Source: Alphaproteobacteria bacterium 46_93_T64 (lineage in GTDB: Bacteria; Pseudomonadota; Alphaproteobacteria; Sneathiellales; Sneathiellaceae). From it: a stretch of 64,000 nt of DNA. Position 1 is the stretch's first letter. Each line of letters opens with the position of its first letter. Position numbers and translations under genes: made by a program. Where the stretch lies: the NCBI GenBank assembly GCA_002163135.1, contig MAAN01000009.1, forward strand, positions 1-64,000. The letters are read 5' to 3'. Shown piece after piece: positions 1 through 64,000 of the stretch. Below the pieces are notes generated by a model, which searched no databases, was not told the origin of the DNA, and saw nothing but the letters and a program-made list of their open reading frames with translations.

Positions 1-758
1 CGACCAATATTGCAAGAGGCGTCCGAAGTTCATGACTGGCATTTGCAATGAAATCAACACGCATTTGTTCTGTTTTTCTTGCAACAGTCAAATCATGTAG
101 AGTTATGACTACACGTCGCTCTTTTGCATCTTCGCCGCTCAAAACAACAATATGTGCCGCAACATATCTCACGACGTTTCCGGAGATTTCAAACTCTATA
201 GGTTCTTGTGCCTCGTCCGCCAATAGAGCAGCATCCACTGCCTTAACGAGAGCCGGATGTCTTAGATATGCAGTAATATCACCAGAAATTTCGGTGCATC
301 CAAAAAATTGCAAAGCAGCATGATTAAATTGAATTATTTGACGTTTGGTATCTACAACCAAAACCGCATTTGGCAACAAGTTGAAAAGCTGCAAACTACT
401 TTCCTGTTGCGCTTTCACGTTTTTGAACATTCTGGCAAGTACGCGTTTATACTGCACCATCGTTAGAAGAAAGTCGTTTACCGGAAGAAACCCAGCTCGC
501 AATGCAACTCGTTCGATTTGATCCCCCAGTGGATCTGTTGCGGCTTGCCCCATCTTCTGGGTAAGAGCACTTACCTCCCGTAATAACCGGTTATAAATGA
601 GAACTGCGGGTCCGATTGGGGTGAGGGAAAGCAAGATTGCATATTCAACAACGATCAAATCATGGATCACAAGCCAATAAGCCACAATAGCAACCGGTGC
701 GGTTACGAGAATGATAAAGAGCATCATTTTGCCCATGAAACCCGAAGTATTAAGCATT
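1..758 (-). CDS. phoR: PhoR-like sensor histidine kinase, N-terminal part (cut by window edge)
   Basis: Reading leftward from ATG at 758, the frame stays open to base 1, so only the first 252 or so residues are present. Residues about 8-50 form two hydrophobic membrane segments. A PAS-like sensor region follows (NAVLVVD then FEISGNVVRYVAAHIVVL), and the frame runs into a dimerisation/phosphoacceptor box, DFIANASHELRTPL, whose His is the expected autophosphorylation site. In family terms this is the PhoR-type membrane kinase that senses phosphate status with PhoB; the catalytic ATPase domain would lie outside the window. A TGA directly precedes the ATG at 758; a second in-frame ATG at 737 is a possible alternative. 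Assignment to PhoR rather than another PAS-HisKA kinase is inference from the compact two-helix plus PAS layout. Confidence 0.85.
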
Positions 759-826
759 CAAACTCTCGTATTAGAAACGATATTTAGTAATGATTATGGA
801 GTATCCAGCACTATGCTATGCATCTT

Positions 827-1570
827 TTACATATTTGTGACACCACGGAGAGTTTCTCCAATTTCCAGATTCAACGTCATCGTAGCGATAGGATCAAGTG
901 GTGTTGCTTCTCGGTTCAAAATGACAAGCTCCGCACCATGTTGGCAGGCACGAACCGGAATATCAGCGGCAGGATATACGACAAGTGAGGAGCCAACCAC
1001 AATGAACAGATCACAGTCAATTGCGTGTTTTTCTGCACGGATCATTTCATTTATCGGCATCGCTTGCCCAAAGGATATTGTTCCTGTTTTGACAATACCG
1101 CCGCATTTTTGGCAGATAGGAAGCGTTTCATCCACATCAAAAGTATCTTTGACATCCTTTAATGTCATACGAGTGTCACAGTCCAGACATTTGGCATAAG
1201 TCGTGTTTCCATGAAGCTCAATGACGTCGGCTTCAGGTATTCCAGATGCTTGATGCAAACCGTCAATATTTTGAGTAATTATCGCCGCAACTTTTCCTTC
1301 GTTATGAAGATGCTTGATTGCATTGTGTCCTTGGTTGGGTTTCGCACCGCTCAAAACTATTTCCATTGCAAATTTTCGACGCCAGGATTCTCGTCTCGCC
1401 TCTTCTGATGCCATAAACTCGGAAAAATCTATAGGACGGTTCTTTTCCCAAAGTCCCCCGGGGCTCCTAAAATCCGGAATACCAGACTCAGTGCTTATCC
1501 CCGCGCCCGTAAAAAATACAATTTTCTCACTGCTTTCAATTAAGCTTGCAAATCGTTCAAGAATTTCCAT
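827..1570 (-). CDS. cobB: NAD-dependent protein deacylase, sirtuin family (CobB/Sir2)
   Basis: A 247-residue sirtuin that would remove acyl groups from protein lysines using NAD+, in the cytoplasm. Visible family motifs in order: GAGISTESGIPDFRS (NAD binding), TQNIDGLHQ, ELHGN with the catalytic His, a four-cysteine zinc site (CLDC ... CQKC), GTISFGQAMP, VVGSSLVVYPA and the late ILNRE. Length is normal for a short bacterial sirtuin. I place the start at the ATG at 1570, preceded by GGAGAGGAGGG, instead of the TTG seven codons upstream. It is followed 68 bases later by the PhoR-like kinase on the same strand, so the two may be cotranscribed. Substrates cannot be told from sequence. Confidence 0.92.
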   Translation of the reverse strand: MEILERFASLIESSEKIVFFTGAGISTESGIPDFRSPGGLWEKNRPIDFSEFMASEEARRESWRRKFAMEIVLSGAKPNQGHNAIKHLHNEGKVAAIITQNIDGLHQASGIPEADVIELHGNTTYAKCLDCDTRMTLKDVKDTFDVDETLPICQKCGGIVKTGTISFGQAMPINEMIRAEKHAIDCDLFIVVGSSLVVYPAADIPVRACQHGAELVILNREATPLDPIATMTLNLEIGETLRGVTNM

Positions 1571-1723
1571 TTCGCCCTCCTCTCCAGCCAATTATTGTAT
1601 GTGTAATACTACCGCTGCCATTGCGTGCCTAAACAATTTTCTCACAATAACATACAACAGACGTCCCTGTTCCGAGCACTGCTGTAGTTGCAGCGGTTTA
1701 ACAATAAGACCGGGAGACGGAGA

Positions 1724-2200
1724 ATGAGTACTGGAAACAGGAATAATATTGTCGCTAAAGAGTTATCTGATGCGATGGCCAAGTGTAAACAAAATGGCGT
1801 TGACGAACAATCGCTACGAACGGGCCTACTTACAATCACAATTGCAAATTTCGTAAATCGTATCGGCATGGACAATACGGTGGCTCTTTTTTCAGAGTTA
1901 CCTCATCAAATTTCGTCAGGAATATTTGACCGTTACATTGATCCAGACACAAACGTTGCAAGAACGCCGGCTCCGCCTCCCCAGCATTCATACGCCCAGC
2001 AATCAGCACCGAGGGAGGCGCAAGCTCAAACACCCCAAGGTAGCTATCAGAACTCCGTTTTACCGCAAAGCTTTGTACAACCTTATGCCCCCCAGCAAAA
2101 TCAACATCTAGCACAACCCTCCCCCGCATCAATGCAGTCTCACTCACATCAAATTAATCAAACCACTGAAGCCAACGGAAGAAGACGCCTAGCTGAGTGA
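1724..2200 (+). CDS. Uncharacterised protein with Q/P-rich tail
   Basis: A 158-residue protein I do not recognise. The first 70 residues look like a small helical domain (ending LFSELPHQISSGIFDRYIDP), and the remainder is low complexity, rich in Gln, Pro, Ser and His, ending in GRRRLAE. There is no signal peptide or membrane segment, so it is probably cytoplasmic. The start at 1724 is preceded by GGGAGACGGAGA, a good ribosome site; the upstream in-frame ATG at 1688 has none. It is divergent from the sirtuin gene and upstream of the TadD-like gene, 118 bases away on the same strand. Function unknown. Confidence 0.75.
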   Translation: MSTGNRNNIVAKELSDAMAKCKQNGVDEQSLRTGLLTITIANFVNRIGMDNTVALFSELPHQISSGIFDRYIDPDTNVARTPAPPPQHSYAQQSAPREAQAQTPQGSYQNSVLPQSFVQPYAPQQNQHLAQPSPASMQSHSHQINQTTEANGRRRLAE

Positions 2201-2318
2201 AACAGTCGACCTTTACCAAATATTTAAGCAAAATGTTTTGTTAATCTTAACGGTTTTTAAGGATAGCGGTTCTAGACTCTGATCAAATATTCCGCATAAG
2301 GAAGGGGAGGCTAGGGCC

Positions 2319-4091
2319 GTGCTCCAGATCAAAGATATTCTCAGCAGTAATAAAGCAATGCTTTTGCTTACTACAAGTTTGGTCGTCGGTGGTTGTACCA
2401 CAACCGACCAGCAAAACTATGGCAATGAAAGTAGCGATGAAACGCCCATTGCCGAGAGCGTGCCGGCAACTGAAGCTGGAGACCTTTCAACAAAAAGATT
2501 AATGCGAATTGCCAAACGGGCATGGGATAGAGGAGATGCTCCCACTGCTTTACGTCTATATTCAATGGCTAATCAAAAGTCTCCAAACGATCCGGCTCCT
2601 TTGTTAGGTGCTGCTGAAGTACTCCGAAAAACCAACCGCACTCAGGCTGCTATGGATTTGTATCGTAAAGTCACAGCAAAGCAGCCCGAACTAGTCGCCG
2701 CGCACTCGGGTATCGGTTACACTTATCTTTCTGAAGACAAACCTTATCTCGCCGCAAAGGCATTTGAGCAAGCTGTCTCCCTAGATAACAACAACGGTAA
2801 ATCATTGGGCGGTTTGGCGCTTTCCCTTGATACGGCGGGCGAGCATGGGAAGGCTCAGGATTACTACCGGCTTGCTATCAAATCGGATCCTAATAACCTT
2901 ACATATCAGAACAACCTTGCACTATCTTTGGCTCTCATAGGCAGAACAGAACAAGCAATTGCAATGTTTGAAATTATTACTGCACATCCCAAAGCCACAG
3001 CACAGCACAGACAAAATCTTGCACTTGTTTATGGAATGGCGGGAAAATCTGCTGATGCGATGCGGTACTCTCGCATGGACTTAAACGAAAAAGATGCCCG
3101 AAATAATGCATTATATTTTCAAGCATTGAACCAACCCGTTCAGGAACAACAAATTGCTGAACAGGCACAAGCGAATGCTATGATCGCAGAGGCTCATGCT
3201 CAAAAAAACTATAGAGCACCTAATACGAGCAGGCAGGCCTATACATATATTGAGGCAAACAATGAAACAGTCGCCTTAAGCACAAACTCACACAGCGATG
3301 GGCACTCAAACGTGCTGCTAGCCAAAGCTGAAGATGATCCTCTAACATCTCGATCCGTGGCAACAGCACGTAAACCCTATACAGTAATTGAAGCAAACTC
3401 AGAGACTGTTGCGCTAAACACGAATACTTCACAAGAAAAATTCTCAGTTGCCCAAATCTCTAAAAAGGTAGAATCAAACCCAACCTACCGTACAACTGAG
3501 ACCGGACGCCAGCCACATGAGCTTGTAAAAAAACCAGTCGTTGCGGTAATTACGCTTGAACCTGCGCAAACGCAGGTGAAGTTATCAGAACCAACGGTAG
3601 AGCCAAAAATTGCGAAAACGCACTATGTTGAAGCGCCGCTAGATGTCGAAGAAATAATCGCAGCCACAAGTTACGTTATACCGCAGGGAGACCCGACTAG
3701 GTATAACGTAGCAGCCAAAAACACCTTTGAAGCGACTACAGGTGCTGGGCTATATTATGTTCAGTTGGCGGCCTTCAGATCTCCTGAACGTGCTCAGAAC
3801 GCATGGAATATGCTCCGTAAACGTCACGGTGACTTACTTGATCAGTTCCAGCCAGTATTTTCTGTTGCCGATCTTGGTGAAGATAAGGGCGTCTTTTATC
3901 GAGTTCGCATCGGCGGCTTTTCGGAGCAGGCGATCTCTAGCGAGATTTGCACACTTCTCCAACAACGATCCGAAGATTGCTACTTGCCTCGCGTAAATGC
4001 CCCAACGGTAATCGAAGATATTGATAATGCTATTGCGAAGGCCAAAGTAACCTCTAATGACGGCGAACATACAGCCTACATTGCATACTAA
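2319..4091 (+). CDS. TadD-like TPR lipoprotein with C-terminal SPOR domain
   Basis: A 590-residue predicted lipoprotein. The N terminus has a hydrophobic stretch ending in a lipobox, LVVGGC, with the lipidated Cys at about residue 26. Residues about 58-240 contain tandem tetratricopeptide repeats (for example NDPAPLLGAAEVLRKTNR and AHSGIGYTYLSEDKPY). The central third holds degenerate repeats (YTYIEANNETVAL and YTVIEANSETVAL). Residues about 480-570 form a SPOR domain (YYVQLAAFRSPERA ... FYRVRIGGF), which in known proteins binds denuded peptidoglycan glycan. TadD is the TPR lipoprotein of Tad pilus systems and this gene abuts the tad cluster, so a role in pilus or secretin assembly is inferred. 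Start is GTG at 2319, preceded by AAGGGGAGG; ATG at 2358 is the alternative. Confidence 0.82.
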   Translation: MLQIKDILSSNKAMLLLTTSLVVGGCTTTDQQNYGNESSDETPIAESVPATEAGDLSTKRLMRIAKRAWDRGDAPTALRLYSMANQKSPNDPAPLLGAAEVLRKTNRTQAAMDLYRKVTAKQPELVAAHSGIGYTYLSEDKPYLAAKAFEQAVSLDNNNGKSLGGLALSLDTAGEHGKAQDYYRLAIKSDPNNLTYQNNLALSLALIGRTEQAIAMFEIITAHPKATAQHRQNLALVYGMAGKSADAMRYSRMDLNEKDARNNALYFQALNQPVQEQQIAEQAQANAMIAEAHAQKNYRAPNTSRQAYTYIEANNETVALSTNSHSDGHSNVLLAKAEDDPLTSRSVATARKPYTVIEANSETVALNTNTSQEKFSVAQISKKVESNPTYRTTETGRQPHELVKKPVVAVITLEPAQTQVKLSEPTVEPKIAKTHYVEAPLDVEEIIAATSYVIPQGDPTRYNVAAKNTFEATTGAGLYYVQLAAFRSPERAQNAWNMLRKRHGDLLDQFQPVFSVADLGEDKGVFYRVRIGGFSEQAISSEICTLLQQRSEDCYLPRVNAPTVIEDIDNAIAKAKVTSNDGEHTAYIAY

Positions 4092-4121
4092 AAATAATTA
4101 GACTGCAATCCACTCAAAATT

Positions 4122-4150
4122 GGCCCAAGAATTTTCTTGGGCCTTTTTTA
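4122..4150. terminator. Rho-independent terminator between tadD-like gene and tadC
   Basis: Perfect 8-bp stem GGCCCAAG / CTTGGGCC with a 6-base loop, followed on the + strand by a run of seven T. It ends the TadD-like transcript and, lying 10 bases beyond the tadC stop, could also serve the converging tad operon. Confidence 0.88.
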
Positions 4151-4159
4151 TTTCGTTTA

Positions 4160-5134
4160 TTAGGAAGAAAATGCGTCTATTGCACGCAACACAGCGGGAC
4201 CGATTAGAACAACAAACAAAGCAGGTAAGATAAACAGGATCATTGGGATGGTCATGATTGCAGGCAGGCGAGCAGCTTTCTCTTCAGCTTTCATCAATCT
4301 CTCTTCCCGCATTTCTGCGGACAGAACACGCAACGCTACGGCAAGTGGCGTTCCATACTTTTCGGTTTGGATAAGTGTATTGACCAGTGTTTTCATTGCC
4401 ATAAAATCTACACGTGCAGACAAACTGCGAAGAGCTTCTTTTCTGTCAGGCAAAAAGCCCAGTTCAATTGCTGTTAACGCAAATTCGTCAGCAAGTTCTG
4501 GCGACGAGTTTGAGATCTCGCGGCAAACACGATCCAAACCACTATCAAGATTAAGGCCTGCTTCAGTACAAATCACCAACAGATCTAGACCGTCGGGCAA
4601 CGATTTACGCATTTCTTTATAGCGTTTACTAATTTGGTTTTTTATCAAGATACCAGGCAGCATATAGCCAATGAAGGCAGCACCGATTGCGCCTGCAATT
4701 GAACCGCCAGTGGGCCAATCAAATGGATTAGTTCCAAGCAGATACAGCAATCCTAATCCACCAAATAAGATAGGCAGCGATATTCTTGCAAATAGATAGG
4801 TTGCCAATGCATCTTTTGACCGCCACCCTGCCTGTGCTAGATGGGCGGAAATGCGGCGAGCTCCCTCACCTTTCATCAATTGTAATTTTTTCACAACCCG
4901 GTGCATTGCATTTTCACGCGCAATAAGTTGACTCCGTTGCCGGCTTTCCTTCACTGCTTGATCTCGCAGCTGTTTACGCCGTTTCTCTAATCCCTGGATC
5001 CTGCCCGGCAAATTGTCTTTTACAAGAAGGGCGTTCCAGATCATCAAAAAAGAAATAAGCGCTGCACCGCCTGCAATCAATGCCAGAACATCTTCAGATT
5101 GCAACCAGTTTGGAAGAAGAGTTGTAAGATCCAT
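4160..5134 (-). CDS. tadC: Tad pilus inner-membrane platform protein TadC (GspF family)
   Basis: A 324-residue polytopic membrane protein of the type II secretion system F family. An N-terminal transmembrane helix is followed by a basic cytoplasmic stretch, two central hydrophobic segments, a cytoplasmic domain containing SLPDGLDLLVICTEAGLNLD and YGTPLAVALRVLSAEMREER, and a C-terminal helix (IPMILFILPALFVVLIGPA). TadB and TadC together form the platform that couples the ATPase to Flp pilin polymerisation. It is the last gene of the leftward operon cpaB to tadC, 9 bases after tadB. The ATG at 5134 follows GGAGAC. Confidence 0.95.
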   Translation of the reverse strand: MDLTTLLPNWLQSEDVLALIAGGAALISFLMIWNALLVKDNLPGRIQGLEKRRKQLRDQAVKESRQRSQLIARENAMHRVVKKLQLMKGEGARRISAHLAQAGWRSKDALATYLFARISLPILFGGLGLLYLLGTNPFDWPTGGSIAGAIGAAFIGYMLPGILIKNQISKRYKEMRKSLPDGLDLLVICTEAGLNLDSGLDRVCREISNSSPELADEFALTAIELGFLPDRKEALRSLSARVDFMAMKTLVNTLIQTEKYGTPLAVALRVLSAEMREERLMKAEEKAARLPAIMTIPMILFILPALFVVLIGPAVLRAIDAFSS

Positions 5135-5143
5135 AGCCGTCTC

Positions 5144-6145
5144 CTAAATCTCGAACCGAACCATCTTGGCCATCACACCAACACCACCAGCGATCATGGT
5201 CAAACCGAGGCCGATTAGATAGATCCCTCGCGGATCATTGATCAGCGTCATAATGTATTCTTCGTTTGCCAACCAAAGCAGGAGGAACATGATAAATGGC
5301 AGGGATCCGATAATCCACGCGCTCGCTCGCGCCTCTGAGGACATAGCTTTGATTTTCAGTTTAATCTGTCGGCGTTTACGAAGTGTATTTGCCAACCCAG
5401 CTAGTGTTTCAGCCAGATTTCCGCCCGTTTCCCGTTGAATGGATATAGCAATAATCAAGAACTTAAAATCGGGAACATCGATGCGTTTACAAACATCCCA
5501 AAGACCTTCTTCAACAGATTTTCCGAGACGAATAGCATCAGCTACCCCGCGAAACTCAGTTGCGATAGGTTCTTGTGCATCGTTCCCAACAGTAACAATG
5601 GCTTCACTAATCGGTATGCCAGCTCGCAACCCGCGGACCAACAACTCGATTGCTTCAGGGAAGTGTTTAATAAACTTGTTTACTCGGCGTCCGCCCAAAA
5701 AACCAACTGTCCAATGCGGGAACATCAAACCACATGCCAGACCGGCTGGGAATGCCAGAATAAAAGAGGATTCATAGACGAAATACATGACCACCCATAT
5801 CGCAGACATGACAACAATTGTTATCAGTGCGTATTCGGCAATGGTAATTTTAGATCCAGTTTTCGCCAGGCGCCCACTCAACTCTGCAGGCTTTGGTACA
5901 AGTTTTTGAACCAGTGTTTCCAGAATTTTAATGCTGCTTTTTGATCCGGTAAGGCGTGCTGAACTTCGCTGTGTATTCGTCGGAGCTACGGGTCCATGCC
6001 CCTCACGAACCTCAGACAAACGGCGTTTTGTATTAGCCGCAGTATTGTCGCCGCCAACCAAGGCAAAACCCAGTATGAGTGCTACAAGTAATGTTGCACC
6101 ACCGACGACAAGTGCCAAAAGTAATTGATCATCTCCACCAAACAT
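5144..6145 (-). CDS. tadB: Tad pilus inner-membrane platform protein TadB (GspF family)
   Basis: A 333-residue membrane protein, partner of TadC in the pilus assembly platform. It starts with a hydrophobic helix, has a cytoplasmic linker, then a pair of helices near residues 105-150, the GspF domain with FPEAIELLVRGLRAGIPISEAI and QRETGGNLAETLAGLANTLRKRR, and a final pair of helices. Its ATG shares one base with the stop codon of cpaF (TAATG) and has AGGAG 7 bases upstream, suggesting translational coupling. Length is normal for the family. Confidence 0.95.
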   Translation of the reverse strand: MFGGDDQLLLALVVGGATLLVALILGFALVGGDNTAANTKRRLSEVREGHGPVAPTNTQRSSARLTGSKSSIKILETLVQKLVPKPAELSGRLAKTGSKITIAEYALITIVVMSAIWVVMYFVYESSFILAFPAGLACGLMFPHWTVGFLGGRRVNKFIKHFPEAIELLVRGLRAGIPISEAIVTVGNDAQEPIATEFRGVADAIRLGKSVEEGLWDVCKRIDVPDFKFLIIAISIQRETGGNLAETLAGLANTLRKRRQIKLKIKAMSSEARASAWIIGSLPFIMFLLLWLANEEYIMTLINDPRGIYLIGLGLTMIAGGVGVMAKMVRFEI

Positions 6146-8064
6146 TACATCGCTCCTATCAACATTTTGTCTAGTCCGAAATATGCGGCTCTAGGAGCAA
6201 AATGTGGACGCAATCCAGATGATTTAAACTCACCAATCAGGCGACCGCCTTTATCTTCACCTTGATATTCGTACCAGAACAAATCCTGCATGGTGATAAC
6301 TTCTTCTTCCATGCCAACAACTTCAGAAATATAGGTAATGCGCCGGACACCATCACGCATACGGCTTATTTGAACAATAAGATCAATCGCCGATGCGATC
6401 TGACTTCTAACAGCTTTTGCAGGCAAATTGATGCCCGACATTCCCACCATATTTTCAAGTCGAGTAAGGGCTTCTCTTGGCCGGTTAGCATGAATAGTGG
6501 ACAAAGAGCCATCATGCCCCGTATTCATCGCCTGCAACATATCAATGGCTTCGCTGCCACGGATCTCACCGAGGATGATCCGATCTGGGCGCATACGAAG
6601 CGAGTTTTTGAGCAAATCACGCATGCTGATTTCACCGCTGCCCTCTAGGTTAGCTGGTCGTGTTTCAAGCCGAACCACATGGGGTTGCTGAAGTTGAAGT
6701 TCAGCCGCGTCCTCAATTGTGACAATCCTCTCTCCGGGATCAATCAGTTGCGAGATCGCATTTAAAAGCGTCGTTTTACCGGAGCCAGTACCGCCCGAAA
6801 TTAAAATATTCAAACGACAACGCCCTCCCACACGAAGTACTGTAGCTGCAGATGGAGACAAATTGCCCTGCTTCTCCATCACATCGAGTGTAATTTTCTG
6901 CTTCGCAAATTTACGAATTGAAATACTGGGCCCATCAATGGCAAGTGGCGGGATAATAATGTTAACCCGACTGCCATCTGCAAGCCGCGCATCAACCAAC
7001 GGATTGGACTCGTCCACACGTCGTCCAACATGGCTCACAATACGGCTGGCGATACTCAAAACATGGGCATTATCGCGGAACTGGCAATCGGACAAAATAA
7101 GTTTACCGCGCTGTTCCACGTAAACCTGTTTCGGTCCGTTGACCATGATGTCCGTAATACTCTCGTCCGCGAGCAGCGGTTCGAGTGGTCCAAGCCCAAG
7201 CATGTCATGCATGAGCCTCTCAATAAGCTCACGTTGTTCACGCTGATTGAGCTGAATGCGCTCCTCAATCAAAATATCGCCAACGATATCAGAAATATCA
7301 CGAGCAAGATCCAGCCGGTCCATTGAAACAGCAGCACTGATGTCAATCCGTTCAAGCAGTAACGGTTGAATGCGCTCTTTAATCAAATCTATTTGTGAGG
7401 CTGCCCGCGGTGCCTGCGCCTCAACCACAGCCTCCAAACGCATGACCTCTGCCGGCTCTTCAGGAACTGGCGCAGCCTCTGACTGGAATGTGGGCTGCTT
7501 TGCACTACCGGCTACTGGAACTGACGGTTCAAGAAAATCTTCTTCTATATCCAGCTCATCTGGTTTAGCGAAATCAATATTGTCTGGACGTTCAAACTGC
7601 GCTTTAACTTCAGCAGGGGCCTCAGCATTGACACCGAAAACCGTTACGCCTTCTTCGATGATTTGTGTGACGGCCGGTGCCGCATAGTCACCTAATTGTC
7701 CATCGTCCAAGCCATCAGTGGTTTCGATCTCTCCGACTGGGGCGTCGGGAATCAAGGTTGAGCGGTCTGTTTCAACTTTGGTCCAAATTCGGTCCGAAAG
7801 CGCAGCTACCAAATTTCTTTGTTCAAGAACGTTTAGAGAAATATCTTCTTTTTCCAAACGATCTCGAGTGAATTGTTTTACTTTAGTTGAAATCTCAGCA
7901 CGGGCAGTATCGTGTAGAATGTCGCCAAGTAACTCTTCACAAGCGAGACCGAATAGCTTTTCTACTAAATCAAGATCACCGCCGCCACCTCCGACTCCTG
8001 CCGAAGTACCGGGCAACTCTTTGCCTTTTTTTTGATTACTTGAAGACGACCGCCACAAACTCAC
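6145..8064 (-). CDS. cpaF: Tad pilus assembly/retraction ATPase CpaF (TadA) with extended N terminus
   Basis: A 639-residue secretion ATPase powering Flp pilus assembly at the cytoplasmic face. The C-terminal 400 residues are the standard CpaF core: three-helix N1 domain at about 224-290, [15 protein letters not shown], Walker [16 protein letters not shown], Asp box ([14 protein letters not shown]), and His box [13 protein letters not shown]. Before it lie about 220 additional residues: a Gly-rich patch, a helical stretch at 31-98 that resembles the N1 bundle itself (both contain an EQR-centred helix), and an acidic, Pro/Ala-rich linker. Typical CpaF is around 450-500 residues. Start is GTG at 8064, two bases after cpaE, with GAGGAC upstream. 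Confidence 0.94.
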
Positions 8065-8066
8065 GT

Positions 8067-9302
8067 CTATTTGTCCTCAGTTTTCTTGGCTGATTTTGAA
8101 AATAACCCAAACAAACCTTTTTTCTTTGGTTCTTCAAAATCAGATAAATCAGCTGCAAGTTCCCTAAGTACCTTCGTAATCGGGGCTTTAGCAGAGACAG
8201 TTGGGATGGATTTTCCGGCATTTGCGCAAACTGTCAGAGTTTTCGCATCTTCTGGAATGAAATAATCAACAGGGTCCTCTAATGCCTTCTGAAAATCAGC
8301 TTTCGTTACCTGTGCTGCACGTTCATTTCCAACACGGCTAATAACTTTTATGATCCGACCCTTAGTTGAAAGCGAAGTCATAGCTTGAGTAATGCGGTTT
8401 ATGTCGCGGATACCTGCCAAAGTCTGATCTGAGACAAGTAATACAGTATCAGCAGAGGCAAGAAGAGACCCCTGTGTTGGCAGTAAGTGACGCGGTAAAT
8501 CAATAATAATCTGATTGTAATCTTGGCTAATTTCACCGATCAACGTGTCAATACTATCAGGATTTACATCGACGAATTCTTCGATCGGCTCTTCGGTACC
8601 CAATACAGCGAGTTTGTCGCTGGCCTTGACTATTGCGCTATCTAAAAACAACTTGTCCAATCGGTGTGGATTTTCCAACGCTTCACGAAAACCACCACCG
8701 GATTCAACGTCCAGTGAGAGTGTTGTTGTTCCAAAATGAAGATCCAAATCCAACAAAGCCGTATTCAAATTTTCTTCGTTGGCTATGATCCAGGCAAGGT
8801 TGGTTGCAATAGTAGAGGCACCTGCGCCACCTCGAACACCGATCACAACCGTCAGTCGGCCGCTTTTAGTAATTTGATGTGATGATGACTGCCTGTCCAC
8901 ATTTTCGATAGCATCATTAAAAAGCTCTGTGGTTAAGGGTTTGACGAGATAATCATGCGCCCCTAATGAAATCATTTTGCGAAAAACAGTTACATCATTG
9001 GACGTTCCAAGGATAATAAGCGAATTCGTCGGACCCATTTTGCGAACAAGGCGTGTCACATCCCCTTCAGGATCTAGACTCCGGCTAATATCAGCAAATA
9101 CTACTTTCGGAGAATTCCCAGGCTCGATGCGATTAAGGGCTTCAGTGATGCCACCATCTTGCACTGCATCCGCCGGTAGGCTCTTTTCTGCTACGGCCTG
9201 ACGGCACACACTTAATGTCTGTTCGTCATCGACGAACGCCATCAATTCCTCGCACACTTGAGTGCCAAAGAGTGTACTTAAATTTGATGCTGCATTTGCC
9301 AT
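8067..9302 (-). CDS. cpaE: Pilus assembly protein CpaE/TadZ (ParA-like ATPase)
   Basis: A 411-residue protein of the TadZ/CpaE group, which places the Tad machinery at the cell pole. Residues 1-135 form a receiver-like domain (VVFADISRSLDPEGDV, GAHDYLVKPLTTELF). Residues from about 145 form a MinD/ParA-type ATPase domain with a deviant Walker A motif, RGGAGASTIATNLA, in which the usual signature lysine is absent, as is usual for CpaE; the switch-like ALLDLDLHFG and IIIDLPRHLLP follow. The C-terminal end is Lys-rich. ATG at 9302 follows AAGGTC; 29 bases separate it from cpaD. Confidence 0.92.
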   Translation of the reverse strand: MANAASNLSTLFGTQVCEELMAFVDDEQTLSVCRQAVAEKSLPADAVQDGGITEALNRIEPGNSPKVVFADISRSLDPEGDVTRLVRKMGPTNSLIILGTSNDVTVFRKMISLGAHDYLVKPLTTELFNDAIENVDRQSSSHQITKSGRLTVVIGVRGGAGASTIATNLAWIIANEENLNTALLDLDLHFGTTTLSLDVESGGGFREALENPHRLDKLFLDSAIVKASDKLAVLGTEEPIEEFVDVNPDSIDTLIGEISQDYNQIIIDLPRHLLPTQGSLLASADTVLLVSDQTLAGIRDINRITQAMTSLSTKGRIIKVISRVGNERAAQVTKADFQKALEDPVDYFIPEDAKTLTVCANAGKSIPTVSAKAPITKVLRELAADLSDFEEPKKKGLFGLFSKSAKKTEDK

Positions 9303-9331
9303 GATTTAGACCTTCCTGTCAAAATGCGACG

Positions 9332-10042
9332 CTACTCTTCTGATCCGCCACTGGCGCCACCTTCAGACCCACCTTCGGAACTTCCACCACTGCTACCTGA
9401 GCGATAACTCTTGATAGAAAGCGACGCCCGTTCTCCGTCGTAGGGTCCAATTTTTTTGGGTGAAACCAGATCCTTTGGATTTGCAAGCATCTGAATAAAT
9501 GCAGATGTGGTTGCACATCCCATATGGGGCAAAGGCAGATTCTCATAAGCTGTACCAGAAGGGAGATGCCATCCCTTGGTACATTCTGGGTCAATTGTTG
9601 CTACGTATTTCGTATAAAAAACCCGGAGAGAATCCCTTAAGCCATCATTGGTAACTTTTGGGATAATATTGAAACCTTCATCTTCCAGAAAGCTGCCAAT
9701 AGCACCAAAACGGATTTTGTTTACACCAGCCGCGTCATCAAATGGCGGAAGTTCTAACTGAAGATCTTCCCCATATTTGATTTCCTGTGCTTGAAGAAAG
9801 CCGAGCAAACGGCCCTTCTCCATATCGCTAAAGCCGGTCCGATTAACATCAAAGCGCACAACAAATGTAGGATTTAATTTCTGAACATTTATCTTTTTAC
9901 TCATCTGCGCATTTTGCGGCGTAGCCCGTAACTCCGCTAATCCGGTTTCCGGATCGATTGGTGTGCAAGCAGTAGCAAGAAGCGTCGCCAAAACAGCGGA
10001 AACTCCTGCCAGATTGTATGATTTATGCTTGATACTAGTCAT
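9332..10042 (-). CDS. cpaD: Pilus assembly lipoprotein CpaD
   Basis: A 236-residue predicted outer-membrane lipoprotein, matching CpaD, which accompanies the secretin CpaC in alphaproteobacterial tad loci. The N terminus has a hydrophobic signal ending at LLATAC, the likely lipobox. The body carries the CpaD-like region ending GCATTSAFIQMLANPKDLV, typical of the family C-terminal part. The last 22 residues are a Gly/Ser/Glu-rich tail. I place the start at ATG 10042, preceded by GGAGTG, four bases past the cpaC stop, rather than the longer frame overlapping cpaC. Confidence 0.9.
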   Translation of the reverse strand: MTSIKHKSYNLAGVSAVLATLLATACTPIDPETGLAELRATPQNAQMSKKINVQKLNPTFVVRFDVNRTGFSDMEKGRLLGFLQAQEIKYGEDLQLELPPFDDAAGVNKIRFGAIGSFLEDEGFNIIPKVTNDGLRDSLRVFYTKYVATIDPECTKGWHLPSGTAYENLPLPHMGCATTSAFIQMLANPKDLVSPKKIGPYDGERASLSIKSYRSGSSGGSSEGGSEGGASGGSEE

Positions 10043-10046
10043 GGCA

Positions 10047-11456
10047 TCACTCCATAATAAAGCCGGCGGGGCCAATTAGTTTGACGTTATTTTTCGCAGT
10101 TGCTGGGTCTATATCAATCTTCGGAACAGCTGCATCTTTGGTCGGACGGAAAGATTTGCCGTCTTTATATGTATCCTTGTCATTTGGCGGAACATACCCA
10201 TCGGTTGGCAGCGCGATCCGGGAGTTGACTGGTTCAACGAGATAGGGCGTTACGATGATGACAAGTTCAGTTTCATTTCTTTGGAAAGATGTTGAGCGGA
10301 ACAACGCTCCAATAATTGGTAATTCTCCCAAGAATGGGGTTTTTGAAACGTTGTTATCTGAATCGCTATTCAATAAGCCCGCTAAAACAAAACTTTGGCC
10401 GCTGGCAAGTTCAACCGTAGTGTCTGCGCGGCGTGTCAAGAGCGACTGAATAAAGATATTATTGATATTTATAGCGGAAGCCGAAGAAAGCTGACTAACT
10501 TCAGGTTTCACCCGTAAATTTATACGGTTATTGCCAACAATATTCGGCGTAAACGTTAATGAAACACCAAACTCTTTATAATCAATACTAATGGCGCCAT
10601 CTTCCTGCGGTACAGGAATTGGGAACTCACCGCCAGCTAGGAAACTGGCCGTTTCACCTGAAAGTGCCGTTAAGTTTGGTTCGGCAAGAACCGTAATAAG
10701 GCCTTCGTCTTCAAGTGCGTCAATAATTCCCTGAATAGAGGTCTGCCCATCATTAAATCCAGCGAACAAACTGCTTGTATTACCGTTTCTAGAAATAAGA
10801 TTGCCAGTACCTACAACATCCCGACCAACAAAGGTCCCAAGTGAAAAATTACCTAAGCCGCTGCTCAAGTTTTCCCAATTAACCCCGAGCTGTTTGGTTA
10901 CAGAACGTGCAACTTCCGCAATCTGAACTCGCAAATTAACTTGCTGAGAACCTTCAATAACAATCCGGTTCAAAATATTTTTTTCGGAAGTATACAGAGC
11001 CGCAATACGACGGGCATCTTCTGAAATTCTGGCTGTAGCCGCAAAACCGGTTAGAACAATACCGTCCCGAACAGATTGTGCCTTCAATTCCCCGTTTGGA
11101 GCAATATCCAGCAGTGCTTTCTCAAGTGAACCAACATCATGCCGAATTGAAATGGGCGAATTCAGGAGTACTACGCCCTTGCCATTCAAAGCAAACAAAT
11201 TGGTCTTGCCCGGTTTCTTTGCAAATACATAAATAATTGTTGGTGACTGAACCTGAACATCTGCAAGCTCAGGATTACCAATAAACACCGATGTCGCTGC
11301 CTTGTCCAACTTGATAAGTTTGCCTGTATTCAAAGTGAGTTCAATTGGATCACCAATATCATTGATCACCTTCGCTGCGTCTGTATTAGCTGGCAGTGTT
11401 AAAACACCTAGCCCCAGAAGGAGCGTTAATGTCACCGCAGAAATTATTTTGCGCAA
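10047..11456 (-). CDS. cpaC: Tad pilus outer-membrane secretin CpaC (RcpA)
   Basis: A 469-residue secretin subunit forming the outer-membrane pore for the Flp pilus. A Sec signal peptide (hydrophobic core TLTLLLGLGVLTLP, then Ala-Asn-Thr-Asp-Ala-Ala) is followed by the pilus N-terminal domain (LDKAATSVFIGNPELADVQV), a BON-like segment (DGIVLTGFAATARISEDARR), and the secretin barrel domain (VNLRVQIAEVARS, ITVLAEPNLTALSGETASFL, FLGELPIIGALFRS, ELVIIVTPYLVEPV). Length and order match CpaC. It lies 12 bases after cpaB and 4 bases before cpaD. Confidence 0.95.
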   Translation of the reverse strand: MRKIISAVTLTLLLGLGVLTLPANTDAAKVINDIGDPIELTLNTGKLIKLDKAATSVFIGNPELADVQVQSPTIIYVFAKKPGKTNLFALNGKGVVLLNSPISIRHDVGSLEKALLDIAPNGELKAQSVRDGIVLTGFAATARISEDARRIAALYTSEKNILNRIVIEGSQQVNLRVQIAEVARSVTKQLGVNWENLSSGLGNFSLGTFVGRDVVGTGNLISRNGNTSSLFAGFNDGQTSIQGIIDALEDEGLITVLAEPNLTALSGETASFLAGGEFPIPVPQEDGAISIDYKEFGVSLTFTPNIVGNNRINLRVKPEVSQLSSASAININNIFIQSLLTRRADTTVELASGQSFVLAGLLNSDSDNNVSKTPFLGELPIIGALFRSTSFQRNETELVIIVTPYLVEPVNSRIALPTDGYVPPNDKDTYKDGKSFRPTKDAAVPKIDIDPATAKNNVKLIGPAGFIME

Positions 11457-11468
11457 AATCCTATCCCC

Positions 11469-12359
11469 CTAGTCGAATGATTTTTGCTTCACGTCGCCGG
11501 CGCGAATGACCAAGACTGTGTTAGGCGCTTTACCGCTACGTGCTGGTGCGGATATTAATGAACTAGCTTCGCTATCCATCGTGAACCCGCGTCCACGTTC
11601 TTCTTTAAGAACTGCGCCACCATCGCTCATCTGCTCGATATCTTCTATACGTGCGATACTGCGAAGTGACAAAGACAAGCGGCCAAGTTCACGAGAGACC
11701 GAAATAATTTCAACTTCTTTCGGGCTAACCTCAAGTGTTGCAATACTGCGTACCGATGCCTCTTGTGTTTGATCATCTGTAGACTGATCCATTGCAACAA
11801 CGCGAACATTCGTCAGGATCGTCTCACTCGCATGATGCGGAACTGACGTCTCACTTGCTCCTTGCATAACTTCAAGGGTCAGAATGACATCCACTCGATC
11901 GCCTGGAAAAACAAAACCGGCAATGCCAGCTGTGGCATCTATATTAATGGAGATAGCACGTGTGCCAGGATCAAGAACTGCTGCAAGGAAACCTTGCTGG
12001 CCGGGACGAACCATTCGATTATCGGAAATGGGTTCACCATTTGAAATACCTTGACGAACAACCGTGCCGTAGAACTCATCCGCTGTACGAACATTTTCAA
12101 CGACATACATTTCCGCAAGATCGTCTGTTTCCGGCCACTCTTGCCATTTCAGGTGATTTTCGCGCACTAAAGTGCCAGCGGGTAGATCTCCTGCCGCAAC
12201 CAAAATTTTAGCTGATGGCTTTTTTGGAGCCACAACTACTTCGGATGTTTGCTGCACTGCTGGCGCAGTAGATTGGTTTCCAGCCCAGCTCCGAACGAAC
12301 CAGACAGTTGTGCCCGCAATCATGAGGGCAAAAACAACTAATATCAGTTTACGTGCCAT
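11469..12359 (-). CDS. cpaB: Flp pilus assembly protein CpaB (RcpC)
   Basis: A 296-residue periplasmic protein anchored by an N-terminal helix (LILVVFALMIAGTTVWFV), with a SAF domain (ILVAAGDLPAGTLVRENHL) and the RcpC/CpaB domain (LDPGTRAISINIDATAGIAGFVFPGDRVDVIL). CpaB helps to build or stabilise the secretin. It is the first gene of the leftward cpaB-cpaC-cpaD-cpaE-cpaF-tadB-tadC operon; a TTAA-N7-TTAA sequence lies about 50 bases upstream, a likely CtrA site. Confidence 0.94.
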   Translation of the reverse strand: MARKLILVVFALMIAGTTVWFVRSWAGNQSTAPAVQQTSEVVVAPKKPSAKILVAAGDLPAGTLVRENHLKWQEWPETDDLAEMYVVENVRTADEFYGTVVRQGISNGEPISDNRMVRPGQQGFLAAVLDPGTRAISINIDATAGIAGFVFPGDRVDVILTLEVMQGASETSVPHHASETILTNVRVVAMDQSTDDQTQEASVRSIATLEVSPKEVEIISVSRELGRLSLSLRSIARIEDIEQMSDGGAVLKEERGRGFTMDSEASSLISAPARSGKAPNTVLVIRAGDVKQKSFD

Positions 12360-12408
12360 AACCCTAGTTCCAACATTGACGATGATTCTATTATTAGACC
12401 GGTAGTGC

Positions 12409-12423
12409 TTAATTTCCTGTTAA
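12409..12423. promoter_or_regulatory. Candidate CtrA-binding site upstream of cpaB
   Basis: Perfect TTAA-N7-TTAA (spacer TTTCCTG), the consensus of the alphaproteobacterial cell-cycle regulator CtrA, 50-64 bases upstream of the cpaB start. In Caulobacter CtrA controls the pilus genes. Assignment is by motif and position only. Confidence 0.6.
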
Positions 12424-12432
12424 GTACGCTAA

Positions 12433-12948
12433 TTAACCAAAGAAACCGGTGCTATTTACGTGATGGAAAAATACTGTAATGCTGCCAAAAGCGATTGCGA
12501 CACCATATGGAACAGGCGTTCGCGCCCGAATGGCAGCTTTCGCGCCGCGAATAAGGCCACCGGCCTCTTCTGATTGTTTCGCAGCTTCGCGTGCCAGAAT
12601 AATAATTACCAGCACACCGCCTGCCAGCACAACCGACACCAGAAACGAAGCAATCAATGCCGGACCTGCCCACAAGCTCAGTCCAGTAATCAATTTCACA
12701 TCGCCGCCACCAAAATATCCGCCTGCAAAAAGTAAAAAACCGACAACAAATGTAATGCCCGCGGTTAAAAGTGCGAACAACCAGTCAATCTCGACTGACG
12801 ATGTTAAGACCGCCACCGGGTAGAGTGCGATTATTATCAGGCTTATGTAATTTGGGATGGTGTATTTGCGCAAATCTGTATAGGCCGCATACAATGTACA
12901 GAGAAGTGCAGCAAGAACCGTGACAAGAAAAATAGAAGTTATCCACAT
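12433..12948 (-). CDS. cpaA: Prepilin peptidase CpaA/TadV
   Basis: A 171-residue integral membrane aspartic protease (type IV prepilin peptidase family A24, short form without the methylase domain) that would cleave the Flp and TadE/G leader peptides. The two catalytic aspartates are visible in AAYTDLRKYTIPN and in the signature GGYFGGGDVKLITG. About six hydrophobic segments follow the usual arrangement. It lies between the pilin genes and the cpaB operon on the same strand. The ATG at 12948 was chosen. Confidence 0.95.
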   Translation of the reverse strand: MWITSIFLVTVLAALLCTLYAAYTDLRKYTIPNYISLIIIALYPVAVLTSSVEIDWLFALLTAGITFVVGFLLFAGGYFGGGDVKLITGLSLWAGPALIASFLVSVVLAGGVLVIIILAREAAKQSEEAGGLIRGAKAAIRARTPVPYGVAIAFGSITVFFHHVNSTGFFG

Positions 12949-12990
12949 TGCGTAATCTACCTACTCGACACTTTTAAGCGCTATTTGGTT

Positions 12991-13212
12991 TTATGAGAAT
13001 GTGCAGCTATCTGTACCTGATGCGGTCAAGGAGAAAGTCCCCCCTACTGCGTCGCATAAATCCTTAGAAATGTTAGCGAAACTATCGTTAATGGTATCAC
13101 CAGTAGCCGTAAATGCGATAACACATACAATAGCGACCAGAGCTGCAATCAAACCATACTCAATCGCTGTGGCACCCGCATCATCGTATATGAAATTAAT
13201 TAATATAGACAA
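12991..13212 (-). CDS. flp: Flp/Fap-type pilin, divergent fourth copy
   Basis: A 73-residue Flp-family major pilin precursor. After a short leader (MSILINFIYDDAG) comes the processing region ATAIEYGLIAALVA with the conserved Glu-Tyr, then a hydrophobic helix and a polar C-terminal part with two cysteines (LCDAVGG ... DSCTFS) that could form a disulphide loop. It shares the architecture of the three upstream pilins but differs at many positions. Start appears to be TTG at 13212, preceded by GGGAG. It is 73 bases downstream of the nearest pilin and 42 bases before cpaA. Confidence 0.9.
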   Translation of the reverse strand: MSILINFIYDDAGATAIEYGLIAALVAIVCVIAFTATGDTINDSFANISKDLCDAVGGTFSLTASGTDSCTFS

Positions 13213-13252
13213 AACATGCTCCCACCAAAATTGTTAAACCGTTAAACGGAAA

Positions 13253-13276
13253 GGGGCTGCGTAAGCGCAGCCCTTT
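13253..13276 (-). terminator. Hairpin between pilin genes
   Basis: Perfect 8-bp stem GGGCTGCG / CGCAGCCC with a 4-base loop, immediately downstream of the first pilin copy. The following leftward sequence is only modestly T-rich, so it may be a leaky terminator or an RNA-stabilising end that lets the abundant pilin message outnumber cpaA. Confidence 0.6.
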
Positions 13277-13285
13277 ACCATTACA

Positions 13286-13510
13286 TTAAGAGAATGTGCA
13301 AGAGTTTGTACCTGTTGCTGTCAAGCTGTAAGTACCGCCAGCGCTTTCACACAAAGTTGTTGCAACTTCGTTGAATGAGTCGGCGATCGTATCACCAAGG
13401 GCCGTAAATGCGACGACACAAACAAGTGCTATCAAGGCTGCAATCAGGCCATACTCAATCGCTGTGGCACCGGACTCGTCTTTTGCAAAAGCGCGGAACA
13501 TCTTAATCAT
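13286..13510 (-). CDS. flp: Flp pilin (identical-protein copy A)
   Basis: A 74-residue Flp pilin precursor. The leader MIKMFRAFAKDESG precedes the prepilin peptidase site and the ATAIEYG motif, followed by a hydrophobic helix (LIAALIALVCVVAFTALG) and a polar tail with two Cys. The encoded protein is identical to those of the next two copies, while the DNA differs at several synonymous positions. A GGAG ribosome site precedes the ATG, and a hairpin lies further upstream in the leader. Confidence 0.95.
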   Translation of the reverse strand: MIKMFRAFAKDESGATAIEYGLIAALIALVCVVAFTALGDTIADSFNEVATTLCESAGGTYSLTATGTNSCTFS

Positions 13511-13530
13511 TGTAAATCTCCTAATAATGG

Positions 13531-13551
13531 CACAGGAAATTTTATCCTGTG
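13531..13551 (-). promoter_or_regulatory. Leader hairpin upstream of pilin copy A
   Basis: Inverted repeat CACAGGA / TCCTGTG with a 7-base A/T loop, about 20 bases upstream of the pilin start and just before the ribosome site. The same perfect hairpin is found before copy C and a weaker version before copy B (13919-13939). It may influence mRNA stability or translation. Confidence 0.5.
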
Positions 13552-13673
13552 TAATTTGTTATTTAATCCGAGAGCTAACCTCTCAATTCGCGAACTTCTT
13601 AAACGCCGACTTAATAAGTCTTATCGAAGCTCTTAACTGTGAGGCGTTGCTCAAGTAACCCGTTGCCATTACA

Positions 13674-13898
13674 TTAAGAGAATGTGCAAGAGTTTGTACC
13701 TGTTGCAGTCAAGCTGTAAGTACCGCCAGCGCTTTCACACAAAGTTGTTGCAACTTCGTTGAATGAGTCAGCTATGGTATCACCAAGAGCCGTAAATGCG
13801 ACGACACAAACAAGTGCGATCAAGGCTGCAATCAGGCCATATTCAATCGCTGTGGCACCGGACTCGTCTTTTGCGAAAGCGCGAAACATTTTAATCAT
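13674..13898 (-). CDS. flp: Flp pilin (identical-protein copy B)
   Basis: Second of three tandem genes encoding the same 74-residue Flp pilin precursor (see copy A for motifs). Differences from copy A are synonymous only, for example in the codons around ADSFNE and the leader. The spacing between stop codons of successive copies is about 388-390 bases, with the intergenic DNA also conserved. Confidence 0.95.
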   Translation of the reverse strand: MIKMFRAFAKDESGATAIEYGLIAALIALVCVVAFTALGDTIADSFNEVATTLCESAGGTYSLTATGTNSCTFS

Positions 13899-14063
13899 TG
13901 TAATCTCCTAAATAATGGCACAAGAATTTTTATTCTGTGTAATTTGTTATCTAATCCGAGAGCGAACTTCTCAATTCGTGAACTTCTTAAACGCCGACTT
14001 AATAAGTCTTACTGAAGCCCTTAACTGTAAAGCGTTGCGCTAGCGCAGCTCTTTTTTATTATA

Positions 14064-14288
14064 TTAGCTGAATGTGCAAGAGTTTGTACCTGTCGCTGTC
14101 AAGCTGTAAGTGCCGCCAGCGCTTTCACACAAAGTCGTTGCAACTTCGTTGAATGAGTCGGCAATTGTATCACCGAGGGCAGTAAATGCGACAACACAAA
14201 CAAGTGCGATCAAAGCTGCAATCAGGCCATACTCAATCGCTGTGGCACCAGATTCGTCTTTTGCAAAAGCGCGGAACATCTTAATCAT
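14064..14288 (-). CDS. flp: Flp pilin (identical-protein copy C, promoter-proximal)
   Basis: Third and upstream-most of the tandem identical pilins, 74 residues from the ATG at 14288, which has GGAG upstream; an ATG eight codons earlier in frame lies before the ribosome site and is not used. It faces the AT-rich region containing a candidate CtrA site at 14479 and is therefore probably the first gene of the pilin transcript. Confidence 0.95.
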   Translation of the reverse strand: MIKMFRAFAKDESGATAIEYGLIAALIALVCVVAFTALGDTIADSFNEVATTLCESAGGTYSLTATGTNSCTFS

Positions 14289-14309
14289 TGTAAATCTCCT
14301 AAATAATGG

Positions 14310-14330
14310 CACAGGAATTTTTATCCTGTG
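14310..14330 (-). promoter_or_regulatory. Leader hairpin upstream of pilin copy C
   Basis: Inverted repeat CACAGGA / TCCTGTG, the same perfect 7-bp hairpin as upstream of copy A, at the same distance from the ribosome site. Confidence 0.5.
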
Positions 14331-14793
14331 TAATTTGCAATCTAATCCGAGAGCTAACCTCTCAATTCGAAAACTTCTTAAACGCCGACTTAATAAGTCT
14401 TATCGAAGTTCTTAACTGTGAAGCGTTGCTCAAGTGATCCGTTGCCTTGCTTCTGGAAATCAATTTGCCCCAAAATCATTAATCAATAGTTAAACCATGT
14501 AATATTTCTGAATAAAAATAATTTTTTATTATATAAAATTTTATGTAATTTGTTTTTAATAGTAAAAGGTAAATATTTATGTATTTTATATTCAATATTT
14601 ACTTATTCTATTCTTTGCAGAACCGTAAACGAACAACACATACTACGAACATATTCTATTATATACATTGATTTATACATCATCTTTTAAATACAATTTG
14701 TTAGAAATTGATTTTTCTTTTTTATCTAACCTTAAGATTCACTCGCATATATATAAATGAATACATACTCTTCCTATTAATCGAGATAGTCAT
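14331..14793. other. Intergenic region, strongly AT-rich, between pilin array and VWA gene
   Basis: A stretch of about 460 bases without a supported gene. The right part (about 14510-14765) is dominated by A and T runs far above the surrounding composition. It must hold the divergent promoters for the leftward pilin array and the rightward VWA gene, and contains one TTAA-N7-TTAA sequence. Composition of this kind often marks nucleoid-protein binding or recently acquired DNA; neither can be decided here. Confidence 0.7.
14479..14493. promoter_or_regulatory. Candidate CtrA-binding site upstream of the flp array
   Basis: Perfect TTAA-N7-TTAA (spacer TCAATAG) about 190 bases upstream of the promoter-proximal pilin start and about 300 bases upstream of the VWA gene. 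It is one of three such sites at tad promoters in this window. Confidence 0.55.
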
Positions 14794-16455
14794 ATGCAAA
14801 CCTCTTCTTTACACGTTTCCTTAAAGAGATCGCTAAAACGCTTGGCTCGAGACACTCGGGGTGTAACTGCAGTTCTATTAGCACTGCTGGCAATTCCCAT
14901 TTTTGGCGCAATCGGGCTATCCATTGATCTTGGCAGGGCTTACGTCCTGAAATCCAAACTAGCGACAGCACTGGATTCCGCAGGCCTTGCGGCTGGCCGA
15001 GTAATTTTTGCGGAAGATGCAGTTGTTTTGGCTGATGCCCAGAAATACTTCGACGCCAACTTCACCAGTGGGTATATGGACGCCAGTGTTAGCGCACTAG
15101 AAATCACTTGGGATGAGGGAAAAGAGAATATTGAACTAAATGTTCATGCAACATTCAATACGACATTCATAAGTGTTGTCGGGTTTAAGGACATGGCGGT
15201 TGGTGCCCGGACAGTTATTAACCGAGTAAATCGCGGCCTGGAACTTATCATGGTGTTGGATAATACCGGTTCAATGGCGCGGGATTCGGATTCAAACAGT
15301 TACGGCGGGGCGCTTGCAAACCAACGTATGGGATCTTTACGTGATGCGGCGACAGACCTTGTGGATATTCTTTATGGCGCAAACGAAACACAGAAAAACC
15401 TCTGGATTGGAATAGTGCCATATGTAACGCAAGTTAACGTGGGCTTTGCAAACATCGGATTTCTTGATCGAAACGAACAAATCAATATCGTAACCCCTAG
15501 CGGCGGGAGCCTGAGTGAATTTGTTGCAGACACATCACAGTTTAACGCTTTGGGCTGGGATGTTGATTCAGATGGCTCCAACGATACCAGTTATGGCTGG
15601 AAAGGCTGTGTTGAAATGCGGGATAACCTGGATGGCGGCACAATTGATACTACTGACAGTCCGCCGACTGAAGACTTCATGCCGTATCTCTATCATGATG
15701 GCCATAGAAATTTTTCATCCTCACGAGACAAAGATAACGACTGGAACGATTCCAGCCCGCGTACGGTTGAGGAAATCCCAGCAGCGAGCGTAGCCACTTG
15801 GAACAGTTTTTATGGTTCGGTAGGAACCGGACCTAATGCAGGATGCCCAACCGCAATTCTTCCGCTGACAGCTGAAAAATCGACTATTCAAGCATCCATA
15901 GACGCTATGCGCCCATGGTATAGCGGCGGGACAATGGGTAATATTGGGATGGTTTGGGGTTGGCGTACGCTTTCGCCAAGATGGCGGGGATTATGGGCCG
16001 GGTCGGATCCGACTCTTCCGAAAGACTATAACGAGCCACTCATTGATAAAGCTGTTATTATGATGACAGATGGTGAAAACACAATTTTCAGCCACGGCGG
16101 GACGAACTATTTCGATTACAACTCATATTCCAGGCATGCGAAAAACACTTGGGGCCGACATGTGAGCAGTCCAGGTGCAACTGATACTTGGACAAACCCC
16201 GACGGGCGCTTGCGCTATAACTCCAGCAGCTACTATCGCAATAAAGTTGATGCCAAGTTTTCGCAAGTGTGTGAGTCTATGAAGGCTGAAGGTATTATCA
16301 TCTACACGATCAAATTCAAGTCAGGTAATGAAAGCCTTTACCGTAATTGCGCCACATCCTCGGCTCACTTCTTTAACTCACCGACCACCGCGTCGCTGAA
16401 GGAAGCCTTTAGAACAATTGGACAAGAGTTGAGTAATCTTCGCGTTAAAGAATAA
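14794..16455 (+). CDS. TadG-like protein with N-terminal Tad helix and von Willebrand factor A domain
   Basis: A 553-residue envelope protein. Residues about 20-60 are a TadE/G-like pilin-type segment (DTRGVTAVLLALLAIPIFGA), probably processed or retained as a membrane anchor. A VWA domain follows, with the metal-ion site DNTGS at 156-160 (DxTxS form), and VIMMTDGEN later in the fold. Between them a DVDSDGSND segment (256-264) matches calcium-binding DxDxDG loops. Known TadG proteins are Tad-system components of the envelope. It is transcribed opposite to the rest of the pilus genes. The C terminus has paired Cys (QVCESM ... YRNCATSS). Confidence 0.88.
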   Translation: MQTSSLHVSLKRSLKRLARDTRGVTAVLLALLAIPIFGAIGLSIDLGRAYVLKSKLATALDSAGLAAGRVIFAEDAVVLADAQKYFDANFTSGYMDASVSALEITWDEGKENIELNVHATFNTTFISVVGFKDMAVGARTVINRVNRGLELIMVLDNTGSMARDSDSNSYGGALANQRMGSLRDAATDLVDILYGANETQKNLWIGIVPYVTQVNVGFANIGFLDRNEQINIVTPSGGSLSEFVADTSQFNALGWDVDSDGSNDTSYGWKGCVEMRDNLDGGTIDTTDSPPTEDFMPYLYHDGHRNFSSSRDKDNDWNDSSPRTVEEIPAASVATWNSFYGSVGTGPNAGCPTAILPLTAEKSTIQASIDAMRPWYSGGTMGNIGMVWGWRTLSPRWRGLWAGSDPTLPKDYNEPLIDKAVIMMTDGENTIFSHGGTNYFDYNSYSRHAKNTWGRHVSSPGATDTWTNPDGRLRYNSSSYYRNKVDAKFSQVCESMKAEGIIIYTIKFKSGNESLYRNCATSSAHFFNSPTTASLKEAFRTIGQELSNLRVKE

Positions 16456-16478
16456 GAAAACTAATACCCAATCCAAAA

Positions 16479-16511
16479 AGGCGCTCTGTATTATCAGGGC
16501 GCCTTTTTTTA
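16479..16511 (+). terminator. Rho-independent terminator of the VWA gene
   Basis: Stem AGGCGC / GCGCCT with an inner CTG / CAG extension and TATTAT loop, followed by eight T residues. Confidence 0.9.
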
Positions 16512-16822
16512 TTTGCTTCACCAAGTGAACTACTCGAAATGAAAATTGTTCCCTCCTACCCACTTCTAGAGATTACGTATAGCCGATATTTCTTATCCTC
16601 TTGGACAGTCTAGCGCTGCTTGCGATCATTTCCGGAAAATTAATACGGCCATCCAGCATATTATGGCTCCAAAGAATATTGAAAATGAACAAGCGGTTAC
16701 TCGTTGGTTCCAACAAGATCTGAAGAAACTCGAATTCACGGAAGGATTAAACTGGAATATGGAAAGCTCTTAAGGTGGGAAAACGCAACAAAGGGAAAGC
16801 CGAATTTTTCAAATTAGCTCAT
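16512..16822. other. Intergenic region with a possible short or decayed reading frame
   Basis: About 310 bases with no convincing gene. On the + strand a frame is open from about 16570 to a TAA at 16771-16773; within it an ATG at 16663 would give only 36 residues (ending LNWNMESS) and lacks a ribosome site. The upstream open stretch contains ISYPLGQSSAACDHFRK, which faintly resembles an AraC-type helix-turn-helix, so this may be a gene remnant. Confidence is low. Confidence 0.3.
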
Positions 16823-16848
16823 AAAAAAGCCCCGCTAATTGCGGGGCT
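16823..16848 (-). terminator. Rho-independent terminator of the tadE-like operon
   Basis: Perfect 8-bp stem AGCCCCGC / GCGGGGCT with a 5-base loop, followed in the leftward direction by six T residues, 20 bases beyond the stop of the TadE-like gene. Confidence 0.92.
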
Positions 16849-16868
16849 CTGGATACAGTTCCTAGGAA

Positions 16869-17495
16869 CTAGTCGAATGTCGTTTGCTCTGAAAGACGAG
16901 GCCTAAAAAAAGACTGCCGATACATAACAGAGGAACCAAGAAAACTGGTCGCCAGGAAATCTCCGCCTGCTCCGGCAAAATAAGGGGCATAACTATAGAA
17001 AACCTCGGTTACTATGACCCCTTCTCCATCAGCGAGCGTCTGACCTGCTCCGTCCGTAAATACGGGTGGCAATGTTGCTTCACCGCCATCACTTCCGATT
17101 TTGCTAACCTCGCTGCCAACTGAACCCCTGCTACGTTGGCCGATAATTAATGGCTCTTGACCATCTCGCCCCACGACAGAAGACACAACCACCATGCCAG
17201 AGCCGCTAAAGTCAAAAGGTTTCGCTAAATGGTCTGTGGAGTTAAATAAATTGTCAACCTCAGCTGCGCTCAAAGCCTCAGCTCGAGCGACGAGGTCTCC
17301 AAGTGTTGCAGAAATACGGTCAATCTTCTGCGTCAGTAAAGCATACCTACCGACTTCGAAACTCCCCAGCATCAATACCATCATCATGGGTAAAAGCATC
17401 GCGAATTCAAGCATCGCTAAACCGGATTTTTCCCTGATAAATCGCGAGAATAATCCTGCCCTTTTTAACTTTTCAATAATTCTCAATCGTTTCAT
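16869..17495 (-). CDS. TadE-like pseudopilin (second gene of pair)
   Basis: A 208-residue TadE-family protein. A basic N terminus is followed by SGLAMLEFAMLLPMMMVLML, the type IV pilin-like segment with the conserved Glu, then a periplasmic domain ending in a conserved-type aromatic stretch (FYSYAPYF). TadE-like minor pilins are processed by the prepilin peptidase and are needed for Flp pilus assembly or stability. The ATG at 17495 follows AGGGAG and lies 10 bases beyond the previous gene; a longer frame starting at 17540 overlaps that gene and is less likely. Confidence 0.87.
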   Translation of the reverse strand: MKRLRIIEKLKRAGLFSRFIREKSGLAMLEFAMLLPMMMVLMLGSFEVGRYALLTQKIDRISATLGDLVARAEALSAAEVDNLFNSTDHLAKPFDFSGSGMVVVSSVVGRDGQEPLIIGQRSRGSVGSEVSKIGSDGGEATLPPVFTDGAGQTLADGEGVIVTEVFYSYAPYFAGAGGDFLATSFLGSSVMYRQSFFRPRLSEQTTFD

Positions 17496-17505
17496 TGCGG
17501 GCTCC

Positions 17506-18081
17506 CTAGAAAGGTTCGTTACGAACGACCATTGATGCACTCATAGGGATAACGCCGCTCAAGATCGGAATGATCTGCCCGCTGAGGAAATTCCAATTAT
17601 AGGTGATTGTATACAGAACGATCTCTCCGGGACCACCAAGGCCGGCAGCGCCCATATCATCATCCCAGTCTCCATTACCGTTAATATCATCGAACGGCTC
17701 ACCGTCCGTGAACGAGCCATCACCGTTCTCATCAGAATATGGTTCTGGCATACCGATATCACCAAAACTTGGGTAAATTTTTGAAGAAATATCTGTGGGA
17801 GTTAAATTGACCATACCGAGAGAGGCGCCATTGACGATATCTGCAATAGTTTGCTCACGACTTCCCACGCCAACCTCCAGTCCGGTAAGACCCACACGAG
17901 AGGCATCCCGCAGACCGCCTTCAACCACAGTATTAACGAACATAGCTACACTCAGTTCAATAATACCAAACAAAATCAAGGCGAGAACCGGTGAAATCAA
18001 CGCAAGTTCAACGGCAGTTGTACCGTCCTGATTGCGAATGAATTTCCCTACCACTCGTTTGCGTAGTTTTTGCAGAAGCAT
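17506..18081 (-). CDS. tadE: TadE-like pseudopilin with EF-hand-like calcium loops
   Basis: A 191-residue TadE-family minor pilin. The N terminus carries NQDGTTAVELALISPVLALI, the pilin-like processing and helix segment with its Glu. The periplasmic domain contains DENGDGSFTDGE (117-128), a 12-residue EF-hand-type loop with ligands at positions 1, 3, 5 and 12, closely followed by DINGNGDWDDD. This suggests calcium-dependent folding, an inference. It leads a two-gene leftward operon; a TTAA-N7-TTAA site lies about 46-60 bases upstream. Confidence 0.88.
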   Translation of the reverse strand: MLLQKLRKRVVGKFIRNQDGTTAVELALISPVLALILFGIIELSVAMFVNTVVEGGLRDASRVGLTGLEVGVGSREQTIADIVNGASLGMVNLTPTDISSKIYPSFGDIGMPEPYSDENGDGSFTDGEPFDDINGNGDWDDDMGAAGLGGPGEIVLYTITYNWNFLSGQIIPILSGVIPMSASMVVRNEPF

Positions 18082-18126
18082 CGTAAAATATCCCTAAAAA
18101 CAAGGGTATATCTTATGAAAGAAACA

Positions 18127-18141
18127 TTAAATCGTCGTTAA
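18127..18141. promoter_or_regulatory. Candidate CtrA-binding site upstream of tadE
   Basis: Perfect TTAA-N7-TTAA (spacer ATCGTCG), 46-60 bases upstream of the tadE start, nearly the same distance as the site at cpaB. Confidence 0.6.
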
Positions 18142-18176
18142 GCATTAGGAATAGCTTTATCTAAAATTTTAGGAAA

Positions 18177-19874
18177 TTAGGCCTCTTCTATGCCGCCAAA
18201 TTTCGATTGCCATTCTTCGATCTCGTCATCGCTGATTTTTCTGAATAATACATCAGGTACCGTAAATTCATGACCTGCTTTTAGTACCTGTAATTCGTCG
18301 AGCATCGGGCCATTTATCCACGCCCCTTCATCCAATTCCAAACCAAGAGCCGTCATTAACGTTTTGCTCGCAGTAGGAATAGCTGGCGCACTTAATACGG
18401 CGAACACGCGGATCATGTTAATCGCAAATCGAAGACTTACAGCAGCAGCAGCCGGATCTGTTTTAAAGACTGTCCAAGGGGCGGCATCTGTTAGATACTC
18501 ATTCCCCATGACCCAGATGGCCCGCAGTTCCTGCATGGCTTTGCGGATCTGCAACTCTTCCATATACTTGTTATAGGTCTCAACGCGTTTTTGCATGGCA
18601 TCTGCAACGGCTATTTCACGTTCCCCAATTTCGCCGCCTTCAGGCAAAGCAGTGCTATATTTTGAAGAACAGAACTTCAAAATACGGTTTACGAAGTTGC
18701 CGAGTGTATCAGCAAGATCCTTATTTACCGTTCCAGAGAAACCTTCCCAAGTGAAACTGGCATCGGAGCTTTCCGGTGCGTTGGCGAGCAAATAATAGCG
18801 CCAATAATCGGCAGGCAGCATCTCTATGGCATCTGTCATAAAGATACCGCGTTGCTGGCTAGTGGAGAATTTCCCACCATAGTAATTTAACCAGTTAAAT
18901 CCCTTAATATAGTCAACCATCTTCCAAGGTTCGCGACTACCGATTTGCGTCCCCGGGAAAGTCACCGTATGGAATGGGATATTATCTTTGGCCATAAACT
19001 CAGTGTAATGCACGTCTTTCGCTTCGTACCACCACGATTTCCAGTCGCGATTATCGGGATCTTCGTCCGCCCACTCTTTCGTGGCTGCAATATATTCGAT
19101 GGGAGCATCGAACCAGACGTAATAGACCTTTTCTTCCATGCCTTCGCGGTCGACGGGAACGCCCCATTTCAAATCACGGGTAATTCCGCGATCATGAAGC
19201 CCTTCATCTAACCATTTAAGGGCAATCGATGAAACCAGAAGCGGCCATTCTTTATGTTTATTGACCCATTCCCGAATTTCGTCAGACAATTTTGACTGTA
19301 ATAGGAACAGATGTTTACTTTCACGCACCTCAAGCTTTGTGCTTCCTGATATGGCTGAGCGTGGCTCTACCAAATCTGTAGGGTCAAGTAACCGTGTGCA
19401 ACTCTCGCACTGATCACCGCGCGCTTTATCATAATTACAATGCGGGCATGTTCCCTCTACGTAGCGATCGGGTAAAAACCGGTCATCATCTACAGAGAAA
19501 ATCTGCTTTGTCACACGCTCTTCAATAAAGCCGTTTTCAAGCAACTTTTTACCAAAATGTTGGGTAAGCTCATGATTTTGCGGGGATGAGGATCGACCGA
19601 AATAGTCAAACGAGAGAGAGAAAGCCTCCCCTAATCTGGCCTGTACTTCGTGCTGTTCAGCACAGAACTGAGCAACGTCGAGGCCTGCCGCCCGTGCAGC
19701 AAGTTCCGCTGGAGTTCCATGTTCGTCAGTCGCACAAATGAACAAGACGTCACGCCCTTGCGCACGCAAATATCTGGCATACAAATCAGATGGCAACATG
19801 GACCCGATCAAGTTACCCAAATGTTTAACGCCATTGATGTAGGGTAAAGCCGAGGTGATAAGGTGTCGTGTCAT
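18177..19874 (-). CDS. metG: Methionyl-tRNA synthetase
   Basis: A 565-residue class I aminoacyl-tRNA synthetase charging tRNA-Met. The N-terminal Rossmann fold has the HIGH-type motif KHLGNLIGS and [10 protein letters not shown] zinc knuckle (CPHC ... CESC) follows, then [11 protein letters not shown] and the KMSKS-type loop, here KFSTS. The anticodon-binding helical domain ends the protein; no C-terminal tRNA-binding appendix is present. ATG at 19874 follows AGGAT; the longer frame uses a TTG without a ribosome site. Confidence 0.96.
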
Positions 19875-19970
19875 CAAACTATCCTGCTGAAAATCAAGCA
19901 AATTGGGTGTTTCCAGATCTTTTACAGGATTATCCAGACCGGCGCAAAATTTCTTTTTGTAGTATCGCCG

Positions 19971-22451
19971 TCATTGATCCTTCAGCACAATTTCCGCAGG
20001 ACACGGATACTCACCATGTGAGAGGACTTGATTGAGTTTATAGTCCGGGAAGTTTTCCGGTATAAAAAGTGTTTTCGGGGCTGAGTTTTTATTTAGGCGT
20101 GCCTCCAGTTCAATGCTCCCTTTCCTCGTTCGAACTGTAATTAAATCTCCATCGTGGATGTTCATTTGAGAAGCATCATCCTTATTCATTTCGACATAGG
20201 GTTGATTTTCAATGCCATGAAGCGTTTTTGAATTCATTGAAACGCCCCCAGAGTGATATCGGTTTTCTCCCGTTATCAATAAGAAAGTACTGTCTTCACC
20301 ATACTGATCTATTCTCACAGTATTTGGTGGCAATTCTGGTCTTTGGGAAACCCAATCTACAGGTATTTCTCTGGTACCATGTCTCTCCGTTTCAGCGTAA
20401 ATATTCCCAACATCCAACGGTCCAATATCCTCGCCAAAAGCACTGGACACGAAATATAGAATATCCAAATTATTTTTAGCATTTTGGAATGGGGTCCTGA
20501 TTTTATGTAATTTCTGAACCAAGCCTTCATTGTTAATAAACGTCCCGCTTTCTTCAGCAAAACTAGCAGAGGGCAGAACAATGTCGGCCATTTCAGTTGT
20601 CGCGGATTGGTGTGAGGCTTGAACCACAAGTGTTCCTACATTCTCCAGCGCTTGTATTGCAATTTCACGATCCGGAAAAAATGATATCGGATCACTGTGT
20701 AGACAATAAAGTAAATCCATCTCCTTCTCAGCGCAGCTTTTCAAAATTTGATGCGTGTTTTTACCTTTGGGTTTTGGAATATCATGACCCCAGATCTCTT
20801 CAAAATAATCTCGACTTTTCTTATCGTCTAGCGAATGCCAGCCGGGTAGTTGATCTGGCAATACTCCCATCTCCCATGCACCCATCTGATTGGCACGATC
20901 GAATAGAAATTGAAACGCGATTTTCTTTCCAAGGCTTTTCAACGTGACAATGTAGGTTTCAAGCCATCTCAACGTATTTCGAGCATTTGGCCCGCGAAAA
21001 ATATCAGATCCAATTAACAATGTGACCGTTTCTGATTTCTCGAGTATGCGTCCCGCTTTTTCTGCAAAGCCATTAACCCCCTCGGCCTCCTGCCCAGTGA
21101 GCCCATTTGTCAGCTTCGCCTCCAATGCCGCGAAAAACACGTTCTCCTCGCCCGGTACGACCCTAAGATAGCCCGCAGCGACTGTGTCCAGCCTAGAAGG
21201 TCGAGCTGATGCTACTAAAAGCCGATCAGCGGCATCGCGCTGACTTAATCTGATCATATATTCACTCACCGGATTACTTTCAGTCACGCCAGATCCCACG
21301 ACAATTATACAATCAGATTTCAAAGTGTCTTCGAGCGGCTCTCTCGTATAAAAATTATCAACTAAATCTATCAAAATTTCGCGACTGGAATGAGCTGCGT
21401 CTCGATCCAATGAAAATCGATTTGAGCTATCTACGGAATTAGTGAAAAATACAGTTCGCATCATCTTCTGAAACAGATACAACACCTCCGAAGTCATTGT
21501 TGCAGAAGCAAGGCCACCAATTCGAGTGCCGTCGGTGCCGGCCGGGAAACGGCTTTTCAATTCGGCAATTGCTTCTTCCCAAGAAACAGAAACTAGCATT
21601 CCCTCTTTGCGGATCATTGGAGTATCAATGCGGTTTTCGGCGTCAATCATATCAACGCCAAAGCGTCCCTTCACGCAAAGGGTTTCACCGTTTACGCCCG
21701 TCTCATACTTTGAACGAACACGGGCCAGTTTACCGTCCCTTACCCCAATTGTAAGTTGACACCCAGTGCCGCACATTCCACATGTCGTATCCGTTTCGAC
21801 AAGGTCCCACGGTCGAGATGTATAGCGGTAGGGTTCACTCATCAAGGCGCCGACGGGGCAAACCTCGATACAGTTGCCGCAATGATCACAACTATTTAGA
21901 CTATTTTCAAAGCCCGTAATTTCACTATCCATACCGCGATCGATTGTCCCAAGAGCAACCGCGCCAACGACTTCTTCACACATCCGGACGCATCGTTGGC
22001 ATTGAATACAACGGTTTGCGTTAAATATAATAACTTTATTGAGAGATAGATCTTTGGATCGAAAGACCCGTTTTTCGTCTCGAAATCTGCTGACACCTGC
22101 ACCGTACTCAAACACCATGTCCTGTAATTCACATTCACCCGCTTTGTCGCAAACAGGGCAATCCAAGGGATGATTTGCGAGCAAAAACTCAAGCATCGTT
22201 TCTCTTGTATCACTGACTAATGCCGTATTGGTTCTGACCACCATATTCTCTGCAACGAGAGTAACACAGGCTGGTGCTAATTTAGGCTGACCTTCTATTT
22301 CCACAAGACACATTCGGCATGAAGCAAGTGGGGTAAGACGTTTTTGATAACAAAATGTGGGAATTTCCGCACCACTTTTTGCAGCAACTTCAAGGAGTAA
22401 GCTACCGAGTTCCGCCTCCACTTCCTGCCCATCAATCGTCAGTTTCACCAT
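19971..22451 (-). CDS. nuoG: NADH-quinone oxidoreductase subunit G, N7-cluster type with MopB C terminus
   Basis: An 826-residue iron-sulphur subunit of the complex I peripheral arm. The N-terminal ferredoxin domain has C34, C45, C48 and C62; then HPLDCPVCDKAGEC for the His-ligated cluster, CIQCQRC and CDHCGNCIEVCP for two 4Fe-4S clusters, and CGMCGTGC with a distant ETLCVKGRFG, the N7 motif. The rest is a molybdopterin-oxidoreductase-like fold ending in a dinucleotide-binding-type domain (NRYHSGGVSM, MNIHDGDLITVRTRKG). The N7 motif and the C-terminal domain are known from E. coli- and Thermus-type enzymes and are not typical of mitochondrial-like NuoG, which is nearer 690 residues. Last gene of the nuo operon; AGGAAGG precedes the ATG. 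Confidence 0.95.
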   Translation of the reverse strand: MVKLTIDGQEVEAELGSLLLEVAAKSGAEIPTFCYQKRLTPLASCRMCLVEIEGQPKLAPACVTLVAENMVVRTNTALVSDTRETMLEFLLANHPLDCPVCDKAGECELQDMVFEYGAGVSRFRDEKRVFRSKDLSLNKVIIFNANRCIQCQRCVRMCEEVVGAVALGTIDRGMDSEITGFENSLNSCDHCGNCIEVCPVGALMSEPYRYTSRPWDLVETDTTCGMCGTGCQLTIGVRDGKLARVRSKYETGVNGETLCVKGRFGVDMIDAENRIDTPMIRKEGMLVSVSWEEAIAELKSRFPAGTDGTRIGGLASATMTSEVLYLFQKMMRTVFFTNSVDSSNRFSLDRDAAHSSREILIDLVDNFYTREPLEDTLKSDCIIVVGSGVTESNPVSEYMIRLSQRDAADRLLVASARPSRLDTVAAGYLRVVPGEENVFFAALEAKLTNGLTGQEAEGVNGFAEKAGRILEKSETVTLLIGSDIFRGPNARNTLRWLETYIVTLKSLGKKIAFQFLFDRANQMGAWEMGVLPDQLPGWHSLDDKKSRDYFEEIWGHDIPKPKGKNTHQILKSCAEKEMDLLYCLHSDPISFFPDREIAIQALENVGTLVVQASHQSATTEMADIVLPSASFAEESGTFINNEGLVQKLHKIRTPFQNAKNNLDILYFVSSAFGEDIGPLDVGNIYAETERHGTREIPVDWVSQRPELPPNTVRIDQYGEDSTFLLITGENRYHSGGVSMNSKTLHGIENQPYVEMNKDDASQMNIHDGDLITVRTRKGSIELEARLNKNSAPKTLFIPENFPDYKLNQVLSHGEYPCPAEIVLKDQ

Positions 22452-22496
22452 GGTACATGTACCTTCCTGATCTTAGGATTTCAGAAGAATTCCCAT

Positions 22497-23759
22497 TTAA
22501 TGAAACGGGCATTTTCCCTGTTCAATATGTTGAACAAATTCTGGTCTAAAATGCTTGAGTGCCGATTGCACAGCCCAAGAAGCACCAACACCCAGCGCAC
22601 AAAATGAGTTCCCAAATATCGTTGGGCAAAGCGTGTCCAGATGTTCGAGATCTTCATGTGTGCCCTCTCCCTCTTCCAACCGTCGAAGGATTTTTGCACA
22701 CCAGTCCAGACCCTCTCGGCAAGGAGTGCATTTCCCGCAAGACTCGTGGTTAAAAAATTCGGTTATTCTTGTGATGACCTCAACCACACATGCGCTGTCA
22801 TCCAAGACAATAACCCCTGCAGATCCAAGCATGCTGCCCGCTGCAGCTAATGATTCAAAATCCAGTTTGGTATCCAACTCACTTTCAGGGAACATTGGCG
22901 CAGACACACCGCCCGGAATAACGGCTTTTATTTTTCCTGAACAGGCTCCGCCGCCAAAGTCCTCGATAAACTCTCGCATTGTTATTCCCATGGGAGCTTC
23001 ATAAAGACCGGGCTTGTTCACTTGACCGCTCAAGCAAAACAGTTTCGGCCCAGGACTACCCTCCGGGCCAATATCACGAAACCAATTTGCACCACGCTCA
23101 ATGATGTGAGGAAGGCAGGCAAATGTTTCCACGTTATTGATAACGGTAGGGCTGTCATAGAGCCCTTTTATTGCCGGAAAGGGGGGCTTTAGTTTTGGTT
23201 GTGCGCGGCGCCCTTCAATGGACTCGAGCAAAGCTGTCTCTTCTCCGCAGATGTAGGCACCTGCCCCTCGGTGGATATACACGTCAAGACTGAAATCGCT
23301 TCCCAGAATATTTTTCCCCAAAAAATGCTTTGCCTGAGCTTCCTCAAGCGCCTTTTCTACTCGCTCAATACAAAGCTCATACTCTCCGCGAATATAGATG
23401 TAGGCCGTGCGGGCACCTATTGCGTAGGCAGCAATAATCATCCCCTCAACCATCATATGAGGATCTTTTTCCATGATGGCCCTGTCTTTAAAAGTTCCAG
23501 GCTCCCCTTCATCTGCATTACAACAAAGATACGGCGGATTTTCTGCATTCTTAGGCACGAAACTCCACTTGAGACCTGTTGGAAAACCTGCTCCACCGCG
23601 ACCTCGAAGATTTGCCTGTTTCACTTGTTCGATCAGTTCATCAGGAGAATATTTTTGGAGCATAGTCGCAAGAGCCTTATATCCACCTGACTCAACATAA
23701 GCTTCCAATGTATGGCTTTGCGGATGATCCATATTCTTAAGGATAATCTTTTCGAACAT
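22497..23759 (-). CDS. nuoF: NADH-quinone oxidoreductase subunit F
   Basis: A 420-residue flavoprotein subunit of complex I that oxidises NADH via FMN. The NADH/FMN-binding motif NLRGRGGAGFPTGLKW lies near residue 50, CNADEGEPGTFKDR follows, RGAGAYICGEETALLESIEG is in the middle, and the N3 cluster ligands appear in ESCGKCTPCREG plus a later Cys in LCPTIFGNSFC. The ATG at 23759 is 3 bases beyond the nuoE stop, with AGGAGAC just upstream. Confidence 0.97.
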   Translation of the reverse strand: MFEKIILKNMDHPQSHTLEAYVESGGYKALATMLQKYSPDELIEQVKQANLRGRGGAGFPTGLKWSFVPKNAENPPYLCCNADEGEPGTFKDRAIMEKDPHMMVEGMIIAAYAIGARTAYIYIRGEYELCIERVEKALEEAQAKHFLGKNILGSDFSLDVYIHRGAGAYICGEETALLESIEGRRAQPKLKPPFPAIKGLYDSPTVINNVETFACLPHIIERGANWFRDIGPEGSPGPKLFCLSGQVNKPGLYEAPMGITMREFIEDFGGGACSGKIKAVIPGGVSAPMFPESELDTKLDFESLAAAGSMLGSAGVIVLDDSACVVEVITRITEFFNHESCGKCTPCREGLDWCAKILRRLEEGEGTHEDLEHLDTLCPTIFGNSFCALGVGASWAVQSALKHFRPEFVQHIEQGKCPFH

Positions 23760-23762
23760 AGA

Positions 23763-24257
23763 TTATGTCTCCTGATCTGAGCTTGATTGTACCATCAATC
23801 TATCTAAAATTTGTTCGACAAATACTTGGTCGAGATTTTCATAATAATCCTGATTGACCATCATCGCAGGGGCTTTGTCACAAGATCCAATGCACTCCAC
23901 TTTCGAAAGTGTAAACTTCCCATCTTCTGTCGTTTCACCCGTTTCGATCTGTAACCGTTCTTCCATATACTGTTTTAGGTGTTCGGCTTTTCCCAGCAAA
24001 CAAGAGACATTGGTACATAACTGAATGTGGTATTTACCTACCGGTTCGGTGTGGTACATGGTGTAGAATGTCGCTAATTCAAACACCCAAATCTCCGGAA
24101 CATCAAGTGTGACTGCCACCGCCCTCAGCACATCAGTTTCAAGGTATTGATATTGCGCTTGTGCTAGATAGAGTGCCGGCATGATTGCGGAACGGGCATT
24201 GGGATAATTGTCAGCGACCTGCCTAATTTCTCCAACCAGCTCTCCTGATAACTCCAT
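23763..24257 (-). CDS. nuoE: NADH-quinone oxidoreductase subunit E
   Basis: A 164-residue thioredoxin-like 2Fe-2S subunit (cluster N1a) of complex I. The four ligands are visible in CTNVSC and CIGSC. The N-terminal helical part contains NARSAIMPALYLAQAQY and WVFELATFYTMYH, both characteristic of the family. GGAGGC lies upstream of the ATG at 24257. It is 16 bases downstream of nuoD. Confidence 0.96.
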   Translation of the reverse strand: MELSGELVGEIRQVADNYPNARSAIMPALYLAQAQYQYLETDVLRAVAVTLDVPEIWVFELATFYTMYHTEPVGKYHIQLCTNVSCLLGKAEHLKQYMEERLQIETGETTEDGKFTLSKVECIGSCDKAPAMMVNQDYYENLDQVFVEQILDRLMVQSSSDQET

Positions 24258-24273
24258 GACAATGATGCCTCCG

Positions 24274-25491
24274 TTATTTATCTACCTCGGCGATAACCGG
24301 ATCGAGACTGCCCAACATGGCAACAACATCCGCTAAATATTTCATATTTGTGGTTCCTGTTTCCAGCGCTTGCAGGTTTACAAAGGAAGGCGCGCGCACT
24401 TTAAAACGGGTCGGTTTTTCAGTCCCATCACTAATCATGTAGAAACCCAATTCTCCCTTTGGCGCTTCAATCGGAACATACACTTCACCTTTGGGCACCT
24501 TGAAACCATAAGCTGACAATTCAAAATGGTGGATGTGTGTTTCCATGGAATGGCTCAGAAGGTCCTTATCCACTGGAAACGCAATGGTAGGAATATCAAC
24601 TTGAAACTTCCCGTCCGGCATTTGTTCGATGCACTGCAGGATCATTCGAACACTCTCCCGCATCTCATCCACGCGGCACATCCAACGGTCATAACAGTCA
24701 CCGTTTTCTCGAAGGATTACATTAAAATCCAACCGATCATAGATCTCGTACGGGCAGTCTCTACGGATATCCCAGTCAACTCCTGATGCCCTGAGATTAG
24801 GACCGCTCAGGCCTATATCTACAGCGTCTTCAGGGCCGACAACGCCTACGTTCTGAGTCCGGCTGAGGAATATTCTGTTTTTTGCGATCAGACGTTCATA
24901 ATCGATTAAACGATTTGGAAGGATTTCGCAAAATTCCAAAATTCGCTTGATTGCCCCTTCAGGTAGATCCTCCCGTACGCCGCCAACACGGCAAAAAGAT
25001 GTATGCATGCGAGCTCCGGATATCATCTCCATAATGTCCATAATCATTTCTCGCTCCCGCATAGTGTAGAGCAAAGTTGTCATGGCCCCGAGATCCATTG
25101 GAAGAGCCCCCACAATAAGAAGATGTCCAGAAATTCTGGCTAATTCCGACATCATCACGCGGATATATTGCGCCCTTTCAGGAGCCTCAATGTCCAACAG
25201 TTTTTCAACGCCCAACACGAATGCCTGATTGCTAGTTGGCGGGCAAACATAATCAAGTCGATCGGTGAGAGGGATAATCTGAGTGTAGGTAAATGTTTCA
25301 GCCAGTTTCTCCGTTCCCCGGTGCAAATATCCGATATTGGGGGAAACACGCTCTACAATCTCACCATCCAGTTCGAGAACAAGTTGCAAGACACCGTGAG
25401 TACTCGGATGTTGAGGACCAAGATTTAGCAGGATTTCTTGAGAACCTAAACGGCCCTTTTCTTTGTCTTTTAGGATGGTAATTTCAGTCAT
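24274..25491 (-). CDS. nuoD: NADH-quinone oxidoreductase subunit D
   Basis: A 405-residue subunit forming the quinone-binding pocket with NuoB. Family signatures include LNLGPQHPSTHGVLQL, IGYLHRGTEKLAE, YTQIIPLTDRLDYVCP and CRVGGVREDLP, ending with DVVAMLGSLDPVIAEVDK. NuoD is separate from NuoC, as in mitochondrial-like and Thermus complexes rather than the fused NuoCD of enterobacteria. GGGGAATAG, containing the nuoC stop codon, forms its ribosome site. Confidence 0.97.
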   Translation of the reverse strand: MTEITILKDKEKGRLGSQEILLNLGPQHPSTHGVLQLVLELDGEIVERVSPNIGYLHRGTEKLAETFTYTQIIPLTDRLDYVCPPTSNQAFVLGVEKLLDIEAPERAQYIRVMMSELARISGHLLIVGALPMDLGAMTTLLYTMREREMIMDIMEMISGARMHTSFCRVGGVREDLPEGAIKRILEFCEILPNRLIDYERLIAKNRIFLSRTQNVGVVGPEDAVDIGLSGPNLRASGVDWDIRRDCPYEIYDRLDFNVILRENGDCYDRWMCRVDEMRESVRMILQCIEQMPDGKFQVDIPTIAFPVDKDLLSHSMETHIHHFELSAYGFKVPKGEVYVPIEAPKGELGFYMISDGTEKPTRFKVRAPSFVNLQALETGTTNMKYLADVVAMLGSLDPVIAEVDK

Positions 25492-25492
25492 T

Positions 25493-26005
25493 CTATTCCC
25501 CGCTCTTTTCTGGGCCGAACGGGTTGTAGATGTCTTTATAGCCGCGAACCGGAAAATCTTTTCTCATGGGGAAACCTTCGAACCCATCCCACATATAAAT
25601 GCGTTGCAGGTTGGGATGGTCGCTAAAGACGATACCATACATGTCGTAGGTCTCGCGTTCATGCCAGTTAGCCGTCCTCCACACACCTGTTACTGTTGGT
25701 AAGGCAGGTGCGATATCTTCGGCTGTGTCTTTCAATCGGCATTTAAGACGCAGGCGATGTTGGAGTGGGATGGAAAACAAGTGGTAAACGACTTCATATC
25801 GATCCTCTTCAGGATGATGATCGACACCGCACAAATCCGATAAGAAATTAAACTGTAATAATGGATCCTCTTTCAGAAAACGGCAAAGATCCACCAAATG
25901 ATCTAGCGTAACAGTAAGGCAATGCATATCAATGCCAGCGCCATCATTGCGAACTCTACCTTCAAACGTTTGAAGAATATGCGAGACAAAGGTGGGTGCT
26001 TCCAT
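25493..26005 (-). CDS. nuoC: NADH-quinone oxidoreductase subunit C
   Basis: A 170-residue subunit of the peripheral arm (30 kDa subunit family). The conserved stretch RETYDMYGIVFSDHPNLQRI is followed by GFEGFPMRKDFPVRGY near the C terminus. The ATG at 26005 lies just past the nuoB stop; a TTG two codons earlier overlaps it and is an alternative. Confidence 0.95.
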   Translation of the reverse strand: MEAPTFVSHILQTFEGRVRNDGAGIDMHCLTVTLDHLVDLCRFLKEDPLLQFNFLSDLCGVDHHPEEDRYEVVYHLFSIPLQHRLRLKCRLKDTAEDIAPALPTVTGVWRTANWHERETYDMYGIVFSDHPNLQRIYMWDGFEGFPMRKDFPVRGYKDIYNPFGPEKSGE

Positions 26006-26007
26006 GC

Positions 26008-26508
26008 TCAATTCTCGGCCTTATTCAAGGGATGTTTCCGAAACACACGTTCCTTTTTTATTTTTTCCTGTAGTGTCAGCAAACCGTGCATTAGAGCTTC
26101 CGGTCTTGGAGGGCATCCCGGAACATGGACATCAACAGGAACGATACGCTCTGATCCTTGAACAACGGCGTAGGTGTTATATACACCGCCAGAGATTGCG
26201 CAGGTTCCCATTGCGATCACCCAACGAGGTTCACTCATCTGGTCATAAAGTCTGCAGATTACCGGTGCGAATTTTTTTGTCACAGTGCCTGCGATAATCA
26301 TCACATCTGATTGTCGTGGCGACGATCTAAATACGACCCCGAACCTGTCCAAATCATAGCGTGAACACCCCGTTGAAATCATCTCTATCGCACAACAAGC
26401 AATACCAAACGTCATTGGCCATAATGAAGATTCCCGGCTCCAATTAATAAGGCTGTCAGCGGTGCTAAAAAGGACTCCATCTGAAAAACTATTTTCTAGT
26501 TTTCCCAT
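26008..26508 (-). CDS. nuoB: NADH-quinone oxidoreductase subunit B
   Basis: A 166-residue subunit carrying cluster N2, the last electron carrier before quinone. The ligands are the tandem Cys in [10 protein letters not shown], the Cys in [10 protein letters not shown] and that in [12 protein letters not shown] choose ATG 26508, preceded by AAGGGAG, which overlaps the end of nuoA by 13 bases; the longer frame has no better signal. Confidence 0.96.
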
Positions 26509-26858
26509 TCCAACGCTCCCTTCGCCCATGCGTATGCATAACCAACTAGCAGCAGAAAAATGAACACGAACATTTCCAGATAGCCAATGAAACCAATTTC
26601 AGTGAGGACAACCGCCCAAGGGAACAGGAACATGGCTTCTACATCAAATATAACAAATAAGATGGCCACTACAAAAAACTGAACTCTGAACAAGCCGCTA
26701 GACGCTTCACCTTTGTGGTCGACCCCACATTCATAGGGCCGGTTCTTTTCCGGATATGGATTGGAGGGGCGGATTAGAGATCCCAATGTCAAAATGAACA
26801 GCGCCAAACCTGTGGCAGCTGCAACCATTAAAAAGACAGGCAAATAATCGATAAGCAT
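26496..26858 (-). CDS. nuoA: NADH-quinone oxidoreductase subunit A
   Basis: A 120-residue membrane subunit with three helices. Motifs [14 protein letters not shown] (the conserved loop near the quinone site), [25 protein letters not shown] and the last helix are all present. AAGGAG lies 8 bases before the ATG at 26858. The gap of about 100 bases upstream, after nuoN, is the largest within the N-A-B-C-D-E-F-G stretch, so an internal promoter is possible. Confidence 0.96.
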
Positions 26859-26959
26859 AAACACTTCTCCTTAAAATTCTCAGGCATTCTGAGCAATTGG
26901 GACTGTGTTAAGTGCAGAAATCCTTTGACTACACTTCTAGTAACTTAGAGCGGCATTAC

Positions 26960-28438
26960 CTATGGACCAGTGGCACTTGAAACAATTACGGTGTCGCTAA
27001 AAAAAGCAGCTTGCGCCTGAGCTAGAAACCAGTCCGGCGCGAGGCCGATCCCGACAGTCCCAATACCGGTGAGTAAAAGAACCAATATAAGCGCTGGTGT
27101 CAGAGACAATTTGAAATCATCAATCGGCTTTTTCATATACATAAGCATAATGATCCGAAGGTAAAAATACGCGGCGACCGCACTTAATAAAACAGCGATG
27201 ACTGCGATCCACACATATCCTTCTTCAAGAAGTGCAAGAAGGACGTAAAATTTAGCAAAAAAACCTGCTGTTGGTGGTATTCCAGCCATTGAAAAAAGGA
27301 ATATCAAAGTGAGAAACGCCCAGACCGGATGGCTCGCGGCTAACCCTGTATAGGCGTATATTTCGTCTGCTCTAGGCCCCTGCTTTTGCATCATGATGAC
27401 AATTGAAAACAGACCAAAATTCATGAATGTATATATCAAAAGATAAAGCATCACACTCGTGACACCCTGCTCCCCGCCAGCAATTATACCCAACAGCGCA
27501 AACCCCGCGTGAGCGATGCTGGAGTACGCCAACATCCGCTTAATATTACTTTGCGCTAACGCGACGAAGCTACCAAGTGCCATTGTTGCGACCGCGATTA
27601 CGATGACGATATCGATCCAAATTTCTGAAAGTGATGCCAAAGAATCCATCAAAATGCGGAGTAATATTGCGAATGCTGCGGCTTTACTTCCCACGGATAG
27701 AAATGCTGTAATAGGTGTAGGGGCGCCTTCATACACATCGGGTACCCACATATGCAATGGAACCGCGCCCACTTTAAACAGCAAGCCCACAACCAGAAAA
27801 ATCACAGCAAGGATGAGCATCGGATCCTGCTTTGATGATTGTATAAACACACTCGTAATTTCAGAGAGCTGGGTCGAGCCTGTTAGTCCATAGACTAGGG
27901 ACAAACCATATAGGAAAATGCCAGAAGACACGGCCCCGAGGATGACATATTTGAGAGCCGCTTCATTGGAACCCACGACTTGCCTTCTAAACCCAACCAA
28001 CACATAAAAGCAGATAGACTGTAATTCTAAGCCCATATAGATGACCAACAAATCCGTACCTGAAACCATGATCATCATGCCAGTCATGGCGAACAGAATT
28101 AGGACGTGATATTCCCCTTCGACAATGTTCTCTTGCTCAAGGTAACGTCCCGACATCAAAATGGTCAGGGCAGTCGCAAGAAAGATCAGGCATTTAAAGA
28201 AGATCGCAAATGGATCCATGATGAAGCTACCGCCGTAAACTGCTTGCTGGCTTTCCAAAACACCTAAAGTCACAATTGCACACAACAGGACGACGACAAG
28301 AGAAGAGATCGTCAACAACACACCAAGACGCCGTCCCATAAACAAAGACCCAATAAGAATGAAGCACGCACCGACAATGGCCAGAATTTCAGGGCTACTG
28401 GCAATAAGGGAGCGAATGATTGCTTGTTCTTCCATCAT
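26960..28438 (-). CDS. nuoN: NADH-quinone oxidoreductase subunit N
   Basis: A 492-residue antiporter-like proton-pumping subunit with about 14 helices. The usual charged residues are in place: Glu in MGLELQSICFYVLVGF, Lys in TPITAFLSVGSKAAAFA, and Lys in the later GFFAKFYVLLALLEEG. HMWVPDVYEGAP is the family signature. The start is ATG 28438, with GAAGG upstream, following nuoM closely. Confidence 0.96.
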   Translation of the reverse strand: MMEEQAIIRSLIASSPEILAIVGACFILIGSLFMGRRLGVLLTISSLVVVLLCAIVTLGVLESQQAVYGGSFIMDPFAIFFKCLIFLATALTILMSGRYLEQENIVEGEYHVLILFAMTGMMIMVSGTDLLVIYMGLELQSICFYVLVGFRRQVVGSNEAALKYVILGAVSSGIFLYGLSLVYGLTGSTQLSEITSVFIQSSKQDPMLILAVIFLVVGLLFKVGAVPLHMWVPDVYEGAPTPITAFLSVGSKAAAFAILLRILMDSLASLSEIWIDIVIVIAVATMALGSFVALAQSNIKRMLAYSSIAHAGFALLGIIAGGEQGVTSVMLYLLIYTFMNFGLFSIVIMMQKQGPRADEIYAYTGLAASHPVWAFLTLIFLFSMAGIPPTAGFFAKFYVLLALLEEGYVWIAVIAVLLSAVAAYFYLRIIMLMYMKKPIDDFKLSLTPALILVLLLTGIGTVGIGLAPDWFLAQAQAAFFSDTVIVSSATGP

Positions 28439-28446
28439 CAATGCCT

Positions 28447-29910
28447 TCAGGTTCCAAGGACTTGCGTGAGCAAGTGGTCAAGGGTTGGCTTCAGAATTGA
28501 CAAAAATAATTTGGGATAAAAGCCGATCCAAATAGCAAAAATTGCCAAAACGATTATCCCGCTCATTTCTCGTGGGTTAACATCCAAAAGCGTAGGGCCT
28601 TCGAAAGTAGCTGCTGTTCCCAGCGCAACCCTTTTAAACAGGCTAAGCATATAAACAGCAGCCAACATTGCCCCGACAATCGCAGCAACACCTGCAGCGG
28701 CATTTACTTCAAAAGCCCCGGATAGGATTAACAACTCACCAATGAAACCATTTGTGCCCGGAACGGCCATGGATGCCAGTGCAAATAGCCCAAAGAAGAT
28801 TGTATAAACGGGGATAATTTTCATTAGCCCGCCATAGTCTGAGATCTGGCGCGTATGCGTTCTCTCATATAGAAGCCCAACCACAAGAAACAAGGCGCCC
28901 GTCGTAATACCATGGTTGAACATCTGCAAAACTCCGCCCATCAATCCATTATTGTTGAACGTAAAAATTCCCAACGTCACAAAGCCCATATGGCTCACGC
29001 TGGAATAGGCGATCAGTTTTTTAAGATCGGTTTGGGCAAGAGCTAAAAACCCCCCATATATGATGGCAATCGCAGAAAGCCCAATCACCATAGGTGCGAA
29101 ATATTGCGATGCATCTGGCAACATCGGCAACGAGAAACGAAGAAAACCGTAGGCGCCCATTTTCAAAAGAACACCCGCTAGAATTATACTTCCTGCGGTC
29201 GGAGCTTCTACATGAGCATCGGGAAGCCAAGTGTGAACCGGCACCATTGGTACCTTCACCGCAAAGGCGACTAAAAACGCCAAAAATACCCAAAACTGTA
29301 CTTCAAATCCATAATCTTGAGACATTAACATCAAGATATCAAAAGACTGATTTCCCTCGATATATAGAACGATAATTCCGATCAAAAATAGAAGACTTCC
29401 CGCGAGCGTATAAAGAAAGAACTTGAAGGCGGCATATACCCGATTGGGCCCGCCCCAAATTCCGATCAGTAAATACATAGGGATAAGCATGGCCTCCCAT
29501 AGGACATAAAACAGGAAGAGATCCAGTGCACAGAAGACGCCAATCATTAGTGATTGCATGATCAAAATGCAGATCATGAATTCCTTTAGTTTCATCGTGA
29601 TTGCATTCCACGATGCTAGAACACAGATCCATCCAAGCAAAGCGGTGAGAAAGACGAAAAGAACGCTGATCCCGTCCACGCCGACGTTATAGGCTATGCC
29701 TAGCGCTGGAACCCATTCCAACGTTTCGGCAAACTGCATCTGATGTGAGGTCTGCTGAAAAAGGACGAGTAACAGGATCGTCAGAAAAAAATCTGCAGCA
29801 GTAAATACCAGCGCAATCCAGCGAATTGAACGCGCATTCGTCAAAAACAGAAGAGGGATGACACCGACAGCTGGCAAAAGAATAATAAGGCTGAGAATTG
29901 GAAAATCCAT
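28447..29910 (-). CDS. nuoM: NADH-quinone oxidoreductase subunit M
   Basis: A 487-residue antiporter-like subunit. Diagnostic features are the TM5 Glu in LFYVLWEAMLIPMYLLIG, HTWLPDAHVEAPTAGS followed by GVLLKMGAYGFLRF, and Glu in NGFIGELLILSGAF, the position where NuoM has Glu but NuoN and NuoL have Lys. GGGGGC precedes the ATG at 29910; the stop of the upstream nuoL gene is 10 bases away. Confidence 0.96.
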   Translation of the reverse strand: MDFPILSLIILLPAVGVIPLLFLTNARSIRWIALVFTAADFFLTILLLVLFQQTSHQMQFAETLEWVPALGIAYNVGVDGISVLFVFLTALLGWICVLASWNAITMKLKEFMICILIMQSLMIGVFCALDLFLFYVLWEAMLIPMYLLIGIWGGPNRVYAAFKFFLYTLAGSLLFLIGIIVLYIEGNQSFDILMLMSQDYGFEVQFWVFLAFLVAFAVKVPMVPVHTWLPDAHVEAPTAGSIILAGVLLKMGAYGFLRFSLPMLPDASQYFAPMVIGLSAIAIIYGGFLALAQTDLKKLIAYSSVSHMGFVTLGIFTFNNNGLMGGVLQMFNHGITTGALFLVVGLLYERTHTRQISDYGGLMKIIPVYTIFFGLFALASMAVPGTNGFIGELLILSGAFEVNAAAGVAAIVGAMLAAVYMLSLFKRVALGTAATFEGPTLLDVNPREMSGIIVLAIFAIWIGFYPKLFLSILKPTLDHLLTQVLGT

Positions 29911-29919
29911 CAATGCCCC

Positions 29920-31695
29920 CTATTCCAGCCAAAGGAGAAAATAGAAGGATAGACTGAGCGCTAGGCCGATGATCATAGCCGCCGCGTAATGTGTCACTAT
30001 CCCTGTTTGAAGCCTTCTTGCTGTTGTCCCCACAAACAGGGCAGTTCGCGCGACCCCGTTTACGAAACCGTCAACCAAGCCCACATCTACTTCAAGACTT
30101 CTTGTTGCCGCTCCTCTAAGTGATTTCAGGATAACCGTGTCTGAGATATTGCTTATAGCCCCTTCAAAGCTCGCAATAGGTTTACTTGCGATCCACATAA
30201 AGACTTTTGCGCCTTTGCGGTAGAACCAATCTGTATCAAGACTGATGGTTTTTTCTGGATCAAGAAACTTCAGCATTAGAACAAAACCTGCTGCAGTAAA
30301 CATCAAAATACCAAGGCTTGTTGTAATGTGGACCGCCGTATACGGAACGAAGTCTACCGGATAGGGTAAAAGAGCGTATAAAACGTTTGGAAAGACACCG
30401 ATGCCGATACAAAGAACTGCAGCGATCCCCATAGCCAACAACATGTTTATGGGCGGCTCTATTGGTCTTAAACCACAATCTTTTCCAAAGAACATATAAT
30501 ACGGTAACTTCAGGCCCGTATGTAAAAATGTGCCGGAGGATGCAACAGTCAGCATAAGCACTATAATGGCTCGGTTATCGCCCGCAGCCGCAGCTATCAC
30601 CATTGATTTACTGACAAAACCGCTGAAGAACGGGAACGCTGAAATTGCAAATGCCCCGATCATATAAAGAAACACCGTCCACGGCATTGTGCGATAAAGG
30701 CCGCCGAGTTCTGTCAGTTTCCGGCGCCCTGTCATATGAATGACCGCACCGGCCCCCATAAACAATAAGCCTTTATATATGATATGCGCAAAAGCGTGAG
30801 AGCCTGCACCATTGAGCGCCATTTCTGTACCAATACCCACGCCGACGACCATATAACCCACCTGACTGACGATATGATATCCCAGCAGACGTCGACAATC
30901 ATTTTCCAAAACCGCATAAATGACCCCGTACAAGGCCATAATCACACCGAGCCAAATCAGAATTTCTGTTCCGGGGAATGTTCTAATCAGTACATAAACT
31001 GCGGTTTTTGTGGTAAAAGCACTCAGGAAAACTGCACCTGTTACCGTTGCCTCAGGATACGCATCAGTAAGCCAAGCGTTCAGCGGAGGAACCGCAGCAT
31101 TTATCAGAAATGATACCAGAACCAATGTATATGCTATTCCCCCGCCCTGCCCGTTTTCATCAACAAGGGGCCCAAAAACAAACGACCCCGTTTCCAATCC
31201 GTGAAGGACGATCCCGCCAAATAACAACACACCGCCTGTCACATGAACCAGTAAATAACGAAATCCTGCCCGTGTCGCAGCTTCCTTGTGGGAAGCAAAA
31301 ATGAGATACGCGGACGCAAAGGCCATGATCTCCCACGAGACCAATAAGGAAAACCAATCGCCCGCGAAAACGACGCAAAGTGCACTCCCCATATAAAGAT
31401 AGGCAGCTACATGTTCCGATGGGTTTTTAAGATGCAGGCTAAAGAGATTTCCGATAAACGACATCAACGTGAAAACCCAGGCAAAAACCAGCGTCAGTTT
31501 GTCCACTTTTCCCATCAAAATGGTGACATTAGCAAACGTAAATTCTCCGTAATTTCCGGGGCTCATTGTTGCGACGGAGGTGATCGCAATTAAGGGAATT
31601 ATCAGCAGAAATATGCGACGTAATGCAACATTTAGCAGCGGGATAATCAATGCTGTCGCTATAAATAAAAGACCGGGATGAAGCCATTCAATCAT
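29920..31695 (-). CDS. nuoL: NuoL-position antiporter-like subunit (NuoL/MrpA-D family)
   Basis: A 591-residue polytopic protein. The antiporter core has Glu in LLVSWEIMAFASAYLIF, NAWLTDAYPEATVTGA with Lys in SAFTTKTAVYVLI, HIIYKGLLFMGAGAVIH, and Lys in SGFVSKSMVIAA. Unlike the other three antiporter-like proteins it has a long C-terminal extension (DTDWFYRKGAKVFMWI, DGFVNGVARTALFV, RRLQTGIVTHYAAAM) resembling the lateral-helix end of NuoL. I infer that it occupies the distal NuoL site. Core sequence is closer to Mrp/Pha-type antiporter subunits than to ordinary NuoL, as far as can be judged by eye. ATG 31695 follows GATGAGGAC and overlaps the preceding gene. Confidence 0.85.
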   Translation of the reverse strand: MIEWLHPGLLFIATALIIPLLNVALRRIFLLIIPLIAITSVATMSPGNYGEFTFANVTILMGKVDKLTLVFAWVFTLMSFIGNLFSLHLKNPSEHVAAYLYMGSALCVVFAGDWFSLLVSWEIMAFASAYLIFASHKEAATRAGFRYLLVHVTGGVLLFGGIVLHGLETGSFVFGPLVDENGQGGGIAYTLVLVSFLINAAVPPLNAWLTDAYPEATVTGAVFLSAFTTKTAVYVLIRTFPGTEILIWLGVIMALYGVIYAVLENDCRRLLGYHIVSQVGYMVVGVGIGTEMALNGAGSHAFAHIIYKGLLFMGAGAVIHMTGRRKLTELGGLYRTMPWTVFLYMIGAFAISAFPFFSGFVSKSMVIAAAAGDNRAIIVLMLTVASSGTFLHTGLKLPYYMFFGKDCGLRPIEPPINMLLAMGIAAVLCIGIGVFPNVLYALLPYPVDFVPYTAVHITTSLGILMFTAAGFVLMLKFLDPEKTISLDTDWFYRKGAKVFMWIASKPIASFEGAISNISDTVILKSLRGAATRSLEVDVGLVDGFVNGVARTALFVGTTARRLQTGIVTHYAAAMIIGLALSLSFYFLLWLE

Positions 31696-31942
31696 AATAG
31701 TCCTCATCCTGCATTATCCGCCCCTGATGTCCGATCGCTTTGCTAACAAAGATGATGAGGACACAAGATACGAACCCAAATCCGGCAGACCATGCAGGCA
31801 AATAATCCCAGAAAAAATCACCGTGATCCCGTGTCACCAATATGTCTGCAATGACGACTAATATTAAAACTGCTATCAGCGCCCTGAAACGTGTTTTCTG
31901 AAATTTGCTTTCACCAAAGAAATTGATAATTTTTGAGATCAT
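31688..31942 (-). CDS. Small membrane protein of the antiporter module (EDYYD tail)
   Basis: An 84-residue protein with two hydrophobic segments (FRALIAVLILVVIADILV and AGFGFVSCVLIIFVSKAIG) joined by a short aromatic loop, HGDFFWDYLPAWSA, and an acidic tail, MQDEDYYD. It overlaps the upstream antiporter gene by four bases and the downstream nuoL-like gene by eight, so all three are probably coupled in translation. I recall similar short proteins beside MrpD-like pairs in other proteobacteria, but no function is known to me. It may be a structural subunit linking the two antiporter-like proteins. Confidence 0.8.
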   Translation of the reverse strand: MISKIINFFGESKFQKTRFRALIAVLILVVIADILVTRDHGDFFWDYLPAWSAGFGFVSCVLIIFVSKAIGHQGRIMQDEDYYD

Positions 31943-33417
31943 GGAATTACCACCCTCGCCAATGTTAAGAAGTAATCAGGGTATATCCCCATGAACATTG
32001 ACAAAATTGCTGTCGCAACCAATGGGATCGTCACCATTGGGATTTCGCGGATTTCACCACTCCCCCCTTTTTCGGCTTGTGGCCCGACAGCGGTTCGGAA
32101 AAAAGCGATGTAAGTGATGGGAAGAAAATATGCGGCGTTTAAAATCGAACTTGCAAGAAGGACGATCAGGAAAACCAGCTCGTTGGCTTCAACCGATCCC
32201 AAGACCAAATACCATTTGCTGATGAACCCGCCCGTTAAAGGGACACCGATCATACCAAGCGTGCCAATAAAAAATGCCGCCATAGTCCAAGGCAGATGAC
32301 GGCCAATACCGTCCAGTTCACTGATTTTCGTGCGCCGGGTTGCGCAATAGATCGAACCTGCGCAGAAAAATAATGTGATTTTGGAGAGAGCATGTGCCGG
32401 CATATGCATAATGCCACCAATCATCGACATGGGTGTCAATAGCACCGCGCCCAATATGATATACGACAGTTGGCTAACGGTAGAATAGGCCAGTCGTGCT
32501 TTAAGGTCATCCCGTGTCAGAGCATAAATGGAGGCCATGATTATCGTAAACGACACAAGGTACGCAGTCGCAATACCGAGACCGTTCAAATCCATCAACC
32601 TTATACCGACAACATCAAATACCAAACGCAGGACGCAAAAAACGCCCATTTTCACGACAGCAACGGCATGTAAAAGGGCGCTTACAGGTGTCGGGGCAAC
32701 CATGGCAGCTGGCAGCCAAGCATGAAAAGGCATTATGGCCGCCTTCGCAAAGCCCGCGAGATAACTAAAATAGATGACTGTCAGTAAACCGCTTGAAATA
32801 TCAACCGTATCAAACAGACCGCCCACGGCAAAATCAAAGGATCCCGCTGTTTGATACGTTAGCGCCAGTCCCGCCAACAAAAAGGTTTTTGAAGCGCCCA
32901 TCAAATAAACAAGATAGCGACGACTTCCCGTCCAAGATTGTTCATTTTCTTTGTGGTAGACAAGCGGATAGGTGATGAGACTAAGAATTTCGTAGAAAAC
33001 CACGAGCGTAAACAGGTTGCCCGCAAAGGCACCGCCGATGGCAGCGGCAAGGCTGACGGCGAAACTCGCATAAAACCGAGTTTGGTTTTTCTCCTTTAGA
33101 CATCGCATATAACCAACACAATAGACTGCCGCTGCAATCCAAAGCAGTGATGAGATAGTCGCAAATACCATACCCAACGCATCAACGCGGAAGGCAAAAT
33201 CAACACCCGGTAATACCGAAAATAATGTGAGTTCTATAGTCCCTCCGCCAAGCACAGTTGGTGCCATGGAAATCACGATGAGAAATAGAATGAGAGCCGC
33301 AGGCAATGAAATCATATCGCGCCGCTTCGGGCTATCACGAAGCACCAAAATAGCGATCGCAGCTATCATGGCAACTGCAACAGCAAGGAGAGGCCGAAAT
33401 GAAAGAATAGCTTCCAA
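31939..33417 (-). CDS. Extra antiporter-like subunit (MrpD/NuoN-like) in the complex I operon
   Basis: A 492-residue membrane protein with about 14 helices, the fourth antiporter-like protein of the operon. Proton-path residues are conserved: Glu in VVFYEILSLITYPLVYH, HAWLPAAMVAPTPVSALLHA followed by VAVVKMGVF, HALSKITLFFCAGSI, and Lys in GGFISKWYLVLG. No C-terminal lateral helix is present. It is most like MrpD-type cation/proton antiporter subunits. The only usable start seems to be TTG at 33417, with AAAGG upstream. Placed between nuoK and the nuoL-like gene, it suggests a membrane arm longer than normal. Confidence 0.85.
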   Translation of the reverse strand: MEAILSFRPLLAVAVAMIAAIAILVLRDSPKRRDMISLPAALILFLIVISMAPTVLGGGTIELTLFSVLPGVDFAFRVDALGMVFATISSLLWIAAAVYCVGYMRCLKEKNQTRFYASFAVSLAAAIGGAFAGNLFTLVVFYEILSLITYPLVYHKENEQSWTGSRRYLVYLMGASKTFLLAGLALTYQTAGSFDFAVGGLFDTVDISSGLLTVIYFSYLAGFAKAAIMPFHAWLPAAMVAPTPVSALLHAVAVVKMGVFCVLRLVFDVVGIRLMDLNGLGIATAYLVSFTIIMASIYALTRDDLKARLAYSTVSQLSYIILGAVLLTPMSMIGGIMHMPAHALSKITLFFCAGSIYCATRRTKISELDGIGRHLPWTMAAFFIGTLGMIGVPLTGGFISKWYLVLGSVEANELVFLIVLLASSILNAAYFLPITYIAFFRTAVGPQAEKGGSGEIREIPMVTIPLVATAILSMFMGIYPDYFLTLARVVIP

Positions 33418-33471
33418 CTCTGGGTACCTTTCTGATTTTTAGTGTTTTTAAAAGGCAAACCCGATTTGGAG

Positions 33472-33774
33472 TTATCCTTTTAGTGTTGTAATTTCATCCA
33501 CTTCTAGGGTTGCTTTGTTACGTACAAGTGCGACAAGCACCCCCAAGGCCACAGCCACCTCAGCCGCGGTTATTGCGATCACAAAAATTGCGATAATCTG
33601 ACCCCGAAAATCACCAAATGAGTGAGAGAAAGCGACCAGATTTATATTCACGGAATTCAACATTAATTCTAAGGATAGAAGAACTATCAAAACGTTCCGG
33701 CGCAGTAAAACACCCGCCATTCCAATCGAAAAAAGAAGAACGCCAAGGATAATATACCAGTGAAGTGGGACCAT
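33472..33774 (-). CDS. nuoK: NADH-quinone oxidoreductase subunit K
   Basis: A 100-residue three-helix subunit of the membrane arm. The two functionally important buried glutamates appear in [19 protein letters not shown] and [17 protein letters not shown]. The start overlaps the nuoJ stop by one base. Confidence 0.96.
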
Positions 33775-34283
33775 TAACCTGTCCCCCTTGCTCTTCGTGT
33801 CAAAATAATCGCACCGACCAACGCCGCCAGCAAAATGACCGAGGCAACTTCGAAGGGAAACAGATACTCGGTAAAAAGGGTTGTCCCCAGACCATCAACC
33901 GTACTCATCTCGACTTTACGAGCGGAGGTAGTCAGATCGAATAGATATTCACTTCCCAGAAACAGGGTAATCATCTCCACCCCGAGAAAAAAGATACCCG
34001 CAACTGTCAGTTTTGTTCCTTTTCTCATAAATCGTATTCGCGCTTCCTCGCGAACATCCATCATCATAATAACAAACAAGAAAAGCACGATTACAGCACC
34101 GACATAGACAAACATCTGGATGACGGCCAATATAGGAGAGCGAAGCAGTAAAAAAACAGCAGCAATTTGAACAAAGCAAACCATGAGCGCTAGGGCGCTA
34201 TGTATTGGGTTGCGTGCAGCAACAACTAATACCCCTGACCCCACGGCGACAACCGCTACCAATATGAAAAAGGCTTGCTCCAT
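33774..34283 (-). CDS. nuoJ: NADH-quinone oxidoreductase subunit J
   Basis: A 169-residue membrane subunit with five hydrophobic segments. [19 protein letters not shown] and [20 protein letters not shown], including the conserved TM3 with its pi-bulge region, identify it. It follows the CBS-protein gene by about 60 bases and overlaps nuoK. Confidence 0.95.
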
Positions 34284-34344
34284 CCAGATGCTCTATTGGA
34301 GATCAATTCTCCAAGCTCCTATTTTTTGGAATAAGTGAGTTCCC

Positions 34345-34803
34345 TCAAAGATCGCTTTGATAGCTGTAACCGGTACCACTTATGTAATCGAGCATGGATT
34401 TTTCATCTCGAAGCGCGGTATCCAGTCGGTGTTTTACGATATCGCCGATACTGATAATTCCAGCAAGATCACCAGATTCATCCAAAACAAGAACGTGCCG
34501 TGTTCTGTGAGAGGTCATCAAAGCCATAACACGTGCTTGATGATCATCGACACCACAGCTGACGACTTCTGTACGCATCCCCGTCTCAACAGGCTCATTG
34601 ACCGCTTTATCACCGCTCTTTGCAATTGCACGGCATATATCACGTTCTGAAATGAGCCCGAGTATTTTACCCTTATCATCTTGGACCGGAGCACAGCCGA
34701 TGAATTTTTCTGCAAAAACCTTCAAGGTCTCCTGCATTGTATCTGTCGCAGAGACAGTAACTACATCGTGCCCCTTATTTTTCAGGATTACCGATATTTC
34801 CAT
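34345..34803 (-). CDS. Paired CBS-domain protein inside the nuo operon
   Basis: A 152-residue soluble protein made of two CBS domains (first from about 10-70 with GLISERDICRAIAKSG; second from about 80-135 with RHVLVLDESGDLAGIISIGD), a Bateman module that usually binds adenine nucleotides. ATG 34803 follows GAGGAT; a longer frame overlaps nuoI and lacks a signal. Stand-alone CBS pairs are common, but not between nuoI and nuoJ. The context suggests sensing of AMP/ATP or NAD(H) in connection with complex I, which is inference. Confidence 0.88.
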   Translation of the reverse strand: MEISVILKNKGHDVVTVSATDTMQETLKVFAEKFIGCAPVQDDKGKILGLISERDICRAIAKSGDKAVNEPVETGMRTEVVSCGVDDHQARVMALMTSHRTRHVLVLDESGDLAGIISIGDIVKHRLDTALRDEKSMLDYISGTGYSYQSDL

Positions 34804-34864
34804 CAATTTATCCTCTATATATGAATTTCTTTGGTAACTAATATTCAGTACTAAATATCCAGTT

Positions 34865-35458
34865 CTAATTTCGTCGTATGTCTTGCCACCAATCACGGCC
34901 TTGCCCATTCTCCACCTCTTTGACATGAACCCCATCGATCGTTGACAAAGAGGCGTCAAAAACTGCCCCACCTAATTCAGATTTTCTTGGCATTCCCATT
35001 AAAACATCTCTGCCAACAGTCAGTTCTTCGCTATTTTCACAGGAATATTCGTAATGCTGTCCAAGTTTTATTGCGTTTGCAGGACAGGCATCTTCACACA
35101 ATCCGCAATACAGACAGCGACCAAGATCAATATCAAACACCTTAGGTCGTCGGTTCCCCTTTAGATCTTCAAACGGGACAACATCAATACAATCGCAGGG
35201 GCAGATTTTTGCGCACAGCTCACACGCGACACAATTTGTATCGCCCTCTTCATTTGTATTTAGAAAATGATGTCCTCGGTAACGAGGAAAGGGAACCCAT
35301 TTCTCTTTGTCTGGATATTGCTCTGTTACTGTTTTTGAAAACATATAACTAAGCGTCAATGACAGCCCGCTTGCCAAATCACGGAAAAACGCCCACCCAA
35401 TCCATTGGGACAGTATCTGCGTTGGTTTATTTTTCAATGTTTGGGTCAAAGGCAACAT
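34865..35458 (-). CDS. nuoI: NADH-quinone oxidoreductase subunit I
   Basis: A 197-residue ferredoxin-like subunit with clusters N6a and N6b, shown by CVACELCAKICP and CLYCGLCEDACP. YRGHHFLNTNEEGDTN precedes the first. The C-terminal part, after the second cluster, is longer and Asp/Glu-rich (DASLSTIDGVHVKEVENGQG). ATG 35458 follows GGAAGGAGAG. Confidence 0.95.
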   Translation of the reverse strand: MLPLTQTLKNKPTQILSQWIGWAFFRDLASGLSLTLSYMFSKTVTEQYPDKEKWVPFPRYRGHHFLNTNEEGDTNCVACELCAKICPCDCIDVVPFEDLKGNRRPKVFDIDLGRCLYCGLCEDACPANAIKLGQHYEYSCENSEELTVGRDVLMGMPRKSELGGAVFDASLSTIDGVHVKEVENGQGRDWWQDIRRN

Positions 35459-35482
35459 TTCTCTCCTTCCGACCATATTGAA

Positions 35483-36469
35483 TTAGGACATGATAAAGCC
35501 GCTGACAAGTATGTTGGCAATAGACAGAGGTAGCAGAACCTTCCAACCAATGCTCATTAACTGATCATAGCGATACCGCGGGAAGGTGAAACGTAGCCAC
35601 ATAAACACCCAGATAAAAAATCCAACTTTCAGCGCAAACCAAACGAAAGACGGCAGCGGGACAAGAAAATCGTTCCACCCGCCGAAGAATAAAATCACAG
35701 TGAGAGAGGCCATAAAGACCACAACCATATACTCGCTAATCATAAACAAAGAAAATCTCATACCACTGTATTCTGTATGATATCCAGCACCGAGATCTCC
35801 TTCAGCTTCGGCAAGATCAAAAGGAATACGTTGGGCCTCAGCCAAACCCGCAATGAAAAAGACGGTAAATCCTAGCGGCTGATAAACGATGTTCCAAACT
35901 TCACTCTGCGCTTCAACAATCGAAACCAAGCTCATGGATTGCGCCAACATGACAACGCCAACAACAGCAAACCCCATTGGGATTTCGTAGGAGATCATTT
36001 GCGCACATGTTCGAAGACTGCCAAGAATCGCATATTTGCTATTGGACGCCCAGCCCCCTAAAATTACGGCAAAAACATGTAGTCCTGATACCGCAAGAAC
36101 ATACAAAAGCGCCACATTCATATCGGCTAGATAAAGTGTGATTTCCTGATCAAATACCGAAAAAGACTCGCCAAAAGGGAGGACTACAAACAGCGCAAAA
36201 GTAGCAACCAGCGCAACGATTGGGGCTATCTTAAACAGAAACCGGTCAGCTTCAGCGGGAATATGGTCTTCCTTTGTCAGAAGTTTGATACCATCGGCCA
36301 AAGGCTGCAAAAGGCCATGCCATCCCACCCGCATGGGACCCAATCGTTGTTGAATGTGACCCGCAATCTTACGCTCCAGCCACGTCAACGGAATTGGCAG
36401 GATCAACAGAACCACAATAACAACAATCAATTTAGCAAGAAGCACCACAATGGGTATCAACTCTTCCAT
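35483..36469 (-). CDS. nuoH: NADH-quinone oxidoreductase subunit H
   Basis: A 328-residue membrane subunit connecting the quinone pocket to the proton channels. LTWLERKIAGHIQQRLGPMR, the conserved TM1-2 loop, and AEAQRIPFDLAEAEGDLGAG are unmistakable. It is the first gene of the 16-kb leftward operon. The start is either ATG 36469 or TTG 36478; neither has ideal ribosome spacing. Confidence 0.95.
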   Translation of the reverse strand: MEELIPIVVLLAKLIVVIVVLLILPIPLTWLERKIAGHIQQRLGPMRVGWHGLLQPLADGIKLLTKEDHIPAEADRFLFKIAPIVALVATFALFVVLPFGESFSVFDQEITLYLADMNVALLYVLAVSGLHVFAVILGGWASNSKYAILGSLRTCAQMISYEIPMGFAVVGVVMLAQSMSLVSIVEAQSEVWNIVYQPLGFTVFFIAGLAEAQRIPFDLAEAEGDLGAGYHTEYSGMRFSLFMISEYMVVVFMASLTVILFFGGWNDFLVPLPSFVWFALKVGFFIWVFMWLRFTFPRYRYDQLMSIGWKVLLPLSIANILVSGFIMS

Positions 36470-36600
36470 AACTTCCAATCCGTTCTGCAGAGTACGAACT
36501 TCAAAAGAAGGTAACGCAGGTTTCCCGAAATACTAGAGAGGCGGATGAAGAAGACTTATCTAACGAGAGTAAAACACACCCTATTACTTACGATCAAATC

Positions 36601-36632
36601 GCCACAGACGGATCAAAGGATCCGCCTGTGGC
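36601..36632. terminator. Strong hairpin downstream of the isochorismatase-family gene
   Basis: A 14-position stem with one mismatch (GCCACAGACGGATC paired with GATCCGCCTGTGGC) and an AAAG loop, between the isochorismatase-family stop and the start of the nuo operon. There is no proper T-run, so it may act as a weak terminator or mRNA-end structure. Confidence 0.55.
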
Positions 36633-36642
36633 TTGTATGACT

Positions 36643-37194
36643 TTAATTATTTCCTAGGAAACCTGCTGTCGAAACAACAGTTGCGTAACTCATGGCAAGT
36701 GGTGCCATAAAAGCAGCGTGTACTTCAGGGGCAGATACAATTATACCGTTGAACTCTTGCTCTTTCGCACCGCAGGCATCTTCGACAACCGTCACACTAT
36801 ACCCGAAATCGGCTGCAGCGCGTGCTGTTGCATCAACACACATCTGGCTCATGGCACCGCAGATAATGACATTACTCACATCAGCACTTTTGAGCTCTAC
36901 TTGAAGCGAGGTTCCTTGAAAACTGTTCGGGCGATCTTTTAAGATGACCGGTTCGCCGTCGTTCAGCTTTACTGACGTATGAATTTCTGCACCAACTGTT
37001 CCGGGACGAAAGAACGGCGCCTGATCTGATGGGATTTCATGGCGAATATGGATAATTGTCTCGTTGGAAGAGCGTGCGTTTTCTAGTAATTTTGCGGCAT
37101 TATCTGCTGCTTTTTGCATCTCAAAAACCGGCCAGTTGCCGCCTTCAAAATAGTCGTTCTGAACATCAATGATAATAAGTGCTGTATTGGACAT
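36643..37194 (-). CDS. Isochorismatase-family cysteine hydrolase
   Basis: A 183-residue cytoplasmic hydrolase of the nicotinamidase/isochorismatase fold. The triad can be seen: Asp in IIDVQNDYFEGG, Lys in VILKDRPNSFQGT and Cys in GAMSQMCVDATAR. The exact substrate (an N-carbamoyl amide, nicotinamide or other) cannot be told. The start ATG 37194 was taken because the longer frame runs into the divergent regulator and lacks the family fold. It is divergent from the GlxA-type regulator gene, which probably controls it. Confidence 0.9.
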   Translation of the reverse strand: MSNTALIIIDVQNDYFEGGNWPVFEMQKAADNAAKLLENARSSNETIIHIRHEIPSDQAPFFRPGTVGAEIHTSVKLNDGEPVILKDRPNSFQGTSLQVELKSADVSNVIICGAMSQMCVDATARAAADFGYSVTVVEDACGAKEQEFNGIIVSAPEVHAAFMAPLAMSYATVVSTAGFLGNN

Positions 37195-37253
37195 ATTAAA
37201 TCTCGCTTGTTGAAGTGTGTGTTCAACATGCTCTTCGCTGATCTCAAAAGATA

Positions 37254-37290
37254 TTGGCGTAAATGACAATATATGTGCTATATACGCCAA
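37254..37290. promoter_or_regulatory. Palindrome and direct repeats in the divergent promoter
   Basis: Perfect 8-bp inverted repeat TTGGCGTA (37254-37261) and TACGCCAA (37283-37290). The right arm abuts the regulator start codon. A 12-base direct repeat AAATGACAATAT occurs at 37261 and again 28 bases later, at 37289. This is a likely operator for the adjacent AraC-type regulator. Confidence 0.6.
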
Positions 37291-38235
37291 ATGACAATAT
37301 CCACCTCAGATACATCTATCGCACTTGCCATTGTTGCCTACCCTGGCGTTCAAATGTCAGCGGTTCTGGGTCTTGCCGACCTGCTTTCTATCGCGAGCGA
37401 TTATAGTGTTAAAAATGGAGGCCGTGGTTTCTCGGTGGATGAAATCACAAAAGCAGATATGACGCCCCCTTCTCAACAATATAGTGCGGTTATATTGCCC
37501 CCGAACTTAACAGGAGCCAAAGGGAAGGAAGAAACCGATATACATAAATGGCTATGCGACCAGCATACGGCGGGCTCAATAATGTGCTCTGTTTGCGGCG
37601 GCGCTTTTTGGTTAGGCTACAGTGGTCTACTAAATAGACGGCCCGTCACCACACACTGGTTACTGGATGACGAGTTTCAAACTACTTTTCCCGAGACGCA
37701 GATGCATGCAGAACATTTGTTAATTGATGACAATGACATCGTAACGACCGGCGGCCTTATGGCTTGGCTTGATCTCGGACTGTTCATTATAAACCGTTTC
37801 CTGGGCCCCGAGGTGATGACCCAAACTGCCCGCCACTTGTTAATTGATACAGGCGGACGTGAGCAACGCAATTACAGAAGTTTCAGGCCACCGCTAACTC
37901 ATGGTGATCCTGACATTTTAAACCTTCAACATTGGCTTGAGAAAAATTCTGCTAATGAAATCACGATTAAGGTGATGGCAGAACAAACCAATTTTTCCGA
38001 GAGAACTTTTCTTAGACGTTTCAAGGCAGCAACCGGTTTCACCCCGAACACCTACGTTCAGAATTTGCGTATTGAAAAAGCACGCGGCCTGCTGGAACGG
38101 ACCCGTATCGCTATCACTGACATTGGATGGAAAGTCGGATATCAAGATGCCTCTGCCTTTAGCCGAGTATTCAAATCCACCACCGGCATCGGCGCTGGTG
38201 AATATAGAAAACGGTTCAAAGTTGAACGTATTTAG
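37291..38235 (+). CDS. GlxA-family transcriptional regulator (DJ-1/PfpI plus AraC domains)
   Basis: A 314-residue regulator. The N-terminal two-thirds is a class I glutamine-amidotransferase-like (DJ-1/PfpI) domain, with SIMCSVCGGAFWLGYSGLL containing the nucleophile-elbow-like Cys. The C-terminal part, from about residue 210, has two AraC helix-turn-helix units (ITIKVMAEQTNFSERTFLRR and IAITDIGWKVGYQDASAFSR). The N-terminal domain is thought to sense a metabolite. I start it at ATG 37291; an ATG 18 bases upstream is possible. It is divergent from the isochorismatase-family gene. Confidence 0.9.
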   Translation: MTISTSDTSIALAIVAYPGVQMSAVLGLADLLSIASDYSVKNGGRGFSVDEITKADMTPPSQQYSAVILPPNLTGAKGKEETDIHKWLCDQHTAGSIMCSVCGGAFWLGYSGLLNRRPVTTHWLLDDEFQTTFPETQMHAEHLLIDDNDIVTTGGLMAWLDLGLFIINRFLGPEVMTQTARHLLIDTGGREQRNYRSFRPPLTHGDPDILNLQHWLEKNSANEITIKVMAEQTNFSERTFLRRFKAATGFTPNTYVQNLRIEKARGLLERTRIAITDIGWKVGYQDASAFSRVFKSTTGIGAGEYRKRFKVERI

Positions 38236-38272
38236 TCGTTTTAAAACCTCTATATCAGCTCTTCACCAGCAT

Positions 38273-39565
38273 TTAGGACTGTCCGTCCAACTCCTCGCGA
38301 TACTGTTTCTCAAAATCCTCTTGAATTTGACGAAGCTCACGGATGGCCGCCTGAATATCTGAGCTGTTATGAACACTTACCTCTACATGTTCACCCACGC
38401 GAGTAAGTTGACGACGGCGTGACAGTTTTCCGTCGCGCGCTACATTATTCACTTCAAACACCTCCACCGGGCGAGAGAACCCTTTTAGCGTGACAGTCTC
38501 TGGCGGATTGCAATCGATGGATCCGTTGACTAGGCTATGAGTGAGCTCATCAATCAGGATGGTATCGGGCTTCGCCCGCGCTTCTAGCCGCGCGGCCATA
38601 TTTACGGGACGTCCCAACACCGTATAATCCAGTCGCTGCGCCGAACCGAAGTTTCCCACTGTGCAAAATCCTGTGGCGATACCCATCCTGACATGCAGAC
38701 CACGTGATACCCCGCTCTTCTGCCAATGTTTCTGCATCTCAGCGATCCGAGTCTGCATTTGCAAAGCCATTTCGACACACTTCAGAGCATCCTCGCTCTC
38801 GCCGTTGCTCTCGGGGTCCCCGAAAAAAACCAGCACTGCATCGCCAATAAACTTGTCGATAGTGCCTCCATATTCAATAGCAATGGAGGCCATCTCAGAG
38901 AGATAGGAATTGATGACCGCAGCCAGTCTTTCTGGTTCAAGGCTGTCAGCGATATCGGTAAATTGAACAATATCGGATAGAAAAATGGTCAGGTTTTTCC
39001 GTGCATGGGATCGCTTCTGCGATTGATTGTCCGAGAACACAATATCGTAAATCTGTGGCGACAGATACTGCGCCAACCGGTCAGCAAGACTTTCAAGACG
39101 AGCGCTCTTCTCCTCGATGATCTCGCGATCGCGGTTCTTCTGCTCTATCAAATCTTCGCGTTCCTTACGCAGACGCCATTCATCAGTACGGTCTATAAAC
39201 TGGCCCTGCACCCCTTTGAGATAGGAAAAGTCATCATCCTCAGTGCGCGTAGACAACAAAGAAAACACGTGATCTTCACCGTTAATTTGGATATGGACTT
39301 CTGGAATGAGGACAAAGCCCTTGTCGTTTATATTGGTGATGAATTCCTCAATCTGTGCCTCCGGAACCCCCAATTGTTTCAGGACGTCGGGGAAGTAGAA
39401 ATCTGTAACATTGCCCAAAACCGGAAAAAACTTGAGAAAATTCTCGTTTGTCTTCCGAACTTTCAGGTTTCCGTCGGCGAAATAGGCAGCCGTGATGGCA
39501 TTGCGAAAATTGAAGAAACTGAGATCCACAACTTTATCACTATTGAAGAAATTCTCCAAATTCAT
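38273..39565 (-). CDS. PAS-linked adenylate/guanylate cyclase (class III), soluble
   Basis: A 430-residue protein. Residues about 14-130 form a PAS domain, then a coiled-coil linker (IEQKNRDREIIEEKSARL), and a class III cyclase domain. Catalytic features: metal-binding Asp in TIFLSDIVQFT and again in IDKFIGDAVLVFFGD, with the purine-selecting Lys in DKFIGD, and the later LDYTVLGRPVNMAARLE with transition-state residues. It should make cAMP, or possibly cGMP. There is no membrane segment. The protein immediately upstream duplicates its PAS region at roughly four of five positions. GAGGGT precedes the ATG. Confidence 0.9.
   Translation of the reverse strand: MNLENFFNSDKVVDLSFFNFRNAITAAYFADGNLKVRKTNENFLKFFPVLGNVTDFYFPDVLKQLGVPEAQIEEFITNINDKGFVLIPEVHIQINGEDHVFSLLSTRTEDDDFSYLKGVQGQFIDRTDEWRLRKEREDLIEQKNRDREIIEEKSARLESLADRLAQYLSPQIYDIVFSDNQSQKRSHARKNLTIFLSDIVQFTDIADSLEPERLAAVINSYLSEMASIAIEYGGTIDKFIGDAVLVFFGDPESNGESEDALKCVEMALQMQTRIAEMQKHWQKSGVSRGLHVRMGIATGFCTVGNFGSAQRLDYTVLGRPVNMAARLEARAKPDTILIDELTHSLVNGSIDCNPPETVTLKGFSRPVEVFEVNNVARDGKLSRRRQLTRVGEHVEVSVHNSSDIQAAIRELRQIQEDFEKQYREELDGQS
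39155..39526 (-). repeat. Duplicated PAS-region, copy in full cyclase
   Basis: Codes for 124 residues (DISFF/DLSFF to RRERD/RKERE) that match the copy at 39587-39967 at about 100 of 124 positions, counted by eye. DNA similarity is also evident, for example around the FIDRTDEW segment. Confidence 0.85.
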
Positions 39566-39583
39566 ACTACTACCCTCGTCAGT

Positions 39584-40231
39584 TTATAGTTCATTATCGC
39601 GTTCCCTACGCAGGCGCCACTCATCGGTACGGTCGATGAACTGCCCTTGCACCCCTTTGAGATAAGAGAAGTCTTCGTCTTGAGTGCGCGTTGACAGAAG
39701 AGAAAACACACGTTCCTCGCCCTTGATATTGATATGAATTTCGGGAATAAGGACAAATCCCTTGTCATTGATATTGTCAGTAAATTCCACAATCTGTGCC
39801 TCAGGAACACCCAGTTGTTTGAGGACATCAGGGAAGTAGGAAGCCGCAATATTATCCAGAACCGGAAAAAATTTGAAAAAATTCTCGTTTACTTTCTTAA
39901 CTTTCAGATCCTCATCAGCGAAATAGGCCGCTGTGATGGCATTACGAAAATTAAAAAAACTGATATCTGCAATTTCTTCGTTGTCTCTGCTCCATTGTGC
40001 GCGCTTACCGGTCACCGCTCCCCATGTAGCCACGCAATAGGGCACGCAAAAAGTGAGGAGTATTTTCCAGATCGGCGGCGTGCTACCAGACAAGAGGAGG
40101 TCTCCGTGATTGATAGCAGTCAATACGCTCCCGACCACAAAGGCGATCACGAGTGCCTTTTTCGGTGTGCCGTCACCAAAGATGAGTTGAACGGTAGAGG
40201 GCGGCGTATAATTCTGTTTACTTACAGTCAT
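39584..40231 (-). CDS. Truncated cyclase paralog: two-helix membrane domain plus PAS
   Basis: A 215-residue protein. Two transmembrane helices (about 24-41 and 54-73, with INHGDLLL and FCVPYCVATWGAV) resemble the small NrtS-type nitrate transporter family to my eye. Residues 89-215 then repeat the PAS region of the cyclase next door. The frame stops at RRERDNEL, exactly where the coiled coil and catalytic domain begin. It has no cyclase activity of its own. It could be a remnant of a NrtS-PAS-cyclase gene split by duplication, or a membrane sensor partner for the soluble cyclase. The genes are 18 bases apart. Confidence 0.78.
   Translation of the reverse strand: MTVSKQNYTPPSTVQLIFGDGTPKKALVIAFVVGSVLTAINHGDLLLSGSTPPIWKILLTFCVPYCVATWGAVTGKRAQWSRDNEEIADISFFNFRNAITAAYFADEDLKVKKVNENFFKFFPVLDNIAASYFPDVLKQLGVPEAQIVEFTDNINDKGFVLIPEIHINIKGEERVFSLLSTRTQDEDFSYLKGVQGQFIDRTDEWRLRRERDNEL
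39587..39967 (-). repeat. Duplicated PAS-region, copy in truncated paralog
   Basis: The matching duplicate of 39155-39526, offset by about 441 bases. It ends only three codons beyond the shared RTDEWRLR segment. Confidence 0.85.
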
Positions 40232-40521
40232 TATCGATCCGACTGGTAAATTCTATCAGGCATTGGAACACTCGCCGCTACTGTCCTTTAAAACTAGTTT
40301 AGAGAATAGGAGAATTCTCGCAAGAATACTAGGTATTACTAATTCAGGATGTAACCATTGTATTCGCGAAGTAATAAGGTAGGAAAAATGAGAATAAAAA
40401 GGAGCAAGTGCCGGGTGGTTGGAGAAATTAATTCTTTGTGAAACGATGTGATTTTGTGCAATCGTGCGAATTGTATGGATCACATGAGAAATATCCAATT
40501 GAATAAGCGGGTTTAGGGGAT

Positions 40522-42567
40522 ATGGGAGAGAATTTGCTGCAATTAAAAGCCGTGGGTGTAACCGTTTATGAGGGACCGAATATATTCGCACCCTATCCAG
40601 TTATTCGGTACCGTTTTCAACTGATCGGAGCTGAAAATCATGTATCGCCTAAACTAATGTCAGATTTTACAAAGCTTATTTCGGAACCCGGTCGGGCTAA
40701 AGTTAATGTGTCATTCGAGGATGATTACGTTGCAAGCCAGCCAGAACGAGTATTATTTCAGCTATATTCTGAAAATGTATTAGAGTTACAACGCCAAGCT
40801 GGCGACGAAAAAGATGTTGCGCTAATTCGCCGAGATCCTGAGACCAAAAATTGGGAATGTATCCTACCTTTTTCGATTAAGATCGTTGCTCGTAAAGCTG
40901 CGACGGAATGTTATCTGCTCCTCAATCAAGTTTTAGAAAAGGGATTGGATAGAGACACATTTGCTCTTCTTCAAAAGACCCTTCCTCCAATTCAAATGAG
41001 ACTGCGGAATTTATTTGATACCTATGATTTAGCCGAACCAACGACAGAATTTATCCGCATTGCCAACCGCAGGAAAATTCCGTTCAAACGCCTTCCAGGT
41101 AAAAAACAGGTATTGCATTTCGGATATGGTAAGAATAGACGAAGTTCAAACAGGGTTATTTTGTCAACAGAAAGCCACTTAGCTGCTGAAATCGCCAATA
41201 ATAAAGAACTTACAACCAAGGTTTTGGCGGAGGCAGGGTTACCGGTGGCACGGCAAATCATTGTTCGTAGCGAACAAGGGGCACTAAAAGCTGCAAAGAA
41301 TATTGGCTACCCTGTCGCTATTAAACCTCTTGTAGGCATGATGGGAAATGGTGTCTCCCCGAAAGTTACTGCTGCTGAAGATGTACCAGAAGCTTTTGCG
41401 AATGCGGGTATAAATAACAATCAAGTAATTGTGGAAGAGCATATAATAGGTGAAGATTATCGACTTCAAGTAATCGGCGAAAAATATGCCTTCGGATTGT
41501 TACGGACCCGCGCTCAAGTAATTGGTGACGGAGTAAGTTCGATAGGCGAATTGGCCGAGATTATAAATGACGAGCCTTGGCGCAGAGATCACAGGGGAAA
41601 CCTGATTTACGGACTTAAACAAACAGAGAGTTCACGCCGATGCATGGATAAACAGGGAGCTGACTGGAATACAATTCCTGCTAAAGGGGAAGTGATATTC
41701 CTGCAGGATGTTGCCAATACAAGTCAAGGAGGCGGCTTTCAAGATTTGAAGGGAAACATTCATCCGGCTAACGTTAGGCTTGCCGAGATGGCTGCACGTG
41801 TTGTTGGACTTCAAATAGCCGGCGTTGATTTTCTAACGAACGATATTACGAAACCGTATTGGGAAACTGGCGGGAAAATTTGCGAAGTGAACATCCAGGC
41901 TGGAATAGATGGCATGTCACCCGATCCTGAAAACTCAGGTTTTCATTTTGAACAGGTATTTTCATTGATGTTTCCAGAGGGGACGCGCACTGCTATTCCA
42001 ATGGTTGTCATTTTGGAAGACGGCCCTTCAAAAACTGTTGCGGCCCTGAATGATGTTTTTAAAAGTCAGAATTTGATGGTTGGACGAAAAACGACGACAG
42101 AAGTGAGCATTGGTAACAATTTACTAGTTGACGTGATGGGCAATGCTGCTTCCGAAGCCGTCCTTTGGAACCCAATGATAGATGCAGCTATCATACAAGA
42201 AACCGCAAAGAGCATTGAAGCATACGGATTAGCTTATTCAGTCAGTGAATGTGTAATATTGCCGCGAATGCCATCAAATAATGATCCTGAAACTGTGAAG
42301 AAAATTCTTTCCACTCTCACTCAGACTGCTGTTCAGGCAGTTGTTTATAACACCGATGACAAACAATTATCCGACTGGGTTAGATCTAATGATCAGGAAA
42401 GATATTATCCCGTGTCATTAACAACAATTTCTGAGGTTTTCTGTGATCCTCAATATATTGAGAAAATAATTGGCCGCAAAGAAAAAACCGAACAAATGGC
42501 AATTCTGCTGGCCTTGCGGGCGGCAGAGATAATGGATATCCCACTTAGTGCGAGTTCATTTGACTAA
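40522..42567 (+). CDS. Cyanophycin synthetase-like ATP-grasp protein with degenerate Mur-ligase half
   Basis: A 681-residue protein. Residues 1-170 match the N-terminal region of cyanophycin synthetase, 197-480 its ATP-grasp domain (LHFGYGKNRRSSNRV, GYPVAIKPLVGMMGNGV, EEHIIGEDYRLQVIG, and a metal site near EVNIQAGIDGM). From about 490 the sequence still aligns with the Mur-ligase central domain (KTTTEVSIGNNLLVDVMG, WNPMIDAAIIQETAKS), but the P-loop expected as GTNGKTT is LEDGPSKT, and the C-terminal ligase part is missing. Normal cyanophycin synthetase has about 870 residues. The protein should have one active ligase site at most. No cyanophycinase is nearby. Product unknown; a shorter peptide is possible. 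Confidence 0.85.
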   Translation: MGENLLQLKAVGVTVYEGPNIFAPYPVIRYRFQLIGAENHVSPKLMSDFTKLISEPGRAKVNVSFEDDYVASQPERVLFQLYSENVLELQRQAGDEKDVALIRRDPETKNWECILPFSIKIVARKAATECYLLLNQVLEKGLDRDTFALLQKTLPPIQMRLRNLFDTYDLAEPTTEFIRIANRRKIPFKRLPGKKQVLHFGYGKNRRSSNRVILSTESHLAAEIANNKELTTKVLAEAGLPVARQIIVRSEQGALKAAKNIGYPVAIKPLVGMMGNGVSPKVTAAEDVPEAFANAGINNNQVIVEEHIIGEDYRLQVIGEKYAFGLLRTRAQVIGDGVSSIGELAEIINDEPWRRDHRGNLIYGLKQTESSRRCMDKQGADWNTIPAKGEVIFLQDVANTSQGGGFQDLKGNIHPANVRLAEMAARVVGLQIAGVDFLTNDITKPYWETGGKICEVNIQAGIDGMSPDPENSGFHFEQVFSLMFPEGTRTAIPMVVILEDGPSKTVAALNDVFKSQNLMVGRKTTTEVSIGNNLLVDVMGNAASEAVLWNPMIDAAIIQETAKSIEAYGLAYSVSECVILPRMPSNNDPETVKKILSTLTQTAVQAVVYNTDDKQLSDWVRSNDQERYYPVSLTTISEVFCDPQYIEKIIGRKEKTEQMAILLALRAAEIMDIPLSASSFD

Positions 42568-42751
42568 TACTTCAGATCAGGGTCAATTCAAATAAATCGG
42601 CAACCAGCTCTGCTCACGGGTCCGCTTGTTGCGATTATTTTAATACTTTGCTAATATACAAACACCTTCTAGAACCTAATAGATTATTTCGTCCTCGTAA
42701 TGACAAGAAACTACGGCCTGCTGACGGAGTATTCGGAATAGAGGAACAATC

Positions 42752-43741
42752 ATGTTGTTACGACCTATTCGATATTTGATTTACCTGCTTGCCGCTCTAT
42801 CACTATTTGCATCTAGTTCGGCCCTAGCAGCATCGGGTAAACTGGTCCTTTATACCTCTCAACTGCCGGAAGATGCAGAACGTACTATTCAGGCATTTTC
42901 AAAACATTCTCCCGACATCCAGGTCTCTTGGCTGCGTAATGGCACCAGTAAAGTGATGTCACTACTGCAAGAGGAAATAGCTCTGGGAGATCCAAAACCG
43001 GATGTCATTCTGATCGCTGATAGCATGAACATGCAATGGCTCAAGCAACGAGGCCACCTATGGGCCTATACAGAGGCTCCCGTTAAAGGATTTCCGGATT
43101 CAATCGTCGACCCTGACTGGACCTATTTTGGCACGAAGTTCATCACAACGTTAATTGCTTATCATACCAGTGCTGCAAAACCGGTCGCCTGGTCGGATCT
43201 TCTACGGAGCCCGGCACGGGATCAGATTATTATGCCCAATCCACGCTATTCAGGTGGTGCGACAATTCACCTTGGCACGTTATCGATGGCTCCCGATTTG
43301 GGGTGGTCGTTTTTTGAAAAACTGGCCAACAATGGCGGTATAGCGGTACGTGGTAACGGTAATGCCATAAAGTCTGTCGTGCAGGGTGACAAGCAGTATG
43401 CCATTGTTGTTGATTTCCTTGCGCGAAATTACAAACGTAAAGGTGCCCCCATTGACTATGTTTTCCCGCGTGAAGGCGTCAGCGCAATTACCGAACCTAT
43501 AGCCATCCTGAAAACGGCAAAAAACAAGGAAGCAGCGATGGCGTTCGTAGATTTCATCTTATCAGATGAAGGCCAGCAACTAGTCTCCCTTCAGGGCATG
43601 ATACCGGCAAAGAACGGTATATCGCCGCCAGCAGGCTTTCCCAGTATCAGTAAGATAAAAGTTATTCCCAGTAATATTCCCCAGATACTAAAAATCGACG
43701 ACCGAAACAAAGAACGATTTGCTGATTTATTTGGTGGGTAG
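42752..43741 (+). CDS. Periplasmic binding protein, ferric-iron type, paired with a sensor kinase
   Basis: A 329-residue extracellular solute-binding protein of the FbpA/AfuA-like family. A signal peptide (hydrophobic LIYLLAALSLFASSS, cleavage after ALA-AS) precedes LVLYTSQLPEDAERTIQAF. NPRYSGGATIHLGTL and ISTEP-like AITEPIAILKTAKNKEAAMAF are family features. GAGGAAC precedes ATG 42752. There are no permease or ATPase genes beside it; three bases later the hybrid kinase begins. It therefore more likely presents a ligand to the kinase than feeds a transporter. Confidence 0.88.
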   Translation: MLLRPIRYLIYLLAALSLFASSSALAASGKLVLYTSQLPEDAERTIQAFSKHSPDIQVSWLRNGTSKVMSLLQEEIALGDPKPDVILIADSMNMQWLKQRGHLWAYTEAPVKGFPDSIVDPDWTYFGTKFITTLIAYHTSAAKPVAWSDLLRSPARDQIIMPNPRYSGGATIHLGTLSMAPDLGWSFFEKLANNGGIAVRGNGNAIKSVVQGDKQYAIVVDFLARNYKRKGAPIDYVFPREGVSAITEPIAILKTAKNKEAAMAFVDFILSDEGQQLVSLQGMIPAKNGISPPAGFPSISKIKVIPSNIPQILKIDDRNKERFADLFGG

Positions 43742-43744
43742 AGA

Positions 43745-46411
43745 ATGGGTTTGATAAAAAAAACGACTACGATAGAAAACCCGCGGTTGCCTATATTTAA
43801 AAACCTTGTGTTGGTGCTGTTTTGCATCGTAGGTGTTCTTGCAATCAGTGCCATTTCCTACTCTGTTAATGATAAAAACAAAGAACATCTACGCGGTGTA
43901 TTTTTGCAAATCGCTGAGGACCGCATATGGTCACTTGAAAATAACCTGTCGCATGATCAGGACATCCTGCGGGCGATTGCATCAACCATGACAACATTTA
44001 ATACAGTCAACCAAACCCAATTTTCTGAACTTATCGGAAGTCTGTTGAGCAAAGACACCAGCTTCAAGGCCGTATTCTGGGTTCAGCGTGGAGACAACGG
44101 GACCAACCATGATAGTGAAGGTAGCCCTAAATTTCCGGTAGTCTTTGGCAATCCGGCGGGACCGTTTGAAAAAATTCAAGGTCTAGACATGGCTGAAACA
44201 GTTGATATCCGCGACGCACTATTTGAAGCACGTGACAGTGGACAAGTAGCCACATCCTATGCGTCCCCGTTGTCCAAATCAAACAGCCGAGGCACCGAAA
44301 TATTGATCATATTGCCTATTTATGAGTCCGGTGTATTGCTGCGCCGCGTCCGTGATCGGCGCCAGCATCTACGCGGTTTCATCGTTGGAATCTCAGAGGT
44401 CGCTCGTATTTTCAGAAAATCAACGGCGCGTTTTACATCCCAGACAAACTTCTCTGATGTTGATCTGTTTCTATTTAACAAGGCGGCAATTCTTGACAAA
44501 CAACTACTATTTTCAAGTGCTGAAAAACACCGCAGTGAGTACGACTTACGGGGTGATATTCATCTTGCATATGCCATAGAAACAGTGTCGCGAGACTGGT
44601 TGGTGATCATTGCACCATCATCAAATTTTGTGACAGATCCGATCTTCATACCCGCGGCCCTAATTTTTGCAATCGGCATCATTGCCGTGCTTGCCCTAAC
44701 AATCTATGTCTATCAAACATTAAGACAGACAGCCGTTATCAAGCTTAAAGTTGCGGAGAAAACATCAGATTTGAAGTCCAGTGAACGGCGATTTCGGAGG
44801 TTATTTGAAAATTCAGAAATTTCAATCTGGCGCGAAGATTACTCGAACATTTACTCAGCGCTGGACAAGCTCCGCGCTGAAGGCGTTCAAGATATCAGGC
44901 AATATCTAATCGAGAATGAACAAAGTGTGTGGGAGATGGCTGCTTCGGTCAAAGTTACTGACGTAAATGCTGCGACTTTAGAACTTTTTGGCGCAAAATC
45001 TGAAGATGATTTCATCTTTCAGATCGACAAAACATTTGGATCGAACACGATAGAAGTGTTCAGGGATCAACTTTGTGCCATTTGGAACAAGGAAAAGATG
45101 TTTCGGGCAGAAGCTGAATTCCTAACCATAGATGGTCAATCGATCGATTGCATCCTGTCGCTGCCCCTTCCTGAAACAGAAGAAGGGATGCGTAGTGTTC
45201 CGGTTAGTATACTCGACATTACCGACCGAAAACGGCTGGAGAAGCAGGTCCAGCATGCCCAAAAAATGAAAGCCGTCGGTCAGCTGACTGGTGGTATCGC
45301 GCATGATTTCAATAATATTCTCGGTATTATTCAGGGCAATTTTGAAATTCTCCTGCATAGTTTGAACGGCAATGAAAATGCTAAAAATCGCATTGAAGCC
45401 GGTCTCAAGGGAACCGCCAGAGGGGCTAATCTCACCCGCAAACTTCTCGATTTTTCGCGGAAAGACGCCGGCAGTATCCAGCGCATATCGATCAATCATT
45501 TTATCAGAGACATGGAAGATCTGATTGCCAAATCCCTGACCGTGTCAATAAGTGTCGACTTACGTCTAGACAATGATGCCTGGTTGGTCGATATAGACCC
45601 CGGAGACCTTCAGGATGTTATCATCAATCTAGCTCTTAATGCGCGCGACGCAATGCCCGATGGTGGTAATCTGATGATCAGGTCCCGAAATAAAGTCCTA
45701 GATGAAATCTATACTCGGCTCATTCCGGAAAGTAAGGCAGGCGAGTTTGTCCAAATATCAGTGAGTGATACGGGCCACGGTATGGAGGCAGAGGTCAAGG
45801 AACATGTGCTGGAACCCTTCTTCACCACCAAGGAGCAGGGCAAGGGCACAGGGCTTGGCCTCAGCATGGCTTATGGTTTTATCCAGCGTTCCGGCGGCCA
45901 TATTGAGATCAAATCGGAACAAGGCGAAGGTACAACAATCCACCTTTATCTACCGAAGGCTGAGAAAAAACTGGTCAGTGATCAAGTTACTGATACGACT
46001 GAAACTGTCAGTTTGCCGACAGGCTCGGGCACAATACTGGTTGTTGATGACGAAGAAGACTTACGTGAAATAGCCGTTTTTCATCTAAATGACCTAGGGT
46101 ATCAAACACTTACTGCGGAAAACGGCGATAAAGCCTTAGAGGTTCTGGGTGATGGTCACGACATCGACATATTATTCAGCGATGTCGTTATGCCGGGAGA
46201 TATGGATGGCTATCAATTGGCTGTGACGGCACATGAGCAATATCCCAACCTCAGGATACTCTTGACCAGTGGGTTCACCAATAAACGAGCGAAGCTACGC
46301 GGCGCAGAGGATAAGTATCTGGTCAATCTAAACGATAGAATACTCGACAAACCCTATAACCGGGCAGAGCTGGCAATCGCCCTAAAGAAAACGCTAAATA
46401 TGCAAAATTAA
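43745..46411 (+). CDS. CHASE-PAS hybrid histidine kinase with receiver domain
   Basis: An 888-residue membrane sensor. One helix at about 20-40 leads into a periplasmic CHASE-type domain (to about 290, including ILRAIASTM and SFKAVFWVQRG), a second helix near 305-330, a PAS domain (about 350-490), the phosphoacceptor box GGIAHDFNNILGII, an ATPase with NLALNARDAMPDGG and GKGTGLGLSMAYG, and a C-terminal receiver domain (ILVVDDEEDLREIAVF, DILFSDVVMPGDMDGYQLA, LDKPYNRAEL). It follows the binding-protein gene by three bases with GGTGGG as ribosome site. No stand-alone response regulator is adjacent. Confidence 0.92.
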   Translation: MGLIKKTTTIENPRLPIFKNLVLVLFCIVGVLAISAISYSVNDKNKEHLRGVFLQIAEDRIWSLENNLSHDQDILRAIASTMTTFNTVNQTQFSELIGSLLSKDTSFKAVFWVQRGDNGTNHDSEGSPKFPVVFGNPAGPFEKIQGLDMAETVDIRDALFEARDSGQVATSYASPLSKSNSRGTEILIILPIYESGVLLRRVRDRRQHLRGFIVGISEVARIFRKSTARFTSQTNFSDVDLFLFNKAAILDKQLLFSSAEKHRSEYDLRGDIHLAYAIETVSRDWLVIIAPSSNFVTDPIFIPAALIFAIGIIAVLALTIYVYQTLRQTAVIKLKVAEKTSDLKSSERRFRRLFENSEISIWREDYSNIYSALDKLRAEGVQDIRQYLIENEQSVWEMAASVKVTDVNAATLELFGAKSEDDFIFQIDKTFGSNTIEVFRDQLCAIWNKEKMFRAEAEFLTIDGQSIDCILSLPLPETEEGMRSVPVSILDITDRKRLEKQVQHAQKMKAVGQLTGGIAHDFNNILGIIQGNFEILLHSLNGNENAKNRIEAGLKGTARGANLTRKLLDFSRKDAGSIQRISINHFIRDMEDLIAKSLTVSISVDLRLDNDAWLVDIDPGDLQDVIINLALNARDAMPDGGNLMIRSRNKVLDEIYTRLIPESKAGEFVQISVSDTGHGMEAEVKEHVLEPFFTTKEQGKGTGLGLSMAYGFIQRSGGHIEIKSEQGEGTTIHLYLPKAEKKLVSDQVTDTTETVSLPTGSGTILVVDDEEDLREIAVFHLNDLGYQTLTAENGDKALEVLGDGHDIDILFSDVVMPGDMDGYQLAVTAHEQYPNLRILLTSGFTNKRAKLRGAEDKYLVNLNDRILDKPYNRAELAIALKKTLNMQN

Positions 46412-46615
46412 TACATGCTTATGGCCAATCCAAATAAAATTCTACCTTTAGGGATGTCAGCTATTCGCCGTTATCAGAGGAAAAATTAGGCCTTTCAACA
46501 GTATTCTTCTGAAATTATTAATGCTCGCAATAATACCAAAAAGAAAAACCCGTTTTTTCTTTTATTTTGGAGCCATATTCCTATATCAAGGCTGAGTAAT
46601 TATCAGAGGATCCAA

Positions 46616-47584
46616 GTGACCAAACTAAACCGCACAATAAGCATAGCCCCGATGCTGGACTGGACTGATCGGCATGATCGGTATTTCCTTCGTTTGATTT
46701 CATCAAAGGCGCTTCTGTATACTGAAATGGTAACAACAGGTGCAATTTTGCATGGCGATGAAACACGGCATCTAAAATTTGATCCAGCGGAGCAACCTGT
46801 TGCGCTTCAACTTGGAGGGAGTAATCCCACCGACCTCGCGAAATGCACTAAAATTGCTGACGGTTACGGCTATCAAGAAGTTAATTTGAACGTTGGGTGC
46901 CCATCTGATCGGGTTCAAAACGGTCGTTTCGGTGCGTGTCTTATGGCAGAACCAGAAACAGTGGCAAACTGCGTGCGCGCCATGAAAGAAGTTACAGATC
47001 TCCCTGTTACAGTAAAAAATCGGATCGGCATTGACGATCTGGATAGCTATGATCATCTTGTCAACTTTATCGGTACCGTTAAAGAGGCGGGCTGCGAGAC
47101 TTTTATCATTCACGCACGTAAAGCGTGGTTGACGGGCCTCAGCCCAAAAGAAAACCGCACTGTTCCCCCACTCGACTACCCCCGTGTTTATCAATTGAAG
47201 AAAGATTTTCCAGAATTGGAAATCATCATTAATGGTGGCATTCAAACACTCGATGAGATTGATGAACATCTAACACATGTTGATGGCGTCATGATCGGGC
47301 GCGAGGCGTATCAAAATCCGTATTTTCTGGCACAAATTGATGGGCGCTACTACGGAGTTTCTGATGACACGCCGGAGCGCAAACAAATCGTTGACGAAAT
47401 GCTGCCCTATATCGAACGCGAAATGGAAAAAGGCGTTCCACTTAAATCAATTACACGCCATATGTTGGGCCTTTTTCAAAGCCTCCCCGGTGCGAGAGCA
47501 TGGCGGCGGCATATATCTGAAAATGCCCATCTCAAAGGGGCCGAACTGAATGTTCTTACGGATGCGGCGGCAAAGATCCGATAG
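46616..47584 (+). CDS. dusA: tRNA-dihydrouridine(20/20a) synthase DusA
   Basis: A 322-residue flavoenzyme that reduces uridine at positions 20/20a in the tRNA D-loop. [14 protein letters not shown] is the FMN-binding start; [19 protein letters not shown] has the catalytic Cys, and [15 protein letters not shown] and [14 protein letters not shown] are typical of DusA. Start is GTG 46616, with AGAGGA six bases before. Confidence 0.96.
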
Positions 47585-47593
47585 TAGGCAAAA

Positions 47594-47619
47594 GAAAAGC
47601 CCGCCGAGGCGAGCTTTTC
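47594..47619. terminator. Terminator hairpin between dusA and doxX
   Basis: Stem GAAAAGC / GCTTTTC with an inner CGCC / GGCG step and one mismatch, between two converging genes. In the leftward direction it is followed by a T-rich stretch, so it can serve doxX and dusA. Confidence 0.75.
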
Positions 47620-47640
47620 GGAAAGTTGGAGACTAAAGGA

Positions 47641-48036
47641 TCATGCAGCGTTTAAGCGCGCATCCAAACTTAGCTTTCCACTGCCTTTTGAGACCAACAA
47701 TAAGAAGGCACCTGTTATTGAAATGTTTTTCATGAACAAGATCATTTGAATTTGATCTTCTGGTTGGAAGTGAAAGATAAAACCTGAGAGCAAACAAAAC
47801 CCTGCCAATGCGAGTGAAATCCATTTGGTTTTATAGCCGGCTATCAGCAAAAGACCGCCGCCGATTTCAAGCAAAATTACAAGGGGCAAAAGTACCCCGG
47901 GAACGCCCATTGCTTCCATATAACCCTGTGTTCCTTCAAATCCACTGATTTTTGAAAAACCAGCGAGAATGAAAAGCACCGCTAACAATACGCGGCCAGC
48001 CAGTTCCAATATAGGTTCTATTTTTTCCATAAACAT
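47641..48036 (-). CDS. DoxX-family membrane protein
   Basis: A 131-residue protein with four hydrophobic segments, matching the DoxX family (LAGRVLLAVLFILAGFSKI and GYMEAMGVP). Proteins of this family take part in redox stress or thiosulphate/quinone reactions, but no precise role can be given. It is divergent from a LysR regulator, with an ATCCATC ... GATGGAT inverted repeat in the intergenic stretch, so LysR control is likely. Start may be either of two ATGs, six bases apart. Confidence 0.88.
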   Translation of the reverse strand: MFMEKIEPILELAGRVLLAVLFILAGFSKISGFEGTQGYMEAMGVPGVLLPLVILLEIGGGLLLIAGYKTKWISLALAGFCLLSGFIFHFQPEDQIQMILFMKNISITGAFLLLVSKGSGKLSLDARLNAA

Positions 48037-48137
48037 AATCCATCCATAATATGAAAGAGTGATGGATCGAAAATATATTCTTCACCGTGGAATAAAATTG
48101 TTTAATTTCGGATATTTGTGTCTATTATTTCGACAAT

Positions 48138-49046
48138 ATGACCGAAATATCCAAAATCACCCTTGCCCAATGGGCCATCTTTAACGCCGTGATTAATCAC
48201 GGTGGTTATCTAAAGGCGTCAAAGGCCCTTAATCGCAGCCATTCGTCACTCCATCATGCCGTCGCGAAACTACAAGAGCAGTTAGGGGTGGATCTCATCA
48301 AAATCGAAGGAAAGAGTCTGCGGCTCACGGAAATAGGCACCGTTATGTACCGACGGTCACACCAACTTCTCAAAGATGCTGCTGATCTTGAGAAGCTCGC
48401 CTCGGTTTTACAAGAAGGTTGGGAGACAGAAATCATAATAGGTGTTGAGAATATTTTTCCAAAACACGTAATTCCTAATATCCTGCGGAAATTTCAACAA
48501 ACAAACCAAGTCTCACGCTTACAGATTCTGGATGTTGTTTTGATGGGGGCGGTAGAACTTATCGAAACAGCAGAGGCCGATTTGGTTATTTCTCCAATTG
48601 TCCCAAATGGGTACCTTGGTACACCTTTAACAACGCTCACTCTTTATCCGATCGCACATAAAGATCACCCATTGTTGCAATTTGATAGGCCGGTGAGCCA
48701 ACGTGATCTAGCGGGCGAACTCCAAATTGTAATAAAAGACACAGCACGAACCGAACAAAGTCTGTCAATTGGTTGGTTAAGATCCGAGCAACGTTGGACT
48801 GTAAGTGATTTTTTTCATGCAAAGGAAATCCTCATATCCGGACAAGGGTTCTGTTGGGGGCCCATTCATTTTTTTGAGGATAAAATTGAATCTGGTGAGC
48901 TGTGCATTGTTCCAACCGTAGGTGATTTAGCCCGTGTTGCCACGTTATATCTAGTTGTCCCAAAACCAGAACATGCAGGTCCGGGCGTAGAATTACTAGC
49001 CAATTTAATAAAGGAGGAAGGGCCGAAACACCTTCCCCCTATATAA
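48138..49046 (+). CDS. LysR-family transcriptional regulator
   Basis: A 302-residue regulator. The N-terminal helix-turn-helix lies at about 8-65 (AVINHGGYLKASKALNRSHS, SLHHAVAKLQEQLGVDLI, RLTEIGTVMYRRSHQLL). The remainder is a periplasmic-binding-protein-like effector domain. Divergence from doxX suggests it regulates that gene. Effector unknown. Confidence 0.93.
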   Translation: MTEISKITLAQWAIFNAVINHGGYLKASKALNRSHSSLHHAVAKLQEQLGVDLIKIEGKSLRLTEIGTVMYRRSHQLLKDAADLEKLASVLQEGWETEIIIGVENIFPKHVIPNILRKFQQTNQVSRLQILDVVLMGAVELIETAEADLVISPIVPNGYLGTPLTTLTLYPIAHKDHPLLQFDRPVSQRDLAGELQIVIKDTARTEQSLSIGWLRSEQRWTVSDFFHAKEILISGQGFCWGPIHFFEDKIESGELCIVPTVGDLARVATLYLVVPKPEHAGPGVELLANLIKEEGPKHLPPI

Positions 49047-49061
49047 CATCGTTCGGAGCGA

Positions 49062-49826
49062 CTAAGTTCGCATATTATAGTGACTATAGTCTATAAGCGC
49101 TTGTGTCATTTGATGACGGAAACCCTGTTCCTCATTTTTTGAGAAAGCCTTGATTTGCTTACGAGTTTCTTTCAAGAATTCAATAATTTGCTTGGTTTGA
49201 TCTGCAAGTTCTTTGTTATAGCCAGGGAAATTCTCAATACCTGATTTTCCACGGCGGAAGACACCGCGTTTGTGTCCTTCAATCATTTGGGTTTGAGTAA
49301 ACTCAACTTTTGAGCCTGCTGTCGTAATAACAGTCGCTCGACCTGGATCATAATCAATTGCTTTTGTCGCCACATTTACTTCCAGTGCAAAACTACTAAA
49401 CACACCAGCGCTGCCATGGCGGCCATTACTGTAACTCTCTTCTATGCGTGCAAAACGGATATCTATGGAAAGTTCAGCCTGATCAACCGAAGTATCTTCA
49501 ACAAGATCAGCCAAGCTTTCCAACGCCTTGGTTATAATTTCCGCAAGTTTCTCACCTTTTTCACCGAACGGTTCCAAAAAACCCTCCAGTTTTTCAGCAA
49601 GCATTTCCATCATGTCGTCGCTGTTTTTCTTGCCTTCAGCAAAGGGGAGAGAGACCGCAGGGGCACTATGTTCTTCAGCAATAAATGCATCAAAGCTAAA
49701 TGACGCTTCTTGCCGTAATGACGCTTCTGTGGAGGAGATACCCCTAGTGGGGTTGCTATAGGACGTTGCCTGAGCCAACGAGCTATAGGAAGACGAGGCG
49801 TTAAACCCCGCGATTAAGTCAGACAT
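49062..49826 (-). CDS. Uncharacterised protein under a candidate CtrA site
   Basis: A 254-residue protein I do not recognise. The first 45 residues are Ser/Ala-rich. Residues 70-105 form an amphipathic helix (MMEMLAEKLEGFLEPFGEKG), the middle is beta-rich (SIDIRFARIEESYSN, TVITTAGSKVEFTQTQMIEG), and the end is a basic coiled coil (LADQTKQIIEFLKETRKQIK). No signal peptide or membrane helix is seen. It is a single gene converging on the LysR regulator; a TTAA-N7-TTAA motif lies about 82-96 bases upstream, suggesting cell-cycle or motility-related expression. Confidence 0.82.
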   Translation of the reverse strand: MSDLIAGFNASSSYSSLAQATSYSNPTRGISSTEASLRQEASFSFDAFIAEEHSAPAVSLPFAEGKKNSDDMMEMLAEKLEGFLEPFGEKGEKLAEIITKALESLADLVEDTSVDQAELSIDIRFARIEESYSNGRHGSAGVFSSFALEVNVATKAIDYDPGRATVITTAGSKVEFTQTQMIEGHKRGVFRRGKSGIENFPGYNKELADQTKQIIEFLKETRKQIKAFSKNEEQGFRHQMTQALIDYSHYNMRT

Positions 49827-49907
49827 CGCTGTACCTTTCTCTTTTCAAGAGGGGTTGGCTTCATTCTAAAGCCATTTGTAACAGGACTGAAGTCTAGAAA
49901 ACTCTTC

Positions 49908-49922
49908 TTAAAAAGAGGTTAA
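49908..49922. promoter_or_regulatory. Candidate CtrA-binding site upstream of the uncharacterised gene
   Basis: Perfect TTAA-N7-TTAA (spacer AAAGAGG), 82-96 bases upstream of the ATG at 49826. Motif evidence only. Confidence 0.5.
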
Positions 49923-49957
49923 TCTATCGTAAATATCTAATTAAAAATTTCGTTGAA

Positions 49958-51031
49958 TTAGCCTTGTTGCCCACGGTGACGAAGAAGATGATCTGCTAAT
50001 ACACACGCCATCATAGCTTCACCAACAGGTACGGCCCGAATTCCAACACATGGATCATGACGGCCTTTAGTCACAATCTCGGCGTCTTCACCGCTTTTCG
50101 TCACAGTTGCGCGTGGCTTCAAAATTGATGATGTAGGTTTTACTGCAAACCGAACGACAACATCCTGACCGGTCGAAATTCCCCCGAGGATACCACCGGC
50201 ATGGTTGCTAAGGAAGTCTGGTGATTGTCCATCACCTTTCCTCATTTCATCGGCATTACTTTCACCGGTTAGTGCTGCAGCAGAGAATCCCTCGCCAATC
50301 TCGACACCTTTTACAGCATTGATTGTCATCATGGCACCGGCAAGATCTGAATCAAGTTTACCGTAAATCGGCGCCCCTAAACCCGCGGGCACACCAGAGG
50401 CAACAACCTCGATCACAGCCCCAACTGACGATCCGTTTTTACGAATAGCATCCAGATATTTTGTCCAAACCTGTGCCATTTCAGCATCCGGGCACCAGAA
50501 AGGATTGTTATCAATCTCATCCCAATCAAATCGGCTTCGATCAATGACTTTGTCGCCAATCTGCGTAAGGTAACCTTTGATTTTCACGTTATCGCCGAGA
50601 ACTTTACGTGCGATACCACCTGCAGCTACCCGGGCCGCAGTTTCACGTGCACTCGACCTTCCGCCGCCGCGGTAGTCGCGAATACCGTATTTTGTCTGAT
50701 AGGAGTAGTCCGCATGTCCTGGCCGAAATTTCTCTTTGATATCACCATAATCTTTTGATCGCTGGTCAACATTTTCGATCATAAGACTGATGGGTGTACC
50801 CGTCGTTTTCCCTTCAAAGACGCCCGAGAGGATTTTTACCGCATCAGGTTCGCGACGCTGGGTCGTAAATCGGTTTTGACCGGGTTTACGCTGATCCATC
50901 CAAACCTGAATTTCTTCTTCGGTAATATCAATAAGCGATGGGCACCCGTCAATAATGCAGCCCAGCGCTGGGCCATGACTTTCCCCCCAGGTCGTAACCC
51001 GAAATAAGTGACCAAAGCTATTATGTGACAT
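49958..51031 (-). CDS. aroC: Chorismate synthase
   Basis: A 357-residue enzyme of the shikimate pathway converting EPSP to chorismate with reduced FMN. The three signatures [34 protein letters not shown] and [17 protein letters not shown] with [16 protein letters not shown] are intact. It lies at the end of a leftward group dnaJ-fabI-aroC. Confidence 0.97.
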
Positions 51032-51074
51032 ATTGGCTACCGCCTTGTTTTAAAGAATGCCTATGAACGGCCGA

Positions 51075-51896
51075 TCAGAGATCATCCTGTTCGTCATCAA
51101 TTTTCATACCGATCACATGATAACCGGCATCCACATGATGAACTTCGCCGCTGACACCTCTGCTCAAATCACTCAATAGATAAAGAGCGGATCCACCAAC
51201 CTCTTCAATCGTAACATTACGGCGAAGCGGCGAATTGCTCTCGTTCCATTTAAGAATTTTTCTGAAATCACCGATACCAGATGCAGCCAGTGTTTTAACC
51301 GGCCCTGCAGAAATAGCGTTCACACGAATGGACTCTGCGCCCATTTCGGCGGCTAAATATTGGACAGATGCTTCAAGCGCGGCTTTTGCGACACCCATCA
51401 CGTTATAATGGGGGACGACTTTCTCTGCTCCGTAATAAGTGAGGGTAACCATGCTACCTCCGTCCGACATCAATTTCGCGGCACGACTTGCAAGCGTCGT
51501 AAAGGAGAAGCACGAAATATCCATTGTCATCAAGAAGTTATCGCGTGTGGTATCCGAATACTTTCCGCGCAACTGTGTTTTGTCAGAATATCCTATGGCA
51601 TGAACAAGGAAATCAATCTTGCCCCATTTCTCTTCCAGAACCTTAAAGACTTCATCCATAGAAGCCTCATCGGTAACATCACATTCTAAAACAGTATCAG
51701 AGTCTAGGCTTGCAGCCAGAGGCCTAACACGCTTTCCAAGCGCATCCCCTTGGTAGGTAAAGGCAATATCTGCACCGTGTTCATGTAATACCTTGGCAAT
51801 TCCCCAGGCCAATGAATGACGATTTGCGACACCCATAATCAAACCTTTTTTGCCGCTCATCATGCCTTTTTGTTCTGTCATCCCTGAGGATCCCAT
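51075..51896 (-). CDS. fabI: Enoyl-[acyl-carrier-protein] reductase (NADH), FabI
   Basis: A 273-residue short-chain-dehydrogenase-type enzyme of fatty acid synthesis. The cofactor motif IMGVANRHSLAWGIAK, then LVHAIGYSDKTQLRG and the catalytic Tyr-x6-Lys in YNVMGVAKAALEASVQYLA identify it. The start is uncertain: I chose ATG 51896, behind GGACAAG; alternatives are ATG 51881 and an upstream ATG at 51965 that would add 23 residues unlike the family. Confidence 0.94.
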   Translation of the reverse strand: MGSSGMTEQKGMMSGKKGLIMGVANRHSLAWGIAKVLHEHGADIAFTYQGDALGKRVRPLAASLDSDTVLECDVTDEASMDEVFKVLEEKWGKIDFLVHAIGYSDKTQLRGKYSDTTRDNFLMTMDISCFSFTTLASRAAKLMSDGGSMVTLTYYGAEKVVPHYNVMGVAKAALEASVQYLAAEMGAESIRVNAISAGPVKTLAASGIGDFRKILKWNESNSPLRRNVTIEEVGGSALYLLSDLSRGVSGEVHHVDAGYHVIGMKIDDEQDDL

Positions 51897-51977
51897 CTTG
51901 TCCGTAAATAAATCACCAATATTCTTTTTATATTGACCGTTAAAAACAGTCAAAACCTTATACAAACTAATTGGCGA

Positions 51978-52895
51978 TTAGGAATTTTTCCCAAATTTGG
52001 ATCGCGGATCATAGTCGTGATCTTTTGACCAGTTAGAAACCCATTCTTGTAATTCTTCGTCTTGTTCGTCTGGTAAAACTACCTTTAGTTTAACAAATTG
52101 ATCGCCGCGATCCTTTGCTTCTTTCTTACCGATACCTTTCCCCTTCAAGCGAAGAGTAGATCCTGTATTGGATCCGGCAGGAACCTTCAAATTCACCGTT
52201 CCGTCGACTGTCGGCACTTGGACTTTTGCACCGAGGACAGCTTCAGATAAGCTAATAGGAAGCTCCAAAAGGATATTATTACCGTCTCGGACAAAAACTG
52301 CGTCGGTCTTAACTTTTATATTAATCAGGATATCACCAGCTGGTCCACCAGCACTACCAGCATCGCCTTGCCCCTTAAGGCGAATTTGTTTTCCATCGGA
52401 AATGCCTGCAGGGATTTTGACATCCAGCGTTTTACCACCTTCACCCAGAGTAAGGCGTCGTGTCCCTCCAAGGGACGCTTCTTTAAAACTAACTTCTATT
52501 GCAAATGACTTATCACGACCCTTTGTAGCTTGTGGTCGTTGTCCGCCGCCACGTCGAAAATTCCCGAAAATCTCAGAAAATAAATCATCCGCACCACCGC
52601 CGAACCCGCCACCAGCTTGATTGAAACCGCCACCTGCACGTGGGCCACCTGCGCCGCCAAAACCATATTTTTCTTGGCCGTTTGCATCGATTTCACCACG
52701 ATCAAATTTACCACGCAGTTTTTCATCACCTATAATATTGTAGGCCCCAGATACTTCCTTGAACTTCTCGGCTATATTTTCATTCCCCGCATTTGCGTCA
52801 GGATGAAGCTTTTTCGCCAGTTTCCGGTATGCTGATTTTATTTCCGTCTGGGATGCATTTTTCGTAACACCAAGAACGTGATAGGGATCTTTCAT
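51978..52895 (-). CDS. DnaJ-class co-chaperone (CbpA type, no zinc finger)
   Basis: A 305-residue J-domain protein. The J domain (DPYHVLGVTKNASQTEIKSA, with KKLHPDAN containing the HPD motif that stimulates DnaK) is followed by a Gly/Phe-rich stretch (about 70-110) and the two C-terminal beta domains (EVSFKEASLGGTRRL, VPTVDGTVNLKVPAG). The CxxCxGxG zinc repeats of true DnaJ are absent. ATG 52895 is chosen. Confidence 0.92.
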   Translation of the reverse strand: MKDPYHVLGVTKNASQTEIKSAYRKLAKKLHPDANAGNENIAEKFKEVSGAYNIIGDEKLRGKFDRGEIDANGQEKYGFGGAGGPRAGGGFNQAGGGFGGGADDLFSEIFGNFRRGGGQRPQATKGRDKSFAIEVSFKEASLGGTRRLTLGEGGKTLDVKIPAGISDGKQIRLKGQGDAGSAGGPAGDILINIKVKTDAVFVRDGNNILLELPISLSEAVLGAKVQVPTVDGTVNLKVPAGSNTGSTLRLKGKGIGKKEAKDRGDQFVKLKVVLPDEQDEELQEWVSNWSKDHDYDPRSKFGKNS

Positions 52896-52981
52896 GAATA
52901 GTCTTACCAAACAAATTAAACAGCGCCTTACGGCAAATGATTTACATCAGTACAAATAGATTATCGCGCAGAGATACGGTA

Positions 52982-54544
52982 TTAATTCGAATGCTGCAAC
53001 CGTCGTTTTTCAAGAAAAGTGAGAGAAGTTTCCAGCTTTTCTAGAGACTTAGTCGCGACAATGGAGCCATTATCTCTGGCCTTTGCCCACCATTGATATG
53101 CCTTCACCCGATCGATCGGAACGGCGTAACCTTCAAAGAACATTTTACCCAATTGATATTGAGCCTCCGCATTTCCTTCTTGTGCCAACGGAGCCCAAAC
53201 ACTCAATGCCTGCTGATATTCTTCTACAGCAAATGATAGGCTGGCCATTTCAAGACGCTCGGGCACAGACAATCCACTTCCCGGTACAACATGGACACTT
53301 TCCACAGATTTTACTTGCGTCACTTGAATGGTGGATACTGGTTTAGGGGCGATTACCGCAGCAGTTGTTCCCACAACGGCTGTTGTTTTTGCAACCTCCA
53401 CAGCTTCACTTTTCTCTTCGTCATCTCCCATGACAAGAGATTTCAAGGCACTAAAGAAGCCTTTGCTCTCTTCTGGCTCAGGATTTTCCACTTTTTCAGA
53501 TATTGCGACAGGTTCGGCGACAGGTTCGGCTTCCTGCTCTATTTGCTTCAATTCTGGAGTTGTTTTTTCAGATTGCTCAGCTGTCTTCGTGATCGTTACG
53601 ACATTTGGTTTTTCCGCAACAACTGGTTCAGGTTTCGGCGTTGCTGCCGGCATAGTTTTACTTGCCGTGCTAAATGCTGTTGGAACACCACTTTTTTCTG
53701 TTTTATCTGTTTCCAAATTATTTGCACTAGTCGCAAAGGGATCAAAATTTTTCGCAGCCTGTTCAGGCTCTACTATTTTCCCAGGAGAAGCTGGCACCAT
53801 CGTTTTTTCAGGAGTAGCAGCAGTTTGAACAATTACTGGTTCAATTATTTTCTCGGGCGCTGGTTTTGCTTGAACGATTTCTGGTTCGGCTTTTTTCGCT
53901 GGCTCCTGTGCCGTCTGAACAACCGGGGTCGTTTTTTCAGTGATCGGTGCCGGCTTGGGATCCGCCGCTACAGATTGTTGTTCAATAGCGACATCTTCTT
54001 TAATGTCCGGGTTACCCGCGACCAAGATCGACACTTTATTGAGAGCCTGCTCATGGCCTGCTTTTGCGGCTAAATTGTACCAAGCGAGGGCCTTTGTCGT
54101 GCTTTTTTCAATACCTTTGCCATGCTCATACATGATGCCAAGATTATACTGAGCAATTGTATGACCATTCCGGGCAGCTTTAGTAAACCATTCAGCTGCT
54201 TTTACATAATCTTGAGGAACTCCTTGCCCACGTAGATACATGGACGCAACATTTGCTTGCGCACGGTCAAAGCCCATTGCTGCAGCACGCTTATACCAGT
54301 GCATCGCCTTCGCAAAATCTTGATCGACACCTAGACCGCGACGATAAATATGCCCGACATTACGCATCGCAGCTGGATCGTTATCCTTCGCAAGCTCTTT
54401 CCATTCTAGAAGGGCTTTGTTGTAGTCGCCGATTTCATAGGCTTTTACAGCATCATTGAAATCAGCATAGCCAATTCCTATAATGGAAAGCGAAAGAACA
54501 ACACCAATACCAGTTCCCGCCAAAATATTTTTCAGTTTCAACAT
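52982..54544 (-). CDS. Sel1-repeat periplasmic protein
   Basis: A 520-residue protein. A signal-like hydrophobic N terminus (LAGTGIGVVLSLSIIGIGYA) precedes four Sel1/TPR-like repeats (YNKALLEWKELAKDNDPAAM, KAMHWYKRAAAMGFDRAQ, KAAEWFTKAARNGHTIAQ, KALAWYNLAAKAGHEQAL). About 270 residues of Pro/Ala/Glu/Lys-rich disordered linker follow, then two further Sel1 repeats (ALSVWAPLAQEGNAEAQY, KAYQWWAKARDNGSIVAT). Such proteins are scaffold or regulatory factors in the envelope. ATG 54544 was chosen over an upstream TTG. Confidence 0.88.
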   Translation of the reverse strand: MLKLKNILAGTGIGVVLSLSIIGIGYADFNDAVKAYEIGDYNKALLEWKELAKDNDPAAMRNVGHIYRRGLGVDQDFAKAMHWYKRAAAMGFDRAQANVASMYLRGQGVPQDYVKAAEWFTKAARNGHTIAQYNLGIMYEHGKGIEKSTTKALAWYNLAAKAGHEQALNKVSILVAGNPDIKEDVAIEQQSVAADPKPAPITEKTTPVVQTAQEPAKKAEPEIVQAKPAPEKIIEPVIVQTAATPEKTMVPASPGKIVEPEQAAKNFDPFATSANNLETDKTEKSGVPTAFSTASKTMPAATPKPEPVVAEKPNVVTITKTAEQSEKTTPELKQIEQEAEPVAEPVAISEKVENPEPEESKGFFSALKSLVMGDDEEKSEAVEVAKTTAVVGTTAAVIAPKPVSTIQVTQVKSVESVHVVPGSGLSVPERLEMASLSFAVEEYQQALSVWAPLAQEGNAEAQYQLGKMFFEGYAVPIDRVKAYQWWAKARDNGSIVATKSLEKLETSLTFLEKRRLQHSN

Positions 54545-54628
54545 ATAATCCGTCAGCAATTGAGTATTTCCCAGAAACCCTTTGTATTAGAAATCTGGGG
54601 GAAAATACAGAGCTATTGCTTAAAAGTA

Positions 54629-55108
54629 CTAAGACATAATTTGCCAGGATCCGTCATCTTGTCGGCAGGCAGTCCCATAACCTTCTTCCAACCGACCATC
54701 GACTTCTATTGTTTGACGAAATTCACGACAATATCGACCTTGGGTATTTTCACCATCCCGCACAGCAGTGACGGTTCCGGAATTTCCACTATCTGGATTA
54801 TTCCACGTTATAGTTTCGCCCAAGGGCGCAGTAGTTGCCTGCTTTTCTGCACTGTCGATAGCTGCCCTGTCTGCTTTATCCAGTGACTTACCAACTTCAC
54901 TACCAATCATAGCGCCAACCAGCGTACCAACGGCAACGGCTGCCAGCTGTCCACTACCTTTACCAAAAACAGAACCGAGCAAAGCACCACCAATACCACC
55001 TAATACGGCTCCGCCAGTTTGCTTGCTAGGGCCTTCGTTTGATGAACAACCGCTGAGGGCCAGCATAATCACTACCAATCCAGCTAAGAGATTTTTGCTG
55101 AGTGTCAT
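54629..55108 (-). CDS. Glycine-zipper outer-membrane lipoprotein (17 kDa antigen family)
   Basis: A 159-residue lipoprotein. The signal peptide ends in a lipobox, LALSGC. A glycine-zipper (GGAVLGGIGGALLGSVFGKG and VGTLVGAMIGSEVG) is followed by the surface-antigen C-terminal domain with CREFRQTIEVDGR and YGTACRQDDGSWQI, whose two Cys could pair. Similar to the rickettsial 17 kDa surface antigen group. GGAGGTG precedes the ATG at 55108. Confidence 0.92.
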   Translation of the reverse strand: MTLSKNLLAGLVVIMLALSGCSSNEGPSKQTGGAVLGGIGGALLGSVFGKGSGQLAAVAVGTLVGAMIGSEVGKSLDKADRAAIDSAEKQATTAPLGETITWNNPDSGNSGTVTAVRDGENTQGRYCREFRQTIEVDGRLEEGYGTACRQDDGSWQIMS

Positions 55109-55300
55109 CGTAATTCACCTCCAAAAAATAAAGTTTCCAATTCAACCGGAAACCAATTCTATATCCAAAACTCGTTACCTGCATTTTTTTTCACAGGATT
55201 ACGGCTTCATTAAGACAATTGGTCGACAGATAGCCGGGACGCCATTACATTGTCGATATCTATTAATATAGTGCTTTTCTTTACAGTGGAATGGACAAAA

Positions 55301-55888
55301 ACTGTGACACAGCTAACTGATTTAATTGACGAGTTCAATTCATGGCTTTCCGAAGCTGAAAAATCTGAGCCAAACGATGCAAACGCAATGTCATTAGCGA
55401 CAGTAAATGCGGATGGGGAGCCTTCTGTACGAATGGTGCTTCTTAAAGGCGTAGATGATCAGGGCTTTGTTTTTTATACTAATTTTGAAAGTCAAAAAGG
55501 TCAGGAAATTCTTGAAACTCGAAAAGCAGCCCTATGTTTTCATTGGAAAAGTCTGAGACGTTGCGTCCGCATAAATGGTGATATAGAAATCGTTAGTGAC
55601 GTTGAAGCAGATGCTTATTTTGAGAGCCGCGCTCGAGATAGCCGGATTGGCGCCTGGGCCAGTCAACAATCAAGACCCATGGAAGGTCGGTTCTCATTAG
55701 AGGCCGCGGTTGCTAAATATACAGCTAAATATGCCGTTGGAAAGATCCCTCGCCCGCCTCATTGGTCAGGGTTTCGAATTAAACCAACCCGTATGGAATT
55801 TTGGCAAGACAAACCATTTCGGCTCCATGAAAGACGGCAGTTTACATTAACCGAGGATGGCTGGACAAAATCTGTCCTGTATCCATAA
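55301..55888 (+). CDS. pdxH: Pyridoxamine 5'-phosphate oxidase
   Basis: A 195-residue FMN enzyme making pyridoxal 5'-phosphate. [23 protein letters not shown], then [31 protein letters not shown] and the C-terminal [20 protein letters not shown] with HERRQF are standard. The start is not certain: I prefer GTG 55301 with GGAC eight bases before; other possible starts are GTG 55286 and TTG 55250, both lacking ribosome sites. Confidence 0.93.
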
Positions 55889-55901
55889 GCACTGTACATC
55901 G

Positions 55902-56828
55902 ATGATAGGCAACCCAAAAAAAAGCGAATTAACAGCGTCGCAACGCGAAGGTTTGATGAGAGCCGCGACATATTGTGCGGTTTTGACAGCGACGGTACTC
56001 ATCTTCATTAAGGGCTGGGCCTATCTTGCAACAGACTCAGTTTCTATCCTGTCTACTTTTGTGGACTCGCTACTGGATTTAGGGGCATCCTTAGTGAACT
56101 TACTCGCTGTTCGGCAGGCTTTGGTTCCCCCAGATGACGACCATCGGTTTGGACACGGAAAAGCAGAAGCTCTAGCTGGCCTTCTTCAATCCGCTTTTAT
56201 CGTTGGTTCTGCCTTGTTTCTGGTATTGCAAGCAACAGAACGACTAGCAAATCCAGAACCAGTTCATGAAAGCGGTATTGGTATAATTGTCATGGGCATT
56301 TCAATTGCCCTCACACTGATGTTAGTTAGTTTTCAGCGCTACGTGATCAAGCGATCACAGTCTGTTGCAATTTCTGCAGATTCGCTTCATTACACAGGCG
56401 ATATACTGGTAAATGTAAGCGTAATCGTGGCCCTTATCCTTGCTGATCAATTAGGCTGGATAATGGCAGATGCTCTATTTGCAATCGGAATTGCTGGATA
56501 TATTTCTTATAACGCGTGGTCGATAGTTCGTCTTTCTTTTGCAGATCTTATGGACGAAGAATTGCCCGATGAAGAGCGAGACAAGATAATAGAACTTGTC
56601 ACAAACCATCCAGATGTTTTGGGGGTGCATGATTTGCGGACGAGGCGCTCTGGACAAAAAGTTTTCATCCAGATGCATCTAGATCTAATGCCCGATTTAA
56701 ATCTTGCCGAAGCGCACATCATATCTGAGGCTGTAGAGGCGAGTATTTTGGCAAGTTATCCGGATGCGGAAGCACTTATCCACCAAGACCCCGCCCCCCA
56801 AGAACTCGTCGATAAAATTCAAAATTGA
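55902..56828 (+). CDS. Cation diffusion facilitator (FieF-like)
   Basis: A 308-residue divalent cation/proton antiporter with six transmembrane helices. The metal-site motifs are SVSILSTFVDSLLDLGASLVN (with Asp-x3-Asp) and DDHRFGHGKAEALAGL. The second Asp/His site appears in SADSLHYTGDILVN; the C-terminal cytoplasmic domain includes VLGVHDLRTRRSGQKVFIQMHL. FieF/YiiP exports Zn(II) and Fe(II). ATG 55902 is chosen. Confidence 0.94.
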   Translation: MIGNPKKSELTASQREGLMRAATYCAVLTATVLIFIKGWAYLATDSVSILSTFVDSLLDLGASLVNLLAVRQALVPPDDDHRFGHGKAEALAGLLQSAFIVGSALFLVLQATERLANPEPVHESGIGIIVMGISIALTLMLVSFQRYVIKRSQSVAISADSLHYTGDILVNVSVIVALILADQLGWIMADALFAIGIAGYISYNAWSIVRLSFADLMDEELPDEERDKIIELVTNHPDVLGVHDLRTRRSGQKVFIQMHLDLMPDLNLAEAHIISEAVEASILASYPDAEALIHQDPAPQELVDKIQN

Positions 56829-56837
56829 GATCCTTTA

Positions 56838-58427
56838 ATGATTAAATCTGATCTTGCCTCTCAACACAGAGAGCATGAGTGCATAATCCACTTTTTCAGC
56901 ACCACTCCTTCGTTATGGGACAGCGATGAGACTCTAATTGAGGATGTTCAGCAAATAGAGACCCACGGAGCCACTGTCCTTCTTGGTCATGACCATGCGA
57001 TAAAGATTAAGAAGCCGGTGCTGTTTGATCATATGGACTATAGCACCTCAGAGAAGCGTCGCGACTTTTGCAACCGAGAGGTTGATCTAAATAGGCGGAC
57101 GGCACCTGAACTTTATTTGGGTGTGTTTGCCATTTATAAACAAAGCAATGCTGAATTTTCACTCAACGGCACTGACAAGCCCGTTGACTATTTTATCAAA
57201 ATGCAACGATTTGCAGATGGAAACCGACTGGACAATGTATCAAGCCGCGAAGGCCTGTCGGCCCTTCTGTGCGAACAGCTTTGCAACGCCGTTGTGAATT
57301 TTCATAAAAACCTACCCTCAATAGAAAACGGCGCGTCTATTCCTGACTTTCATTCAGTAATTGATCAGAATTTCCTGCAACTGGATGATTATTGCCCAGA
57401 CCTGTTTCGTCAAAAGGACGTTTCAGAGTATCGGAGAAACTTGCATGCCGTTTTTGATACCCTGAAACCCGTAGAACACAAACGACTGAAGGAAGGCTGG
57501 ATAAGAGCGGGTCATGGCGATCTGCATTTACAAAACATCTGCTTGTTTGATGGAAAACCTCTTCTTTTCGATGCGATCGAATATGAAGATGATTTTGTAG
57601 TTGGTGACGTTTTTTATGATTTGTGTTTTTTATTGATGGATCTTTGGCATCGCAACCAAAAGCAAGCTGCGAACCAAATTTTCAACCAATACATTCATAA
57701 AATGGGATGGACTACAGCTGACAATAATTTGGATATTTTATTACTTTTACCGTTCTTTATGACTATGCGGGCTGGCATCAGAACGCATGTTGCGGCAAGC
57801 AGATACCTTCAATCCGACGACGGCACGGCAAAAGATCTTTTTGCAAACGAGGCGAGATTGCTTCTGAATTCAAGCCTCTTGTACCTCAAAAAAACTGAAC
57901 CGCAAATCGTAGCTATAGGCGGCTTTTCAGGAAGCGGAAAATCTACACTTGCCGCAAATCTTGCGTCACATGTTGGCTCCGCTCCCGGCGCACTGCACAT
58001 TCGTAGTGACGTGGTGAGGCGCATGCTTATCGGTTGGGATGATTATTCACCAATGCCTCAATCAGCCTACACTACAGCGCAGTCTCAAGCCGTTTACGCA
58101 CATATGCAAGTGCTTGCGAGAAGGGCTATGATTGCTGGCCATTCTGTAATTCTAGATGCTGTTCTAGATCGGCGCCAAGACCGCCAAGAGTTCGAAAAAA
58201 TTGCTCAGGATCTCGACGTCCCATTTAAAGGAATTTGGCTAAAGGTTGACAAAAACGTGATGGCAGAACGCATTGAAGGGCGCACACGCGATGCTTCTGA
58301 TGCAACAGTTGAAGTTATGCTTGCCCAGATCCAACGACAGATAGAAGCCGTTACTGACTGGATGACACTAGAAGCGCATGGTTCAGAAATAGAGATTACA
58401 CAAGAAGCTCTTTTACTTCTTAGGTGA
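56838..58427 (+). CDS. Bifunctional aminoglycoside phosphotransferase-like / P-loop kinase
   Basis: A 529-residue fusion. The N-terminal 330 residues are a protein-kinase-like APH domain with RAGHGDLHLQNICLFDGKPLLFDAIEY, the Brenner catalytic motif and metal site. The C-terminal 180 are a small-molecule kinase of the AAA_33 type with Walker A GGFSGSGKSTLAANLA. Such fusions are common in proteobacteria but their substrate is unknown. Ten bases follow the CDF gene, so cotranscription is likely. Confidence 0.88.
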   Translation: MIKSDLASQHREHECIIHFFSTTPSLWDSDETLIEDVQQIETHGATVLLGHDHAIKIKKPVLFDHMDYSTSEKRRDFCNREVDLNRRTAPELYLGVFAIYKQSNAEFSLNGTDKPVDYFIKMQRFADGNRLDNVSSREGLSALLCEQLCNAVVNFHKNLPSIENGASIPDFHSVIDQNFLQLDDYCPDLFRQKDVSEYRRNLHAVFDTLKPVEHKRLKEGWIRAGHGDLHLQNICLFDGKPLLFDAIEYEDDFVVGDVFYDLCFLLMDLWHRNQKQAANQIFNQYIHKMGWTTADNNLDILLLLPFFMTMRAGIRTHVAASRYLQSDDGTAKDLFANEARLLLNSSLLYLKKTEPQIVAIGGFSGSGKSTLAANLASHVGSAPGALHIRSDVVRRMLIGWDDYSPMPQSAYTTAQSQAVYAHMQVLARRAMIAGHSVILDAVLDRRQDRQEFEKIAQDLDVPFKGIWLKVDKNVMAERIEGRTRDASDATVEVMLAQIQRQIEAVTDWMTLEAHGSEIEITQEALLLLR

Positions 58428-58498
58428 AAGTAAAAATAAAACTGTTCTAGCCGATCACTACGCACTATATTCTTAATAGCTTAAAGAGTGAGGTCTGC

Positions 58499-59380
58499 AT
58501 GTCAATAAAAGCAATACTTGTTCCCGTATATGGCTCCGATACCGGATGTGATTCCTCCGCACTTAATAGTGCTCTAACATTCAGCGAACGATTTTCCGGC
58601 CATGTCGATGCCCTCCATGTTAAAAGAGATCCACGCGCTGCGGCCTCTTTCGTTGGGGAGGGAATGACCACATCGATGATTGAAAGCGTCATTGATATGG
58701 CGGAAAAAGACGGTCAACGCCGTGAAAAGTCGGCAGCTTTACTATTCAACGAATTGTGCTCATCGCATGGAACAGTGATTGCGGGTGATGAAAAAATTTC
58801 AGCTTCAACCGCCTCAACAGCGCGCTTCATTATGCGCTCCGGAAATCAGGAAGATTTACTCCCGGAGTATGGTCGAATGTTTGATGTTATTGTTGTTTGC
58901 AAAAAAACAAAAGAACGCAGCTCCGACAATGACCATGTTATAAATTCTGCCATTCTAGAAACAGGTTGCCCTGTTCTTGTGGTAAATGATGCTCTTGATC
59001 CTGAATATGGAAAACGTGTTGCTGTGATATGGAATGGTTCAGTAGAATCAAGCAGGGCTATTACACTGGCACTTCCTGTCCTAAAAAATGCAGACGAAGT
59101 ATCGCTCATCTGTGCGATTGATGATTTAAGCGAAGAAATTAGCCCCGACGAGGCTATCCGATATCTTTCAATGCATGGTATCGAGGCCAAGAGCTGTCTT
59201 ATCCACGGCACAAGTGGCCGCACAACAGCGACGGCGCTTCTTGAAGAGGCCGATAAATTCAACGCTGACTTCCTCGTGATGGGTGCGTATACAAAAGGCC
59301 GATTGCGTCGCTTACTATTTGGGGCAGTAACGGGTGAAATGCTAAACAAATGCGCCCTGCCAATCTTGATGGCACATTGA
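58499..59380 (+). CDS. Universal stress protein, tandem-domain type
   Basis: A 293-residue protein with two UspA-like halves. The first starts KAILVPVYGSDTGCD. The second has VAVIWNGSVESSRAITLALPV and ends with DFLVMGAYTKGRLRRLLFGA, close to the ATP-binding Gly-x2-Gly-x9-Gly pattern. GAGG lies upstream of ATG 58499. The general role is stress endurance. Confidence 0.9.
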   Translation: MSIKAILVPVYGSDTGCDSSALNSALTFSERFSGHVDALHVKRDPRAAASFVGEGMTTSMIESVIDMAEKDGQRREKSAALLFNELCSSHGTVIAGDEKISASTASTARFIMRSGNQEDLLPEYGRMFDVIVVCKKTKERSSDNDHVINSAILETGCPVLVVNDALDPEYGKRVAVIWNGSVESSRAITLALPVLKNADEVSLICAIDDLSEEISPDEAIRYLSMHGIEAKSCLIHGTSGRTTATALLEEADKFNADFLVMGAYTKGRLRRLLFGAVTGEMLNKCALPILMAH

Positions 59381-59565
59381 GTTGTCATAACCCCGAATAA
59401 ACTTGTTAATAACCAACCTTCTGAGTATTGAAACAGTTGATGCGACCTTTTGTCCCTTGCCAAGCGAGTGGGTAATTCGTTATTCAAAGTTTACAAATCA
59501 TTTATGATTAACTGCTAATACAAAAATACCCTAAAAGCTAGAAAAGGATATTGAAGGCTATGACA

Positions 59566-60777
59566 ATGAACTATGACAAAGTGTTCGAGCAAGCCATTCA
59601 AAACCTAAAAACAGAAAATCGTTATCGCATCTTTACTGAACTCGGCCGGCAAGCGGGTAACTTTCCACGCGCGACAAAACATTCCAATGACGGCGTTTCA
59701 GAAATAGTGATTTGGTGTTCAAACGATTATCTGGGGATGGGTCAAAATCCCAAAGTCTTGTCAGCCATGAAAGATGCCGTGGATCGCTTCGGCGCAGGCG
59801 CGGGCGGGACACGTAATATTTCTGGTAACACTCATATGATTTGTGAACTTGAACGCGAGCTGGCTGATCTGCACGGTAAAGAGAGTGCGCTTGTTTTTAC
59901 TTCAGGCTTTGTCTCTAACGATGCAACGATTAGCACTCTTGGCAAGTTGATGCCCGGCGCAATTATTCTATCCGACGAGCTAAATCATGCATCAATGATT
60001 GATGGTGTACGGCATTCTGGCTGTGAAAAGGTTATTTTTAAACATAACGATGTTAAGGATCTTGAAGAGAAACTTCAGAAAATTGATCCGGATCGCCCAA
60101 AAATTATTGTGTTTGAATCTGTCTACTCCATGGATGGCGATATTTCCCCAATGAAAGAAATTTGTGATTTAGCGGACAAGTACAATGCAATGACATATCT
60201 GGACGAAGTCCATGCCGTCGGCCTCTACGGTCCACGTGGCGGCGGTATTGCCGAGCGAGAAGGTCTTATGGACCGCATTGATATTATGGAAGGTACACTT
60301 GGTAAGGCCTTTGGTGTTGTAGGTGGCTTTATTACTTCGTCAGCAAATATTGTTGATTCAATTCGCTCGTACGCATCTGGCTTCATATTTACGACAACCT
60401 TGCCTCCAGTTGTAGGCGCTGGGGCCCTTGCCAGCGTTAAATACCTAAAAAACAGTCAAAAAGAGCGTAGGGCTCATCAAGAACGAGCGGCAACGTTAAA
60501 GCGGTTGCTTGAAGAGGCGGGATTGCCTGTGATTAAAACACCAACCCATATCGTCCCTGTTATGGTGTATGATGCAGCTCTTTGCAAACAAGCAAGCGAC
60601 ATGCTTTTAGATGATTACGGAATTTATATCCAACCGATTAATTACCCAACTGTACCACGCGGAGAAGAGCGCCTACGCATCACGCCATCACCGTTACATG
60701 ATGATAACATGATGGCAGCCTTGGTCAGCGCGCTTAAGGAAGTGTGGGGTCGTCTAGGGCTGCGTCAAGCTGCCTGA
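59566..60777 (+). CDS. hemA: 5-aminolevulinate synthase (C4 pathway)
   Basis: A 403-residue PLP enzyme condensing glycine and succinyl-CoA, the first step of heme synthesis in alphaproteobacteria. [51 protein letters not shown] and the PLP lysine in [13 protein letters not shown] are all typical. ATG 59566 follows GAAGG at nine bases, and the start MNYDKVF fits the family; ATG 59560 and TTG 59551 are alternatives. Confidence 0.96.
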
Positions 60778-60799
60778 AACAGAATGAAAACGGATTGAG

Positions 60800-60835
60800 A
60801 AGATAAAAGCTGCGATCACTCGCAGCTTTTATCTT
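60800..60835. terminator. Bidirectional terminator between hemA and the enoyl-CoA hydratase gene
   Basis: Perfect 15-bp stem AAGATAAAAGCTGCG / CGCAGCTTTTATCTT with a 6-base loop, between converging genes. Confidence 0.93.
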
Positions 60836-60838
60836 CCT

Positions 60839-61636
60839 CTATTTTCCTTTAAAGACGGGTTTTCGTTTTTCACCAAATGCGGTAATCCCCTCCACCCAGT
60901 CATCGGTTCGAGAGCACGCTGCGAAGCTTTCAGCTTCCATTGCCAGTTGCTCTTCCATGCTGTTCGTTAGGGACGCATGCATCAATTTTTTTGTGCGGCC
61001 AATGGCAACGGTCGGACCATTGGCGAGACGTGTTGCAAGCTTGACTGTTTCGGCTTCAAGATCTGCATCTGGAACGACATAGTTGATCAACCCAAGTCGA
61101 TGAGCTTCTTGCGCATCAAAGCGATCCCCCAACATAGCAATTTCCATCGCTTTTTTAAGACCAACCATTCTTGGCAATGAATAAGTGCCCGAGCCATCTG
61201 GCGTAGTGGCGATACCGATGTATGCCAACGTATAGAATGAGCTTTCAGCAGCTATTACCATGTCACATGCCATCGCGAGCGATAGACCAAATCCTGCAGC
61301 AGCTCCGCGTACACTTGCGATAATTGGTTTTTGCATTCGGCGCATTGTGAACATGGTTGGATGTAAACCGTGAATTCGATTTTCAAAATTTTTGGCACGC
61401 TCGTCTGGTGACTGCTTCGCAATTTCACCAAATGAAATCACATCTCCCCCAGCCATGAAATGATCGCCAGCACCATTGATCACAACACAGCGGATGCTAT
61501 CATCTGTTTCAATATCAACAACTGCATCAAACAGTTTCTGACGCATATCGATGGAGAGTGCATTTCGACTCTCCGGTCGGTTCATTGTGAGGGTTGCAAT
61601 GCCCCCTTCTTTTTTGACGAGCAAATGATCAGACAT
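60839..61636 (-). CDS. Enoyl-CoA hydratase/isomerase family protein
   Basis: A 265-residue crotonase-fold enzyme. The oxyanion-hole motifs are GDHFMAGGDVISFGE and AAGFGLSLAMACDMVIAAE. At the second catalytic position IGIATTPDGSGTYSLPRMVG has Asp in place of the usual Glu pair, as in PaaG-type isomerases, so isomerase activity is more probable than hydratase. Substrate unknown. Confidence 0.92.
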   Translation of the reverse strand: MSDHLLVKKEGGIATLTMNRPESRNALSIDMRQKLFDAVVDIETDDSIRCVVINGAGDHFMAGGDVISFGEIAKQSPDERAKNFENRIHGLHPTMFTMRRMQKPIIASVRGAAAGFGLSLAMACDMVIAAESSFYTLAYIGIATTPDGSGTYSLPRMVGLKKAMEIAMLGDRFDAQEAHRLGLINYVVPDADLEAETVKLATRLANGPTVAIGRTKKLMHASLTNSMEEQLAMEAESFAACSRTDDWVEGITAFGEKRKPVFKGK

Positions 61637-61687
61637 TTTTATCTCCCTATTTATTATTTTTATTTCGGAATCATAATGTAATGTTTT

Positions 61688-62749
61688 TTACGCAACCGCG
61701 GTATCAACATTTTCTGTAAGCTGGAAACGCCAAACTCCATCGTCTCCGACTTGCCTCACCAGCTCGCCAGACTCCACAAGATAATGACAATGCGCAAGTC
61801 CTTCTGATATGGCCAATCGCTGGTCATTTTCATTAAGTTCGCGGTCGAATAGAACTGGTAACAATTCAAATGCCGTCTTTGGCGCATCGCACGCACTTTT
61901 CAGACGCATCAACCGTTCTTTATGGTGATCTTCATAGTAGGATAATTGATTATGTAGACCTATAAAGACATCATTATGGGCTGGCAGTACAAGAGTGTCC
62001 TCAGGAAGTTCCGATAAACGAGAGATTGAATCTAAGAACTTGTGCAACGGATTTCCCATAGGCTCGGATGGGTAAACACCGATATGCGGTGTGATCCTCG
62101 GCAATACCTGATCACCTGATATTAAAATGTCTTTCTCTTCACAATAGAGGCAGGCATGCTCAGGCGAATGCCCCCGGCCAATAAGTATCTTCCATTCATT
62201 TTCGCCAACTTTTAAGGTCTGCCCGTCTTCAAGACTTTCGACACTCTCTGGCAAATTATAAACGGATTTTCGAAGAAAATTAAAGCCACCTTTACGAACC
62301 TTTTCCAGCATTGTTTCGGTAAAGCCGACTTTTTTGTTAAACTTGATTACATGATCAGGCACAGAATCATCTGCTTCGAGATACAACATCCGACCGAATG
62401 TCCATTCTCCCATTGTCATGGTAAGCGGGATATCCCACTTTTCAGTAACCCATCCAGCCAATCCCATATGATCAGGGTGAAAATGCGTGCAAATCAGTCT
62501 TGTTACAGGCTTTCCTTTAAGGTGTTTTTCAAAAATATCCGCCCAAAGGTTTTTAATTGTGTCTGAGTTAAAACCAGCATCCACCATCGTCCAACCATCG
62601 TCTTCTTCGAGCAGATACAGATTTATGAAATCCAGCCCTTTAAACGGAATTGGCATTCGAACCCAATAAATCCCTTCGGCAACTTTCAGCAACTCACCGT
62701 CTTCGGGGCGTGTGCCCAGAGGATATGTCATTTCTTGTTTTTTATTCAT
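61688..62749 (-). CDS. MBL-fold metallo-hydrolase
   Basis: A 353-residue metallo-beta-lactamase-fold hydrolase. The zinc motif CTHFHPDHMGLAGW is intact, followed by GRGHSPEHACLY, ISGDQVLPRITPHIG and VLPAHNDVF. Similar proteins are often located with acyl-CoA metabolism genes, as here, and may hydrolyse a thioester. ATG 62749 follows AGGA. Confidence 0.92.
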   Translation of the reverse strand: MNKKQEMTYPLGTRPEDGELLKVAEGIYWVRMPIPFKGLDFINLYLLEEDDGWTMVDAGFNSDTIKNLWADIFEKHLKGKPVTRLICTHFHPDHMGLAGWVTEKWDIPLTMTMGEWTFGRMLYLEADDSVPDHVIKFNKKVGFTETMLEKVRKGGFNFLRKSVYNLPESVESLEDGQTLKVGENEWKILIGRGHSPEHACLYCEEKDILISGDQVLPRITPHIGVYPSEPMGNPLHKFLDSISRLSELPEDTLVLPAHNDVFIGLHNQLSYYEDHHKERLMRLKSACDAPKTAFELLPVLFDRELNENDQRLAISEGLAHCHYLVESGELVRQVGDDGVWRFQLTENVDTAVA

Positions 62750-62851
62750 TATTTTTCCTGACATGAACAACTATGGCGGCAGAAACCGCCATAGTTTTTA
62801 GTATCTTAATATTAATGCAGTTTACGTAAACGTCAACTTAACTGCTATTGA

Positions 62852-64000
62852 TCAGGCGACCAGATTATCTTCATCAATGGCAAAAAGAAGGTCGGCACCT
62901 TCCGTGACTGGACCTAAAAGACCAGCAACTTGCGGCAAAATTTGACTGGCAAAAAACTTGGCTGTCACCACTTTTCCGTTCAAAAATGCAACATCAGGAT
63001 CACCTGCTTTCAGGAGCTCTTGTGCTTTAACAGCCGATTTCGCCATCAAATAACCGCCGACGGTCACTGCGAACATTCTCAAATAAGGCGTTGCTCCTGC
63101 TGGAGCCGCGTTTGGATCATTAGGTGCATTGGTGTACATCCAGTCAGTCGCTTCTTTCAACGCCGTTACAGCAACGCCGAGCTGACGAGAGATAGCGCCA
63201 AAATTCTCATCATCGTTTAATTCACGAGCGAGTACTTCCATGTCAGAAAACAATTTCTTAACCGGTGCACCACCATGCAGGGAAAGTTTGCGGCCAATCA
63301 GATCCAAAGCCTGAATACCATTTGTTCCTTCATAGATTGGAAGAATGCGAGCATCCCGATAATATTGACCAACACCAGTTTCTTCAATAAAGCCCATGCC
63401 TCCGTGAATTTGAACTGCCGTAGAAGCTAACTCCACGCCTAAGTCGGTACACCATGCTTTAGAGAGCGGGGTCAAAAGTTCAGCAAGCCCCATACTGGCT
63501 TTACGTTCCTCTGCGTCCGGATGATTGTGACCTTTATCCAAACACGCACCATTGAGATAAACAAGGCAACGCATTGCTTCGATTTGCGCCTTCATGCTCA
63601 TCAGATTGCGGCGAACATCCGCATGTTTAACGATTGAGGAGCTTTCCCCCTTAGCTGCACCCGATGCGCGCCCTTGTTTGCGGTCCAGCGCATATTCTAC
63701 AGATTGCTGATAGGCACGTTCTGCAATTGCTAGTCCCTGCAAGCCAACGTTAAGACGTGCATTGTTCATCATGGTGAACATACATGCCATGCCGCTATTT
63801 TCGCCGCCGATCAAATAACCAACGCATTCACCGTTATCGCCGTAGGACATAACGCAAGTTGGACTTGCGTGGATGCCAATTTTTTCTTCAACCGAAACAC
63901 ATTTCAAATCGTTCCGCTTGCCAAGAGATCCATCTTCATTTACGAGGAATTTAGGTACAATAAACAAAGAAATCCCTTTTGTTCCTGCAGGTGATCCCGG
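62852..64000 (-). CDS. Acyl-CoA dehydrogenase, C-terminal part (cut by window edge)
   Basis: The frame is open through base 64000, so the N terminus lies outside; 382 residues are visible. PAGTKGISLFIVPKF, IGIHASPTCVM and YQQSVEYALDRKQGR, GYIxxY-like TGVGQYYRDARILPIYEGTN (with the catalytic Glu) are typical of the long FAD-dependent group that includes DmdC (3-methylmercaptopropionyl-CoA dehydrogenase, about 595 residues). Specificity is not determined. It runs upstream of the MBL-fold gene on the same strand. Confidence 0.93.
   Translation of the reverse strand, partial: PGSPAGTKGISLFIVPKFLVNEDGSLGKRNDLKCVSVEEKIGIHASPTCVMSYGDNGECVGYLIGGENSGMACMFTMMNNARLNVGLQGLAIAERAYQQSVEYALDRKQGRASGAAKGESSSIVKHADVRRNLMSMKAQIEAMRCLVYLNGACLDKGHNHPDAEERKASMGLAELLTPLSKAWCTDLGVELASTAVQIHGGMGFIEETGVGQYYRDARILPIYEGTNGIQALDLIGRKLSLHGGAPVKKLFSDMEVLARELNDDENFGAISRQLGVAVTALKEATDWMYTNAPNDPNAAPAGATPYLRMFAVTVGGYLMAKSAVKAQELLKAGDPDVAFLNGKVVTAKFFASQILPQVAGLLGPVTEGADLLFAIDEDNLVA

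Follow-up and report, generated by a model that had tools for sequence, protein, structure and literature searches.

The window analysed here, 64,000 nucleotides from a genome of the Sneathiellaceae, encodes an intact protein that consists of an N domain, an ATP-grasp (G) domain and a truncated Mur-like (M) domain and that is related to cyanophycin synthetase. Its alignments show that it is built like CphA2. We lean towards the view, held with some reserve, that it is a one-site ATP-grasp peptide ligase from the cyanophycin-synthetase family that does not work on home-made β-Asp-Arg.

Domain architecture and the ATP-grasp site

The gene (40522-42567, + strand) is an open frame of 681 codons with zero internal stops, and its product of 681 amino acids starts at ATG 40522 or possibly at TTG 40534. 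A sequence-only reading of this DNA had called the product a cyanophycin-synthetase-like ligase, and NCBIfam scores, phmmer and fold superposition all agree with this. The best model match is to cyanophycin synthetase NF010623 with 339 bits (cut-off 877), and the score against the CphA1 model TIGR02068 is 312.6 bits, below the cut-off of 850; the protein is thus homologous to cyanophycin synthetase, but far under family level. With phmmer, residues 11-576 align to two CphA1 chains, other chains over shorter stretches. An AlphaFold2 model (mean pLDDT 82, pTM 0.75) could be superposed on CphA1 chains with Z 24.0-30.1 over 630-641 residues and on CphA2 chains with Z 26.4-27.5 over 566-600 residues (20-22% identity in the structural alignments with CphA2); since the alignment used for prediction had 16 rows (the window protein, its three closest relatives and 12 others), the model may lean toward the CphA1 shape. 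In comparison with the CphA1 chains and the reference row, about 200-250 residues are lacking; the last part of the ligase is missing, as had been supposed.

The G domain covers about residues 161-487 (41002-41982, + strand; borders approximate). By alignment, and with the roles given for TeCphA1 in PMC9427784, K228 (41203-41205) corresponds to K220 at the β-phosphate of ATP, K268 (41323-41325) to K261 at the α-phosphate, R314 (41461-41463) to R309, which binds the C-terminal carboxylate of the chain, R328 (41503-41505) to R323, D436 (41827-41829) to the Mg2+ ligand D431, and E455, which shares the stretch 41884-41892 with N457, to the Mg2+ ligand E450. The equivalents of K220, K261, R309, R323, D431, E450 and N452 are present in all eleven Sneathiella proteins. 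N452, the counterpart of N457, has a role in ATP-grasp enzymes. Loss of the metal ligands on alignment had been named as the finding that would speak against the sequence-only reading; D436 and E455 are both present. N394 has an equivalent in 10 of the 11 Sneathiella proteins and S396 in nine. The window copy also retains N399, S401 and Glu223, the equivalent of E215, which contacts an arginine side chain in TeCphA1 (PMC9427784), so that Arg-containing substrates are conceivable. Across the Sneathiella family the E215 position is variable (E, K, S, A, L or M).

The ATP-grasp half had been described as looking complete. This is true of the ATP and Mg2+ residues, but two residues that serve catalysis or substrate binding in CphA1 are replaced. 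The phosphate loop VGMMGNG (residues 271-277, 41332-41352) stands in place of DGNHGRG, with Met274 for CphA1 His267, and D463 (41908-41910) occupies the position of Arg458, which in TeCphA1 binds the α-carboxylate of the incoming aspartate (PMC9427784). His267 is replaced in all eleven Sneathiella proteins and Arg458 in nine; the arginine is kept in two forms of 605-610 amino acids and also in L037, a fragment from a Sneathiellales MAG that is 42% identical to window residues 375-674. Among 107 other rows, taken as stop-to-stop frames and sorted by a regular expression for the M P-loop, the 82 with this P-loop keep His267 in 77 cases and Arg458 in all 82. The 25 rows that lack it (24 with a residue at each column) keep His267 in none and Arg458 in six; they include three fragments or partials and seven sequences like N-acetylglutaminylglutamine synthetase, and some long ones (803-945 amino acids) may carry variant P-loops. 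Two mixed cases were seen: Pelagibius has two tandem CphA-like proteins of 895-899 amino acids with an intact M P-loop and Lys at His267 (L097:3177-8700), and a 742-residue CphA-like protein of the Geminicoccaceae (L094:5983-8211) is devoid of the M P-loop, keeps HxxEH and Arg458 and has Met at His267.

The N domain (about residues 1-160, 40522-41001, + strand) is devoid of HxxEH, the primer-protease motif of CphA1; this primer-making motif is absent in all eleven Sneathiella proteins, in alignment columns that are unsure at identity this low. In the M-domain remnant (41983-42567, + strand) the P-loop, ETARGG and Asp-His are lost and the C-terminal part is absent. EDGPSKT (residues 499-505, 42016-42036) aligns with GTNGKT, the P-loop of CphA1, just as the sequence-only reading had it, and the P-loop, the RGG of ETARGG and Asp-His are absent from every one of the eleven proteins. 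The M domain of SuCphA1 is reported to be inactivated by D585A H586A (PMC9262961). That the second half of the window protein is inactivated, as had been proposed, is borne out by the additional loss of Asp-His and ETARGG.

Relation to CphA2 and other known ligases

CphA2 is described as an enzyme with which cyanobacteria recycle the dipeptides of cyanophycin (PMC9262961, PMC10206079). According to PMC9427784 it has neither the M P-loop nor the M lid, in agreement with what is seen in the window protein. Structures have been solved for the enzymes from Gloeothece citriformis (7ta5) and Stanieria sp. (8fxh/8fxi). The window protein shares with CphA2 the N, G and M core, the shortened M domain lacking the P-loop, the absence of HxxEH, which PMC9262961 gives as a CphA2 feature, and an ATP-grasp site with the ATP and Mg2+ residues in place. 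Alignment with the two solved enzymes bears out the CphA2-like layout that had been suggested, with the reservation that the protein need not equal CphA2. Both solved enzymes are also devoid of His267 (Lys instead) and of Arg458 (Phe or Tyr); the losses thus agree with a one-site mechanism in which free aspartate is not added. For the same reason we dropped the loss of His267 and Arg458 as proof that the protein is not CphA2.

The substrate loops are different. The solved CphA2s have (I/A)GHKGIG and NAAPG(I/V)(F/Y)MHLKP where the window protein has VGMMGNG and NIQAGIDG, a comparison that is our own, unpublished criterion and covers two CphA2 sequences. CphA2 has a histidine one position before 267, whereas the Sneathiella loops are without histidine both there and at 267, and it has Asp at the E215 position, where the window copy has Glu223. 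Furthermore, CphA2 is a cyanobacterial enzyme whose dipeptides come from degraded cyanophycin, for which cyanophycin and cyanophycinase are required, and the window protein comes from a Sneathiellaceae genome with neither a CphA1 above the cut-off nor an S51 match, and without any recognised source of β-Asp-Arg. In the best tree of 73 G domains, for which the CphA1 rows were thinned to every third one and two fragments and L037 were left out, the eleven Sneathiella proteins form one clade (support 95/89) and CphA2 is found elsewhere; several branches were flagged as long by the tree program. The AU test did not reject a union of Sneathiella and CphA2 (p-AU 0.33; 0.18 when restricted to the nine long forms). 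An origin independent of CphA2, hinted at by the best tree, is unsupported by this test and is not claimed. Because the protein is non-cyanobacterial, its substrate loops differ, the tree separates it from CphA2 without rejection of the union, and partner genes are missing, we do not file it as CphA2.

A classification of CphA2/CphA2'-like proteins was reportedly put forward by Fueser and Steinbuechel in 2007. The names CphA1 and CphA2 are also used in Sideroxydans (PMC5178258). A parallel by description is Bacillus horikoshii 20a, for which three tandem CphA-like genes with a CphA2-like loss of residues are reported (PMC5532821): these proteins, too, are CphA-like, non-cyanobacterial, tandem and without the M-site residues. 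In contrast to the Sneathiellaceae genome, that strain has genes for cyanophycinase and isoaspartyl dipeptidase, neither of which was found above the cut-off here, and its proteins are said to keep aspartate residues of which the window protein has lost two (PMC5532821). With CphA1 the window protein has the overall fold and seven G-domain residues in common, but it has neither the M active-site and N-domain motifs nor His267 and Arg458, and it stays under the TIGR02068 cut-off. N-acetylglutaminylglutamine synthetase has a related ATP-grasp domain that is altered at the same two positions; the window protein, however, reaches only 135.3 bits against TIGR03103 (cut-off 569), and the N-acetylglutaminylglutamine synthetases form a separate clade (100/100).

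Distribution, genomic surroundings and partner genes

The profile built from the eleven proteins, applied at E 1e-60 to 25 genomes of the taxonomic family, gave 11 matches, all in frames of 621-695 amino acids; we conclude that no full-length CphA1 is present in these 25 genomes. The ligase family occurs in eight of the 25, the source genome included, or in five of the 18 more complete ones (the other seven miss 90% completeness and 5% contamination). The nine long proteins are 37-70% identical to each other in the G domain, 9-43% in the N domain and 17-44% in the M domain. Further afield, the family profile matched 43 of 385 evenly drawn alphaproteobacterial genomes at E 1e-40, counting the three Sneathiella genomes that supplied the profile. 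From 27 of the loci returned in this draw 29 frames were taken, of which 23, two of them fragments, are without the M P-loop. A group of seven resembles N-acetylglutaminylglutamine synthetase. His267 and Arg458 are absent from all seven (Gln in six and Met in one at the former position, Ala in seven at the latter), and the two members checked against TIGR03103 are both above its cut-off. If this annotation is right, the ATP-grasp domain makes other peptides too. Confirmed relatives were obtained neither from a single-sequence scan of genome contigs nor from an alignment scan of viral contigs; from an alignment scan of genome contigs the best 80 of 542 loci were used. Among the plasmid matches listed, those with an annotation are named cphA, gshAB, ngg, 'CapA family protein', a LacI-family regulator beside ngg, and hypothetical protein; a plasmid of Microvirga ossetica (NZ_CP016620.1:355176-356513) has a CphA-like ATP-grasp stretch labelled CapA family protein.

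The ligase had been called an orphan. This applies to the window locus but not to the genome as a whole (G000), which has two further such genes in tandem on contig 24. In five genomes the ligase lies beside a gene for an MFS transporter, a 3-hydroxybutyrate dehydrogenase (which scores above the cut-off of its NCBIfam model), or both. In the slot between these two genes, G000 and G023 have two ligases each, G005 and G002 one each; G002 has an additional gene there, and G000 has two opposite-strand frames before the dehydrogenase. In all four genomes (G000 contig 24, G002, G005 and G023) the paralogs lie downstream of the MFS gene on the same strand. In G017 only the dehydrogenase side is visible, since the contig ends past the ligase; in G010 ligase and MFS gene sit at the ends of different contigs, and G015 and G018 carry the ligase at a site away from the MFS gene. 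The ligase-free genomes G003 and G006 have the MFS and dehydrogenase genes directly adjacent, about 120 bases apart. The flanking proteins are 71-88% identical to those of contig 24, and the slot ligases are 27-55% identical among themselves. MFS orthologs (at least 75% identity) occur in ten of the 25 genomes, namely all eight with a ligase and two without; the other 15 have neither ortholog nor ligase, and therefore common ancestry can explain the co-occurrence. As a strict partner the MFS transporter was rejected: the linkage is local, with the ligase elsewhere in G015 and G018 and the MFS gene without ligase in G003 and G006.

Two side observations concern neighbours of ligase genes of the family. 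Between tandem ligases and dehydrogenase gene, L012:5764-7615 has two frames whose C-termini look PEP-CTERM-like by eye. The Arg458-keeping forms of 605-610 amino acids (L027:6642-10575, L028:2771-6631) adjoin a small protein with HD-like motifs and a dioxygenase-like protein, again by eye, a pair reminiscent of PhnY/PhnZ-type oxygenases; a search of NCBIfam at 1e-10 gave no match for the small protein of L027.

The window copy is not in the MFS/dehydrogenase slot and has no MFS neighbour; its closest relatives are genes of G002 and G010 (tree support 98/94). It is surrounded by genes for an isochorismatase, a DJ-1/PfpI-AraC regulator, a cyclase, a solute-binding protein, a CHASE histidine kinase and Dus; as a clue to the substrate these six were considered and gave none. 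For the solute-binding protein gene downstream of the ligase (42752-43741, + strand), a search of the 24 other family genomes at E 1e-40 gave no match. The surroundings therefore look strain-variable, and this gene and the ligase may lie within a strain-variable stretch. Just upstream of the ligase, a frame of 215 amino acids without a cyclase domain (39584-40231, - strand) adjoins the nucleotide cyclase gene (38273-39565, - strand); its residues 83-213 are 77% identical to cyclase residues 8-138, and it is a partial tandem duplicate of the cyclase.

The sequence-only reading had seen no cyanophycinase next to the ligase and had proposed a genome search for cphA, cphB and iadA. Nothing was found above the cut-offs: the source genome gave no CphA1 (TIGR02068) above cut-off, no S51 cyanophycinase, no IaaA (PF01112) and, for IadA, no more than 20.3 bits (cut-off 331). 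S51 cyanophycinases were also not found above the cut-off of 23.9 in the 25 family genomes, with a single 18.8-bit match in G016. The source genome is a draft of 41 contigs (99.85% complete), and an unrelated degrading enzyme would escape such searches. Many genomes are reported to have incomplete cyanophycin gene sets (PMC10206079), and cyanophycin synthetases without cyanophycinase are reported as well (PMC5178258); the missing partners are thus a weak argument.

Proposed reaction and competing explanations

The window enzyme is probably active, with reaction steps that, by analogy, would be carried over from CphA1. The G domain would bind MgATP and, close to R314 and R328, transfer phosphate to the carboxylate of a substrate; an amine of the second substrate would then attack the acyl phosphate and an amide bond would be formed. 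The two arginines would keep the acyl phosphate in place, and a different acceptor or donor would be selected through the changed positions 267 and 458. The M domain would serve as a scaffold without catalytic activity; the N domain is devoid of its primer-cutting motif. The substrate would be something other than home-made β-Asp-Arg, and the product may be a short peptide, an amino-acid conjugate or another polymer; a different polymer is possible, a short peptide equally so. Not everything speaks for a one-site ligase with another substrate: L037 and the two short forms keep Arg at 458, the fast drift could reflect relaxed constraint, retention of Glu223, N399 and S401 leaves room for Arg-containing substrates, and the missing partner genes count for little in a draft genome, given the incomplete sets reported elsewhere.

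The protein could instead have true CphA2 activity, taking up external β-Asp-Arg dipeptides from the cyanophycin of others and polymerising them to cyanophycin. The same domain losses, the same two changed G-site positions, the fold match over 566-600 residues (Z 26.4-27.5), the retained Glu223 and a common clade that is not rejected (p-AU 0.33) are consistent with this. Nevertheless we regard it as unlikely, because the histidine of GHKGIG is missing from the Sneathiella loops, NIQAGIDG is unlike NAAPG(I/V)(F/Y)MHLKP, the E215 position varies across the family and the best tree puts CphA2 elsewhere; the genome also has no cyanophycinase, CphA1, IaaA or IadA above cut-off, although such gaps are known elsewhere. 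A narrower form of our preferred explanation is a peptide ligase for small molecules of the kind of N-acetylglutaminylglutamine synthetase or GshF; its product would be a defined di- or tripeptide (an osmolyte or a secreted compound) rather than a polymer. The ATP-grasp domain shared with the N-acetylglutaminylglutamine synthetase group, altered there too at 267 and 458, and the four genomes in which paralogs follow the MFS gene on its strand would fit; the 135 bits against 569 for TIGR03103, a window protein in which no GNAT domain was found, an MFS gene also present in ligase-free G003 and G006 and a window copy without MFS neighbour make this specific version improbable. Least probable, and in our opinion rather remote, is a pseudoenzyme, decaying or regulatory, that has no ligase activity. 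Several replaced active-site residues, fast drift and patchy presence point that way, but seven G-site residues are invariant in all eleven proteins at 21-55% pairwise identity, and the frames are intact.

If the window protein is a one-site ligase with a substrate of its own, it is tempting to speculate, tentatively, that the one-site Sneathiella enzymes derived from CphA have come to use another amino acid or dipeptide in place of the cyanophycin substrates and that specificity is shifting fast between species in a fixed transporter-side slot, giving new isopeptides or non-cyanophycin polymers; we consider this possible rather than likely. In view of the tandem genes reported for B. horikoshii 20a (PMC5532821), one-site CphA-like proteins beyond cyanobacteria are not new; the Sneathiella ligase family itself was not found in the open-licence papers searched. 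An annotation as 'cyanophycin synthetase' should not be taken as cyanophycin production. The window ligase is a direct biochemical test case for the roles of positions 267 and 458 in substrate choice, and the occurrence of a CphA2-like enzyme in a genome without a recognised partner gene for cyanophycin points to a use of the one-site architecture that does not involve cyanophycin turnover.
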